Shown piece by piece: positions 1 to 51,528 of a stretch of 51,528 nt of DNA. Both the position numbers and the translations under genes were made by a program. The notes under the pieces are model-generated. The model had not been told where the DNA came from. It ran no database searches and saw only the letters and a program-made list of their open reading frames with translations. Positions within the stretch are counted from its first letter, which is position 1, and each line of letters begins with the position of its first letter. The DNA is from an uncultured Caryophanales bacterium (GTDB taxonomy: Bacteria; Bacillota_I; Bacilli_A; RF39; UBA660). The stretch is from assembly GCA_946412015.1 (NCBI GenBank), contig CAMKGA010000009.1, forward strand, positions 1 to 51,528, given 5' to 3'.

Positions 1-95
1 TATTATCTTTTATCCTTATATTTCAATAATTTTCTAAAACTGTCCGGTTATAAGTCAGACCAAATCCTTTTTTTTCAATCTACTTTGGCTCAATC

Positions 96-603
96 TTAGA
101 TTGAAGATTTAAAGATAGTTATAACTGGGCGCACAACGGGGTGGTAGTCGTTAACGTTTTCGAAGTTAAGACTGCCAGAAAATCCGACATGACGGACAAC
201 AGACGCCGAATTATCATATGGACTCATTGTCCAATAATAATAGTTAAAATCATGCAACCAACTTGGAGTTGCTCCACTACTTGATGAATTTATTGTTCCT
301 TGATTCTTTTTTTCATATCCTAAATTATCCGTTAAGTCATCATATGTAATTAATCTAGCTTCTATTGCTGCTGGTGCTTTTGCTGCATTCCATGCATCTA
401 CTGCATATTTAATATCGGATTGTGCATAATCTGTTGTACAGCCTGTTTCTACCCAACGATTATTTACATATCCACATGTTTCACTTGTATAATATGCCAG
501 TCCTCCATAGCCATTATTGTTATACACAGTCCCTACTGAAGAAGGTGTATATCTATTTACATGTCCTGCTCCATATTGATTTACTTCTCTTGTTGTTAGA
601 TAA
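96..603 (-). pseudogene. Prepilin C-terminal fragment (copy A)
   Basis: This is the downstream part of a type IV-like prepilin. The reading frame stays open upstream of the first Met near 527, up to about 603, where it reads LTTREVNQYGAGHV. That matches LTTAEVNEYGAGHV in the prepilin at 20.5-21.5 kb. The GFTLIE signal and the N-terminal helix are absent. At about 600 the frame meets the tail of a recombinase-like gene, so the pilin was probably interrupted by a mobile element and its 5' half then lost. The C-terminal domain has the marks shared by all copies in this window: NGYGG, VDAW, EARLIT, YYWTMSPY and a closing VRPVI. The last 100 bases or so of coding sequence are unusually GC-rich (about 47% by hand count over 121-220). 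A short palindrome (90-104) overlaps the stop codon. Confidence 0.75.
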
Positions 604-914
604 TGACATGTTTTTATTCAACTCATTCATATCAGTCAAATCATATATATATTCACTTTTAAACCTTAAAACAAATCTTATAATATTGGAATTAAAATTA
701 CCATTTTCATCAGTTTCACCAATGATTATTTTATCAACTATACTATCAAATGTATTTCTATCAAATTTTTCCAACTTATTATATGTACTAAATACTTCTT
801 CTATCTTTTTTAAATTATTTGAATAATCAATATTGTTATTTTGTAATTGTTCATATATATTTAATGCTCCAATTATTTCATCCAACTTATTTTGTAATTC
901 AAATTGTTTTTTTA
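553..914 (-). pseudogene. Large serine recombinase, C-terminal remnant
   Basis: The fragment contains a coiled-coil-like stretch (KQFELQNKLDEIIGALNIYE) followed by FDSIVDKIIIGE and FVLRFKSEYIYDL. This resembles the end of large serine recombinases of integrative elements in Firmicutes. The catalytic resolvase domain and the zinc-ribbon region are missing. Upstream, at about 905-915, the frame runs into a SNF2/methylase-like fragment in another frame, which looks like a deletion junction. Downstream, its last residues overlap the prepilin fragment out of frame, so its 3' end marks the element boundary. The family call comes from recognising the tail only. Confidence 0.6.
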
Positions 915-1408
915 GTGAAGACATCTCCTTTTTCATACTCTTGTTTTTCATCTTCGTCATCATTACTTATGGGTCTTTCAATAGAAGCAAGTAGATAATA
1001 ATCAGGATCATCACTAAAAGCTTTCTCATTTGCTTTATCATTGATATATCCATATTTTTTTATAAACTCATCATATACATTTGATAGGTCTGATTGAGCA
1101 TTAGATAATTCCTCATCACTACCATCATTTAATTGAACATCAAATACTTTTCTTAATGCACTCTTTACACCACATAATCCTATTATTCTTTTTGCAATTT
1201 TACCTTCTTGTATTCCATAAGGTATTAAAGAAGAATTTTGTCTTTGATAGATAATATCTTTACCATTTTTATTAATAACATTAAAAGCATTATTCTTAAT
1301 AGTATCATCTGCAGGTAAAATATCTTCTTCATTAATTATTTCATCTTGTTCATAAGATACTTGTTCATAAATATTGCTTGGTAATTTTTTTAGCGCTTGT
1401 TCAATCAA
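899..1408 (-). pseudogene. ICE SNF2 helicase/DNA methylase, internal fragment
   Basis: The 169-residue open stretch (LPSNIYEQVSY, then YGIQEGKIAKRIIGLCGVKSA, then DEFIKKYGYINDKAN, AFSDDPDYYLLASIE and FTKKTI) follows the order of motifs in the giant helicase/adenine-methylase proteins carried by Tn916- and CTn-like conjugative elements of Firmicutes. Those proteins are normally well over 1,500 residues, so this is an internal slice with neither helicase nor methylase motifs. At its 3' end it is fused out of frame to the recombinase tail. At its 5' end it abuts an oppositely oriented VirB4-like fragment. Non-functional. Confidence 0.55.
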
Positions 1409-2254
1409 TTAAAATACTTATATCAAGTCAAAGAACTCAATTTAAGGATGTATAAGTTAGATGATAAGATAGATTTAAATGCAAATAAGGATTATTATAA
1501 TAACTTAATTGAAGAATATTCAGATAATACTGAAAAAATAAATTTTTTAACTGAACGAGTTGAAAGATTTGAAAGGTTAGAAGAAGAAAATCTAACTACA
1601 ACAAGTAGATACTACTTTGTTATTGTATCTGCAAATGAGAAAGCATTAGAACATATTTTAGAAGAATTAGAAATGCATTGTAGTAATATGACACCTAGAC
1701 TTAATGTTAAAAGAATAATAAATAAATTAGAAATTTACCAGTTTCTCGTTAATTTATATTTATCTAGTGCAAACATTGAACAATTAATGTGGAGTGATTT
1801 AGTTGAACTTACTGTTCCATTTTCTCTTAATGAATGTGTATCATATGTTAAAAAGGACTCAGAAGAAATGCAAGTGGTTACGATAAAAAAAGTACCACCA
1901 TTTATTGATGAGCTGTTCTTTGAAGAACTATTTAATGTTCCTAATGTAAGATGTTGTATTCATATTAAAGATACAATACCGACTGAAGAATTAGTAAGAA
2001 GATTAGATAGTAATTATGAGTTTTTAATATCAAAAAGGTCTACTACAAGAAAGTTATCTGATGCAACTGAAATGGATACTGAAAAAGAAAATTTTAAAGC
2101 ATTAATGAAACAGATAAAAACTGGCGACGAAAAAATTAAAGAAGTAGATTTTATTATCATTATTAATGGCACTAAAAAAGAGAGAGATGAGAAGTTAAAA
2201 GAATTTAAAAATTGGCATGATAAACATTTAATTAAGAAAAAGAGAAATAACTAA
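1397..2254 (+). pseudogene. VirB4/TrsE-like conjugation ATPase, N-terminal fragment
   Basis: The 285 residues resemble the N-terminal CagE/TrbE domain of VirB4-type ATPases of Gram-positive conjugative elements: RYYFVIVSANEKALEHILEE, a VKRI-x-NKLEI-x-QFLVNLYL stretch, LSDATEMDTEKENFKALMKQ, and a FIIIINGTKKERDEKL end. The motor domain with Walker A and B is absent, so it cannot be an active ATPase. No convincing ribosome-binding site precedes it. The frame opens at a TTG at the very point where the oppositely oriented helicase fragment ends (1397-1408), so the start is a rearrangement joint, not a gene start. It ends at TAA 2252-2254 inside a terminator hairpin. Confidence 0.55.
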
Positions 2255-2278
2255 AAAACATGGTTTCCCATGTTTTTT
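2253..2278. terminator. Bidirectional intrinsic terminator
   Basis: An 11-bp perfect stem, aaaaaacatgg / ccatgtttttt, with loop tttc. It has A and T tracts on both sides, so it can work in both directions. It serves the minus-strand surface protein ending at 2279 and the plus-strand fragment ending at 2254. Confidence 0.85.
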
Positions 2279-4537
2279 CTAATCATCTTTAACTACTGTA
2301 TACCAAATCTCATCATCATGTTCTTCAGATACAACTTTGTATCCTTCTGCAACAAAGTTTGTATGTTCTCCTTCTGCTTTATTATCAGCAGGGTTAAAAT
2401 TAACAAATGTTCCACCAGTAATATTTACAATAGCAGTACCATTTTTATAATTTGCATCTATACAGTTTATTGTATATCTTTGTTGATCATCCTCTACAGT
2501 AGATGTTGGATATGCTTTAAAGAATCCACCTTCGATATTAAGTGTTCCTTTTTGTACTTGAACTGCAGTAGTCGCACCTATATAGTTTCCACCTTTAATA
2601 GTAACAGTATAATCTTTTAAGGTTAATACAACATCAACACCTAAAGTTTTAGTTGCATGAACTCCACCATTATTACCATCTAAAAGTGCATTTTTGGCTT
2701 GATAAATAAATAGTCCAGCGATATTTTTAGAAGAATCAAAGTCGCCAGTATCAGTAAATGTATAATCACCAAAGTTAAGCATTAAACTTCTTGCAGGAGC
2801 AACTGGTGATGCAAATTTTACAGGTTTTTCACTAGTTACATCTGCAATTAATGTAGCATTAATATCGTTTCTACCATTTAATTTTGCTAGCAAATCTGTC
2901 TCGTTATCAACATCAACTTTAATAAACTTAATATCACTATAATAATATGTTTGTCCTTTATCATTAGTTAGTTTAGAACTTACATATCCTGTTGTATTAG
3001 TAAATGTTCCTTCACTAGGTTCTATCCAAACAACTGGTCTATTAGTTGCTTCATTATCCATAGAAATTAGTCCAGTAATTTGTTTAGTAGTAGTATCTTT
3101 ATATCTAATTAATTTACCTTTAGCAAGTCCTTCTGCACTACCTTTAGATATTTCAATACCACCAAATTCATTACCATTCAAAGTAGTTGTACCATCAATA
3201 GTTACTGTAGATGAATTAACAAGTATTCCTGCATCAGCATTATTAGCAGCAACATCTTTTAATAATACACCAGTGGCATTATATACTTGAATTGCATAAT
3301 TACCTTGCCATCCATCTTTCTTAGTCATTGAAACTTCTAAATTACTAATATTAGAATCATTTCCTGTAAGTACTAATCCACTCGCAGTACCGTTTACTCT
3401 TTCTAATTCATTAAATACTAATTTATGATTATTACCATCTATTCTTACTGTGTATGGAATAGTTATTGTCTCATCAATTGAATCAATATCCGCAGTTAAT
3501 TTAAATGCTCCAAATTCATTTGCAATCACACTTTTTAATTCTTCAAGGTTACTTACTTCTTTAATACTTACATCAAAAGTTTTAGTAGTGGTTGCAAGAA
3601 CTTCCTCTCTAGAGGCATCAATTATTTCATATTTTAGTTTAACAATTCCTTCATCTTTAAATGTAATTCGATAATTATTATTACTATCTTCTAAAATATA
3701 ATTATCACTTTCAACTACATCACTTTCTATAGTTGCTTCTACCCACTCATCATCATATTCTTCTACTTTTAATATATTGTCTTTATTAGTAATAGTTATC
3801 TTTTCATATACATTAGTACCAGTATAATCATTTGACTTTATATCAACATTAAATACAAGGCTCTTTAATGCATAAGAATCAGCAGAATCAATAACAATTT
3901 CTGGTTTCTTTATAACTTCAAAATTTCCATAATCAAGTGTATCATCTGAATTATTCAATTCTTTTGTATCTACATCACATTCAACTTCACCATCTTTGAA
4001 TGCAAAACTAAATGTAGTTGCTGGAATACTAAATACTACTCCTTCATCACTTTTAGTAGCAGTTACTCCATCAGTTATAACTTCTACTTCTTTATCTGTA
4101 GCATAATTAAATTCTAATTTCTTAACCTCGTTATTTACATAAAATATCTCTAAATTATCTTCTAACTCAGTAATCTCATCTTCTGATAATTTATAATCAG
4201 CAAGAGTTTCATCTTTTTTAAGTCCTTCCATAGGAATTTCAAACCAAGTCTCATCTAATTCACTATAGTAATAAACTGGTATTTCCATATTAGAAATATT
4301 CTCATTCATTAACTTTTTAATAAATGCAGCATCTACACCTGCTTTAGCAGCTCTACCTGATGTTATTACTGTATTATTATCAAACTTTGTTGAACCAATG
4401 ATATATACATCACCAACAAAGTCTTCACTACTCTCTTTTACTTTTACACTTTTCGCATTAATAATAAATGTAAACGATAGAAACATCGTAAAAGCAAATG
4501 TTATCTTTAAAAACTTACTTCTCAATTTACTTCTCAT
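2279..4537 (-). CDS. Secreted beta-helix-like surface protein
   Basis: A 752-residue protein with an N-terminal signal peptide (KITFAFTMFLSFTFIINAKS) and a clear Shine-Dalgarno, aaagga. No sortase motif, lipobox or C-terminal membrane anchor was seen, so it is probably secreted or held non-covalently. Residues from about 330 onward are rich in short strand-forming repeats with Asn/Asp/Gly turns (TIDGTTTLNGNEFGGIEISK; TVTIKGGNYIGATTAVQVQK; TLNIEGGFF), typical of right-handed parallel beta-helix proteins such as pectate-lyase-like folds and adhesins. No enzymatic motif is obvious. It lies 14 nt after the InlB-repeat lipoprotein and probably shares its transcript. Adhesin or glycan-binding is inference. 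Confidence 0.7.
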   Translation of the reverse strand: MRSKLRSKFLKITFAFTMFLSFTFIINAKSVKVKESSEDFVGDVYIIGSTKFDNNTVITSGRAAKAGVDAAFIKKLMNENISNMEIPVYYYSELDETWFEIPMEGLKKDETLADYKLSEDEITELEDNLEIFYVNNEVKKLEFNYATDKEVEVITDGVTATKSDEGVVFSIPATTFSFAFKDGEVECDVDTKELNNSDDTLDYGNFEVIKKPEIVIDSADSYALKSLVFNVDIKSNDYTGTNVYEKITITNKDNILKVEEYDDEWVEATIESDVVESDNYILEDSNNNYRITFKDEGIVKLKYEIIDASREEVLATTTKTFDVSIKEVSNLEELKSVIANEFGAFKLTADIDSIDETITIPYTVRIDGNNHKLVFNELERVNGTASGLVLTGNDSNISNLEVSMTKKDGWQGNYAIQVYNATGVLLKDVAANNADAGILVNSSTVTIDGTTTLNGNEFGGIEISKGSAEGLAKGKLIRYKDTTTKQITGLISMDNEATNRPVVWIEPSEGTFTNTTGYVSSKLTNDKGQTYYYSDIKFIKVDVDNETDLLAKLNGRNDINATLIADVTSEKPVKFASPVAPARSLMLNFGDYTFTDTGDFDSSKNIAGLFIYQAKNALLDGNNGGVHATKTLGVDVVLTLKDYTVTIKGGNYIGATTAVQVQKGTLNIEGGFFKAYPTSTVEDDQQRYTINCIDANYKNGTAIVNITGGTFVNFNPADNKAEGEHTNFVAEGYKVVSEEHDDEIWYTVVKDD

Positions 4538-4551
4538 ATTCTTAATCCTTT

Positions 4552-5442
4552 CTAATCAACTTTAATATTGGTAACAGATTTAATATTACCACCATTAGTC
4601 ATATAACCATCAGCAGTTATGGCTTTATTAACTACATTACCAGTTGTTGTAGTAATATCAGCAGTACCACTAACTCTTTTATTATTTTTTAACAAATAAA
4701 TTCTAACTTGTCCAACTGTTGAACTTTCAACATCTACTATCTCATAACTGATTGTATTTTGAGTAGGTGTAGATGTATTAGAAGTATTGCTACTACTATT
4801 AGTTGATGTATTGGAACTACTACTTGTATTACTAGATGTGTTAGTATTAGTACTTGTACTAGTTTTTTTAGTCGTTTTAGTTGTTTTAGTTGTAGTCTTA
4901 GAACTACTTGTTTTTTTAGTACTTTCATCCTTTTTAGTTTCTTCAGTAGTACTTTCTACTTTTTCCCATTTAGCAGTTAACTTCATATCAGATGTAATAT
5001 CACTAACATTAGTTATTTTCTTGTCATTATAATACCAACCTAAGAATTTATATCCATCACGTGTTGGAGTTGGTAGACTAACACTACCACTACCTACCTT
5101 AATTGAACTTACACTATTACCTCCATCACTATCAAAAGATATAGTATAACTATCTTCAACTTTCTCCCACTTAGCTTTTAGTTTTAGATTACTAGTTACC
5201 TTCTTACTAAAATTATAAGAACTACTATCAGTAAGATTAACATACCAACCATCAAATATATAACCACTACGTGTTGGATCATTAGGTTTGGATGCAGTAC
5301 CTCCCTTCTTAACAGTCTGCGCACTAACACTACTTCCACCATTACTATCAAATGTTACAGTATATTTTTGTTTTGAACAAGAACAAGCAGTAACCAAAAA
5401 TACACCCACAATAATTAATAGTCCTAACTTTAATTTTTTCAT
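4552..5442 (-). CDS. Lipoprotein with two InlB B-type repeats
   Basis: A 296-residue protein beginning with a lipoprotein signal peptide and lipobox (LLIIVGVFLVTAC, Cys about residue 20). Two Listeria-Bacteroides (InlB B / Flg_new) repeats follow: YTVTFDSNGG...GYIFDGWY...LKAKWEK and YTISFDSDGG...GYKFLGWY...LTAKWEK. Next comes a Thr/Ser/Lys and then Ser/Asn/Thr-rich linker of about 70 residues, encoded by low-complexity DNA, and a C-terminal domain of about 60 residues (VGQVRIYLLKNNKRVSG). Expected on the outer face of the membrane, with the linker spanning the wall. Shine-Dalgarno gaaaggag. It heads a two-gene transcript with the 752-residue secreted protein; the sigma-A-like promoter and tandem repeats upstream suggest regulated expression. 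Confidence 0.8.
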   Translation of the reverse strand: MKKLKLGLLIIVGVFLVTACSCSKQKYTVTFDSNGGSSVSAQTVKKGGTASKPNDPTRSGYIFDGWYVNLTDSSSYNFSKKVTSNLKLKAKWEKVEDSYTISFDSDGGNSVSSIKVGSGSVSLPTPTRDGYKFLGWYYNDKKITNVSDITSDMKLTAKWEKVESTTEETKKDESTKKTSSSKTTTKTTKTTKKTSTSTNTNTSSNTSSSSNTSTNSSSNTSNTSTPTQNTISYEIVDVESSTVGQVRIYLLKNNKRVSGTADITTTTGNVVNKAITADGYMTNGGNIKSVTNIKVD

Positions 5443-5475
5443 ACATACTCCTTTCTATTTATCTTATACACCTGG

Positions 5476-5504
5476 ATTGTAACACCTTTAACAAAAATAA
5501 TCAA
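5476..5504 (-). promoter_or_regulatory. Sigma-A-type promoter for lipoprotein operon
   Basis: On the minus strand, TTGATT (5504-5499), a 17-nt spacer and TACAAT (5481-5476), about 34 nt upstream of the lipoprotein start at 5442. Confidence 0.6.
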
Positions 5505-5520
5505 CATATTTTGATAATTT

Positions 5521-5556
5521 TAGTGAGATTTGTGTAATTAGTGAGATTTGTGTAAA
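5521..5556. repeat. Tandem 18-bp direct repeat upstream of promoter
   Basis: Two head-to-tail copies of tagtgagatttgtgtaat-type sequence (5521-5538, 5539-5556; identical over 17 positions). They begin 17 bp upstream of the -35 box of the lipoprotein operon. The position suits a binding site for an activator or repressor; this is inference. Confidence 0.7.
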
Positions 5557-5568
5557 TAATGTGTATAA

Positions 5569-5600
5569 AAAAATATTCCCAATAATATAGGAATACTTTT
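5569..5600 (-). terminator. Terminator of prepilin copy B
   Basis: On the minus strand an 11-bp stem, aaaagtattcc / ggaatattttt (one G-U pair), with a 10-nt loop, ends in a run of T residues just after the prepilin stop at 5622. Confidence 0.8.
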
Positions 5601-5621
5601 ACTAATTACAAATATACTTTT

Positions 5622-6542
5622 CTATTCAGTAGAAAGTACTGATTTATCTAGGACTATAACAGGACGAATAACTATGTTGAAGAAACCTGGGTTAGTAACA
5701 TCCATAGAAGCCCAGTTGCCATCAATACTCATAAACCAAATGTAGTTCGAATTTCTATTGCCTATACTTATTGTCCAATAATCATAATTACTATTATACA
5801 TCCAGTTTTCAGTTATTCTCTGTATTTTAACACCACATCCACCACAATCAATAGCATATTCTTCAAAGTCAAAGTTATCATCAATTTCTTGCTTTGTAAT
5901 TAATCTTGCTTCGGTTGCTAATGGAGCTTTTGCAGTTTTCCATGCATCAACTACAGTTTTTACATATGAAGTTGAATATGTATTTGTATTACCATATTGC
6001 ATACCTCCATAACCATTTCGATTAGAAATATCCGCTCCCGTTCCTGCTGAATATGTTTGAACATCTTCATAAGATAATGGTTCTGCTTTTAATAAATTAA
6101 CAGTTAATTCATTTGCTCCTGAATCTTTTAATACATAATAATTAATACCATTATATGATACTGTATCTCCTACACTATATACTTTTGGCTGTTTATCATT
6201 ACCATATGTATATCCTTCTACATTACGATTCTTTACTTTGCATCCCGCCAAATAAATACTACTATCTGGATTAATTTGTGTTGTTTCACATTCTACAGTA
6301 TCTCCTGAATACTCAATAGTTAACTGGTCGATACTTGTTGGAAATTTACCATTATCTAGTAAATATGAAGCTATTGCTAACTCTGCACTACGCCCGTATG
6401 CATCTACACTTCGCCTGTCTGCTGATACTTTAGCTTTTCTAATTATATTCATTACTAGTGGTGTTACTATTAAAGCTAGTATTGCTAGTATTACTAAGAC
6501 TGCTATTAATTCTATTAAGGTAAATCCATTTTTCTTTTTCAT
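5622..6542 (-). CDS. Type IV-like prepilin with lectin-like C-terminus (copy B)
   Basis: A 306-residue prepilin, the only intact copy in the window. A short basic leader, MKKKNG, precedes FTLIELIAVLVILAILALIV, the class III signal cleaved and methylated by a prepilin peptidase. The residue-5 Glu needed for pilus assembly is present. A pilin-like alpha/beta region follows (residues 30-110, with a Cys pair). The larger C-terminal domain (about 165-300) carries NGYGG, VDAWK, EARLIT, DYWTISI and a final VIRPVIVL. This pattern resembles C-type-lectin/formylglycine-enzyme-like folds; that fold call is inference. Shine-Dalgarno taggagtg. It has its own terminator. No pilus ATPase of the matching T4P/T2SS type is in the window; only Tad-type genes are. 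Confidence 0.85.
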   Translation of the reverse strand: MKKKNGFTLIELIAVLVILAILALIVTPLVMNIIRKAKVSADRRSVDAYGRSAELAIASYLLDNGKFPTSIDQLTIEYSGDTVECETTQINPDSSIYLAGCKVKNRNVEGYTYGNDKQPKVYSVGDTVSYNGINYYVLKDSGANELTVNLLKAEPLSYEDVQTYSAGTGADISNRNGYGGMQYGNTNTYSTSYVKTVVDAWKTAKAPLATEARLITKQEIDDNFDFEEYAIDCGGCGVKIQRITENWMYNSNYDYWTISIGNRNSNYIWFMSIDGNWASMDVTNPGFFNIVIRPVIVLDKSVLSTE

Positions 6543-6660
6543 ATTCTCACTCCTATTCTATATATTACCTTTATACTAAGTCTATCAAAAAAGTGCAAGA
6601 ATTATATATAAATTTTCTAATTTGTTAAATCAATTTTAGATAATAAAAAGGATATGAATA

Positions 6661-7821
6661 TTATAAACTCATATTTCCACTTACTATATCTTTTAGATAC
6701 ATTAAATATAATTCTATGATATTTACTTTATTAACATCATTCTTTACAGTTAAATCTGCTTTTTTTATAACTTTATTATTATTTGTTATTTCTATTATTC
6801 CTACTTTTTTACCTTTTTTAATATTATTACTTAATTTATTTATTTTTAAATTATACTTTAATTTTAATTCATCAATTTTCTTAGTTAATATATTAATATC
6901 ATTTTTAGGTACAATCTCAATAATATTATTCGTAGATTTTGATGATTTAATGGTTTTTAATACTTTATTTTTATCAATATATTTTTTCATTTTATAATTA
7001 GAATTTGCATAATCAAGCATTTCTGATACTTCTTTATTTCTATTATCGATACTATCTTCACCCATGACTGTAGCAATTACTCGCATATTATCTTTTTTCA
7101 TAGTAGCAGTAAGGCAATATCCTGCACCTTTTGTATAACCAGTTTTAAGACCATCAACTCCTTTTTTAAATCTAACTAATTTGTTTGTATTTACAAGCCA
7201 TATTTTTCTATCGCTATCCTCTCTTAAATAAGTTTCATAAATAGAGCTATACTTTGTTATTTTTTCATGATTTAATAATTCTCTTGCAATTACTGCCATA
7301 TCGTATGCAGAGGAATAATGATTTTCTGTATCTAGTCCATGACAGTTTTCAAAATTTGTATCGTTTAATCCTAATTCTCTTGCTTTTTTATTCATCAATT
7401 TAACAAACTCTTCTTCTGTACCTGCAATATGTTCTGCCATAGCTACTACTGCATCATTACCTGATGCAATAGCAATTCCTTTTATTAAATCTTCAACGCT
7501 CATCTCTTCTCCTTCTTCAAGAAGAATTTGTGATCCTCCCATACTAGATGCATTTTTCGATATACTAACCATATCATTCATTTTTATCTTACCACTATCG
7601 ATTTTCTCCATAATAAGTAAAAGACTCATCATTTTAGTCATACTAGCTGGTGCAATACGCTCATGAGAATTTTTTTCAAATAATACTCTTCCTGTTGATT
7701 GTTCTAATATTACTGCACTTTTAGCATTACTAGCTAAATTAGTTTCGTTTGATACAGTTTCTGATGCATAAATATAAATTGGTATTAAAAATAAAATTAA
7801 ACTAATAATTATTTTTTTCAT
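6661..7821 (-). CDS. dacF: D-alanyl-D-alanine carboxypeptidase (PBP5/DacF-type, S11)
   Basis: Trims the terminal D-Ala from peptidoglycan pentapeptides outside the membrane. The protein starts with a signal peptide (IIISLILFLIPIYIYASE). It has the serine-peptidase S11 motifs SxxK (APASMTKMMS), SxN (IASGNDAVVAM) and KTG (GLKTGYTKGAG), in the right order and spacing. After about residue 270 the C-terminal PBP5_C-like beta region is short, and no clear membrane-anchoring helix was seen. The ATG at 7821, preceded by agaggtga, is preferred over the GTG at 7827, which lies inside the Shine-Dalgarno. The symbol is by family; dacA is equally possible. Confidence 0.88.
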   Translation of the reverse strand: MKKIIISLILFLIPIYIYASETVSNETNLASNAKSAVILEQSTGRVLFEKNSHERIAPASMTKMMSLLLIMEKIDSGKIKMNDMVSISKNASSMGGSQILLEEGEEMSVEDLIKGIAIASGNDAVVAMAEHIAGTEEEFVKLMNKKARELGLNDTNFENCHGLDTENHYSSAYDMAVIARELLNHEKITKYSSIYETYLREDSDRKIWLVNTNKLVRFKKGVDGLKTGYTKGAGYCLTATMKKDNMRVIATVMGEDSIDNRNKEVSEMLDYANSNYKMKKYIDKNKVLKTIKSSKSTNNIIEIVPKNDINILTKKIDELKLKYNLKINKLSNNIKKGKKVGIIEITNNNKVIKKADLTVKNDVNKVNIIELYLMYLKDIVSGNMSL

Positions 7822-7857
7822 ATTCACCTCTATTAAAATTTACGCATTATAATAAAA

Positions 7858-7876
7858 AAAAGAACAAAGTCCTTTT
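7858..7876 (-). terminator. Terminator of the TelA/VWA operon
   Basis: Minus-strand hairpin aaaaggac / gttctttt (one G-U pair) with a 3-nt loop and T run. It overlaps the stop codon of the AAA+ gene. Confidence 0.75.
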
Positions 7877-9452
7877 ATTTTAAAATTAAATTATCAGTAT
7901 TAATATCTTCTTTAGTAATAGTTATTAAATCATTTTTATTTTTCTTATTCTTTACTCTAGATGCATGACTTATAACTGTTTTTTCATAAACATTTCTAAT
8001 AAATCTTGCGTTACCAAAATTTTTCATGTTTCTATTTTCATCTATAATAGTTTTTAAATATTCTACTGCATTATCTTCTACTTTAAAGCCACTTTTTTTA
8101 GCCATGTTTTTAAATATTTGAATAAGTTCTGTAGTAGTATAATCTTCAAATTCTAATGTATAACCAATTCTAGATGTAATTCCTGAGTTAGAGTTTAGAA
8201 AATCTTGCATTTCTTTTGTATATCCTGCAAATATTACAACTAGCTTATCTCTATAATTTTCCATAGCTTGAATTAATGTAGCAATTGCCTCATCATTATA
8301 AGAATTATTAGAATTAGATGCAAGAGTATATGCTTCATCAATAAATAATACTCCATTTAAACTTTTTTCAATTACTGATGCAACTTTTGGTGCAGTTTGA
8401 CCAACATATTCTGCAACTAAATCTTTTGATGATACTTCTATTAATTTATTTTCTTTTATATATTTTAAATTATATAAAATATTTGCAATCATTCTAGCTA
8501 TTGTAGTTTTACCTGTACCAGGATTACCTAAAAATACCATGTGTAAATTAATATTACTAATTTTTAAATCATTTTCCGTTTTACTCTTTAATCTCATTAA
8601 ATCGACTAAATCGTGTAATACTTTTTTTACTTTATCTAATCCAACTAATTCATCAAGTTCTTTAAATATTTCATCATTAGATATATCTTCTTTTATACTT
8701 GGTATTTCATTATGAAATGAAATATATCTTATAAGTTCTTTTTCATATTCAAAGTAATCACTATTTTTATCATAAGTTTTATTAATATAGTCAAGTAGTG
8801 CTACTTTTAAATCGTCATTAACATCAATACTATTTATAATATCATTATATATATCTTGATTGTCAGGATTTACTGAATTTATATAAAACTTAAAATATTT
8901 ATTTTTAAAGTTTTCATATCCTAAAAAGAAATTAGTAATTTCTAAATCATTTCCTACAACAGTAATAATGCTTTTATTATCTTGATCAAAATAATTTTCT
9001 AATTCATAGAATAATTTTTTATGTGTCTTATCATCTTCTAAATTGATTCCAGCTAGATCTTTAAAATTTATTAAACCATAATTTGAAAAGTTAATATTTT
9101 TATCTATTTTATAAAGTGAATAATCTATTTTTTCTTTTTTATCTATATATGAATATTTAAGTGCAGCATCATAGATAATATTTATAATATCACTAGATAC
9201 TTTATCACTATTTGAACTTATTATTAGTCTAATAGGAATATAAATATCAACCTCGTTATTATTATATTTTTTCATATAATCAATTATTTTTTTTATAATG
9301 TTTTTAGAATCATCACTTATATATAATTTATCAATTTCAAAACTTAAGGAAGAATCTTCCTTAAGCTCAATTTCATTACTACTATCTTCAATGCTTTTAT
9401 CTGTACTAAAAAAATCATTATATATATCTTTAAAATAGTCCATTTTATCCAT
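7875..9452 (-). CDS. CbbX/SpoVK-family AAA+ ATPase
   Basis: A 525-residue protein. The C-terminal half (about 265-520) is a complete AAA+ module of the CbbX/SpoVK type: ELVGLDKVKK, Walker A GNPGTGKTT, the pore-loop region YVGQTAPKV, Walker B GVLFIDEAYTL, AVIFAGY-like sensor 1 (VVIFAGYTKEM), and the arginine region SRIGYTLEF. The first 250 residues form an acidic, Asn/Lys/Ile-rich region that I do not recognise. It is the last gene of the operon with TelA (2-nt gap to the TelA stop) and has no signal peptide, so it acts in the cytoplasm, probably remodelling a protein partner. Which partner is unknown; TelA or the cytoplasmic side of the operon's membrane proteins are candidates by context only. 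Confidence 0.85.
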   Translation of the reverse strand: MDKMDYFKDIYNDFFSTDKSIEDSSNEIELKEDSSLSFEIDKLYISDDSKNIIKKIIDYMKKYNNNEVDIYIPIRLIISSNSDKVSSDIINIIYDAALKYSYIDKKEKIDYSLYKIDKNINFSNYGLINFKDLAGINLEDDKTHKKLFYELENYFDQDNKSIITVVGNDLEITNFFLGYENFKNKYFKFYINSVNPDNQDIYNDIINSIDVNDDLKVALLDYINKTYDKNSDYFEYEKELIRYISFHNEIPSIKEDISNDEIFKELDELVGLDKVKKVLHDLVDLMRLKSKTENDLKISNINLHMVFLGNPGTGKTTIARMIANILYNLKYIKENKLIEVSSKDLVAEYVGQTAPKVASVIEKSLNGVLFIDEAYTLASNSNNSYNDEAIATLIQAMENYRDKLVVIFAGYTKEMQDFLNSNSGITSRIGYTLEFEDYTTTELIQIFKNMAKKSGFKVEDNAVEYLKTIIDENRNMKNFGNARFIRNVYEKTVISHASRVKNKKNKNDLITITKEDINTDNLILK

Positions 9453-9454
9453 TA

Positions 9455-10609
9455 TTATGCCTTACTTTCAACATGTATTTCTAACATTTTTTCTTTTAGT
9501 TCTTTTTCTATTTCTTCTAGAGTATTTTCAGCCTCAGCACGTTTAATTCTTCCATCTTTATGAATTTCAATAACTTTATCTAAAGTTTCTATTAAATTTT
9601 GATTTGTTTTTTGTAATGTTTCTATATCAACTATTGCTCTTTCAGACTCTTTAGCTATATCAATTGATCCTTGTTTTAATGTTTCACTATTTTTAACTAA
9701 CATTTCATTAGTTAATTTGGATACTTCTTGTTGATGTTTTAAAGCTTGCTTTGCATCGTTAATTCCAAGAGCAAGAACCATCTGATTTTTCCAAAGAGGA
9801 ATAGTATTAGTGATTGAACTTTGAATTTTTTCTACTAACTCAGCTTCATTATTTTGAAGTAATCTTATTTGTGGAGCCATTTGAATTGAAATAATTCTTG
9901 TTGTTTTAAGATCATAGATTTTCTTTTCAAATCTAGTAATTAGATTTTCCATATCATTTACTTTTTGAACATCTAACTGATCTTTAGATTTTTCTGCTTT
10001 TGCTTTTAATTCAGGTAAAACTTTATTTCTTAATTCTTCTATTTTTTTATCACCTGCAATTATATAAAGTGATATTTCTTTAAAGTATTCTAAATTCTTT
10101 TCATACATTGTATCAAAAATATTAATATCTTTAAGCATCAATAATTTATCTTTTTCAAGTTTTCCTTCTATAGTATCAATATTCTTTTCTATTTTACTAT
10201 ATTTTGCAATTATATAATCTACTTCTTTTTTTGCACTTGAAAATAATTTAGCAAAAAAACCTTTTTTCTTAGATCCTGCAATATCTGAATCAAATGATTT
10301 AATTTGACTTACTAAGTCAGCTAATAAATCACCAACGTCTCCTGCATTTTTTGTTTTCACATCTTCTAATATACTATCTGAAAATTTTGATATTTTGTCT
10401 TGAGCAGCTGCACCAAATTGTAAAATTTGAGTTGCGTCATTGATATCTATTTTACTATTAAAATCATCTACTGCTTTCTTTTCTTCTTCTGTAAGCATAT
10501 CATAATTAAGTGTTTGTTCTATTTTATTTTCACTTACATCTTCACTTGTTATTTCTTTTACACTTTCTTCATCCATTGCTTTTTCTACTTTTAATTCTAA
10601 TCCATTCAT
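9455..10609 (-). CDS. telA: TelA/KlaA-family toxic anion resistance protein
   Basis: A 384-residue soluble, largely helical protein. It matches the TelA family in length and motifs: AAAQDKISKFSDSILEDVKT near residue 75, a DVGDLLADL stretch, the FFAKLF region, and the long coiled-coil with LITRFEKKIYDLKTTRIISI, QMAPQIRLLQ and IPLWKNQMVLALG. Family members are tied to tellurite and other envelope or membrane stress; their biochemical activity is not established. The first 35 residues are an acidic extension. Shine-Dalgarno gaaggatt. It sits between a solute-binding protein and an AAA+ ATPase in one transcript, and XpaC, a recurrent TelA neighbour, is two genes upstream. Confidence 0.88.
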   Translation of the reverse strand: MNGLELKVEKAMDEESVKEITSEDVSENKIEQTLNYDMLTEEEKKAVDDFNSKIDINDATQILQFGAAAQDKISKFSDSILEDVKTKNAGDVGDLLADLVSQIKSFDSDIAGSKKKGFFAKLFSSAKKEVDYIIAKYSKIEKNIDTIEGKLEKDKLLMLKDINIFDTMYEKNLEYFKEISLYIIAGDKKIEELRNKVLPELKAKAEKSKDQLDVQKVNDMENLITRFEKKIYDLKTTRIISIQMAPQIRLLQNNEAELVEKIQSSITNTIPLWKNQMVLALGINDAKQALKHQQEVSKLTNEMLVKNSETLKQGSIDIAKESERAIVDIETLQKTNQNLIETLDKVIEIHKDGRIKRAEAENTLEEIEKELKEKMLEIHVESKA

Positions 10610-10623
10610 TTTAATCCTTCTTT

Positions 10624-11811
10624 CTATTTCAAATAATCTATTAATTTATTATATGTATCCATTTTTAAACTAGATACAGTACTATTTATACTTTTAGGTA
10701 TTCCTATACCAATCTTTTTAACATCATAATTACCACCAGTAATACCTGTTCTAAAGCCATATTTATTAAATGCAATCTCTTGTATTTCTTTATCATCAAA
10801 TGCCTTATATAATTTATTACCATTATCTGTAAATACAGCAAAACAGTGAGAATTCCATATTGTTGGTGTTGGATATAACACTCTTATATCATCTTTTACT
10901 TGATTAAAAGCATCTGGTGATGAATTAGCAAAATCAATCATGCTTTTTTCATAATCAACAATCATAGGCTCTCCACCCATACCAGTTTTTAAATATCTTT
11001 CAAAAAGGTCAGCAGGTGTATTATTCATATAACCTGATTTTGTATAAAATTCTTTTAATTTAGGTAAATTTGCATCTATATTTTCATCCGTTACTTGCCC
11101 ACCTGAAAGTATCGATAATAATAATCCATAATAAGTAGCTCCAGGAGATGAAGATACAGGATCAGTTGATGCAATATTTATTGTTCCATATAAATTTTCA
11201 AGTCCAATATCAGACCATTTTTTACCTTCTAGTATATAATTAATTAATTTATTCATATCAGTAATATAATATACACCATCAGTCTCAGTTACAATATTTT
11301 CATTAATAAGTGCATCAACAACACTAGCCCAACTATAAATAACAATTGGTGTATTAAGTGTAAGTCCACCTGATGTTACTGTATATCTATCTGCTTCATT
11401 TAATTCTTTATTTGGTGATAATTTATAATAATCATAAAATCTCTGATCAGATGTAAATAAAGCATCATATTTTGAAACATTGTCATTAAATACTGAATAT
11501 TCTTTTCCGTTTGTGATATCGTTTACAATACTACTATTACCAAGACCAATTGATTCCCTAATTAATGGTTTTTGAATAGTTTTACCATTACTCCAAGTAT
11601 CAAATACTGGATTTATATGATACTTTTTATTAATTATTTCAATAACCTTTTCATCTGATAAAAAATCTTCTTTACCACCACCTGTTGCAACAAAAACTGT
11701 ATCTAATTTTTTATTAGCATTACTTTTTACTCCTATATTTTTTATAACAACAATACTAATGATTAATACAATAAATATTCCAATACCAATAAATAAATTT
11801 TTATTTTTCAT
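10624..11811 (-). CDS. Membrane-anchored solute-binding-like protein
   Basis: About 395 residues with a single N-terminal membrane helix (FIGIGIFIVLIISIVVI) and no lipobox. The rest is an extracellular type-2 periplasmic-binding-protein-like fold: FVATGGGKEDF at the first strand, IASTDPVSSSPGATYYGLLL at the hinge/ligand region, GGEPMIVDYE, and LYPTPTIWNSHCFAVF. No ABC permease or ATPase is nearby, so it probably senses or binds rather than feeds a transporter. It shares general fold and layout with the N-terminal half of the VWA lipoprotein two genes upstream, suggesting a common ancestor or paired function. The ATG at 11811, preceded by gcaggtga, is preferred over the in-frame GTG at 11820. 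It overlaps the end of xpaC. Confidence 0.75.
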   Translation of the reverse strand: MKNKNLFIGIGIFIVLIISIVVIKNIGVKSNANKKLDTVFVATGGGKEDFLSDEKVIEIINKKYHINPVFDTWSNGKTIQKPLIRESIGLGNSSIVNDITNGKEYSVFNDNVSKYDALFTSDQRFYDYYKLSPNKELNEADRYTVTSGGLTLNTPIVIYSWASVVDALINENIVTETDGVYYITDMNKLINYILEGKKWSDIGLENLYGTINIASTDPVSSSPGATYYGLLLSILSGGQVTDENIDANLPKLKEFYTKSGYMNNTPADLFERYLKTGMGGEPMIVDYEKSMIDFANSSPDAFNQVKDDIRVLYPTPTIWNSHCFAVFTDNGNKLYKAFDDKEIQEIAFNKYGFRTGITGGNYDVKKIGIGIPKSINSTVSSLKMDTYNKLIDYLK

Positions 11812-12433
11812 TAGATTCACCTGCTTTCATAATCAAATTATCTGATGTAATACCATCTGCTTTAAGCATCATATCATATATTTTCATATCCGACGATGCA
11901 TCTAGGATATCTTTTTGATATAAGGATGCCAATATAGTATTAAATGCATCTGTTGTATTCTTTATCATATCATTTGCTTTCTTTATAAAAGTTTTCCCTT
12001 CACTTGATATTAATTTCTGATTTTCAATTTCATCATATCTATTTACAATCTTAAGTAATACTGGTAAGTAATAATCAAAGAAGTTTTTAATATTATCTGC
12101 TTTTCTAGGATTTTTTTCTACTTCATTTATTATTTTATCTACAGTACTATTTATCTCTTTTAATTCATCTCTTAATTTTAAATCTTCTATTTTAGGCATC
12201 AATTCTAAAATCTGTTTATTTTCTTTTTTAGCAACTATTATTTTTTCATATAAACTAGCATTTGTTTCTTTTAAAGTTTTTTTAGGTTTAAAACTTGAAA
12301 ATACAAGTTCGCTTGCACCAAATGCAGCAGCACCTATTATGATTGATGGTGCAAGTGGAGTTGCAAGTGCTAGATAAGGAACTGCGAAAAATGCACTACC
12401 TAATGCTGCAGATACTAATTCTTTTCCTTTCAT
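11801..12433 (-). CDS. xpaC: XpaC-like protein
   Basis: A 210-residue protein: an N-terminal hydrophobic hairpin (AALGSAFFAVPYLALATPLA; IIIGAAAFGASELVF), a charged helical domain, and a C-terminal segment, DILDASSDMKIYDMMLKADG, that matches the closing motif of the XpaC family. XpaC proteins recur next to TelA in Firmicutes. The historical name (hydrolysis of an indolyl phosphate) does not prove an enzyme activity. The start codon overlaps the VWA gene stop by one base (TAATG), showing translational coupling. The Shine-Dalgarno, aggag, lies inside the upstream gene. Confidence 0.75.
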   Translation of the reverse strand: MKGKELVSAALGSAFFAVPYLALATPLAPSIIIGAAAFGASELVFSSFKPKKTLKETNASLYEKIIVAKKENKQILELMPKIEDLKLRDELKEINSTVDKIINEVEKNPRKADNIKNFFDYYLPVLLKIVNRYDEIENQKLISSEGKTFIKKANDMIKNTTDAFNTILASLYQKDILDASSDMKIYDMMLKADGITSDNLIMKAGESNEK

Positions 12434-14022
12434 TAATTATAGCTCCTAACTTCTTTAAATGCTTCTTTTAAACCAGATTTACCATCAAATACCTTTCCAT
12501 TAGTCATTTTAGATACACTCTCAAGTTCATAATAGCTAGCTGATCCAAATGTAATACTATAAATTGGAACTGTTGATTTATTCTTTTTGTAATACTTATA
12601 TAAATCATTATAACTTCCTACATTAGATTGTCCGTCAGTCATAAGAATAACAGTTTTTGTATAATCATTATCATTATCCTTAGATAAAACTTTTAAAGCT
12701 TCAATACTTGTATCATATATATTTGTAGCACCACCTGCTTCTAGATTATTAATAATATCAATTACCTCATCAGTCTCACTACCATATTTAGTATCATACG
12801 TTTCATAAGAGTCATTAAATGTAATAATAGTTATCTTATCATTAGATGAAAACTGTAATTTATCACGACTAGCTGTATCATAATCTAATATATAATTCAT
12901 TGCATCTTTTAAAGAAGTAAGTCCACTACCATACATACTACCAGATACATCTAGGCAAAATACAACATGTGTTGGCTTTCTTAATTTTTCAATATATAAA
13001 TTAATAGCTTCCGTCATTACTTTTTTACTAGGATATTTCATATCTTTTAGATATTTTGATGTATCAATTCCCCATTCAGGATTAAATATTTTTTTATCTG
13101 TATTCTCTTTAATACCACCATACCAAGAACGATATCCTTTTCTTTCCATTTTAAATATCATCTCATCACTTCTTAAATAATTTTGAAGTGTTTTAAATCT
13201 ATCTTTATTTTCTATATCATTTGAATCATTATTGATATAAGCAAATGGCATATCATTAATCGCAACTCCATCTTTAGGATATATTAAATATAGTGGCTCT
13301 TTATTTTGTTTAACTCTTTTTTTATTAATATTTATTAAAGTACTTTCATAATTAATCATAGCATTATAATCGCCATTTTCATACATTTTAACTAGATAAT
13401 CTTCATCACCAGAAACTCTTTCAACGCCTTTAAATAAATCTTTTAAATCATTCACTAAAGTTTCATTATTAAGCATATCTAGTGTTAATACCTCAGGACT
13501 TCCTGCAAGACTATTTAAGAAACTTAAATAAGTAGTGGCACCAGTATTAGTTTTTGTAACAGATGACATAACATATTTTAACTTATTACTTCTAACTGCA
13601 TCTAGTATATCTTTATTATATACATCTTTATCTACAAAACCTAATTCTATTGCTTTACTCTTTTCAATAGCCATAACAACTGGATCAAGTACTATAGACT
13701 TACTATCTGTTGTAAGGTATGTATTATCAAGCATATAAAGCCAAATAGAATTAGATATCCATACAGCATCATACTTACTACTATCTTCATTTAAAATATC
13801 AACAATCTCTAAATCACCATAATAATCAATATCTACATTAAATCCCTCATTTTTAGCAAACTTTTTAATATCATCGCTCATGCTTTTAGTAGATGTTGAT
13901 GCAATTATTCTAAATGTTTTTTCACTATTAAATATATTATCTACACTACAACTTGTAAATATTAATAAGAATGTCATAAAAAATATTAAACTTATGAATT
14001 TTAATATATTCTTATTTTTCAT
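12433..14022 (-). CDS. Lipoprotein: solute-binding domain fused to VWA domain
   Basis: About 529 residues. A lipoprotein signal ends in LLIFTSC. Residues about 35-330 form a type-2 solute-binding-like domain (FRIIASTSTKSM; KYDAVWISNSIW; VTKTNTGATTYLSFLNSLAG; YNAMINYEST; PLYLIYPKDGVA). Residues about 355-525 are a von Willebrand A domain with a complete MIDAS: DVSGS, the Thr of GGATNIYD, and the Asp of LMTDGQSN. It is therefore predicted to sit outside the membrane and bind a metal-dependent partner. Two Met codons stand side by side; the second (14022) is better spaced from gaaggtga. First gene of the operon that continues with xpaC, the second binding protein, telA and the AAA+ ATPase. Confidence 0.85.
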   Translation of the reverse strand: MKNKNILKFISLIFFMTFLLIFTSCSVDNIFNSEKTFRIIASTSTKSMSDDIKKFAKNEGFNVDIDYYGDLEIVDILNEDSSKYDAVWISNSIWLYMLDNTYLTTDSKSIVLDPVVMAIEKSKAIELGFVDKDVYNKDILDAVRSNKLKYVMSSVTKTNTGATTYLSFLNSLAGSPEVLTLDMLNNETLVNDLKDLFKGVERVSGDEDYLVKMYENGDYNAMINYESTLININKKRVKQNKEPLYLIYPKDGVAINDMPFAYINNDSNDIENKDRFKTLQNYLRSDEMIFKMERKGYRSWYGGIKENTDKKIFNPEWGIDTSKYLKDMKYPSKKVMTEAINLYIEKLRKPTHVVFCLDVSGSMYGSGLTSLKDAMNYILDYDTASRDKLQFSSNDKITIITFNDSYETYDTKYGSETDEVIDIINNLEAGGATNIYDTSIEALKVLSKDNDNDYTKTVILMTDGQSNVGSYNDLYKYYKKNKSTVPIYSITFGSASYYELESVSKMTNGKVFDGKSGLKEAFKEVRSYN

Positions 14023-14080
14023 CATTTCACCTTCTATCTAATAATTATGATATCATAAATATATTGTTATTACAAGAAAA

Positions 14081-14100
14081 AAAGAAGCATCTGCTTCTTT
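14081..14100 (-). terminator. Terminator of the four-paralog operon
   Basis: Minus-strand hairpin aaagaagca / tgcttcttt with a 2-nt loop (in practice a 4-6 nt loop), followed by a long T run; 13 nt beyond the last paralog. Confidence 0.85.
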
Positions 14101-14113
14101 AGAAATAATATAT

Positions 14114-14767
14114 TTAAAATATATTTTTATATTTTGCTTTGATTTTTTCAATTTTATAATTTTCTGAATAATCTCTTGATTCCATCATCTTAATAAAATC
14201 ATCATATGTATTTTGATAAATAGCATCCAACTGTTTTTTTAACTCTACTCTAGCATCAAAATATTCTAAATTAGTACAATAATTATCAGGATTTAAATGG
14301 TATTCTAAATAAAATTCTAACTCATCAGCAGTTACTAAAGTTTTATCATCTAAATTTAAAAATGCTGGTATATCTATATTATTTTTTCTCTTTGGAAATG
14401 CAATTTTTCTAAAATTAGGATAAGGTAGTAATTCTCTTGTGATTAGTTCTCTATATCTTGATGCAAAACTAGAATCTACTCTTGACTGATAAAAAAGAAT
14501 TTCTTTAGCCGGTTTAAAGCTAGCATGAGATAAAATATATTCCATTTCTTTATTAGTAATATCTAAATAATTATCTTTATTTTTATAAATGTTATCATTA
14601 TCACCTACTACATCTTTTTCATAATGATTATGATTATTATCAATGTCTATTTGATATATTGTGCCTTTATAAATATCATCTATTTTTTCATTAAAAATTG
14701 CATCTGCAATTGCTTTTTTTCGATCTTCTTCTGTCTCTGTAACTTGTATTTTTTTGTTTCTTCTCAT
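14114..14767 (-). CDS. Tandem paralog 4, unrecognised family
   Basis: 217 residues, last of four related genes. I do not recognise the family. Shared landmarks are DDIYKGTIYQID near residue 33, a GDNDNIYK segment, ASFKPAKEILFYQS, RELITRELLP, IPAFLN, and a C-terminal module YHLNPDNY-EYFDARVELKKQLD-MESRDYSENYKIEKIKAKYK. No signal peptide or membrane helix, so cytoplasmic. The N-terminus is basic and helical. The repeated RELITR-LP and Phe/Tyr-rich strand pattern suggests an alpha/beta core with a helical C-terminal tail. Shine-Dalgarno aaggag. Confidence 0.8.
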   Translation of the reverse strand: MRRNKKIQVTETEEDRKKAIADAIFNEKIDDIYKGTIYQIDIDNNHNHYEKDVVGDNDNIYKNKDNYLDITNKEMEYILSHASFKPAKEILFYQSRVDSSFASRYRELITRELLPYPNFRKIAFPKRKNNIDIPAFLNLDDKTLVTADELEFYLEYHLNPDNYCTNLEYFDARVELKKQLDAIYQNTYDDFIKMMESRDYSENYKIEKIKAKYKNIF

Positions 14768-14778
14768 AATATTTCTCC

Positions 14779-15459
14779 TTAAAAATACTTTTTATATTTT
14801 TCTTTTAATCTTTTCATTTTGTATTCTTCTGAATAATCACGTGATTCAATAAATTTAAAATAATCTTCTTCTGCTTTTTTATAAATACTTACAAGTTTTT
14901 TTTCTAATTCACTTCTAGCATCAAAATATTCAGAATTAACCTTATAATTTTTAGGATTAAGATTATATTCCATATATTCTTCTAAGTCTTTAGATTTTGC
15001 TCTTGTTCCAGAACGAATATAATACATAATATCATATTCATCAATATAGCATTCATTATCATAGAAAAAAACAGGAATAATAGTATCATTACTAACTATT
15101 TTATTAAACATTTTATATGAAGAATTAGAGTGAATAATTACAGATGGTAATTCGCATCTAGTAATAAGCTCTCTTACTGCTTCATAACGCCCACCATTAG
15201 AAAATTTTGATTTATAATATATTACATCTTTAACTTTTTTAAAACTTGCACGCTCTAAAATTTCATTTATATTTGAATCTTTAAATATACTATTATTATC
15301 ACCATCTTTATTACCAGTAAAATGAATATGATTATCATCTAAATCTATTTGATATATTGCTCCTTTATATATATCATCTATCTCTTCACTATATATTTTT
15401 TCTAAATTCTTTTTATATCTTTTAAGTTCATTCTTACTCAAATTTTTTATATCTTTCAT
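14779..15459 (-). CDS. Tandem paralog 3, unrecognised family
   Basis: 226 residues, same architecture as its neighbours: EIDDIYKGAIYQIDLDDNHI, KDGDNNSIFK, ASFKKVKDVIYYKS, VRELITRCELP, IPVFFYDNE, then EYMEYNLNPKNY, EYFDARSELEKKL and IESRDYSEEYKMKRLKEKYK. It has an extra segment (about 138-155, DIMYYIRSGTRA) before the C-terminal module. Cytoplasmic by lack of signal or helix. A strong Shine-Dalgarno, aggagggg, lies 11 nt before paralog 4. The conserved charged residues R, E and R of RELITR are the only obvious candidate functional positions. Confidence 0.8.
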   Translation of the reverse strand: MKDIKNLSKNELKRYKKNLEKIYSEEIDDIYKGAIYQIDLDDNHIHFTGNKDGDNNSIFKDSNINEILERASFKKVKDVIYYKSKFSNGGRYEAVRELITRCELPSVIIHSNSSYKMFNKIVSNDTIIPVFFYDNECYIDEYDIMYYIRSGTRAKSKDLEEYMEYNLNPKNYKVNSEYFDARSELEKKLVSIYKKAEEDYFKFIESRDYSEEYKMKRLKEKYKKYF

Positions 15460-15467
15460 AACCCCTC

Positions 15468-16067
15468 CTAAAATAAACTTTTATATTTTTCTTTTAGTTT
15501 ATTCATTTTATATTCTTCTGAATAATCACATTTATTCATAAGAAGAATATATTCATCAACTGCTTTTTTATATAAATCATCGATTAATTTATTAACATTA
15601 GTTTTAGCATCATTAATATATTCACTATCTCCAACATATTTATTTATATATTTTTCTATAGTTTCTGAAAGCGCATCATCATTATATAATGTATCATAAT
15701 ACACAAAAAATGGTATAATTGTTCCATCTTCAAGAGTATATGCATCATAAATTTTATCAATATCAGTACATGTCGGTAATACTCTTCTAGTTATAAACTC
15801 TCTTATACAAAGCTTTCTATTATGAGGAACAACCTTAGATTCATAGCATAAAACATCCATAACAGGTTTAAAATTACCATATTTTAATATATCACTTATA
15901 TCATAATTTTTGTATACCATATCACATTTTGTGCTAATAGTTAAATAACCATTTTTATAATGCCTCTCCCCATTTAAATCAATTTGATATAATTTAAGTT
16001 TATATAGATTCTTTATTTTTTCTTTATCAATTTTCAATTCAATTTTTCTTTGTTTTTTATCATTCAT
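15468..16067 (-). CDS. Tandem paralog 2, shorter and more diverged
   Basis: 199 residues. It keeps KLYQIDLNGERH, YGNFKPVMDVLCYESKV, IREFITRRVLP, IPFFVYYD and the closing MNKCDYSEEYKMNKLKEKYK, but lacks much of the N-terminal basic extension. The NPxNY-x-EYFDAR region is replaced by KYVGDSEYINDAKTNVNKL. RELITR reads REFITR. The divergence under an intact frame suggests the copies are specialising, not simply redundant. Shine-Dalgarno agggtgat; 8 nt from the next gene. Confidence 0.78.
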   Translation of the reverse strand: MNDKKQRKIELKIDKEKIKNLYKLKLYQIDLNGERHYKNGYLTISTKCDMVYKNYDISDILKYGNFKPVMDVLCYESKVVPHNRKLCIREFITRRVLPTCTDIDKIYDAYTLEDGTIIPFFVYYDTLYNDDALSETIEKYINKYVGDSEYINDAKTNVNKLIDDLYKKAVDEYILLMNKCDYSEEYKMNKLKEKYKSLF

Positions 16068-16071
16068 ATAA

Positions 16072-16785
16072 TCACCCTAAATACTTTTTATATTTTTGCT
16101 TTACCCCTTCTATTTTATATTCTTCTGAATAATCTCTTGATTCCATCAAATTAAAATAGTCTAAAGATGCTTTTTCATATATATTATTTAACTGTCTTTT
16201 AAGCTCTACTCTTGGATCAAAAAACTCTATATTTTCATTGTAATTGCTAGAATTTAAATGATATTCCATATAATCTTCTATCTCTTTTGCTGTTGCCTCA
16301 TGTTTCCATGATACAGTTGATCCAGCACCTCTACTATTTGGTGTAAATACAAATTTATTATTAAAGATAAAAACAGGTATTTTCTTATCATTTTTTATTA
16401 TTGGATCACACAATTCCATATCTTTGTGTTGATGATTAATAACAAACGGTAATTTTTCTCTTGTAATTATTTCCCTTATACAAAAACTACATGTCTCACT
16501 ACATTCAATTTCAGAGTCATAAAACAATACTTCTTTAACAGATTTAAAACTACCTTTTTTTAAAACTGTTATTAGTTTATCATCTTTAAACAAAGTATCA
16601 TTATCCCCTTTAATACCATCAATAAAACTGTCTTGTTTGTTATCTAAATCTATTTGATAAATAAAACCTATAAATATTTTTTTTATTTTCTCATTATATA
16701 TTTCATTAATAATATGATTTGGTTCTTTTACTTCTTCTAATTTTTCTTTTTGTTGCTCTAATTTTAATTTTTTCTTTCTTCTCAT
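16072..16785 (-). CDS. Tandem paralog 1, unrecognised family
   Basis: 237 residues, first gene of the operon. A very basic N-terminus (MRRKKKLKLEQQKEKLEEVK) precedes IYNEKIKKIFIGFIYQIDLD, KGDNDTLFK, GSFKSVKEVLFYDSE, IREIITREKLP, IPVFIFNNK, and the C-terminal module YHLNSSNY, EFFDPRVELKRQLN, MESRDYSEEYKIEGVKQKYK. It contains a Cys pair in ECSETCSFCIRE not found in the others. The stop is TGA, one of several showing the standard code. Shine-Dalgarno tgggggat. Transcribed from the consensus promoter 25 nt upstream. Confidence 0.8.
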   Translation of the reverse strand: MRRKKKLKLEQQKEKLEEVKEPNHIINEIYNEKIKKIFIGFIYQIDLDNKQDSFIDGIKGDNDTLFKDDKLITVLKKGSFKSVKEVLFYDSEIECSETCSFCIREIITREKLPFVINHQHKDMELCDPIIKNDKKIPVFIFNNKFVFTPNSRGAGSTVSWKHEATAKEIEDYMEYHLNSSNYNENIEFFDPRVELKRQLNNIYEKASLDYFNLMESRDYSEEYKIEGVKQKYKKYLG

Positions 16786-16809
16786 TACTATCCCCCAAAA
16801 CTAGGGATT

Positions 16810-16838
16810 ATTATATAAAATTTATTGCTTATTGTCAA
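16810..16838 (-). promoter_or_regulatory. Fully consensus sigma-A promoter
   Basis: Minus strand: TTGACA (16838-16833), exactly 17 nt, TATAAT (16815-16810). All twelve core positions match consensus. Start of transcription is expected near 16803, giving a leader of under 20 nt before paralog 1. Confidence 0.9.
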
Positions 16839-16840
16839 AA

Positions 16841-16894
16841 AAAATTATGCATTTTCTTCATGCATAAAAAATTATGCATTTTCTTCATGCATAA
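16841..16894 (-). terminator. Duplicated terminator at end of NUDIX gene
   Basis: Two exact 27-bp direct repeats (16841-16867, 16868-16894). Each contains the hairpin ttatgca / tgcataa with a 9-nt loop and a following T run on the minus strand. The inner copy also encodes the last residues, MHEENA, and the stop of the NUDIX gene; the outer copy is a silent duplicate of that end. Two stacked terminators therefore insulate the next operon. Confidence 0.85.
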
Positions 16895-17348
16895 TATCAT
16901 GTCTTAATCTTTTAGTGTACACAAGTTTTTTTATTATATCAGGTTTAATATTCAATTCTTTAATTTCATCTAAAGTATGCCAAGAATTTATGCTGCTACT
17001 TTTATCTAATGTTTTAAAATTATCTTTATTTTTAAGATTATAACTATTATTTATTTTATAGATAAATAAATATTCATGGTATCTTACATCATTAAATATA
17101 AAGAAATTTTCTAATATATCGATTAAATTTATATCTTTATCATTAACTACCATACCAAGTTCTTCATTAAGTTCTCTTTTAAGTGCGCATAAACTATCTT
17201 CCATATATTTTACTCTACCACCAGGTAATGAATAAAAATCAACATTATCACACGTTTGTAATAAAACTTTATCACTATCCATAATTAATCCTGCAACTCT
17301 AACATTCAATTTAGCATTTGCATCACTATTCATAATCGAAATATCCAA
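16872..17348 (-). CDS. NUDIX hydrolase
   Basis: Pyrophosphohydrolase of the NUDIX fold. The full Nudix box GX5EX7REUXEEXGU is present (GRVKYMEDSLCALK followed by RELNEELGM), about residues 42-64 from the chosen start. It is preceded by RVAGLIMDSDKVLL and FYSLPGGR and followed by EYLFIYKI and the SINSWHTLDEIKEL tail common in small cytoplasmic members. Substrate not predictable. The TTG at 17348, 5 nt after gaggtgg, gives MDISIMNSD, the usual beginning of this group; the ATG at 17378 has no ribosome-binding site. Single-gene unit with a duplicated terminator. Confidence 0.88.
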   Translation of the reverse strand: MDISIMNSDANAKLNVRVAGLIMDSDKVLLQTCDNVDFYSLPGGRVKYMEDSLCALKRELNEELGMVVNDKDINLIDILENFFIFNDVRYHEYLFIYKINNSYNLKNKDNFKTLDKSSSINSWHTLDEIKELNIKPDIIKKLVYTKRLRHDIMHEENA

Positions 17349-17460
17349 ATTAACCACCTCAAAGATAATATAGCACATTTAATAAAAAAAGTGAATTATT
17401 GTCATCATATTTTAATAATTTATACATATTTAATCAAAATCTAAAATATATATAATAAAA

Positions 17461-17483
17461 AATAGTATGATAATCACACTATT
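17461..17483 (-). terminator. Terminator of prepilin copy C
   Basis: Minus-strand stem aatagtgtga / tcatactatt (one G-U pair), 3-nt loop, followed by T6, 28 nt after the stop of the broken prepilin. Confidence 0.75.
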
Positions 17484-17510
17484 TCTATTTCATTTTCCTC
17501 AAAATTTACT

Positions 17511-18440
17511 CTAATTTATTAAAGATTTAGAAATGACTATAACTGGACGAACAACATAGCTAGCATCATCAACCTAACCTTTATTGATATATCCATTATC
17601 TGTCATAATATAAACACTAAATGTCGAATCATTTGCAGGACTCATTGTCCAATAATTATAATTATTACTATATACCCAGTTTGGTGTTTATTCGCTCTTA
17701 ATCAATCCTATATCTGATGGAGTAACATTTCCATCAACATAACCTAGATTTTTAAATTCATTATACTGAATCAATCTTGCTTCGATTGCTGCTGGAACCT
17801 TTACGGCTGCCCAAGCATCTACTACATATTTTACCTCTGACTGTTCATAATCATTTATACATTGTGTTGATATCCAAATGCCATTTAAAAATCCACATTT
17901 TTCACTTGTATAATATGCAACTCCTCCATAACCATTTGAATTTATGTTGTTTTCACTGATGAACCTGTATAATTATTTATATGCCCTTTTCCATATTGAT
18001 TTATCTCTGCTACAGTTAATGGTTCTGATTTTAAAAGTGTTACAGTTGCTTCACTTGTATCACTATTCTTAATTACATAATAATCTACATTATTATAACT
18101 TACTTCATCTCCTACTGAGTATGCTTTATATGTTATTATTTCTTCCTTCCCATATGTATATTCTATATTTCTTCCTGCAACCGTACATCCAGCTAGATAT
18201 ACTTATGAATCATTATTTAACTGTGTCGTAGAACATTCTACTTCATCTCCTGTATATTCTATCGCTAGCTCAGATATATCTGTTGGAAAATCAACATTAT
18301 CTAGTAAATATGTTGCTATCGCTAATTCAATAGAACGTCCATACACATCAATACTTCTTTTGTCTGCTGAAATTCTTGCATTTCTTATTATATTCATAAC
18401 TAGTGATGTTACGATTAGTGCTAGTATTGAAAGTATTACT
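17511..18440 (-). pseudogene. Prepilin pseudogene (copy C)
   Basis: Homologous along most of its length to the prepilins at 5.6-6.5 and 20.5-21.5 kb: LALIVTSLVMNIIRNARISA, DKRSIDVYGRSIELAIATYL, IEYTGDEVECSTTQLNNDS, EPLTVAEINQYGKGH, NGYGG, VDAW, EARLIQ, YNYWTMSPAND, VVRPVIVI. Disablements: the start and the GFTLIE segment are gone (homology begins abruptly near 18440); a stop replaces the codon after NNDS (about 18203); a frameshift lies near 17940-17950; and there is at least one further stop in the lectin-like region (about 17576). It keeps its terminator. Confidence 0.85.
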
Positions 18441-18488
18441 TATAAGCATAAAAGATGGTATCACTCGGTGTAAATTCATATTAATAAT

Positions 18489-18520
18489 AAAACACAGTTA
18501 TTCATTTTAAACTGTGTTTT
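18489..18520. terminator. Bidirectional terminator in debris
   Basis: Perfect 10-bp stem aaaacacagt / actgtgtttt, 12-nt loop, A/T tracts on both sides. Confidence 0.8.
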
Positions 18521-18673
18521 ATTTTGGAATATGATATAAGTCAAAGAAAAAATTCTTTACCTTAATCGAACCAATAGCAGTATCAGTAACATTGTCCTTA
18601 TTTCATGACAATATAATTGTATAACATTTTTTTAATTATTTCAACCCTTTTTATTTATTTTTCACAAAAATAA

Positions 18674-18703
18674 AAAAGACAATTTCAAATGAATTTGTCT
18701 TTT
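18674..18703. terminator. Bidirectional terminator in debris
   Basis: Stem aaaagacaa / ttgtctttt with a 12-nt interior that can extend the pairing; A and T tracts flank it. Confidence 0.75.
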
Positions 18704-19061
18704 ATTATGACTGAATACGAAATTTTATATATAATTAAATTCATATAATACTATATATTATATAAATTAATTATCATTAACATAGAATTGCATATTGTCT
18801 TATACAATTCATATTCTAGTTTTAATTCTTGGAACTTTTTGGTTTTACTTTTATAAACGATTAATTGATACATCAATTCATGTTCCAATATCTTAAATCT
18901 AAGCAACTACTTTATCATTTGGTAATTTATATATATCGTTAACCATTGATGTTGCAAGTCTATTATCCTTTAAGTTAATAAAAGTTTTCATTAGCATTTT
19001 CTTTCTTAAATATATAGAAAAAGAAAATATCAAACTACATGATGTTTTCTCAAAAAAATGC

Positions 19062-19101
19062 ATCTTTCCAAATTCTATTCACTCATTTGGAAAGATTTTT
19101 T
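19062..19101. terminator. Strong hairpin terminator left of the IS
   Basis: Perfect 12-bp stem atctttccaaat / atttggaaagat, 11-nt loop, followed by T6 on the plus strand and, after gca, by T7 on the minus strand. Confidence 0.8.
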
Positions 19102-19160
19102 AGATTCTTAAGAATCACATTGATATTTTTCTGTATTATTCTTTTGACTTCACTCACGCA

Positions 19161-19182
19161 CCTTACCACAGGACACTTTTTT
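19161..19182 (+). repeat. Left terminal inverted repeat of IS
   Basis: Begins ccttaccacaggacac and ends in T6. Its partner at 20520-20541, read on the minus strand, begins ccttatcacagggcac and ends in T6. Confidence 0.85.
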
Positions 19183-19191
19183 ATATTGTAT

Positions 19192-19215
19192 TACCTAGTA
19201 TTTTTATACTAGGTA
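19192..19215. terminator. Hairpin inside IS left end
   Basis: Perfect 10-bp stem tacctagtat / atactaggta with a tttt loop, between the left repeat and the transposase promoter. There is no T run, so it may block incoming transcripts weakly. A similar hairpin (20452-20476) lies near the other end. Confidence 0.5.
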
Positions 19216-19234
19216 GCTGTTTCGTCTCTTAAAA

Positions 19235-19263
19235 TGGATAAAACGACCATTTTATGCTATACT
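19235..19263 (+). promoter_or_regulatory. Transposase promoter (extended -10)
   Basis: TGGATA (19235-19240), 17 nt, TATACT (19258-19263), preceded by TGC to make an extended -10. Start expected near 19270. Confidence 0.65.
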
Positions 19264-19306
19264 TAATTTAAACAAAAATAGAAAGCAGTATAGGTGGTCG
19301 TTTTAT
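19238..19306 (+). promoter_or_regulatory. Inverted arms that can hide the transposase start
   Basis: ataaaacgacca (19238-19249) is exactly complementary to tggtcgttttat (19295-19306). The second arm runs from just after the aggtgg ribosome site into the ATG. The first arm lies within the promoter, upstream of the predicted transcript start, so only read-through RNA from outside would carry both arms and fold. Confidence 0.75.
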
Positions 19307-20447
19307 GTCTAAATTATATAATACTTTTGAATCTATTTCAAGCGATTTGGCAAATTATTTAAAAGAATCTTCTAATAACATATCCAAACCTCAAGCATAT
19401 AATCTTTCATATATTGTAATTGGGGCAATTCAAGCAAATTCAATTATTGCATCTAAAGTAGCTTTAAACTTTAAAGGAACATTATCAAATAATAAACCAG
19501 ATTCTAATGAAAAACGCGTTAAACGTTTTTTCAACAATAGTATTTTTAATATTTACAATTTTTATGCCGATTTTATATCTAATATTATTTCTACGTACAA
19601 AGTTAAACACAGTGATAATAACGTTTTTATTAGTTTAGACTATACTTATAATAAAGATGATTTTACTTCTTTAGTTTTTACTCTTAGAATTGGTAAACAA
19701 TCTATCTCATTATGGTTTAAATGTTTTAATGGCACAAATGATAAAGAAGCATTCTCTATTGATACCATTAAAGATGGCATTCTTTTCGTGCATAATCTAT
19801 TTAACAAAAAATATAACTTAATTTTTCTTGCAGACCGTTGGTTTAATGATCCTGCAATTTTTAAATATATTGATTCTTTAGGGGATAAGTTTTGTATTAG
19901 AACCAAAACTAATGTTTCTGTTAGTACTGATGGTAATGAATTTAGATCTCTAACTGATATAAAACCTAGGACTAATTCATCAAAATTACTTAAAAGCATT
20001 CTCTTTACTCAATCACAAAAAATGAATGTTAATCTTGCAATTAGTCCATCTAAAAACACCGATGATCCTTGGTATATTGTCACAAACTTGGACCCTAGTT
20101 TTGCCATTAAATATTATCATAAAAGATTTGGTGCGATAGAGTTTCTATTCAAATCACAAAAATCTAATGGATTTAATTTAGAAGATACTACTGTATCAAA
20201 TATTACAGCATTTAGAAATATGTTTGGTGCAACATGTGTTGCAATTACTTGGATGATAATTTTAGGAGCTGATTATGTAAAAAACAAAAGTCACTGCAAA
20301 TTTAACTTATATGATATTAGAAGAACTAAAGGAAAGATAATAAGAGTAAAGTCATTATTCAATATCGGAATGACTATTTTTAAGCATATTTATAATTCAT
20401 TCATTAATTATAATTTAAAATTCAATTTTATCCTCTATGACATATAA
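19305..20447 (+). CDS. IS4-family transposase
   Basis: A complete 380-residue DDE transposase. Visible motifs are the first catalytic Asp in FISLDYTYN (about residue 109), the second in IFLADRWFND (about 177), and the C-terminal YHKRFGAIEFLFKSQKSNGF, matching the Y-R-E-K signature of IS4 members (here Y-2-R-4-E-6-K, one residue longer than the classical spacing). The N-terminus has a helical DNA-binding-like region with KRVKRFFNN. The start ATG follows aggtgg. The frame is undamaged, so the element may still be active. Expression is probably limited by the pairing of sequences around the start codon with sequence in the promoter. Confidence 0.88.
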   Translation: MSKLYNTFESISSDLANYLKESSNNISKPQAYNLSYIVIGAIQANSIIASKVALNFKGTLSNNKPDSNEKRVKRFFNNSIFNIYNFYADFISNIISTYKVKHSDNNVFISLDYTYNKDDFTSLVFTLRIGKQSISLWFKCFNGTNDKEAFSIDTIKDGILFVHNLFNKKYNLIFLADRWFNDPAIFKYIDSLGDKFCIRTKTNVSVSTDGNEFRSLTDIKPRTNSSKLLKSILFTQSQKMNVNLAISPSKNTDDPWYIVTNLDPSFAIKYYHKRFGAIEFLFKSQKSNGFNLEDTTVSNITAFRNMFGATCVAITWMIILGADYVKNKSHCKFNLYDIRRTKGKIIRVKSLFNIGMTIFKHIYNSFINYNLKFNFILYDI

Positions 20448-20451
20448 AACA

Positions 20452-20476
20452 TCCAGTATATTTTGTATATACTGGA
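20452..20476 (+). terminator. Hairpin after transposase gene
   Basis: Perfect 9-bp stem tccagtata / tatactgga, 7-nt loop, 5 nt after the stop. The T run is lacking, so termination strength is uncertain. Confidence 0.5.
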
Positions 20477-20495
20477 CGTGCATTTTGGCTTTACA

Positions 20496-21470
20496 TTACT
20501 TTATGTTACAAAACCTTAGAAAAAAGTGCCCTGTGATAAGGCTGCTGTTCCTAAGCTCGCCATAACCGTTTACGTACCAAACTTTCGAAGACGAATCGTT
20601 ATATGGAGTATTTGTCCAATACCAGTAACTATTATTATATTGCCAATCATATTGTGGTACATATCTAGTACCTGGTTCAGTAGGTGTTTCATAAGTTTCA
20701 ACTGTTGTCATTGACTCATACACATCTTTTGAAATTAATCTTGCTTCGGTTGCTGCTGGGGCTTGAACAGTCTTCCATGCATCTACTACATATTTAATTT
20801 CGCTTGATGCATAATCATTTTTACATCCATCAAATACAGAAGTAATATTTACATATCCGCAAGTTTCACTTGTATAATATGCCATACCTCCATAACCATT
20901 TAAATTATATGCTGTTCCTATTGAATCTACTGTATATCTGTTTACATGTCCTGCGCCATATTCGTTTACTTCAGCGGTAGTTAACGGTTCAGCTTTTAAA
21001 AGTGTTGCAGATTCTTCTGTTGTATCTGAATCTTTAATTACATAATAATTGATACTATTATATGTTACTTGATCCCCTACTTGATATGTAGCATAGGTAG
21101 GTGCTGGTAGAGTTTTATCCTCACCATATGTATAATCTCCTGTAGATTTTCCGGCAACACGACATCCAGCTAGATATACACTTGAATCAGTATTGATTTG
21201 TGTTGTAGAACATACTACTTTATTTCCTGAGTATTCAATAGTTAGTTGTTCAACACTCGTTGGAAATTTACCTGTATCTAGTAAATAACCTGCAATAGCA
21301 AGTTCTATACTTCTTCCATATACATCTACACTTCTTTTATCTGCAGAAATACGTGCCTTTCTAATAATATTCATTACTAATGGAGTAACTATTAAAGCAA
21401 GAATTGCCATTATTACTAATACAGCTATCAATTCTATCAAAGTGAAGCCTTTTTTCTTTCTTATACTCAT
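20496..21470 (-). pseudogene. Prepilin truncated by IS insertion (copy D)
   Basis: Start ATG at 21470 with ggagggat before it; the ATG at 21509 has no ribosome site. Leader MSIRKKKG then FTLIELIAVLVIMAILALIV with the conserved Glu. The pilin core and lectin-like domain follow: LTIEYSG, LKAEPLTTAEVNEYGAGHV, NGYGGM, VDAWKT, EARLIS, YWYWTNTPYNDSSSKVW, GYGELRNS. From about 20541 the frame is insertion-sequence DNA, adding SLITGHFFLRFCNIK in place of the family's closing VRPVI strand. The last strand of the domain is lost, so the adhesive function is probably damaged, although the N-terminal pilin part could still be made. Copy D is closest to copy A. Confidence 0.85.
20520..20541 (-). repeat. Right terminal inverted repeat of IS
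   Basis: Differs from the left repeat at two positions (c/t at position 6 and a/g at position 13). It supplies the last codons and stop of the truncated prepilin D reading frame. Confidence 0.85.
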
Positions 21471-21624
21471 ATCATATCCCTCCTTTTTCAAAATAAGCAT
21501 AACGCGCAAAGTTTGTAAAATTTTTCTCCTACCTTACTAACTTACAATAAAATAATAACATTATTTTATTTTTTGCTACATTTTTTATTTACCATGATAA
21601 TCGTATCTATATATATTAAAAAAA

Positions 21625-21643
21625 AGTACATATATAATGTACT
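21625..21643 (-). terminator. Terminator of the 292-residue membrane protein gene
   Basis: Minus-strand hairpin agtacat / atgtact, 5-nt loop, T8 run. It overlaps the stop codon. Confidence 0.8.
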
Positions 21644-22520
21644 AATTAATTTCTAATTTTAATATTTTGTAATCTTCTAGTAATTTATTATAGATAATCT
21701 CTCCTTCAACTGGAACATAATTAGCAGTTAAAACTAAATTATTAAATGTTCCATTTTCAATTTTCTTATATCCTTTACTAAATAAATTACTTGTATCTTT
21801 ATCATAGATTACCTCAATTAAACTAAGTAAGCTATTATATGTTCTAGATGTTAATTGTTCTGGTTCTCCAAAATAAATATATTTTTTACCATTTTCATCT
21901 ATTTTATAGAATATTAAATTTCCTTTTGAAATTTGAGCATAATCTTCACCTACTATTTTATCTCGATATTCAGTAAAATCATTAATATCAATATAAACAT
22001 CAGCCATGCTACCTAATTCAAATTTCTTATCTACCCTAAATTTATAAATATTATTTTCTTTATCAGAATATATTTCAATACCGTTTCTTCTTAAATTCAT
22101 TTTACTATAATCTAAGCTACCTAATATTGATGATACATATCCTTTATCATTACCATTTAACTGTCCAATACTATCTGCAACACTATATAATAGTTTTCCT
22201 TTTAATAATATATTTTTATCCTTTTTAGGTATTGTAAATGTTAATATATTATTAGATAAATTACCTACTAAACTATCCATTTCAGTATCATTACTAATAT
22301 TAATTTTTAATGTATCTTCTGTTGTTTTTATATCTAAATTATAATATTTTGAAACAGACAGGTAATTATCTTCTTTTTTGATATACTTATTTAATTTACT
22401 TAACTTAAATGTTGAATGATTAAAATCAAATATAAGCATTACTAGTAACACGGTAAATAAAAATCCAGAAAGTGCTGATGACAATATCAATACATTTCTT
22501 TTTAATTTTTGTCCCTTCAT
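21642..22520 (-). CDS. Single-pass membrane protein, unknown function
   Basis: 292 residues. One N-terminal membrane helix (LSSALSGFLFTVLLVMLIF, about 14-33) with the remaining 250 residues outside. The extracytoplasmic part is strand-rich (YNLDIKTTEDTLKINIS; KNNIYKFRVDKKFELG; YADVYIDINDFTEY-like stretch) with no motif I recognise. Shine-Dalgarno aggagttgg. Single-gene unit with its own terminator, divergent from the VanY-like gene. Wall-linked work is possible from that neighbour, but this is weak. Confidence 0.7.
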   Translation of the reverse strand: MKGQKLKRNVLILSSALSGFLFTVLLVMLIFDFNHSTFKLSKLNKYIKKEDNYLSVSKYYNLDIKTTEDTLKINISNDTEMDSLVGNLSNNILTFTIPKKDKNILLKGKLLYSVADSIGQLNGNDKGYVSSILGSLDYSKMNLRRNGIEIYSDKENNIYKFRVDKKFELGSMADVYIDINDFTEYRDKIVGEDYAQISKGNLIFYKIDENGKKYIYFGEPEQLTSRTYNSLLSLIEVIYDKDTSNLFSKGYKKIENGTFNNLVLTANYVPVEGEIIYNKLLEDYKILKLEIN

Positions 22521-22605
22521 ACTACCAACTCCTATTTTAATTATACTATAAATTCTAAAAAAAGAATAGTATCATAAAACATATTTTAAAATAATATTAT
22601 TAAGT

Positions 22606-23181
22606 ATGAGAAAATATAATATAATTAATAATTCTGATGATATAACTTTGCTTGTAAATAAAGATTATCATCTTCCTTTATCATATATTCCTAAAGACTT
22701 AGAAAAAATAAATGATTTATATAGTGATAACTTACAATACTTAAAAAAAGAAGCAAGAATTAATTTTGAAAAAATGGCTAAAGATTTAGAAAAATTAAAT
22801 ATGAAAATAATTGCTGTATCTACTTTTCGTAATAGTAAATATCAAGATACTTTATTTAAAAAATATGTAAAAGAAAAGGGCTTAGAGTATGCACGTATGT
22901 GTAGCGCAGAAGCTGGAGCATCTGAACATCAAACAGGTCTTGCGGTTGATATTGCAAATCATAATCTAGATTATGATAATTTTGATAAAACTAAAGAGTT
23001 TGATTGGGTATCAAATAATTGCTATAAATATGGTTTTATTCTGAGATATCCTAAAAATAAAACTCATATTACTAAATATAAATATGAGCCATGGCATTAT
23101 AGATATGTAGGAAGTATTGCAGAATTCATTTATAAGAATAATATAACTTTAGAAGAATATAAAAAACTAATCGAAAGTTAA
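22606..23181 (+). CDS. VanY/M15B-type D,D-carboxypeptidase-like protein
   Basis: 191 residues matching the catalytic core of the M15B peptidases: STFRNSKYQD, then SEHQTGLAVDIANH (first zinc ligands His and Asp), NCYKYGFILRYP and EPWHYRYVG (catalytic Glu and third ligand His). These enzymes cut the D-Ala-D-Ala or L-D peptide of cell-wall precursors outside the membrane. No signal peptide or membrane anchor is visible, and no clear Shine-Dalgarno precedes the ATG. It may work in the cytoplasm, be exported otherwise, or start upstream at an unusual codon. Convergent with the YjbR gene; the two 3' ends overlap by 15 nt. Confidence 0.85.
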   Translation: MRKYNIINNSDDITLLVNKDYHLPLSYIPKDLEKINDLYSDNLQYLKKEARINFEKMAKDLEKLNMKIIAVSTFRNSKYQDTLFKKYVKEKGLEYARMCSAEAGASEHQTGLAVDIANHNLDYDNFDKTKEFDWVSNNCYKYGFILRYPKNKTHITKYKYEPWHYRYVGSIAEFIYKNNITLEEYKKLIES

Positions 23182-23205
23182 TATATAGCTTGTATCGATT
23201 AGTTT
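23164..23205. terminator. Shared bidirectional terminator in overlapping 3' ends
   Basis: 11-bp stem aaactaatcga / tcgattagttt with a 20-nt loop, located within the ends of the convergent vanY-like and yjbR-like genes. Confidence 0.7.
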
Positions 23206-23832
23206 AAATAATATTTTATCATCTATTTTATTATCAAGAATAATAGTTATCCAGTGCTTTTTATTCATGTGATATCCCTTAAATATATTTACATTATCTA
23301 CTATATTTTCTATTCTATCAATTGGATGTTTGATATCAATAATTTCTATTATATCATCACTATCAAGTCCTAGTTTTCTTTTTGAAATAGTCATAATTAA
23401 TAAATACCATTTACTATTAGGGTTTCTAGCTATTGCACAATCTGGATAATCATTCCATAAAAATTCTAACTTAGTATTATATTTTTTATTAATATAATTA
23501 ATTACTTTTTTTGTTTGCTTTTGTTTAAATATATCATCATCAAAACAATTATTAATAATATCATCAATGATAGATTCATACTCTATTTTTATTTTTGATA
23601 CAAAATCTCCATTAACACTATTTATATCTACTAATATATATTCATAATTACCATCAACTTCTACTACTTTAGATATTAAAGAATTATTTCTATATATAAC
23701 TTCAACATAAAACTTATTATCACTTATATATTTTTTATAAATATAATTATCATTTATTTTTTTAAAGCCATAATCTATTATTTTTTTATAATTAATTTTC
23801 TTTAATTTTAATTTACTCTTTAAATTTCTCAT
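23167..23832 (-). CDS. MmcQ/YjbR-family protein
   Basis: 221 residues. The C-terminal 110 residues match the YjbR/MmcQ fold: FLWNDYPDCAIARNPNSKWY, LLIMTISKRKLGL, EIIDIKHP, and the hallmark GYHMNKKHWITIILD. The N-terminal 100 residues are Ile/Asn/Lys-rich with strand character (FYVEVIYRNNSLISKVVEVD), as in the two-part versions common in Firmicutes. Described as DNA-binding-like by fold; no biochemical role is settled. Soluble and cytoplasmic. Only a weak ribosome site is visible before the ATG. Confidence 0.82.
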   Translation of the reverse strand: MRNLKSKLKLKKINYKKIIDYGFKKINDNYIYKKYISDNKFYVEVIYRNNSLISKVVEVDGNYEYILVDINSVNGDFVSKIKIEYESIIDDIINNCFDDDIFKQKQTKKVINYINKKYNTKLEFLWNDYPDCAIARNPNSKWYLLIMTISKRKLGLDSDDIIEIIDIKHPIDRIENIVDNVNIFKGYHMNKKHWITIILDNKIDDKILFKLIDTSYILTFD

Positions 23833-23873
23833 ACATAAATTATATAATATATTATTTTTTTTATCAATTACTT

Positions 23874-24605
23874 TTAATAATTAACGTATGTATGAGGGGG
23901 AGTTATAATATCTACTTCATCTGATACCTCTATTGTATCTGCCTTTTCATTTATCTTTAAAGTACCACTAACAGGATAAATATATACTCTACCTGTATCA
24001 TCACCTATAGCCATTTTATTATAATATAACATATAATCATCACTAATACTATCTTTTTTATTTATAACTGGAGTTATTTTATATTCTCCAACATTTTCTC
24101 CTTCTTCTCTTTTAAATGTAACATTAAATTTATCCATTATATTATTGGGATTATTATTATGCATAACAATACTATATGTATACTCTGGATCACTTTCTCC
24201 TTCATATTTTTCTATATCATTAGCATATACATAAATAGCAGTATAAATCTCATGACGAATAGCCTTACTACTTTCATACTCACCTATTCCCTTTACGCGT
24301 TCCCAAATAAAACCAGCATCACTCATACTTTTTGCAGTACTACTCCAATTTGTTAAATCATCAACATTATCTTTTCTATTTTTGGTATAGGCATATTCTC
24401 TAATATAATCTACTCCTTCAACTAAATTACTATCAACAATTATCCCAACTGGGCTTTCTAGATTATTATTCCAAGTATCAGATCCATCATACCATTTATA
24501 AAGCAAATTTTCATTACACTTAGTGTTTATATCAATCGCACTTACATAACCTAAAAAACTATAAAACATTACAACAAAAAATAAACTTGTAATTATTTTT
24601 TTCAT
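23874..24605 (-). CDS. Secreted protein downstream of a sortase
   Basis: 243 residues with a signal peptide (IITSLFFVVMFYSFLGYVSA). The mature part is acidic with Ig- or pilin-like strand patterns (YTAIYVYANDIEKY; YTYSIVMHNNNPNNI; KFNVTFKREEGENVGEYKI; VYIYPVSGTLKINE). It ends in TPPHTYVNY with no LPXTG-like signal, hydrophobic helix or charged tail. It follows the sortase gene by 11 nt, so both are made from one transcript, but the missing sorting signal argues against it being the sortase substrate in the usual way. Family not recognised. Confidence 0.7.
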   Translation of the reverse strand: MKKIITSLFFVVMFYSFLGYVSAIDINTKCNENLLYKWYDGSDTWNNNLESPVGIIVDSNLVEGVDYIREYAYTKNRKDNVDDLTNWSSTAKSMSDAGFIWERVKGIGEYESSKAIRHEIYTAIYVYANDIEKYEGESDPEYTYSIVMHNNNPNNIMDKFNVTFKREEGENVGEYKITPVINKKDSISDDYMLYYNKMAIGDDTGRVYIYPVSGTLKINEKADTIEVSDEVDIITPPHTYVNY

Positions 24606-24616
24606 ATTATTCCTTT

Positions 24617-25339
24617 CTATTCTACAACTTTTTTAGCTATTATAAGCAAATACTTATTTTCATATTCTTTATAACTATCTAAATTAGAACATGTCTGTAA
24701 TATTAGTATCTTATCAGATTCGTTTAATAAAGCATCTGTAGGGTACCATGAACTATCTTTAAGCTTATTAATATGATTAAACCACTCTTTATTATTTTTA
24801 AAATTAATCTTTGTATAATACCAATCAGATGTTTCTATAAATACGGAAAATATTTCATATTTTATTACTTTATTTTCATAATTTAGGTAAATAAATTTAT
24901 TATTTTTGTAAAAATCTTCATTATAATACTTTTCTAAATTACTAAATGGAGCATTATATTTACTTGAGTTATGTCCATATATAATTATTTTTCTATCATT
25001 CTTTTTAGTTCTATAATCTATAAATGGACTACCTAATTTATCTGGCTTTTTATATAAATTTTTATTCATATAATATTCATTATCATTTGATTTTGCAACT
25101 GGTGTAGAAATTAAATTAGGAATAGATATATAACCTATAATATCATCATTATTGTATTCTTTTTTTAATGAGTTAATATCCTTATAATCATAAAAACTTA
25201 TATGCACTTTATCTTTTACTGAATTAGATATTTCTATTTTATCTACTTTCGTATTATTATGTTGTGCTATAGAAAAAAATATGATAACAAATATAAATGA
25301 AAACATAAATCCTATCCAAAATATTTTTTTATTTTTTAT
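24617..25339 (-). CDS. Class B-like sortase, atypical active site and start
   Basis: Cysteine transpeptidase of the sortase fold: DIIGYISIPNLISTPVAK, FIDYR, catalytic His in IIYGHNSSKYNAPFSNLEKYY, and catalytic Cys in LILQTCSNLD. The layout matches class B. The Arg expected some ten residues after the Cys is a Lys (ENKYLLIIAKK). The first ATG (25306) lies inside the membrane helix. Upstream, taggagg is followed 7 nt later by an ATA (25339), which would give the natural leader KNKKIFWIGFMFSF. An AUA start, or a mutated ATG, is therefore likely. Single N-terminal membrane anchor with the catalytic domain outside. Confidence 0.8.
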   Translation of the reverse strand: MKNKKIFWIGFMFSFIFVIIFFSIAQHNNTKVDKIEISNSVKDKVHISFYDYKDINSLKKEYNNDDIIGYISIPNLISTPVAKSNDNEYYMNKNLYKKPDKLGSPFIDYRTKKNDRKIIIYGHNSSKYNAPFSNLEKYYNEDFYKNNKFIYLNYENKVIKYEIFSVFIETSDWYYTKINFKNNKEWFNHINKLKDSSWYPTDALLNESDKILILQTCSNLDSYKEYENKYLLIIAKKVVE

Positions 25340-25397
25340 AATATGACCTCCTATCTATTTAGATAGTAACATATATATATTAAAAAAATTGTCAAAA

Positions 25398-25423
25398 AAA
25401 ATAGTATAATTAAATACTATTTT
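25398..25423 (-). terminator. Terminator of the mraZ-rsmH-ftsL unit
   Basis: Minus-strand stem aaaatagtat / atactatttt, 6-nt loop, then a T run. The ftsL stop codon lies in the ascending arm. Confidence 0.8.
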
Positions 25424-25716
25424 TTATCAATTATGATTATATTTTCATTATTATATGCAAGACCCATCTCTTTTAATATTGAATCCATATTTTCGTATGA
25501 TGTAAGTTCATTTACTTGCATAGCTAAACTTTCATTAGTACTTTTTTGTTTTTCGATTTTCGAATTAATTTTTTCAATTTGAATTTTCAAATTACTGGTA
25601 CTAGCACTCACAAATATTTTAAGTACAAAAGTAGAACATAGGCACAATATAGCAAGGGTATATAATAGTTTTTCTCCTTTTGTAAATTTAGCAACTTTCC
25701 TTTTTTTCTTTTTCAT
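25417..25716 (-). CDS. ftsL: FtsL-like cell division protein
   Basis: About 99 residues: a strongly basic cytoplasmic tail (KKKKRKVAK), one membrane helix (LYTLAILCLCSTFVLKIFVS), and an extracellular coiled coil (LKIQIEKINSKIEKQKSTNE) ending in YENMDSILKEMGL. This is the bitopic FtsL/DivIC layout, and the gene sits directly after rsmH as ftsL does in Firmicutes. FtsL joins DivIB and DivIC to activate septal wall synthesis. The ATG at 25716, one base after the rsmH stop, is chosen; a TTG at 25725 is the alternative. Confidence 0.8.
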   Translation of the reverse strand: MKKKKRKVAKFTKGEKLLYTLAILCLCSTFVLKIFVSASTSNLKIQIEKINSKIEKQKSTNESLAMQVNELTSYENMDSILKEMGLAYNNENIIIIDKK

Positions 25717-25717
25717 T

Positions 25718-26626
25718 TTAATCAATTCTTTCTATCACTCTTAATTTCGCACTTCTAGCCCTTTTATTAATACTAACTTCATTATCAGATGGGTTAACAA
25801 TCTTTACTACTCTAAATTTTGGTAAATACTCTTTTGGGGTTACTGGCAGATTCTGTAATTCTTTTTTTACTGTAGATACACTTTTAAATATTTCTTTACA
25901 TATTCTATCTTCAAGTGAATGAAATGTAATAACGCAAATCCTACCACCTACATCAATAAGCGATAATGCATCAAGCAAACTTTTTTTAAATACTTCAAGT
26001 TCATTATTTACTTCTATTCTTATAGCTTGAAAAGTCTTACGAGCAGGATGATGAGATAACTTATATTTCATTGGAACTGCTTCTTTAATTACTTCTACAA
26101 GCTCTAAAGTAGTATTAATAGGTCTATTTTTTACTATATTTTTAGCTATGCTACGCGAGTATTTTTCCTCACCATATTTAAAAATTATCTCAGATAGTTT
26201 AGTCTCATCATATTCATTAACTACATTGTAAGCACTTAGTATCTGTTCTTGATTCATACGCATATCTAGTTTAGCATCTTTATGAAAACTAAAACCACGA
26301 TAATCTTCATCAAGCTGTGGACTAGATACACCTAAATCATATAAAATACCATTTACTTTATCAATACCAAGTTTATTTAACTCATCTTTCATATTAACAA
26401 AGTTACTATTAATAATAGTATAGTTATCACTAATACTCTTAAGCCTTTTTTTACTACTATTTATAGCTTCTAAATCTTGATCAAAGCAATATAAATGACC
26501 ATTTTTTACTCTTTTTAATATTTCGCTACTATGTCCACCATAACCTAGAGTACAATCAACAATAATACTATCATCTTTAATATTTAAATATTCTATACTC
26601 TCATTTAGTAAAACACTATTATGCAT
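25718..26626 (-). CDS. rsmH: 16S rRNA m4C1402 methyltransferase
   Basis: 302 residues, normal length. SAM-dependent N4-methylation of C1402 in 16S rRNA. Motifs: HNSVLLNESIEYL, VDCTLGYGGHSSEIL (motif I), FDQDLEAI, LYDLGVSSPQLDE, RGFSFHKDAKLDMRMN, HHPARKTFQAIRIEVNNEL, VITFHSLEDRICKEIFK and the closing NKRARSAKLRVIER. Second gene of the mraZ operon, 9 nt after mraZ. Confidence 0.97.
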   Translation of the reverse strand: MHNSVLLNESIEYLNIKDDSIIVDCTLGYGGHSSEILKRVKNGHLYCFDQDLEAINSSKKRLKSISDNYTIINSNFVNMKDELNKLGIDKVNGILYDLGVSSPQLDEDYRGFSFHKDAKLDMRMNQEQILSAYNVVNEYDETKLSEIIFKYGEEKYSRSIAKNIVKNRPINTTLELVEVIKEAVPMKYKLSHHPARKTFQAIRIEVNNELEVFKKSLLDALSLIDVGGRICVITFHSLEDRICKEIFKSVSTVKKELQNLPVTPKEYLPKFRVVKIVNPSDNEVSINKRARSAKLRVIERID

Positions 26627-26635
26627 AATTATCCC

Positions 26636-27052
26636 CTATAACAAACTATCTAAAGTATCTGATAAGTTAGATGAATTATTTGTAATAAATATATCCCAAT
26701 CTTCACGACTCCAAATCTCTAATCTATCATATACTCCAACAATAACACAATCTTTTTTTAAATTAGCATAGCTTATAAGTGGTGATGGTATATTAATACG
26801 TCCTTGCTTGTCATATTCACATACGGTTGCTAAAGACAAAAAAATACGCATAAAATTTCTTTTTTCCTTTGTATCTGGTAATTCTTTATACTTACTTATT
26901 ATATTCATCCATTCACTACTGGAATAGATAAATAAGCATCCATCTAAACCTCTAGTAATAATAAAATTATTGCCAAGATCATTACGAAGTTTAGAAGGAA
27001 TTATGATTCTACCTTTACTATCAATAGTATGATTATATTGTCCTATAAACAT
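26636..27052 (-). CDS. mraZ: MraZ transcriptional regulator
   Basis: About 138 residues beginning MFIGQYNHTIDSKGRIIIPS, the conserved MraZ start. The ATG at 27052 after gtggtgat is therefore preferred over the upstream ATG at 27073. Two SpoVT/AbrB-like half domains are visible: GRIIIPSKLR and GRINIPSPLI, each with the DxxGR loop (KQGRINIP in the second). A ring-forming DNA-binding protein that represses its own division/wall operon by binding repeats before mraZ. Such repeats were not clearly seen here. Confidence 0.95.
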   Translation of the reverse strand: MFIGQYNHTIDSKGRIIIPSKLRNDLGNNFIITRGLDGCLFIYSSSEWMNIISKYKELPDTKEKRNFMRIFLSLATVCEYDKQGRINIPSPLISYANLKKDCVIVGVYDRLEIWSREDWDIFITNNSSNLSDTLDSLL

Positions 27053-27094
27053 ATTATCACCACTTTCCCCCACTAATAACCACTTCTTACCATA

Positions 27095-27123
27095 ATTGTA
27101 TAATATTTCACCTATTTTGTAAA
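27095..27123 (-). promoter_or_regulatory. mraZ promoter
   Basis: Minus strand TTTACA (27123-27118), 17-nt spacer, TACAAT (27100-27095), about 43 nt upstream of the mraZ start. Confidence 0.65.
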
Positions 27124-27161
27124 TACATATTTTTAATAACTTTACAATATGTATACAAAAA

Positions 27162-27182
27162 AAATATCAAGTTATGATATTT
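27162..27182 (-). terminator. Terminator of the rel gene
   Basis: Minus-strand stem aaatatca / tgatattt with a short loop and T8, at the stop codon of the rel-type gene. Confidence 0.75.
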
Positions 27183-28636
27183 TATTTTATTATTCTTTTT
27201 ACCTTTTTCTTATTAGTCTCACTTAATTTTCTTTTTGCATATCCAGTATTTGCCATAACACTCCAGTAGCTCTTATCAATTGAAGCATACATATTAGTTT
27301 TAATACTTACTCTATCTTTATTGTTTAAAACCATACTCCATGGAGCAACTTTGTCATTTACTTTAACCTCTTCTACAATATTATCCATATCTAGATAACA
27401 CACTAAATCAATAACATTAGAATTTTTTGGTATTTCAATTCTTTTACCTATTGAATCATATATGTATATTTTCTCTTTAAAAAGTTCACTTTTTATTTGT
27501 GCAACAAAATCCTTATTATTTTTAAATAGCATATTAACACTATCTAATGATTTAAATACCTGAAATTCATTTTTTATCTTTTCTTGCATTATATCCCTTG
27601 CATTACCTCTATTTATATCCCAGTATGCTGGAAGCCCATACGAAGCTATTTTATCCATATCAAAAGTTCTTATTTGTGTTTGTACTAACTTATCATTTTC
27701 AGCAAATACTGTAGTGTGTAACGACCTATACATATTTGTTTTAGGGTTCCATATATAATCTTTAAATTTATAATTCATAGGATGATATTTTGAATGAACA
27801 AATCCTAATGTTTGATAACATTCACTTATTTCATCTACCATTATTTTTAAAGCAAGATAATCATGTATATCACTTATTTTATATCCATCTTCAACTTTTT
27901 TATATATTCCATATATATTTTTAGTTCTTGTTTTAATATAGTGATTAATACCCTCTTTAGTTAATATATCATCAAGAACAATTAGCATTTCTCTTAGACA
28001 TTCATTATCTTCATATTTTCTTTTATTTACTTCATACTGAAGCATTTTATATTCTTCTGGTTTTAAATATCTAAGTGATATATCCTCAAGTTCATTTTTA
28101 ATCTTATATGCTCCAATATAATATGCAAGTGGCACAAATATTTCCATAGTTTCAATAGAATTTTCTTGCTGTTTAAATACACTTTTATACTCTAAAGTAC
28201 GCATATTATGTAATCTATCTGCAAGTTTAATAATTATAATTCTTACATCTTCCATAATACCAGTTACTATTTTTCTAATATTAGCTAAGTTTTGTTCTGA
28301 TTTAGAGGAAAAGTTCATCTTACTTATTTTTGTAACACCATCTACTAATTTTGCAATCTCACTATTAAATAATCTAGTAATTTCTTCCTTAGTCGCACTA
28401 GTATCTTCTAATGTATCATGTAATAGTGCTGCACATATAGTATCAATATCTGCATTCATTATTGATGCTATATAAGCAACATTTAAAGGATGTGTAATAT
28501 ATGCCTCTCCACTTTGTCTAAGTTGTCCTGAGTGCATATAATCAGCATAATCATAAGCTTTTCTTATTAATTCTAAATTATTGCTTTCATAATTACTTAC
28601 CCTTTCAATTAAACCATCAATTGTAACATTATTCAT
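27182..28636 (-). CDS. rel: Short Rel/SpoT-type (p)ppGpp enzyme, HD-dominant
   Basis: 484 residues, against about 730 for long Rel proteins. The hydrolase domain (about 20-180) is complete: HSGQLRQSGEAYITHP, LLHDTLEDT, LVDGVTKI, KLADRLHNMRTL. The synthetase domain (about 225-345) is recognisable (TRTKNIYGIYKK, HDYLALKIMV, FKDYIWNPKT, YRSLHTTVF, TQIRT), but several signature positions differ. The acidic residue two places before QIRT is Gln (VQTQIRT), the usual YQSLHT reads YRSLHT, and AAHW reads AYW. A TGS-like stretch ends the protein (about 385-450); zinc-finger and ACT domains are absent. It probably hydrolyses (p)ppGpp, with weak or no synthesis; that is inference from motifs. Shine-Dalgarno aggagg, just after an attenuator-like leader. 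Confidence 0.9.
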   Translation of the reverse strand: MNNVTIDGLIERVSNYESNNLELIRKAYDYADYMHSGQLRQSGEAYITHPLNVAYIASIMNADIDTICAALLHDTLEDTSATKEEITRLFNSEIAKLVDGVTKISKMNFSSKSEQNLANIRKIVTGIMEDVRIIIIKLADRLHNMRTLEYKSVFKQQENSIETMEIFVPLAYYIGAYKIKNELEDISLRYLKPEEYKMLQYEVNKRKYEDNECLREMLIVLDDILTKEGINHYIKTRTKNIYGIYKKVEDGYKISDIHDYLALKIMVDEISECYQTLGFVHSKYHPMNYKFKDYIWNPKTNMYRSLHTTVFAENDKLVQTQIRTFDMDKIASYGLPAYWDINRGNARDIMQEKIKNEFQVFKSLDSVNMLFKNNKDFVAQIKSELFKEKIYIYDSIGKRIEIPKNSNVIDLVCYLDMDNIVEEVKVNDKVAPWSMVLNNKDRVSIKTNMYASIDKSYWSVMANTGYAKRKLSETNKKKVKRIIK

Positions 28637-28658
28637 AAATCCTCCTAATAATAAAAAT

Positions 28659-28685
28659 AAACATAATTATCCCTAAATTATGTTT
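28659..28685 (-). terminator. Leader terminator upstream of rel
   Basis: Perfect 10-bp stem aaacataatt / aattatgttt, 7-nt loop, then T5 on the minus strand. It sits between the small leader ORF and the rel ribosome site, so rel transcripts must read through it. Confidence 0.85.
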
Positions 28686-28686
28686 A

Positions 28687-28752
28687 TTAAAATGCCCAGA
28701 AAGTTCCTATTATGCATATAGATTTTATAATAAATAAACAACATATATTCAT
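28687..28752 (-). CDS. 21-residue leader or small hydrophobic peptide
   Basis: ATG at 28752 with gggacgtgat before it, 21 codons, TAA at 28687. The product is almost entirely hydrophobic (begins MNICCLFIIK, ends GTFWAF), with six Ile and three Cys. The stop codon abuts the leader terminator. A strong promoter lies about 30 nt upstream. It could be an attenuation leader for rel or a free-standing membrane peptide. Expression is not proven. Confidence 0.55.
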   Translation of the reverse strand: MNICCLFIIKSICIIGTFWAF

Positions 28753-28783
28753 AATATCACGTCCCAAATAATTATTAAAATAC

Positions 28784-28812
28784 ATATTACTCTTTATTTT
28801 AATATCTGTCAA
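28784..28812 (-). promoter_or_regulatory. Strong sigma-A promoter of the rel leader
   Basis: Minus strand TTGACA (28812-28807), 17 nt, TAATAT (28789-28784). Transcript start expected near 28777, which gives a leader of about 140 nt before rel. Confidence 0.8.
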
Positions 28813-28826
28813 GTATTTTTATAAAA

Positions 28827-28848
28827 AAAGCAATTATTAAACTGCTTT
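28827..28848 (-). terminator. Terminator after murC
   Basis: Minus-strand hairpin aaagcagtt / aattgcttt (one G-U pair), 4-nt loop, T7. It overlaps the last murC codons. Confidence 0.75.
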
Positions 28849-30162
28849 ATTCTTCTCTTCTAATAACTTTTTATATTCATCTTCTAGAAAATATATCTCT
28901 TTACTACTCATAAATAATATTACAGCATTATCAAATTCAAGTAATTTATCAGCCATTCCTCGCTCTATATAGTCCCCATTATTAAGTTTATCAATAATAG
29001 TATATGGAGTAATTCCTTTATAATCTTCTGGATCTTCTCTATCATAATTAATATCCATTACATATGCTTTATCTGCTAAATTTAGACTGTTTGCAAATGC
29101 ATCTGCAAATTCTTCTACACGTGAAAATGTATGTGGTTTAAAGATTGCAATTACTTTCTTATCTGGATATTTTTGACGTGCAGCTTTAATTGTAACTTTA
29201 ACCTCAGCAGGATGATGCGCATAGTCATCAATTATGACATTATTTCCTACTACTTCTTCTTTAAATCTACGTTCAGCACCTTTAAATGTTTTAAGTGCGT
29301 TAGCAACTTCTTTAGCATTCATTCTCTCATAATGGCAAACAGCAATTGCAGCAAGAGCATTTAGAAGCATATGCTTACCAAATAAAGGAAGATCAAAGTG
29401 TCCATAGTACTCATCTTCAATAAATACATCAAACTCAGTACCATCATTTCTATACTCTACATTACGTGCTTGAATATCATTATCAGAATCAAGTCCATAA
29501 TAATATATCGATGGATTTACTTCTAAAGTATGTGTATATTGATCATCTCCACAAGCAATTACCATTTTATCAGCTTTATTAGCAAACTCTTGATATGCTA
29601 AAATCATATCATCAATACTTTTATAATAATCAGTATGATCTAAATCAATATTAGTAATAATTACATACTCTGGATCATAGGCAAGAAAATGTCTACGATA
29701 TTCACAAGCTTCTAAAATAAATTTTTTAGACTCCTTAGTACCATGTCCTCTTCCATCACCAATTAAATAATTACATTTATCAATTGTCATATATATATGG
29801 CTAAGCATAGATGTTGTAGTTGTTTTACCATGACAACCTGAAATACATATCGTATCAAAAGTTTTAGTAAGTTTTCCTAGCATTTCTTGATATTCATATA
29901 TCTTAAGTCCCATTTTTTGAGCTTTAATAAGTTCTTTATGAGTATTTAATTTTAGTGCTGGAGAATATACTACTATAGTATCTTTATCCATAGCATCATT
30001 TTCTTTAGTATATATTTTAATACCACGTTCTACTAGTTTATCTTCAGTGAATCTATGTTCTTCTGCATCATCATAACCAACCACTTCAAATCCTAAATCA
30101 TCTAATATAAGAGCTAATGCACTCATACCAGTCCCTTTTATTCCAGCTAAATAATATTTCAT
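28837..30162 (-). CDS. murC: UDP-N-acetylmuramate--L-alanine ligase
   Basis: 441 residues. ATP-dependent addition of L-Ala to UDP-MurNAc, first amino acid of the wall stem peptide, in the cytoplasm. Landmarks of a Mur ligase: N-terminal Rossmann YYLAGIKGTGMSALALIL (MurC carries G-x-G-G/T-M-S), ATP loop CISGCHGKTTTTSML, IITNIDLDHTDYY, GKHMLLNALAAIAV, and the C-terminal ligase domain with GAERRFKE, IDDYAHHPAEV and FKPHTFSR. Its place directly after tadC (21 nt) and far from the mraZ unit is unusual. Probably read from the upstream pilus operon or from a promoter within tadC. Confidence 0.95.
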   Translation of the reverse strand: MKYYLAGIKGTGMSALALILDDLGFEVVGYDDAEEHRFTEDKLVERGIKIYTKENDAMDKDTIVVYSPALKLNTHKELIKAQKMGLKIYEYQEMLGKLTKTFDTICISGCHGKTTTTSMLSHIYMTIDKCNYLIGDGRGHGTKESKKFILEACEYRRHFLAYDPEYVIITNIDLDHTDYYKSIDDMILAYQEFANKADKMVIACGDDQYTHTLEVNPSIYYYGLDSDNDIQARNVEYRNDGTEFDVFIEDEYYGHFDLPLFGKHMLLNALAAIAVCHYERMNAKEVANALKTFKGAERRFKEEVVGNNVIIDDYAHHPAEVKVTIKAARQKYPDKKVIAIFKPHTFSRVEEFADAFANSLNLADKAYVMDINYDREDPEDYKGITPYTIIDKLNNGDYIERGMADKLLEFDNAVILFMSSKEIYFLEDEYKKLLEEKNKAV

Positions 30163-30183
30163 AAATATTTCCTTTCTATCATT

Positions 30184-30876
30184 TTACTTACTTATAAAAC
30201 TAACAATATATGGTCCTAATACTAATAATAATATTAAAGGTACAATAAACAATACTGATACAATACTTACTTTATTAGGTATTTTATTTATTTGACCCCT
30301 TATATCTAGAATTTGTTTTTCTCTTAAATAATCTACTTGATTATTCATTGTACTAATTATACTATTTCCAAAATAATTAGTTTGCATGATATTCATAATT
30401 ATATTATTAATATTTTCTGATGGAATACGTTTTTGCATATCCGATAAAGCTTCTATTAAAGTTTTTCCAACATAGACTTCTTTTAAACTTCTTTCAAATT
30501 CTAAAGATAACTCATTTTTTACATTCTTACAAGTTAATTCAAGACTATTTTGTAAATTTTTTCCTGATTCTAAGGTAAGAGTTAATACTTCAAAAAAGTA
30601 AAGTGCTTCTCTATCTAATTTTTCCTCTCTTTTTCGCAACCTTTTTGTAATAAATATATGATAATATTCAAAGTAAAATATTATTACAAACAAAGGTATA
30701 AACATATAAGATATATTAGTAAATAATACTAAGAATAATGCAAACAATATTGTAGATAATATACGCAAGCTTATAAATGTAACTGCATCAATTCTAGTAT
30801 TACCTAACATATTAATTTTCTTATTAATGGAATCTACATCTTTTTTTAAATATATTTTTGACATTATATTTTTCAT
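30184..30876 (-). CDS. tadC: Tad pilus inner-membrane protein TadC
   Basis: 230 residues of the type II secretion F (GspF) domain family. Membrane helices at about 30-50, 55-72 and a final pair (SIVSVLFIVPLILLLVLGPY). The cytoplasmic helical domain between them holds LTLTLESGKNLQNSLELTC and LIEALSDMQKRIPSENINNI. TadC forms the platform with TadB, on which the ATPase TadA acts. Only 3 nt separate it from tadB. Confidence 0.88.
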   Translation of the reverse strand: MKNIMSKIYLKKDVDSINKKINMLGNTRIDAVTFISLRILSTILFALFLVLFTNISYMFIPLFVIIFYFEYYHIFITKRLRKREEKLDREALYFFEVLTLTLESGKNLQNSLELTCKNVKNELSLEFERSLKEVYVGKTLIEALSDMQKRIPSENINNIIMNIMQTNYFGNSIISTMNNQVDYLREKQILDIRGQINKIPNKVSIVSVLFIVPLILLLVLGPYIVSFISK

Positions 30877-30879
30877 AGA

Positions 30880-32379
30880 TCACATCCTTACTTTCATAAT
30901 CTTCCTTACAACTATTATATAAGTCACATATAAAACAAGCATAATACCTATTATAATAAATCCTATTGGAGATGTAAATAGTGGACTAAAATAATCTTTA
31001 TTTATAAAGTTAATAACTAATATAAACAGTATTGGCATTAAAGTTAAACTATACATAATTATTTTAGAACTTCCTGTAAGTGATTTTAACTCTAAATTTA
31101 ATTTTTGACGATTAAATAGTGTTTTCTCAATTGATGTAAATACTTTAATAATATTTCCACCTGTCTTATTTAAAACAGATAAACTACTAGTCAAGTATGC
31201 AGCTTCATCTATTTTAATTCTTTTAGCAAATCTATCAAATACAACCTCAATTTCTAGTCCAAATGATAATTCAAGTGACATTTTTCTAAACTCATCTGCA
31301 ATCGCACCAGTAAGTTGTTCTGCAACAATACTAATAGCTTGTGTTATACTTCTTCCAGATTTAAAGCAATTATTCATAATGATTATTGCTTGAAGTAAAT
31401 CTTTTTCAATTTTTTTTCTATATTTATAATATCTATATGCATAGATAATATCTAACAGGTAATATCCCAATATTATCGGTATTACAAGTTCATAAATACT
31501 TAATACATTAAAACGAAATGTTTCAATAATTATTGATACTATTAAGAACGCAAAACTAGTCATGATTTTCATAGATACAAAATCAAGAGCGCTATAATTT
31601 TCATTACTAAATGCATCAACATATTTTTGATATCTTTTACTTGCTTTTCTAAATATATCAAATGAATCAATTCTGTTTGATATACGATAAGACATGTTTG
31701 TAATAAAGTTAGCAAGATTATCAAGTACAGATTTTGATTGATCTTTAAGTGGTGAAATTGTATATTTTGAGAATCTTTTTTCTAACTTTATAACTTTATT
31801 TAAACCAAGTAAAAATATAAAGAATATAAATAATAAAGCAATTATTATTACTTGATAAACATTAAGCAAATAATCAATTATGGATACATTAATCATAACA
31901 TCTTTAGTAGCTACGTTACCTGCTTGATCACTGACTGTATATGTCAATTTTTTCTTACCCAACGTATTTAAATTAACATCTTCTATATTAGATTTTATAT
32001 TTTGTGTAATAACTCCATCTACATTATCAGTTACCTTAATACCACTTTTTTCATTATAATATTCAAAAGGCCTAATTGTAATATAATCATTTTCTACTTC
32101 AATTACCGGAGCTTCTTTATCTATCTTATATATTCCAGTTTCATATGTTTTATAACTATTATTACCATAAGCAGTAATAATAATTTTATAATTACCTGTT
32201 TCAGATAACTTTATATCACTCTTTTCATTATTAGAAATAGTAATATTTTTATATTCTTCATTATCTTTTATAATTTGATATTTATAATTAGTTACAAATG
32301 TATTTGGAACATATGTAACAATAATATCTTTATTTGTAGCTTCACACTCTATAATATTAAGTGTTCCAACATCATTCAT
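30880..32379 (-). CDS. tadB: TadB with N-terminal Ig-like domain
   Basis: 499 residues. Residues about 280-499 are a regular TadB/GspF platform protein ([40 protein letters not shown]; three C-terminal helices). The first 165 residues are unusual. They contain strand-rich segments, among them [34 protein letters not shown] and [20 protein letters not shown], which matches the Ig-like DUF5011 type normally found outside cells. A membrane helix follows ([18 protein letters not shown], about 173-193). There is no cleavable signal, so this domain would face outside only if the first helix inserts with its N-terminus out. Shine-Dalgarno aaggtgagtt supports this start. The stop is TGA. Confidence 0.85.
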
Positions 32380-32390
32380 AACTCACCTTC

Positions 32391-33713
32391 TTATTCAAAT
32401 ATACTTCTAATGTTTTTTATTCCTTTAGATTCAATTAAATCAATTATTTTAGGCATTTTATGTGTTTTAAAAGTACCTTCAACCTCTCCACTTTCTGTAA
32501 GACCAGATTGGTCGAACGAAAATATTTCATTTAATTTAATTTCATCTTCTTTAAATCCAACTAATTCTGATATACTTGTTATTTTTCTTTTTCCGTCACT
32601 TAATCTAGATATATTAACAACTATATTTATAGCATTAACAATATATTCACGAATTGCAGCTACCGGTATTTCCATACCAGCCATTAAAACTAATGTTTCA
32701 AGTCTATTTAATGCATCAGCAGGTCCATTAGCATGCATTGTGGTTAAAGAACCTGAATGTCCTGTATTCATGGCTTGTAACATATCAAAAGCTTCTTTTC
32801 CACGAACCTCTCCTACTATTATTCTATCTGGTCTCATACGAAGAGAATTTATAACTAAATCTCTTATCGTAACCTCACCTTGTCCATCATAATTAGTAAG
32901 CCTAGTTTCAAGTGATATAACATGATTTTGATGTAATTTCAATTCTGCTGCATCTTCTATTGTAATAATACGTTCATCATCATTTATAAATGATGATAAT
33001 ACATTTAATAATGTGGTTTTTCCTCCACCTGTACCTCCACATACAATAATATTCATTTTAGCTTTAACACAGGCCTGTAAGAATAATGCCATATCATTAG
33101 TAAGAGCCCCACTTCTTAAAAAGTCATCAATATTAGCAAGATCTGGTTTAAACTTACGAATAGTAAGCACTGGCCCTTTTAATGATAGTGGTGGAATTAC
33201 AGCATTTAAACGTGATCCATCGTTAAGTCTTGCATCAACCATTGGAGAAGATGTATCAATAGTACGACCTAAAGGCTGAATCAATCTTTGAATTGTTCTT
33301 ATGATATGTGAATCATTAATAAATGATACACTATCATCCTTAACAACTTTACCATCTATTTCTATATATATTTCATCTTTACCATTTACCATTATTTCTG
33401 TAATGCTTTTATCCCTTAAAAGTTCAGTAATAGGTCCATAACCATTAACCTCATTATCAATTAAATTATATATATAACTACGCTGTTCGATAGAAAGGTC
33501 ATATCCTTCTAAAGTATTATCTATCTCTTCACGAATAAAGCTCTCTATATCAGACTGACTATTTATATTATCATCAATTAAATTTTGAATTATTTTACTT
33601 CTAAGTAAATCTAATAATTCTTTATTTTTAAATCTTTCATAATCAGATTTATCAATCATTAAATCATGATTAACTGACATATTAAATTCATCTATAAAAT
33701 TTTTAGAATTCAT
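32391..33713 (-). CDS. tadA: Tad pilus assembly ATPase TadA/CpaF
   Basis: 440 residues of the secretion-ATPase (VirB11/PilB-like) family. N-terminal domain with [20 protein letters not shown]. Catalytic part: Walker [14 protein letters not shown], Asp box [32 protein letters not shown] (Walker B region) and the His box [13 protein letters not shown]. It powers assembly of the fimbria from the cytoplasm. Placed between tadZ (7 nt) and tadB (11 nt). Confidence 0.95.
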
Positions 33714-33720
33714 ATTTCAC

Positions 33721-34467
33721 CTACTTAATTAAGTCTCTTGCAATCTTATCAAATAATTTAGAATTTGTATTTTTAATATATTTAGTTAAAATACTAAGCA
33801 TTTTATCATCAATAATAAATTTATCAATATCTTTTATATAAAAGTTTTGATTAATTATATAATTTATATTATCTTTTATCATTGATTTTATATCAAACTT
33901 TTTAAAAGTATTTTTTCTTTTATCTTTAGCTTCATAAAGTACAATCTTATAATTTTCCATATGCATATCTGATAATATGGAAATCATTGTACGCATATTT
34001 TTTAAATTAGTACAATTATTATTCATAAGATATACAATTTCATTACTATTATCAAATGTAACTAAATTAACTTCATTTAAAAAGTGATTTGTATCTATTA
34101 AAATAACATCATATTTAGTTCCTACTCGAGAAATAAGTAAATTTAAGAAATTACCATTTACTTTACTTGCATATCTTGGATCCTTTGGAGCAGCAATAAA
34201 GTCTATATTATCATCGTAGTTGGTAATATAACTTTCTACATCATAGAAATTATTATTTAATATATCTTCAAATAAAATATAAATATCTTTTTTACTTTCT
34301 TTATTAAGTAATGTCTCTATATCTCCCGAAAACAAATCCATATCTATAATTAAAACTTTCTTATCTTGCATTTTATATTGTGCAGCTAACGCTAAAACAA
34401 AAGTAGTTTTGCCAACTCCACCTTTTACAGAAGTTACTGTAATTACTTTAGATTTTGTAATTTTCAC
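33721..34467 (-). CDS. tadZ: TadZ/CpaE-like ParA-type ATPase
   Basis: 248 residues. Deviant Walker A TSVKGGVGKTTFVLALAA, switch region IDMDLFSGDIETLL, DVILIDTNHFLNEVNL (Walker B) and YLMNNNCTNLKNMRTM are typical of the CpaE/TadZ branch of the ParA/MinD family, which positions the pilus machine. The usual N-terminal receiver-like domain is absent, so this is the short form. Start after aaggagtgat. The lack of a membrane-targeting tail and the position right before tadA favour TadZ over MinD. Confidence 0.88.
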   Translation of the reverse strand: MKITKSKVITVTSVKGGVGKTTFVLALAAQYKMQDKKVLIIDMDLFSGDIETLLNKESKKDIYILFEDILNNNFYDVESYITNYDDNIDFIAAPKDPRYASKVNGNFLNLLISRVGTKYDVILIDTNHFLNEVNLVTFDNSNEIVYLMNNNCTNLKNMRTMISILSDMHMENYKIVLYEAKDKRKNTFKKFDIKSMIKDNINYIINQNFYIKDIDKFIIDDKMLSILTKYIKNTNSKLFDKIARDLIK

Positions 34468-34471
34468 ACTA

Positions 34472-34855
34472 TCACTCCTTTTTAATCTCTATTTTAGAAT
34501 CATTAACAGTCCCATAATATGAAATATCAGTATTTAAACTATTATTAAGTTTAAATAAAGGTTTATATTTTTTATTAACTTTAACTTTAACATAATTATT
34601 ACTAACAGTAATATTTATATCATTATCATTTATACCATCGATATTTTTAATAAGTAATGCATGAATCTTATTTTCAATATTTTCATCACTAATATTTTTT
34701 AATCCATATCTTACACTTGATTTTACACTATCATCTATTTTTCTTTTTTCAACGCCATACAAACCTATATCAATAATATTTACTATTAACATTAAAATAA
34801 GTGGCATCATAATAATAAAAGCTACTAAAACTTGTCCTTTTTTATTTAGATTCAT
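34472..34855 (-). CDS. TadE/TadG-like pseudopilin 2
   Basis: 127 residues. The leader MNLNKKGQVLVAFIIMMPLI is followed by a membrane helix and an extracellular part of about 90 residues with strand propensity (NINISVSNNYVKVKVNKKY-like). The GQ-x-LV-x-F-(I/V)-x-x-x-P signature is that of TadE-like pseudopilins, although the usual Glu is Ala here (LVAF instead of LVEF), which may affect processing or assembly. Starts exactly where the preceding gene ends. Confidence 0.8.
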   Translation of the reverse strand: MNLNKKGQVLVAFIIMMPLILMLIVNIIDIGLYGVEKRKIDDSVKSSVRYGLKNISDENIENKIHALLIKNIDGINDNDINITVSNNYVKVKVNKKYKPLFKLNNSLNTDISYYGTVNDSKIEIKKE

Positions 34856-35215
34856 CTAATCACTTTCTTTTATTTCATTATTCATAATAGCAACCATTTT
34901 ATGGGCTTTAATCTCGTAAGATTTTCCCAAAGCCTGCCTTACAATAGGTGTTAGAACATTAACTTTTTTAGAAAGTGTAATTTCATTGTAAGAATCATTT
35001 GTATCATATTTTAATTTAGCTCCTATTTTATTTACATACGCCATAACTTGATCTTCTTTTCCTTCTTCATAAAATGAAGCAACTGTAGTAACATCATTTT
35101 CAAGCTCGTATTTTTTTATAATTATATTACTAATATCAAATACAGCTATTACTATAAAAATAAATATTGGCATTAGTATTACAAATTCAACTAAAGCTTG
35201 TCCTTTTTTATTCAT
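34856..35215 (-). CDS. tadE: TadE-like pseudopilin 1
   Basis: About 119 residues starting MNKKGQALVEFVILMPIFIF, a textbook TadE-like N-terminus with the conserved Glu. A single helix and a small extracellular domain follow (YELENDVTTVASFYEEGK; ITLSKKVNVLTPIVRQALG). The ATG at 35215 with aggtgagag is preferred over the ATG at 35242. First gene of the Tad cluster. No Flp-type major pilin or TadV peptidase gene is present beside it. Confidence 0.85.
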   Translation of the reverse strand: MNKKGQALVEFVILMPIFIFIVIAVFDISNIIIKKYELENDVTTVASFYEEGKEDQVMAYVNKIGAKLKYDTNDSYNEITLSKKVNVLTPIVRQALGKSYEIKAHKMVAIMNNEIKESD

Positions 35216-35261
35216 ATAACTCTCACCTATTATCTTAATCATTATATCAAAATATAAAAAA

Positions 35262-35283
35262 AAAAGATAGTGTTTTATCTTTT
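35262..35283 (-). terminator. Terminator closing the AAA+/zincin operon
   Basis: Minus-strand hairpin aaaagata / tatctttt, 6-nt loop and a T9 run, 10 nt beyond the zincin gene. It separates that unit from the Tad cluster. Confidence 0.85.
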
Positions 35284-35292
35284 TTATATTAA

Positions 35293-36474
35293 TTATTTAG
35301 TTTTATCATTTTCTTCAATGTTTATTTCACTAGGATTAATATCTGATATAATTGCTTGTCTATTTTCTTGACTCATTTTACAAACATCAAACCTATAACA
35401 TAACATACTATATATAAAATCATAATCTCCTATACCATTTTTTGCACAATCCATCAACTGGCGAATTTCTATTCTCACTAGTTCTGTAGAATATGGTTTC
35501 TGATTTGCAGCGGTATAAATAAGTTCATCAAGTTTTTCTTTACCATAACCTAAATTAATCATATTTTGCCTAAGCTCAACTATTTCAGTTATACTTTTTC
35601 TTTTTCCATCTTTATTATAAATAATAGCAAGAAGTGGAAATTTATCTATTAATCCAGGATTTTTTAAAATCATTATATCTGCAATACTATTAAGACAATT
35701 CATTTTTTTCATTTTCTTATTTTGCACAGTTAGTGTAGAAGAACACATGTTTTGTTTTAATCTTTCATTTTCTTTTAAAACAAACTCTTTACTATATAAA
35801 TCATGTAGTTTCGGATTCAAAATTTTAATAATGCTTAATGCATGATTCAAACCATAAACCTCAGCTTGTAATTCTTTTGAAAGATTATTATAATTATTAT
35901 CATAAAAATTTTTTTCAAAATTCCATGAAATAGTTTCAAGAATATCAATATATATACCTTTAGAATATGTCATAGAAATTTCCTTTTTTATATCACTCAT
36001 CATAATCTGATTTTGAACAGTATGTAAAAATTCATGATATATTGTTCTAATACCCCTTAAAAAAGAATAAATATTATTTGACATTAAATTTTCAATTACT
36101 TTAGGTGAATATACTAAATCAAAATCACTATTATGACTGACGCAAACAGCATTACTATCTCCATATTTTTTTATATACTCTTCTTCTTTTAATATTTTTA
36201 TTTTTATATCCTTTTTAAAACCTAATTTAGATTGCAAAAGAACGTGTTCTCGTGCTAGAGATTTAACTATAAATACTGATTCTTCATAAGATAAATGCCC
36301 TATTTTAAAATTGAATAAATATTTAATTGCATTTCTATATAAATACTTTTCCTTATCAGAAAAACCGATATTATCAATATTACTTATTGCCCACTGAGTA
36401 ATTATTTCATATACTTTACTTGGATCTATCTTTATATTATTAACCGCATATTCATAAATTTCATCTATACTCAT
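35293..36474 (-). CDS. HExxH zincin-like protein
   Basis: 393 residues, cytoplasmic by lack of signal or helix. A metallopeptidase motif, IYHEFLHTVQNQ, gives His147, Glu148 and His151. A Glu in KELQAEVYGLNHAL (about 205) is placed well for the third zinc ligand of a gluzincin. The rest is helical and charged and matches no family I recognise. Third gene of the operon with the ankyrin/AAA+ ATPase and the 963-residue protein (24-nt gap). Substrate unknown. A proteolytic role within the system is inference from the motif. Confidence 0.75.
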   Translation of the reverse strand: MSIDEIYEYAVNNIKIDPSKVYEIITQWAISNIDNIGFSDKEKYLYRNAIKYLFNFKIGHLSYEESVFIVKSLAREHVLLQSKLGFKKDIKIKILKEEEYIKKYGDSNAVCVSHNSDFDLVYSPKVIENLMSNNIYSFLRGIRTIYHEFLHTVQNQIMMSDIKKEISMTYSKGIYIDILETISWNFEKNFYDNNYNNLSKELQAEVYGLNHALSIIKILNPKLHDLYSKEFVLKENERLKQNMCSSTLTVQNKKMKKMNCLNSIADIMILKNPGLIDKFPLLAIIYNKDGKRKSITEIVELRQNMINLGYGKEKLDELIYTAANQKPYSTELVRIEIRQLMDCAKNGIGDYDFIYSMLCYRFDVCKMSQENRQAIISDINPSEINIEENDKTK

Positions 36475-36498
36475 ATTACACCTACTATTAGTAGTATA

Positions 36499-39390
36499 TC
36501 ATAATTTGAGTTTTTTTTCTTTGGTTTTTGAATATATAGATTTTAATTTTAAATAATATTCATCCATTTTATTATATATAGATATATTATAATCATAATA
36601 ATACTTATTTATATTATTATAATTATCAACAGTAATTAACCAATCACTACTACAATATATTTCTTTAAAATCATCTATATATACATACTTATATGAATCT
36701 AATTTATTAACAGATTCATATTCTCTATAAATAAAATCATTTACAATACTACTTACTTTTTCTATAAAATCATCATTATAATTATTATTAGAATTATAAT
36801 ACAATACTTCTTTTCTATTATCATGATATAAATAATTGCTTTGTTTAAGATTAAAATTATTTGTTCCTTTTATAATACATTGCACACACTTAGCATCTGA
36901 ATACCCGGAATAATCAATAGGTTGTGGTAAAGTATTGTAATATATTCTATTACTACCAAGTCTACTTTCATATTTATCCATTTTATCATTAGCTAAAGAT
37001 GAAATCATCACCGGATAATTAATAATATCTTTAATAATTTTATCAAACGTTGTATAACCTAATGTAACTGTCTTAATTGCACAATCTCCTTCATACTTTG
37101 ATGTTATATCAATAATTTTTTTTGCAAATGATAAGTATACATTAAAAAAATCAATTTCATTTAAATCTTTTAATGTTTCAATATTATCTATACATAGTAA
37201 ATCACCAGCTCTCCACAACCAGCTTTGAGCAATTAACTTTCCATCTTTTTTTACTTCTAATACTCTACTATTAACATTATTAATTGCATACTCTAAACTA
37301 GACTTACTCTGCCCATTTACAGTAAAACAGCAATTTGTTTTTTCACCAGTTATTAATATTTCCATATCATCCATATCTAATATTTCATAGGAATAATTAT
37401 CTACAGAACCCCTTATTTTAGGAATTGTAGAAAATTTTCTATTAAGTATTTCATCGTGCAACTTTAAAGTGTTATTAACAACATCATCACTACAACCGAT
37501 ATATTTAAATAAACCTTTTAATCTATAATATTTAGGTGACAATGAAATCGAATCACTATCTAAATAATCAATAATCATATTTAAATTTTTATCCCTATCA
37601 TTAAGTGTTATAAGATTCCACTCACTAAATAGCCTAGGAAAATAACAATATAATTTACTTTTTTTATCCGATATTATTTTTTCTATATCATTTTCTTTAA
37701 ATAATAAATTAATAACTCTTTTATTTAAAATTGGATTATTAAATTTATCAAATTCAATATTTTTAAAATCAACATTCTTAGTTAAATGTTCTAAGGTAGT
37801 ATTACAAGAATCAATACTTAATATTTTTTTACAATTATCAAATCCAACCATAAGCATTAATTTTAATACTAATGTTTTATTAACACAGTTATCCTTGCAT
37901 AGTTTATTTAAATGCTTTAAATTAAATCTTTCAATCTGAGTTACATCAAAATCATTAGTATCTATAATTTTACTATGAGCTTTATTAATAAGTGCGATTT
38001 CCTTTATATTTTTAACTTTTTTTAAAATACAAAGTGAATACTTCATTATAATACTATAGAAAAATTGATCTAATATTTGATAATTAGTAGAATTAATTTC
38101 TTCTATAATTTTATTTTCTTTTAAATATAAAACTAGAAGTGCGAAATGTCTTTGATATACATCACTATTCTTATCAATAATTTTATTTTTTAACAAATAT
38201 TTTAGTTTTGCTAAATTTGAAATAAAAGTATTAGACTTAATACTAGTATCTATGGATATATCACATATGTTTTCTAATACATTTACATTATCTCTATAAT
38301 GCAATTCTAATATTTCTAAAACATTATCATCCTCAAATTCATATTCGAAAGTTGATAATTTAAGATTATATAATTCTTCAAAATTTATGTTTTTAAAACT
38401 AAATAATATCTTCTTAAATTCCTCTTTCATCTTACTATAATCATTTAATATTAATTGATCATTAAATATTCTACTTTTAGATAATATCTTAAGCCAAAGA
38501 GCAATATCTATTTTACTAAACTTATTATTATCACATTTATATAAATCATAAACTGCACAAATATTTATATTTTCTATAAAACACTTAATATTAAAATTAG
38601 ATAATATCAACTCCTTAAAAGTTGATATAAATGTATACTGTTTGTTATCACTTAAGCTAGTTATAAACTTAGTGAAAAGAGAATCATTATAATTATTTAA
38701 TACTTCTTTTATTTTATCATTATATAATTCAATTACTTCTTTATAAACATTTATATTATCAATACTTTTGATAAAATTCATTAATTCTAGTCCACTAAAA
38801 GTACTAATTTTATTTTTATATTTATTTAATATAAAATTCATAAGATTATATGATTCTTCTAATCTCGATTCAATACTTGTTTTCAAATCTTCATCTGATT
38901 TTATGACATAGGGATTAAATCTGTAATTTTCTATTATATGTATAAAAATATCATTATCTAGACTATTAATATTGCTATAACATTCTTTAAAAAAATTATA
39001 ATAATCAGCATTCTCAAAATTATTAAAAAAATCTTCTTTAGAATATTTTAAAATAATTCGAAATAATTCTGAATCAAAATCATTTATTTTCTTAAGTACA
39101 TTAAAAGTAAAATAAGAAGATATAGAATAATTATCTAAGCCATGTTCTTTAAAAATTTCTTTAGCATTTATTTTTATATAATCTGAATTTTCTTTAATAA
39201 AATCCATTTTTTTAAAATCATCAAGTTTACAAATAATATAATAATATGTTAGTGGAGAAAAATCCTTTATATCACACTTTATACAATTTATATAATCTTC
39301 CGCTTGTTTGAAAGCTTCATTTGTTTTAACAGTATCTCTTTGTAATTGTCTAAATATTCTATTTAATATATTTGCATCTATATCAGGCAT
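36499..39390 (-). CDS. 963-residue helical protein with acyltransferase-like C-terminus
   Basis: Unrecognised. The first 640 residues are highly helical, Asn/Lys/Ile-rich, with a regular pattern of short helices like an alpha-solenoid. From about residue 655 the character changes: GSVDNYSYEILDMDDMEILI, KTNCCFTVNGQSKSSLEYAI, SRVLEVKKDGKLIAQSWLWR, LLCIDNIETL, FAKKIIDITSKY. The strand-helix order and a GKLIAQSWLWR-like core strand suggest a GNAT-type acyltransferase fold, seen by pattern only. A tail with many Tyr and Asn follows. No membrane helices. 2-nt gap to the AAA+ gene, showing tight co-expression. An unusually long gene for the region, with an intact frame. Confidence 0.7.
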   Translation of the reverse strand: MPDIDANILNRIFRQLQRDTVKTNEAFKQAEDYINCIKCDIKDFSPLTYYYIICKLDDFKKMDFIKENSDYIKINAKEIFKEHGLDNYSISSYFTFNVLKKINDFDSELFRIILKYSKEDFFNNFENADYYNFFKECYSNINSLDNDIFIHIIENYRFNPYVIKSDEDLKTSIESRLEESYNLMNFILNKYKNKISTFSGLELMNFIKSIDNINVYKEVIELYNDKIKEVLNNYNDSLFTKFITSLSDNKQYTFISTFKELILSNFNIKCFIENINICAVYDLYKCDNNKFSKIDIALWLKILSKSRIFNDQLILNDYSKMKEEFKKILFSFKNINFEELYNLKLSTFEYEFEDDNVLEILELHYRDNVNVLENICDISIDTSIKSNTFISNLAKLKYLLKNKIIDKNSDVYQRHFALLVLYLKENKIIEEINSTNYQILDQFFYSIIMKYSLCILKKVKNIKEIALINKAHSKIIDTNDFDVTQIERFNLKHLNKLCKDNCVNKTLVLKLMLMVGFDNCKKILSIDSCNTTLEHLTKNVDFKNIEFDKFNNPILNKRVINLLFKENDIEKIISDKKSKLYCYFPRLFSEWNLITLNDRDKNLNMIIDYLDSDSISLSPKYYRLKGLFKYIGCSDDVVNNTLKLHDEILNRKFSTIPKIRGSVDNYSYEILDMDDMEILITGEKTNCCFTVNGQSKSSLEYAINNVNSRVLEVKKDGKLIAQSWLWRAGDLLCIDNIETLKDLNEIDFFNVYLSFAKKIIDITSKYEGDCAIKTVTLGYTTFDKIIKDIINYPVMISSLANDKMDKYESRLGSNRIYYNTLPQPIDYSGYSDAKCVQCIIKGTNNFNLKQSNYLYHDNRKEVLYYNSNNNYNDDFIEKVSSIVNDFIYREYESVNKLDSYKYVYIDDFKEIYCSSDWLITVDNYNNINKYYYDYNISIYNKMDEYYLKLKSIYSKTKEKKLKL

Positions 39391-39392
39391 AG

Positions 39393-40925
39393 TTACCTCT
39401 TTCTAGATTTATAAAAATCTATTTTTAATATTTTACTTGCTTGTTCATATTTTTTAGTGGATAACATTTCTAATTTTGAAATTGCATTATTTTTTACAGA
39501 TTCGTATATTCTATCACAACAACTTATACTTTCTATAAAATGAGTTTGATCAATAAAACTACTATCATAATATTTAGCAAACGCAAAAGATTTATCAATA
39601 ATTGAAATAGCAAGAGCAGGATTATTCATTTTATCATTATATACTCTATGTTTTTCTTTTGTAGCTTCGATAACTATTCTTATAATATCGCTTTTTAGAT
39701 TAGCATTTTCAAAATAGTATCCAGTATTATTACAATTATCACATATTACTTTATCAATAATTTGATACAAAATATCTAGACTTGGTTCTTTAACCTCAAT
39801 ATATTCAAATCTTCTTTTTAATGCACTAGAAGAAAAATACTTTTCATACTCTTCTTTAGTTGTAGTACCTATTACTTTTAAATTATTTCTATCTATTTGT
39901 CTTTTTAATATCGATGCCATATCATTATTTTTACCTTCTGCTGAGCCAACACCAAAAATAGTATGTACCTCATCAATAAATAAAATAATATTATATTTTT
40001 TGCAAATATTAATAACACTATTCATTTTTTCTTCAAAAGTTCCAACATATTTACAACCCGCAACAATACTTGCAGGGTCCATTTCTAATATTAGTTGATT
40101 ATTTAAAAAACTAGGTACATTATCTGTTTTTATCATATACACTAGTTGATCAACTAAAGCCGTTTTTCCAACACCAGATTCTCCTACAATAATAGGTGTT
40201 GATTTTTCTAAAGCAAGCGTTACTATTATTTTTTTCATTTCGTTATCTCTACCTATTGCTGGTGTATTTATATATTCTTTATTATTTAAAAGAGTACCAT
40301 ATTTTTCTATTTCACTAATTTCTTTATCTGTTAATGTATTAACTTTTTTTCTTTTTGCTTTAATATCATCACTAATACTATTCATTTGTTTTTTATATTC
40401 ATTTTCAAATTCTAATATATCATTTTTAGAAAATTTATTTTCTTTAATCATTGTCTCTAGTATATTTTTTCCCAAATGATCAGTAATATTTGAATCAAAT
40501 CCATTATCACATAAAAGTTTATAAATATTTATTATTTTACCGTGATAATTATCACTATATATTGCAGTATGAACAATAGTATCTAAATCACTATCTTGAT
40601 GATTAACATCAAGTCCATTTTTTAAAGCTAGCTTTATTATATTTAAAATAAATGTTTCATTATAACCTGTATAAAGAGCATTTTGAATAAAGTTATATGA
40701 AAAATCATCACATAAATTAGGATTTAAGCCTGCTTTTAAAAGAGATTCTATTGCAAGCATACACTTATTATTATCATAAAGTTCTGATACAAATATATGA
40801 AGTAATGACTGATTCTCATAATCTACATATTCCATATTTTTAAATTCAGATTCTATAAGCGTTATATTTTTATCAATATCTTTAGTCATTTTCTTAATTA
40901 TTTTTTCTACTTTTTCCTTCTCCAT
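39393..40925 (-). CDS. Ankyrin-repeat Clp-type AAA+ ATPase
   Basis: About 510 residues. Residues about 35-180 hold ankyrin-like repeats (NQSLLHIFVSELYDN, LLKAGLNPNLCDD, LALKNGLDVNHQDSDLDTIVHTAI, LLCDNGFDSNITDHLGKNIL). Residues about 225-430 are a ClpA/ClpB first-domain-type AAA+ module: AIGRDNEMKKII, Walker A VGESGVGKTALVDQL, KYVGTFEEKM (pore loop), Walker B ILFIDEVHTIFGVGSAEG, sensor IGTTTKEEY, ALKRRFEYIEV. There is no second ATPase domain and no ClpP-binding loop was seen. Start at ATG 40925 with aggggagat; the upstream ATG lacks a site. First gene of a three-gene unit, probably recognising partners through the ankyrin part. Confidence 0.85.
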   Translation of the reverse strand: MEKEKVEKIIKKMTKDIDKNITLIESEFKNMEYVDYENQSLLHIFVSELYDNNKCMLAIESLLKAGLNPNLCDDFSYNFIQNALYTGYNETFILNIIKLALKNGLDVNHQDSDLDTIVHTAIYSDNYHGKIINIYKLLCDNGFDSNITDHLGKNILETMIKENKFSKNDILEFENEYKKQMNSISDDIKAKRKKVNTLTDKEISEIEKYGTLLNNKEYINTPAIGRDNEMKKIIVTLALEKSTPIIVGESGVGKTALVDQLVYMIKTDNVPSFLNNQLILEMDPASIVAGCKYVGTFEEKMNSVINICKKYNIILFIDEVHTIFGVGSAEGKNNDMASILKRQIDRNNLKVIGTTTKEEYEKYFSSSALKRRFEYIEVKEPSLDILYQIIDKVICDNCNNTGYYFENANLKSDIIRIVIEATKEKHRVYNDKMNNPALAISIIDKSFAFAKYYDSSFIDQTHFIESISCCDRIYESVKNNAISKLEMLSTKKYEQASKILKIDFYKSRKR

Positions 40926-40947
40926 ATTATCTCCCCTAAATGCGTCT

Positions 40948-40976
40948 ATATTAACATATTTACCTTGTTTTTTCAA
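40948..40976 (-). promoter_or_regulatory. Promoter of the ankyrin/AAA+ operon
   Basis: Minus strand TTGAAA (40976-40971), 17 nt, TAATAT (40953-40948). Transcript start near 40941, leader about 16 nt. Confidence 0.75.
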
Positions 40977-40982
40977 TAAAAA

Positions 40983-41000
40983 AACTGTCTTAAGACAGTT
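40983..41000 (-). terminator. Terminator of the adhesin/sortase unit
   Basis: Palindrome aactgtc ttaa gacagtt followed by T7 on the minus strand, at the sortase stop codon. Confidence 0.85.
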
Positions 41001-41478
41001 ATATACTTTTTATTTTTATTAAGCTTATTATCAATCTTCTATCTTTATCATGTTTATTACAAGTAATTAGATTTAAATCTCCATTTATATATACTCTATT
41101 CTTATCTACTTCTTTAATACTATCTACTTTATATTCAGTCTCTTTATCTTTATATAAGTAAACATTATCTCCAAGTTCAAGTTTATCTAAATCATCAAAA
41201 TAACATACTTTACAGTTGCCACTATGGCCTGCTATTAATCTGTCATTTACAAATACTAATCCTTTATCTACATTATCTACTATTCCTACTTTAAGATTAA
41301 TAGAAGGTATTTCTAAAACACCATCTAGATTAGTCTTTTTTGTATTATTTATATAATTATAAACATCATCATATTTTGTTATTTCAATATAATCACTATA
41401 TACAGATTTAGATAAAAATATAATTGTAGTTATTATGCTTATAAAACTAAATATAATTAATATTTTTCCTATATGCAT
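40999..41478 (-). CDS. Small sortase paired with thioester adhesin
   Basis: About 159 residues. One N-terminal membrane helix (ILIIFSFISIITTIIFLS), then a minimal sortase domain: LDGVLEIPSINLKVGIV, catalytic His in RLIAGHSGN, FDDLDKLELGDNVYLY, catalytic Cys in LNLITCNKHD, and the essential Arg shortly after (DRRLII). All three active-site residues are present, in contrast to the sortase at 24.6 kb. The gene overlaps the end of the adhesin by about 30 nt. That coupling suggests a dedicated enzyme for the adhesin's VPDTY signal. Start at ATG 41478; a GTG at 41484 is possible. Shorter than most class A-D sortases. Confidence 0.85.
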   Translation of the reverse strand: MHIGKILIIFSFISIITTIIFLSKSVYSDYIEITKYDDVYNYINNTKKTNLDGVLEIPSINLKVGIVDNVDKGLVFVNDRLIAGHSGNCKVCYFDDLDKLELGDNVYLYKDKETEYKVDSIKEVDKNRVYINGDLNLITCNKHDKDRRLIISLIKIKSI

Positions 41479-42904
41479 ATACACCTAGATTAAAAATAAA
41501 TAACACTAATAAAACACTAATAGCACCAAAATAATCTATCTCATCTTTATATGTATCTGGAACACTAATTGGTATTTCATTATCATATAATTTTATTTCA
41601 TAATCAGTAGTATCAGTAACATCAAAATTATAATCATTAGACATAGTATAATTATCAAGGCCACTTACTTGATGTAATTTATAACTACCATATGAAAGTA
41701 TTACCTCAATCATCCCATTTTTATCTGTTTTATATGTTCCAACTAAATTATTAAAAGAATCATATATTTCAAATGTAGCCCCTTCCTCAGGCATGTATAT
41801 CAAAGTATCACTATTACCAAAAAATTTTTTAATTATAATTTTTTTTGATATAACCTCATCATATAAATCTAATGTAATTTCTGAATTATCAAAACTAATA
41901 TCAAAATAATGCTTATCTAAATCTAATAAATATCCAACGGGCGCTTTTATCTCTTTTATGTAATATGAACCAAAATCTAATTTAAAATTTGAAATGCCGG
42001 TATCATCTAATATAATTTCTTTAATTAAATTATCATTCAAATCATAAACTCCATAAACTGTATCTTTAAAAGTTAAATTATTTAGTGCAGCATCATTTTT
42101 TATATCATGTTTTTTTAAATTTACTATACCTCCCTTTACAACTACTTTTATATTTAGTTGTACATCATTAATCTTACCCGGTAAAAGTAAATTTTGACCA
42201 TTCTCATTATAATAAAGCATATAGTGTTCTTTATTTTCTTTCTTTGTAAAAGATATATTGTATTCTCCTTCTTTTAAAGAATCAAAAATAAGTTTATTAT
42301 TATCTACTTTAATACTAGGATTATCAGTTTCAAAATAATAGTTTTGTAAAACATTATTATTATCATTAATCTCTACATATTTATCTTCTTCTATATTAAT
42401 AACTTTATCAAAACTAGGTAGTAAATAATGGTTATTAATTAAATTATTCATCTCATCAATCTCAGATACATATGCAACAGTTCTATTACCATAATAAGAA
42501 TCAGTAAAATATAAATCGTCTAAATTAAGTTCATTCCAAATTAAGTATTGAGTAATACCATACCACTTTAAATCAGTATGATTAGAATATCCATATCCAT
42601 AATGAGCAATTAAATTCATCTTTTCAATAGCTGATTCACTAATATTAAATATATTACTAAACTCTTTATATCCATAATAATTACCACTGTCAAGATATAA
42701 AAATGGTTCTATACAGTAAACAAGATTACCATCACTTTTATGTAGTAAGAAAGGCGCACCATTTTTAGATACTCCATCTTTTACTTTAGTAATATACATA
42801 TTCTCTACCTTAGTATCATAATAAAATGTATCAATAATATCACTTGCTTTAACATTAATAATTCCAATAATGCTTAATAAAATAATAAATATAATTTTTT
42901 TCAT
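41447..42904 (-). CDS. Thioester-domain surface adhesin with CnaB domains
   Basis: About 485 residues. Signal peptide IIFIILLSIIGIINVKAS. An N-terminal thioester domain (about 30-160) has the reactive Cys in LVYCIEPF (about 64) and the partner Gln in GITQYLIWNE (about 119). Such domains bind host surfaces covalently. A middle region is followed by two SpaA/CnaB-type domains (about 258-350 with VNLKKHD and YYIKEIKAPVGY; 353-442 with KLHQVSG, where the usual isopeptide Glu appears to be Gln). The C-terminus is a sorting signal, VPDTY, then a hydrophobic helix and YRKN. Start ATG 42904 after aggagggaag. Linked to the overlapping downstream sortase. Confidence 0.85.
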   Translation of the reverse strand: MKKIIFIILLSIIGIINVKASDIIDTFYYDTKVENMYITKVKDGVSKNGAPFLLHKSDGNLVYCIEPFLYLDSGNYYGYKEFSNIFNISESAIEKMNLIAHYGYGYSNHTDLKWYGITQYLIWNELNLDDLYFTDSYYGNRTVAYVSEIDEMNNLINNHYLLPSFDKVINIEEDKYVEINDNNNVLQNYYFETDNPSIKVDNNKLIFDSLKEGEYNISFTKKENKEHYMLYYNENGQNLLLPGKINDVQLNIKVVVKGGIVNLKKHDIKNDAALNNLTFKDTVYGVYDLNDNLIKEIILDDTGISNFKLDFGSYYIKEIKAPVGYLLDLDKHYFDISFDNSEITLDLYDEVISKKIIIKKFFGNSDTLIYMPEEGATFEIYDSFNNLVGTYKTDKNGMIEVILSYGSYKLHQVSGLDNYTMSNDYNFDVTDTTDYEIKLYDNEIPISVPDTYKDEIDYFGAISVLLVLFIFNLGVYAYRKNINYI

Positions 42905-43027
42905 CTCTTCCCTCCTACCTATATTATTCGACATAAGTAGGCACTTTCCCTTTTTTATTTTTTATTTTTTTTAATTTTATCTTTTTTTAGTACTAATTAA
43001 ATGATATAATTTTAAAAAGGAGGATTT

Positions 43028-43255
43028 ATGGAAAAGAAATATAATACTGGATTAGTACTTGGAATACTATCTATTCCATGTGGGCTTTTAATCGCAATAA
43101 GTGGTTGGGTTCTTGGAATTATTGGAATAGTATTAAATGTAAAACATAAAGATGAAGCAAATACTACACCTGGATTAGTATTAAGCATTATTGGTCTTTC
43201 GGTATCAGTTTTAAATTCAATTATAGGAATAATGATTAATACACATATGTTTTAA
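43028..43255 (+). CDS. DUF4190 small membrane protein
   Basis: 75 residues, two membrane helices (GLVLGILSIPCGLLIAISGWVLGIIGIVL and GLVLSIIGLSVSVLNSIIGI, each given in part) joined by a short KHKDEANTTP loop. The G-x-VLGI-x-S and LGIIGIVL patterns are typical of DUF4190. Function unknown. One of the few plus-strand genes. Shine-Dalgarno aaggagg; a TATAAT box lies at 43005-43010. Confidence 0.8.
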   Translation: MEKKYNTGLVLGILSIPCGLLIAISGWVLGIIGIVLNVKHKDEANTTPGLVLSIIGLSVSVLNSIIGIMINTHMF

Positions 43256-43256
43256 A

Positions 43257-43283
43257 AAAAGGCGTTAACAATTAACGCCTTTT
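43257..43283. terminator. Bidirectional terminator between DUF4190 and secDF
   Basis: Perfect 12-bp stem aaaaggcgttaa / ttaacgcctttt with a 3-nt loop between convergent genes. Confidence 0.9.
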
Positions 43284-45556
43284 ATTTTTAATTCTTCTGG
43301 TTCTTTTTTCTTCTTTTTTGGATCTTCTTCATACCATTTTCTCTTTTTAGGTTTATCTATTTTTCTTTTTTCAAGCATATACCATATAGATGGCGCTAAG
43401 AAAAGTGACGAGAAAGTTCCTACGATAAGTCCAAATAATAAAGCAAGATTAAAGTTCAAAATTTCATATGAGCCTAAGAATATTAATGATAATACTGGTA
43501 ACATAGTTGTAATTGTAGTTATAATACAACGAACTACAGTTTGATTTAAACTAGTATTAATAATATCTTCTAAATCTTCTTTTTTATTAATAGTATTATT
43601 ATATAATTTTTTCTTGTTCTCTCTAACTCTATCAAATACAACAATCGTATTATTAATAGAATATCCTATAATTGCAAGTATAGCAGCAATAAATATACTA
43701 CTAATTTCTAAATGCAAGAATGCAAATAGAATTAATACAAGTACACTATCGTGAATAAGTGCAACAATACTTGAAATTGCATAACTAAACTTAAATCTAA
43801 TAGATATATAAATAATTATTCCAATAATTGCAATTATTAGTGCTTTTATAGCATTCATAGTTAAATCCCTTTTAACTACATTTGATACTGTACCAACACT
43901 AGTAGTTGCACTATATTTATTATTAAAATATTCTTCCGTTGATTTAGTTTTTTCATTACTTAATACATCTTGAATAGTAACATATACTGTCTCATCATTA
44001 ATCTGTTCTATAGAATCAACTTTATAATTTAGTTTTTTAATATCCTTTGAAATACTATTCTTATTAATTTTATCAGCAGTTATAGTAATTGATGATCCAC
44101 CTTTAAAATCAACACCTAAATTAAGTCCTTTAGTATATGTAAATATACCTCCCGCAACAATTAATAAACTAACAAGTACAAATACTACCTTACGATATTT
44201 TATAAAGTCAAATGTAAATCCTTTTTTCTTATTTTCTTTATTTCTATACCCAATAAATAAGAATCTATGATTATTAAACTTATCACTTCTTACAAATAAA
44301 CTTAATAAAAATCTTAAAATAAATACCATTACTATAAATGTTACTACAATACTTATAATAAGCATAGTTGCAAAACCTTTAACACTGCTTTCTCCAAAAA
44401 TAAATAATATAATTGCAGCAAGTAATGTTGTAAGGTTAGCATCAACAATTGACATTATTGATTGCTTAGTTCCTACTTTAAATGCTGTTGTTAATCCAGA
44501 ACCTTTTTTTAATTCTTCCTTAATTCTAGAAAAACTTATAACAGATGAATCAACAGCCATACCAATTCCAATAACTAAAGCAGCAATTCCTTGTAGTGTT
44601 AACTTACCACCTACTAAATTAAATATTAATATAGTAAGAGCAGTATATCCCATAATACCTACACTAGCAATAAAACCACTTAATTTGTAAAGTAATATCA
44701 TCAAAACAATAATTGCAGCAATACCAACAATACTTGCAACTAGTGTTTTATCAAGTGAATCAGCTCCAAATGAAGCAGTTACACTACGAGAAGATATCTC
44801 TTCTAGTTTAGTAGGCATAGAACCACTATTGATTAAATCAACTAAACTTTGTGCTTCACTTCTAGAAAAATTACCTTGAATTACAACATCGCTAGCAAAT
44901 CCTTGCGATACAGTAGCGGCAGAAAGACAGTGAGAATTCTTTAAATCTCCACACGCTTCACGTGTTTTATTACCATTATTATCATGATAATAAGAATCTA
45001 CTCCTTCTTCATAATCAAGCCAAATAGTAATATAATTATCTTCTTGTTCACTTATCTTTTTAGTAACTTTATAAAATGTATCTTTATCTTTTATTTGTAA
45101 AGATATTTCATAAGCACCTGTTTTTTGATTAGTTGCAACACTTGCTTTACCACTTTCTAAAACATCACTTGTCATAAGCAAGTTATTATCAGTATCTCTA
45201 AATGTTAAAGATCCAACTTGACTGATTGTATTACGAGCTTCATCTGCGTTTTTAATTCCTGCAAGTTGTACACGAATGTTATTACCCTCAACAGTTATAA
45301 CTGGCTCTGATACCCCTAGAGAATTAACCCTTTTTTCAATTATTTTATATGTACTATTAACCATATCAGATGTAACTTTCTTACCATCTAGACTCTCAAC
45401 TTTATATAAAACCTCAAATCCTCCGGCTAAATCAAGTCCAAAATTAATATTCTTTAAAAGAGGAAATAAGCTTACAACAGAAACAACTAAAAGAACTATT
45501 GTAATAAATATACTTGTAAATATACTAACCTTTTTATTCATTTTCTTATCATTCAT
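43265..45556 (-). CDS. secDF: Fused protein-export protein SecDF
   Basis: About 763 residues joining SecD and SecF, as in Bacillus. Helps the Sec translocase complete export, using the proton gradient. SecD part: helix 1 then NINFGLDLAGGFEVLYKVES, the P1 domain, and helices with GMAVDSSVISFSRIKEEL (GIGMAVDSS signature). SecF part from about 475: LNLGVDFKGGSSITI and AIIGYSINNTIVVFDRVREN. Twelve membrane helices expected. Start ATG 45556 with gtgaggg, overlapping the comN stop by 8 nt. The linked ComN gene is the usual neighbour in Bacilli. Confidence 0.95.
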   Translation of the reverse strand: MNDKKMNKKVSIFTSIFITIVLLVVSVVSLFPLLKNINFGLDLAGGFEVLYKVESLDGKKVTSDMVNSTYKIIEKRVNSLGVSEPVITVEGNNIRVQLAGIKNADEARNTISQVGSLTFRDTDNNLLMTSDVLESGKASVATNQKTGAYEISLQIKDKDTFYKVTKKISEQEDNYITIWLDYEEGVDSYYHDNNGNKTREACGDLKNSHCLSAATVSQGFASDVVIQGNFSRSEAQSLVDLINSGSMPTKLEEISSRSVTASFGADSLDKTLVASIVGIAAIIVLMILLYKLSGFIASVGIMGYTALTILIFNLVGGKLTLQGIAALVIGIGMAVDSSVISFSRIKEELKKGSGLTTAFKVGTKQSIMSIVDANLTTLLAAIILFIFGESSVKGFATMLIISIVVTFIVMVFILRFLLSLFVRSDKFNNHRFLFIGYRNKENKKKGFTFDFIKYRKVVFVLVSLLIVAGGIFTYTKGLNLGVDFKGGSSITITADKINKNSISKDIKKLNYKVDSIEQINDETVYVTIQDVLSNEKTKSTEEYFNNKYSATTSVGTVSNVVKRDLTMNAIKALIIAIIGIIIYISIRFKFSYAISSIVALIHDSVLVLILFAFLHLEISSIFIAAILAIIGYSINNTIVVFDRVRENKKKLYNNTINKKEDLEDIINTSLNQTVVRCIITTITTMLPVLSLIFLGSYEILNFNLALLFGLIVGTFSSLFLAPSIWYMLEKRKIDKPKKRKWYEEDPKKKKKEPEELKIKGVNC

Positions 45557-45836
45557 AAAATCCCTCACTTTGTAAATTTGGTTCAACTTTATATTCTTTC
45601 ATATTATCTTCTACATAATTTTTAAGTAAAACATAGTCGATATTTAATATATCATCAACCATTTGGTGAAGTAAAAGATTACTTGCATCCTTCCACTTCA
45701 CACCCTTTAAATAATTCCATATATCTTCTTTTTTTATATAATTAATACCATTTCTTTTTAACTCAAGCTCTTTAGTACGCAAAGCTGGAGTAAGTCTTTC
45801 ATATAATTCTTTCACACTAGCAAATTCTATATCCAT
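45549..45836 (-). CDS. comN: ComN-type post-transcriptional regulator
   Basis: 95 residues. VKELYERLTPALRTKELELKRN... IKKEDIWNYLKGVKW... LLLHQMVDDILN matches the small ComN (Post_transc_reg) family, which in Bacillus sits next to secDF and affects mRNA stability and localisation. Soluble, helical. Shine-Dalgarno ggaggaatt. Overlaps secDF. Confidence 0.85.
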   Translation of the reverse strand: MDIEFASVKELYERLTPALRTKELELKRNGINYIKKEDIWNYLKGVKWKDASNLLLHQMVDDILNIDYVLLKNYVEDNMKEYKVEPNLQSEGFYE

Positions 45837-45913
45837 AATTCCTCCAAGTACACATATCTATTATATATTAAAAAAAAATATTTTTAAAGTATTTTACTAA
45901 TTTTGTTAAAAAA

Positions 45914-45937
45914 ACTTAGGATTATTATTTCCTAAGT
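45914..45937 (-). terminator. Terminator of the LOG-family gene unit
   Basis: Minus-strand hairpin acttagga / tcctaagt, 8-nt loop, T7 run, about 13 nt after the stop at 45950. Confidence 0.85.
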
Positions 45938-45949
45938 GATATTATAAAA

Positions 45950-46555
45950 CTATTTTTTTATACTACAATCATTTATAATAATAGCTTCTTTTCTTTTTGT
46001 AAAATCATTTTTAATATATAAATCATAAAAATTTGAATTAATGTTATAAATATTCTTTTCAATATAATTTAGACAATCTATAACATTATCAGTAACATAG
46101 TATAAATCAGAAATATCATAAGTTTTTAATAAATTAATAAGTTCATCCCATTCATGATTTATATTAATAATAACTATTGGTTTATCATGTTCTTTATTCT
46201 TTTTGGTATCTATAGCATGAGATATTTCACTCAAAGTTCCCATGCCACCTTTCATAAAAATCATTGCATCACAGTTATTAATAAAAGCATGAGTAACATC
46301 ACTCTGTTTATTATATGCACGAACTATTCCATCTAATTTTGGCATTTTATAAATATCATTATAATACATTACAGTTTTCATTTTATCTTTTATATTATGA
46401 TAAACTAAACCAGGAAGACCATTGCATCCATCAAATAATAGTTCATAATTTCTATCATTAAACTCAATTCCTAGAAAATATGCAAAATCTTTATAATTAT
46501 CACTTATATTAACATTTGTAGATTCACCTATAAATATACTAATATCTTTATACAT
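45950..46555 (-). CDS. LOG-family nucleotide-processing protein
   Basis: About 201 residues. Rossmann-like fold with IFIGESTNVN, ELLFDGCNGLPGLVYH and the signature IFMKGGMGTLSEISHAI, which corresponds to PGGxGTxxE of the LOG family (cytokinin-activating phosphoribohydrolases and relatives). MKGGMGT replaces the usual PGG. These enzymes remove the base from nucleoside 5'-monophosphates; the substrate here is unknown. The ATG at 46555 is used; a TTG 30 nt upstream overlaps the previous gene. No strong ribosome site for either. Confidence 0.78.
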   Translation of the reverse strand: MYKDISIFIGESTNVNISDNYKDFAYFLGIEFNDRNYELLFDGCNGLPGLVYHNIKDKMKTVMYYNDIYKMPKLDGIVRAYNKQSDVTHAFINNCDAMIFMKGGMGTLSEISHAIDTKKNKEHDKPIVIININHEWDELINLLKTYDISDLYYVTDNVIDCLNYIEKNIYNINSNFYDLYIKNDFTKRKEAIIINDCSIKK

Positions 46556-46574
46556 AAGTTTTATATTAATTATA

Positions 46575-47150
46575 TTACATACCAAAAGCAGGCTTTAACA
46601 CAGTTCTTTTTTTAGGTGAGCCTAGTGTTAATACATATTTTCTACTACCAATTTTATGCTCTTCTAATATAGAAGTAGTAGTTTCTAACCCGTTATAATC
46701 ATATGTTGGAATATTTATATATCTTTCTCTTATTATTCCAGGTGCACCTTCCATATCAAGTTTATATTTTCTATGATATACTTCTGATGCTAATAAATTT
46801 TCATAAGTAGTATCAATGTTTTGATTTCTTAATTGCTGAGCTAATTTTTTTAAATCATCTATAGCATCATCCTTATATGTATTACAGTTATGTTTTTTCT
46901 TAATTGATTCAACACCATAATGTATTAAAGGAACTACTCCAAAATACCATGTTAACCAGAATATAGTATTACTAATATTTTTTGATGGCTTACTAGCACC
47001 GTTACATAAAGTAATTATATCTGCAATAACATTTCCTGTTGCAAGCATACCTGTAAAATAATTTCTTTTATAACATCTTATAAGTTTATATTTACCATTG
47101 GCCTCATTTATTCTACTAATCATATCATAATTAATTACTAATTTTAACAT
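46575..47150 (-). CDS. Hypothetical protein, possibly membrane-associated
   Basis: About 191 residues, not recognised. Landmarks: MLKLVINYDMISRINEANGK, a Gly/Ala-rich stretch (FTGMLATGNVIADIITLC), a hydrophobic patch (TIFWLTWYFGVVPLIHYGVE) that may be one membrane helix or a buried core, and a charged C-terminus ending PKKRTVLKPAFGM. The ATG at 47150 after tgggggatt is preferred over 47165. It lies between the YolD gene and the LOG-like gene on the same strand, but a role in DNA repair is not supported by sequence. Confidence 0.6.
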   Translation of the reverse strand: MLKLVINYDMISRINEANGKYKLIRCYKRNYFTGMLATGNVIADIITLCNGASKPSKNISNTIFWLTWYFGVVPLIHYGVESIKKKHNCNTYKDDAIDDLKKLAQQLRNQNIDTTYENLLASEVYHRKYKLDMEGAPGIIRERYINIPTYDYNGLETTTSILEEHKIGSRKYVLTLGSPKKRTVLKPAFGM

Positions 47151-47189
47151 ATTAATCCCCCACAATCAGGAAATATATTAACACAAATA

Positions 47190-47582
47190 TTAATTTAATT
47201 CAATATTTATAATATCAAATAAACTAATTTTAGTATTATCATCTAATTTAATAAAATTATAAATTGTATCTACTTTTTTTACGATGCATTTTTTCTTTAT
47301 ATATTTCATATTTTTATTATCATAATAAGTTACTATAATATTAATACTATCTTTTATATTATCAATAATATATATTAATTTATCATTAATATTATCTTCT
47401 AAATCCTTATATAACTCTATTTTTTTATCTCTTATTTTAGACGCCTCATCAATTAAATCACTATAGCCAGTTAATGCATTAAAAGGTGCAAACTGAGAAG
47501 CTCTATTTTGTATAGACATTCTAGGATGTCTACTAGATATTTCATAATTAATATTTATTATATCAGAATAATCATTATGCAT
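47190..47582 (-). CDS. YolD-like protein
   Basis: 130 residues. HPRMSIQNRASQFAPFNALTGYSDLI matches the YolD-like family, small proteins coded beside Y-family polymerases in Bacilli and thought to act with them. The remainder carries a strand-rich WYL-like stretch (INIIVTYYDNKNMKYIKKKC). Its start overlaps the polymerase stop by 8 nt, with aggaggg as ribosome site. Confidence 0.88.
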   Translation of the reverse strand: MHNDYSDIININYEISSRHPRMSIQNRASQFAPFNALTGYSDLIDEASKIRDKKIELYKDLEDNINDKLIYIIDNIKDSINIIVTYYDNKNMKYIKKKCIVKKVDTIYNFIKLDDNTKISLFDIINIELN

Positions 47583-49071
47583 TATGCCCTCCTATTTGAT
47601 TATTTCTACTTATCATAGTAGCACCATCAGATAAATCTACTAATTTTAGAATTGAATTTTTACCATATTTATTTTTTATATTAAGCATAGTTTTTTGTAT
47701 TTTTTCCTCTTCTTTAAGATTCTTATTTTCATTTATCTTATCTTTATCCCAGGATGTATAATCATCAAACAAATTAAATTGTTCGTAATGAATTTCTTTA
47801 TTTGCAATTTCACAAGAAACAACATTTACACAATAAATATACATTCTTCTTATTAATAAATTAGGATTAACTATTTTCTTATATAACTCTAATCCATATT
47901 CTTGAATTTTTTTTGTTGATGAAGTTTTTACTTTAAATGTAATAGTTCCATGAGCGCTTTTAGGAACTATTCTACCATAATAATCTTTTTTTACTTCGTC
48001 ACAATATTTAAATAATTTAGGATTACTAATATTTTCAATATCATACATAATAGTTATAACAAGCTTTTCTAAAACCAAATCTTTAGATACTAATTCTAAT
48101 GATAAATCTTCTAACATTTCTAAAAATACTATTTGTGCTTTTTCAAAAGTATATGGAGAGTGTAATACTTGTCCTTTTGAAATACTATTACTTTCTGGTT
48201 TATAAGACTTTATATCTTTAATAGTACAAGGCTCATACCCCCAAGCATGATCTATTAATAACTCTGCATTCACACCAAATAATTTATATAATAAATCCTC
48301 ATTTTCTATAGATACCCTAGCAATATCTCCCATAGTATACATATTATTAGATTCTAATTTTTTCTTATACCCATTTCCTACTCTCCAAAAATCTGTAAGT
48401 GGCATATGATTCCATAATTTTTTACGATAACTTAATATATCTAAATAAGCTATTCTTACACCATCACTATTAGGCTTTGTATGTTTAGATTCAATATCCA
48501 TCGCAACTTTAGCTAAATACAAATTAGTACCTATTCCTGCTGTTGCAGTAATACCTGTTTCATCATATATACTTTTAATAACCATAGTAGCAAATTCTAA
48601 AGCATTTACATTATAATATTTTAAATAACTAGTTATATCACAGAAAACCTCATCTATAGAATATGAAAATATATCATCTTTAGATAAATATTTTAAATAA
48701 ATATTATATATATTTTTACTATATTGCATATATAATTTCATTCTAGGTTTTGCAATTATAAAGCCAAATTCTAAATACTTATTATTTTTTATTTCATCTA
48801 TGTTATAAGAATTACCCTTAAACTTATAATTACAATCTTTTTTTCTTTTATCATTAATATCTTTAACTTTCTTTACAACTTCAAACAATCTAGCTCTTCC
48901 CTTAAGACCATATTCTTTTAATGAAGGACTTACTGCTAGGCAAATTGTCTTTTCTGTCCTACTATTATCTGCAACAACTAAATTAGTTTTTATAGGATCT
49001 AGATTTCTTTCTCTACATTCAACCGATGCATAAAAACTTTTTAAATCTATACACATATATATTTTATTCAT
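47575..49071 (-). CDS. Y-family (UmuC/UvrX-type) DNA polymerase
   Basis: 498 residues. Translesion polymerase of the UmuC/DinB superfamily: MCIDLKSFYASVECRERNLD (first catalytic Asp), AVSPSLKEYGL, YSIDEVFCDIT (catalytic DE), ATAGIGTNLYLAKVAMDIES, the helix-hairpin region FWRVGNGYKKKLESN and MYTMGDIARVS, and the little-finger segment with SISKGQVLHSPY. The layout resembles the UvrX/YqjW type of Bacilli and their mobile elements. Probably damage-induced: a LexA-like box lies about 23 nt upstream. Shine-Dalgarno aaggtgg. Forms a pair with YolD. Confidence 0.92.
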   Translation of the reverse strand: MNKIYMCIDLKSFYASVECRERNLDPIKTNLVVADNSRTEKTICLAVSPSLKEYGLKGRARLFEVVKKVKDINDKRKKDCNYKFKGNSYNIDEIKNNKYLEFGFIIAKPRMKLYMQYSKNIYNIYLKYLSKDDIFSYSIDEVFCDITSYLKYYNVNALEFATMVIKSIYDETGITATAGIGTNLYLAKVAMDIESKHTKPNSDGVRIAYLDILSYRKKLWNHMPLTDFWRVGNGYKKKLESNNMYTMGDIARVSIENEDLLYKLFGVNAELLIDHAWGYEPCTIKDIKSYKPESNSISKGQVLHSPYTFEKAQIVFLEMLEDLSLELVSKDLVLEKLVITIMYDIENISNPKLFKYCDEVKKDYYGRIVPKSAHGTITFKVKTSSTKKIQEYGLELYKKIVNPNLLIRRMYIYCVNVVSCEIANKEIHYEQFNLFDDYTSWDKDKINENKNLKEEEKIQKTMLNIKNKYGKNSILKLVDLSDGATMISRNNQIGGHNA

Positions 49072-49093
49072 ATAACCACCTTACTTATTATAT

Positions 49094-49107
49094 CGTACTT
49101 TTGTTCG
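49094..49107 (-). promoter_or_regulatory. LexA (SOS) box
   Basis: cgaacaaaagtacg on the minus strand fits the Gram-positive LexA operator CGAAC-N4-GTTCG with one mismatch (GTACG). It lies 23 nt upstream of the polymerase start. Confidence 0.6.
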
Positions 49108-49145
49108 CGTTGAAAGCAAAAAAAGAAAATGGCAAAAATTTCTTT

Positions 49146-50261
49146 TTAACCACTATATGTATAACTATTAATGTCACCGTCTCCTAGTGTAGAATTATTA
49201 TATGGGTAGAGGTGATAAGTATAATCACTAGTTATAATTAAACAATCTTTATAACTACCTTTAGTAGATTCATCTTGTGCAAAATCAAATTTTCCTACTT
49301 GATAAGTACATGGTTTATTATCATATGTACATTTTCCATCTTTTTCCAATACAAGATTAATTCCTTCACTAGCATCAGCCCCCACATAAGTTCCATACTT
49401 AATATTATAAGAACCAACACTTATAGAATCATTATTAGTAGTAATATCGTTAACACTATTTATAATTTCATCTGCTTTGTTATCTATAATTTTTTCAATT
49501 TCGTTTGCTTTACTTTCTACAGCATTTATAGCACTATCAATATTATTTGTATCAAACTCATTATTTTCAATCATTTTTTCTATTTCACTAGTAATTTGTT
49601 TAGTTATTTTTGTTAACTGTTTTGAATACTTAGTAAACATATTTTTTATCTTTTTTAAATCAAAATTAAGATCAAAATCATATTCTTGAACTTTATTTTC
49701 TATCTTTTTGAAAACCTCGTCAAACTTTTCTTTAAAACTATTTTTATCACTACTATCAAATTTATACTGTTTAACATCATCTGTTTTTCCTAACTCTTTA
49801 TTAATTTGATCTTTTAATGATTTATATGTATCTACATTATTATTTATAGTATGTGTATAATACTCATAATCTTTATTTTCTTTATTATAAAGCATTTCTA
49901 TATCAGTATTCTCATATACTATAACACCTACATCATTAGAATCTTTATTAATATAATATATATTAGAATAATCTTTATTATCAGATTCATATTTAATATT
50001 CATAATAGGATATTCAATACCATCTACCTCATAAAAGGAAATTTTTCCATTTTTCATATTCTCTGGTAATTTTGCCTTACTACTACCTAATTCTTTTATT
50101 TCTTTTATATAATCATAATAAACATTATCCCATGTTGTTTTAATACTATTTTTTACTTTTTTAGCTGTGCTTCTTAAAAATAATTGCGTAGCTATTGTTA
50201 AACCTAGTGCAACCAAAACTCCTAAAGATATTAATACTATCATTTTTACTTTTCCATTCAT
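49146..50261 (-). CDS. Membrane-anchored extracellular protein, unknown
   Basis: 371 residues. One N-terminal membrane helix (MIVLISLGVLVALGLTIATQ), then an acidic extracellular region. Residues about 55-125 are strand-rich (KISFYEVDGIEYPIMNIKYE). Residues about 185-275 form a long coiled coil of KK-x-ENK, ITKQITSEIEKMIENN and VESKANEIEKIIDNKADEII type. The end (about 285-371) is a small beta domain with two Cys (GKCTYDNKPCTY, possible disulphide) and SVGSYNIKYGTYVG. Not recognised. Follows the next gene (50270) by 8 nt, so probably co-transcribed with it. Confidence 0.7.
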   Translation of the reverse strand: MNGKVKMIVLISLGVLVALGLTIATQLFLRSTAKKVKNSIKTTWDNVYYDYIKEIKELGSSKAKLPENMKNGKISFYEVDGIEYPIMNIKYESDNKDYSNIYYINKDSNDVGVIVYENTDIEMLYNKENKDYEYYTHTINNNVDTYKSLKDQINKELGKTDDVKQYKFDSSDKNSFKEKFDEVFKKIENKVQEYDFDLNFDLKKIKNMFTKYSKQLTKITKQITSEIEKMIENNEFDTNNIDSAINAVESKANEIEKIIDNKADEIINSVNDITTNNDSISVGSYNIKYGTYVGADASEGINLVLEKDGKCTYDNKPCTYQVGKFDFAQDESTKGSYKDCLIITSDYTYHLYPYNNSTLGDGDINSYTYSG

Positions 50262-50269
50262 ATTATCAC

Positions 50270-51253
50270 CTATTTTTCTATACTATAAAAATAATATTTA
50301 TCATCTTCAATTTTAAATGTATACTTATAACTATTTAACTTATTTTGATACTTTTTAATATCAAAATTACTTCCAACATTACTAGCAACTGGTTCATATA
50401 TATTCTTATAATTGTAAAGAGATTTATTTGAATTATCATAAATACCTACTACCGTTGTCATAATAATTTTATCTTTTTTTACATCAGTACTAATTATATT
50501 TTCTACAATTTCTTTAGAAGATTCAATACTACAATCGTTTGAGGTAAGTATATAAGAGTCATTACTATTATCATATTTAAAATGTTTACACTCATAATCA
50601 AAAGACGCATCCTTGTAATTATCACTACTACCAAATGTTTTTATATATGCATTAATTAATTCTTCTTTAGTAAACTCATCTTTGTTAACAGAATTAAAAG
50701 CCATTGTAAGTCTAATCGAATCATTAATATCTTTTTCTTTATAATTATTATTATAAAGATATAAACTATTAGTATTATCAATTGGAAGTTTTACATTTAC
50801 TAAGTTAAGCAAATAATCATAATCCTCTTTACTACTTACAACTTTTTTATCATTTACAATAGTATTATTATTCATATTACTACTAATACTTAGACTAACA
50901 TAATTATGATTATACATATAATAAAGTAAATAACCAATTATTAAAAGCAAAATAATAATTACTATATCTCTTCTAAATATCTTTCCTCTTTTTCCTCGTA
51001 AAATTCTTCTATTTTCTTTTTTCATTTCACGATTCAATTCCTTAGTAAGATCATTTTTTACATCTTCCTTAACAAGAATACTAACATCTTTTTTTATATC
51101 ATCAATTAATTCTTTAGTAACTTGCTCTTTTAATTTGATAGTAAGTTCATTTTTTATCTCTTGCATTATCTTATCTTTATCAATATCAATTTTTTTGATT
51201 TCTTTTTTAGCTTTAGCTTTGACTTCTTTTTCAGTTACCTCTTTTCTTGCCAT
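50270..51253 (-). CDS. Membrane protein with basic coiled-coil cytoplasmic part
   Basis: 327 residues. The first 90 are a highly charged helix with heptad-like Lys/Glu repeats (EKEVKAKAKKEIKK; QEIKNELTIKLKEQVTKELI; LTKELNREMKKENRR), predicted in the cytoplasm. A membrane helix follows (DIVIIILLLIIGYLLYYMY, about 97-115) and an extracellular domain of 200 residues. That domain has a Cys pair (YECKHFKYDNSNDSYILTSN, with the second Cys in NDCSIE) and a final strand-rich YKYTFKIEDDKYYFYSIE. Family not recognised. A type II single-pass layout suggests a scaffold or sensor linking the two sides. Shine-Dalgarno agggtgg. Confidence 0.7.
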   Translation of the reverse strand: MARKEVTEKEVKAKAKKEIKKIDIDKDKIMQEIKNELTIKLKEQVTKELIDDIKKDVSILVKEDVKNDLTKELNREMKKENRRILRGKRGKIFRRDIVIIILLLIIGYLLYYMYNHNYVSLSISSNMNNNTIVNDKKVVSSKEDYDYLLNLVNVKLPIDNTNSLYLYNNNYKEKDINDSIRLTMAFNSVNKDEFTKEELINAYIKTFGSSDNYKDASFDYECKHFKYDNSNDSYILTSNDCSIESSKEIVENIISTDVKKDKIIMTTVVGIYDNSNKSLYNYKNIYEPVASNVGSNFDIKKYQNKLNSYKYTFKIEDDKYYFYSIEK

Positions 51254-51325
51254 ATAACCACCCTAAATATATTTTAACACAAATTATTTATAATTGGTAT
51301 TTTTTATTAAAACTTTCTTAATTTA

Positions 51326-51354
51326 ATTGACAGTTGTATCAATTTATGGTATAT
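51326..51354 (+). promoter_or_regulatory. tRNA-His promoter
   Basis: TTGACA (51326-51331), 17 nt, TATATT (51349-51354) with TGG before it (extended -10). About 20 nt ahead of the tRNA. Confidence 0.75.
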
Positions 51355-51374
51355 TTTATATTGTCAGTTGACAT

Positions 51375-51451
51375 GGCGGATATGGTGAAGGGGTTAACAC
51401 GGTGGATTGTGGTTCCATTATGCTAGGGTTCGAATCCCTATATCCGCCCCA
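51375..51451 (+). tRNA. tRNA-His (GTG anticodon)
   Basis: Cloverleaf with acceptor gcggata / tatccgc, T arm tagggttcgaatccc, and anticodon loop ttgtggt (anticodon GTG). The extra G at position -1 (51375) faces the discriminator C (51448), the identity mark of tRNA-His. CCA is encoded (51449-51451). Confidence 0.95.
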
Positions 51452-51491
51452 CTTAAGAAATAACAGTCGTTTGACCAATGTTATTAACTTA

Positions 51492-51520
51492 AGAGATATT
51501 AATAATAGTATCTCTTTTTT
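51492..51520 (+). terminator. Terminator after tRNA-His
   Basis: Stem agagata / tatctct with a 10-nt loop and T6, about 40 nt after the tRNA. Confidence 0.85.
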
Positions 51521-51528
51521 GATGTCTA

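Follow-up and report, generated by a model that had tools for sequence, protein, structure and literature searches.

Ankyrin repeats are joined to a Clp-type ATPase in human mitochondrial Skd3 (CLPB), a stand-alone disaggregase that has a GYVG pore loop and needs its ankyrin domain and its AAA domain in cis (PMC7343390). The known immunity proteins of polymorphic toxins also include ankyrin proteins, under the name Imm-ank (PMC3482391). Here we describe a bacterial locus in which a gene of ankyrin–AAA+ type stands beside a gene for a 963-aa protein with a predicted GNAT-fold domain. Our searches of the literature on PcfJ/GNAT, on ankyrin proteins in RF39 and on ankyrin/AAA defence returned nothing about the family of this second protein. 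The locus lies in a stretch of 51,528 nucleotides from an uncultured Caryophanales bacterium (hereafter, the window), which is contig C9 of a 1.69-Mb assembly in 57 contigs.

Organization of the locus

The locus consists of three tightly packed open reading frames, which are listed here with the signals around them (positions in the window).

40983–41000, minus strand: terminator-like hairpin AACTGTCTTAAGACAGTT followed by a T run, ending the sortase/adhesin unit (−7.3 kcal/mol, z −2.65)
40948–40976, minus strand: possible promoter TTGAAA-17-TAATAT, found in the sequence directly after the terminator-like hairpin of the sortase gene
39393–40925, minus strand: gene 1, 510 aa, with ankyrin and AAA matches and with homologues (54–56% identical) upstream of gene-2 homologues; ankyrin repeats at about residues 1–190, D1-type AAA+ at about 205–455, then a conserved tail ending ..LKIDF..
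36499–39390, minus strand: gene 2, 963 aa; parts predicted from AlphaFold models and fold search are an all-helical solenoid (6–650), a GNAT-fold domain (about 655–842) and a small beta-meander/helix domain (about 863–962)
36871–37584, minus strand: predicted GNAT-fold 'CC-SWxWR-CxDNxE' domain of gene 2, taken from alignments and used as the search query
35293–36474, minus strand: gene 3, a 393-aa gluzincin-like protein with HEFLH at 147–151, Lys172, Tyr191 and Glu201
35262–35283, minus strand: AT-rich hairpin followed by a T run, the probable terminator of the unit (−6.7 kcal/mol, z −3.8)

The gaps between the genes are 2 nt (genes 1 and 2, 39393/39390) and 24 nt (genes 2 and 3, 36499/36474), exactly as the first-pass annotation of this DNA had given them. 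It had also placed the unit between an adhesin/sortase pair and the Tad cluster, and the flanking genes agree, with a sortase gene and a SpaA/thioester-type adhesin gene upstream and a Tad pilus cluster downstream. Its promoter, TTGAAA-17-TAATAT, does exist in the sequence but carries no statistical weight: a consensus scan found 79 promoter-like sites where 71.4 ± 8.4 were expected from shuffled sequence, so that shuffles give as many. Since the promoter lies just after the hairpin of the sortase gene, it stays plausible that the three reading frames are a transcription unit of their own. The terminator at the other end falls under the GC threshold of our terminator scan and is supported by its fold z-score.

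The GC content of the unit is 21.7%, compared with 25.1% in the rest of the window. Direct repeats at its ends were low-complexity AT matches only and mark no insertion boundary. In genomes of the same genus the sortase pair and the Tad cluster lie on separate contigs with other genes beside them, and no empty site could be read there. A different protein of 592 aa, which has no Pfam match, is encoded on the same side of the sortase gene in G002 (L201:2887-4665), hinting that the site is variable; in G003 a LysM-like protein follows the sortase pair. A pairwise search gave no gene-2 match in the same-genus genomes, one of which has a weak domain match. The unit is accessory and variably placed.

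Gene 3 and its neighbours

The HExxH motif together with a downstream Glu is the ligand set expected of a working gluzincin. In an alignment of 23 sequences of the gene-3 family, His147, Glu148, His151, Glu201, Lys172 and Tyr191 were invariant, and Glu201 lies in an ExxA motif 50 residues after HExxH. The HEFLH motif noted earlier is therefore intact and has its third ligand, and from its sequence gene 3 is a credible gluzincin. One further, distant family match (L167) has no HExxH. The nearest described zincins are DUF6782 and Peptidase_MA, which share HExxH; two of the 23 family members weakly matched DUF6782 (best E 5e-4), whereas gene 3 of the window itself matched nothing and has the additional invariant Lys172, Tyr191 and ExxA. 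Comparison of gene 3 with solved structures gave chance EF-hand matches only.

The first-pass annotation had seen in the three genes an unfoldase, a large recognition or effector protein and a peptidase. The tight operon, the conserved active-site residues of the zincin and the intact AAA motifs of gene 1 would suit such regulated proteolysis, with the solenoid of gene 2 as the adaptor. However, the distribution of the zincin argues against it. The family was found in 56 of 370 genomes of the order, as stand-alone genes, and nowhere among those 56 except in the window was it on one contig with a gene-2 homologue; elsewhere its members never adjoin homologues of gene 1 or gene 2, and the 23 other zincin loci that we inspected lie among unrelated genes. 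Three other genomes with ankyrin–AAA and gene-2 homologues (G145, G100 and G386) had no zincin match in the stretch around each locus, which in G100 reaches just ~540 bases beyond gene 2. Gene 1, moreover, has neither a D2 ring nor a ClpP-docking loop. The three-gene proteolysis module was rejected on this gene-neighbour evidence, and we consider regulated proteolysis by the three proteins very unlikely. Homologues that are never neighbours in other genomes, which had been named beforehand as counting against the trio, were thus found for the zincin and not for genes 1 and 2. We judge that gene 3 joined the operon in this genome only and is a neighbour by chance; lying 24 nt behind gene 2, it could nevertheless have been functionally recruited here. 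Leaving the zincin out as a part that is not conserved prevents a false 'proteolysis module' from being recorded.

Gene 1 joins ankyrin repeats to a single Clp D1-type ring

The start of gene 1 was set at the ATG at 40925 because three homologues begin there; a TTG at 40976 falls inside the proposed −35 box. Pfam recognized ankyrin repeats (Ank_4, E 4e-8) and one AAA domain, and the part of it with the ATPase matched, in NCBIfam and PDB, the D1 ring of ClpA/ClpB/ClpC, in full agreement with the earlier reading of ankyrin repeats and one ClpA/B-type domain. The AAA motifs are intact: GESGVGKT at 248 (Walker A), ILFIDE at 314 (Walker B), KYVG at 292 (pore loop) and RRF at 371 (arginine finger). 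The second ring (D2) is absent, as the profile match spans D1 only, and no ClpP-docking tripeptide [LIVMP]G[FL] was found in gene 1; ClpP itself is encoded in this genome.

The same fusion occurs in G145, G100 and G386, always with the LKIDF tail (54–56% identity). Further lineages have the ankyrin part either as a protein by itself (~195 aa) or with an extension at its C-terminus that contains no AAA (~470–540 aa). Elsewhere in the genome of the window, on contig C20 (L018:6881-7861), a stand-alone 326-aa AAA+ protein with a Clp D1 ring only, which is another single-ring relative of gene 1, is encoded directly after a LysM-like gene.

Gene 2 carries a domain of predicted GNAT fold

Gene 2 had no match in Pfam, NCBIfam, PADLOC or PDB sequences, and nothing significant in PHROGs. 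The full-length AlphaFold model, made from a 13-sequence alignment, had a pLDDT of 83.4 and a pTM of 0.54, which leaves the overall shape uncertain, whereas the mixed domain modelled alone from 24 sequences reached a pLDDT of 89.8 and a pTM of 0.88, with its elements in GNAT order. When this domain was searched with Foldseek, GNATs came first (best E 3.8e-4), at TM-scores to solved GNATs of just 0.3–0.5; a fold search with the full-length model returned matches from the GNAT part only. The models support the earlier description of a solenoid-like protein with an acyltransferase-like C-terminus, in the form of a helical solenoid and a GNAT-like domain.

The domain has invariant residues of its own, CC...SWxWR...CxDNxE; CxDN[IV]E is kept in 98 of 102 members and SWxW in 94. 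The acetyl-CoA pyrophosphate loop Q/RxxGxG/A (beta4/alpha3) was found after CxDN[IV]E in 0 of 98 members. Because this loop is missing in all members tested, we call the domain GNAT-fold and not acetyltransferase. A fold search of a viral library pointed to PcfJ-like proteins (PF14284) of phages and conjugative elements, one fragment giving a TMt of 0.58 at an rmsd of 3.7, and a conserved Cys that precedes a beta hairpin is common to both. Membership in PF14284 was rejected, as hhalign against eight PcfJ domains gave a probability of 0.1, and the likeness is one of fold only. Gene 2 is a member of a large family without a name, in which the C-terminal domain has a predicted GNAT fold.

Genes 1 and 2 form a conserved pair

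Profiles were rebuilt for the genes neighbouring the domain and then applied to all fetched loci. Three mutually unrelated partner families adjoin the giant domain genes on the same strand, namely ankyrin proteins, ALDH-like proteins and a family designated P250. The ankyrin partner was at most 100 nt from the giant gene in 14 of 16 cases, P250 was adjacent in 11 of 12, and the ALDH-like partner (~320–345 aa; Pfam Aldedh, E 1e-6 to 2e-8) in 41 of 42. No cysteine is invariant in the ALDH-like proteins; the alignment column richest in Cys has it in 21 of 35.

Ankyrin and gene-2 homologues are usually separated by −23 to +29 nt, and in G145, G100 and G386 the ankyrin–AAA gene is upstream of the gene-2 homologue, in the same order as in the window. 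An ankyrin profile built from domain-adjacent loci was run on 370 genomes; its 13 strongest matches were all at most 3.6 kb from a domain gene, and the six that came from outside the seed alignment (G381, G214, G153, G168, G200 and G175) each adjoin one. Weaker matches, probably to generic ankyrin proteins, were not near domain genes. When a maximum-likelihood tree was built from 89 domains, the partner type proved strongly clustered on it (15 changes versus 44 in shuffles), and P250 made up one side of a branch. With 100/100 support the window domain grouped with those of G145, G100 and G386, of one genome with an ankyrin partner and of a truncated contig. Most domain genes have one of the three partners beside them; for 31 of the 89 none was detected adjacent, and some of these come from contig ends or have an intervening paralogue. 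From the co-occurrence of the ankyrin genes and the scattering of the zincins, we therefore conclude that genes 1 and 2 belong together as a conserved pair, their homologues being neighbours in other genomes, and that gene 3 does not; the trio is not conserved.

At two loci (L011:6127-10573 and L052:4609-13084), one or more giant domain genes and an ankyrin gene are found between genes that we take, from our own reading of the sequences, to be nusG and L11/L1. This placement suggests co-expression with the translation machinery.

A close partner that is swapped between unrelated families, a patchy distribution and an enzyme-like domain placed towards the C-terminal end of a long repeat protein would also fit a toxin and its immunity protein: the GNAT-like domain would be the toxin, its partner (ankyrin, ALDH-like or P250) would neutralize it, and the AAA+ ring would dismantle the complex. 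GNAT toxins that acetylate tRNA do exist. The adjacent ankyrin gene, too, recalls Imm-ank (PMC3482391). However, inspection of gene 2 by eye revealed neither a secretion signal nor a trafficking domain. The conserved part is the C-terminal domain, and it is the N-termini that differ in sequence and length, which is the reverse of what polymorphic toxins show; and the expression with ribosomal genes that a place between nusG and L11 would entail suits a dangerous toxin poorly. We therefore regard a toxin as unlikely; it is the chief alternative to the reading that we favour.

Spread of the domain family and its phage relatives

The domain profile matched 104 of 385 genomes of the order, some of them with several copies, and 72 domain loci were collected from GTDB genomes. 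The organisms with relatives of the domain are named uncultured Bacilli, Clostridia, Bacillales or Tenericutes, and the proteins are often 1000–1700 aa long. Contig C3 of the genome of the window encodes two more copies of the C-terminal region of gene 2, in proteins of 1329 and 1551 aa; this locus (L017:5899-17693) has, besides the two giants, an ALDH-like partner that overlaps by 11 nt and a 615-aa protein with HENGH, which had no match to the gene-3 profile. One contig of G150 (C1:27691-34577) has the domain three times in tandem, the open frames being 1022–1060 aa long. In G030 (L012:7393-11593) a divergent domain giant stands beside a 425-aa protein with weak similarity to PemK/MazF toxins. 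One giant (L110) comes from a contig assigned to a Methanobrevibacter bin; it groups tightly with Bacillota copies in the tree, so the contig was probably misbinned.

No relative of the gene-2 domain was found on plasmids, nor in viral contigs when these were pattern-scanned with the alignment of the bacterial domains. A scan seeded with cyanophage proteins found six IMG/VR contigs with the domain, and the named phages that have it are Microcystis phages only. ORF68L of Microcystis phage MaMV-DC and the IMG/VR proteins (~640–700 aa) are distant homologues of the domain that keep TKCC, IAQSWTW, CFDNCE and YTDA and have it near the C-terminus, as in gene 2, but they are phage genes with 24–29% identity. 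No ankyrin, ALDH-like or P250 partner was detected in the phage contexts inspected. ORF68L (L217:2573-4666) and L218–L223 have no assignment in the phage record, and ORF68L has no Pfam match. A phage origin of the window unit was rejected, as only the cyanophage-seeded scan was positive.

The first-pass annotation had also called the unit possibly defence-like. In anti-phage or other intracellular defence the solenoid would sense, the GNAT-like domain would act and the ankyrin–AAA protein would gate. Large helical-repeat proteins with an effector and an ATPase are a plan known from defence proteins, which the pair resembles; tandem paralogues of the domain gene occur, and the unit is accessory and patchy, the same-genus genomes having no full gene-2 match and other genes at the site. 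Against this, PADLOC gave no match for genes 2 and 3 and only weak, ATPase-type ones for gene 1, known defence genes were not enriched in the neighbourhoods by eye, and relatives of the domain are found in phages themselves, so that defence seems to us decidedly unlikely.

The same cyanophage relatives bear on a further possibility, that the ankyrin and solenoid proteins are an effector pair acting on the animal host of a gut bacterium. The lineage is gut-associated, and ankyrin and solenoid-enzyme architectures are common among effectors; but no export signal was seen, Tad is a pilus assembly system, and cyanophage relatives point to an intracellular role in bacteria. We hold this to be the least probable of the readings.

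Discussion

Our favoured reading, held tentatively, is that of an accessory module of two genes in which the ankyrin(–AAA) protein is the cognate regulator or remodeller of the GNAT-like gene 2. It is preferred to a toxin with its immunity protein because the C-terminal domain is constant and two lineages carry the pair between nusG and L11. Gene 2 would be a cytoplasmic enzyme whose helical solenoid selects a target, which the GNAT-like domain would modify by an acyl- or aminoacyl-like transfer. Control would come from the ankyrin partner, which would bind gene 2 or its complex with the target. In the clade of four genomes that includes the window, a single AAA+ ring would have been added to the ankyrin protein, and control may there include ATP-driven threading or remodelling through the KYVG pore, by analogy with Skd3/CLPB; the threaded substrate would not be handed to ClpP. 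As the AAA part is absent from most ankyrin-bearing lineages, ATP-driven remodelling would not be essential to the pair. Catalysis is an assumption, because the TM-scores to solved GNATs are low, and the domain could be a binding fold. The partner, in turn, could inhibit gene 2, serve as a second subunit of the enzyme or be a substrate.

A wider proposal, which we consider rather doubtful, is that the domain represents an undescribed class of GNAT-fold transferases whose active site and donor would be new, with the protein of the neighbouring gene in control of each. If true, uncultured gut Bacilli and Clostridia would possess a modular and widespread system of protein modification that has relatives in phages, and its controllers would be ankyrin or ankyrin–AAA proteins, a pseudo-ALDH or P250. 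Roughly one in four sampled genomes of the order carries the gene-2 family, often in several copies, and the libraries searched have no entry for it; its conserved residues and partner genes make its function testable.

Comparison with known systems

In its predicted topology the gene-2 domain resembles the GNAT superfamily (Foldseek probability 1.00 to PaiA, SACOL1063, GCN5 and Naa60), but it differs in its TM-scores of 0.3–0.5, its identity of 11–13% and its lack of the acetyl-CoA loop and of a Pfam match. With polymorphic toxin–immunity systems that use Imm-ank the pair has the adjacent ankyrin gene in common, whereas their conserved trafficking N-terminus and variable C-terminal toxin are not seen in gene 2.

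Gene 1 matches the D1 ring of ClpC with an E-value of 7e-38 and has the Walker A and B motifs, the KYxG loop and RRF in common with ClpC, ClpA and ClpB, although it has no N-domain, D2 or ClpP-docking loop. Skd3/CLPB has its parts in the same order as gene 1, ankyrin repeats first and then a single Clp-type AAA+ domain, and YVG in the pore loop is common to both (PMC7343390); its ATPase is of the NBD2/HCLR type, whereas that of gene 1 is of the NBD1 (D1) type and encoded in a bacterial operon. Because the Skd3 ring is NBD2-type, the two are likened by analogy only: Skd3/CLPB is the nearest functional analogue of gene 1, with a convergent architecture and not a shared membership. In its domain plan the ankyrin–AAA partner is a D1-based counterpart, from bacteria, of human CLPB, and the plan appears to have arisen independently.
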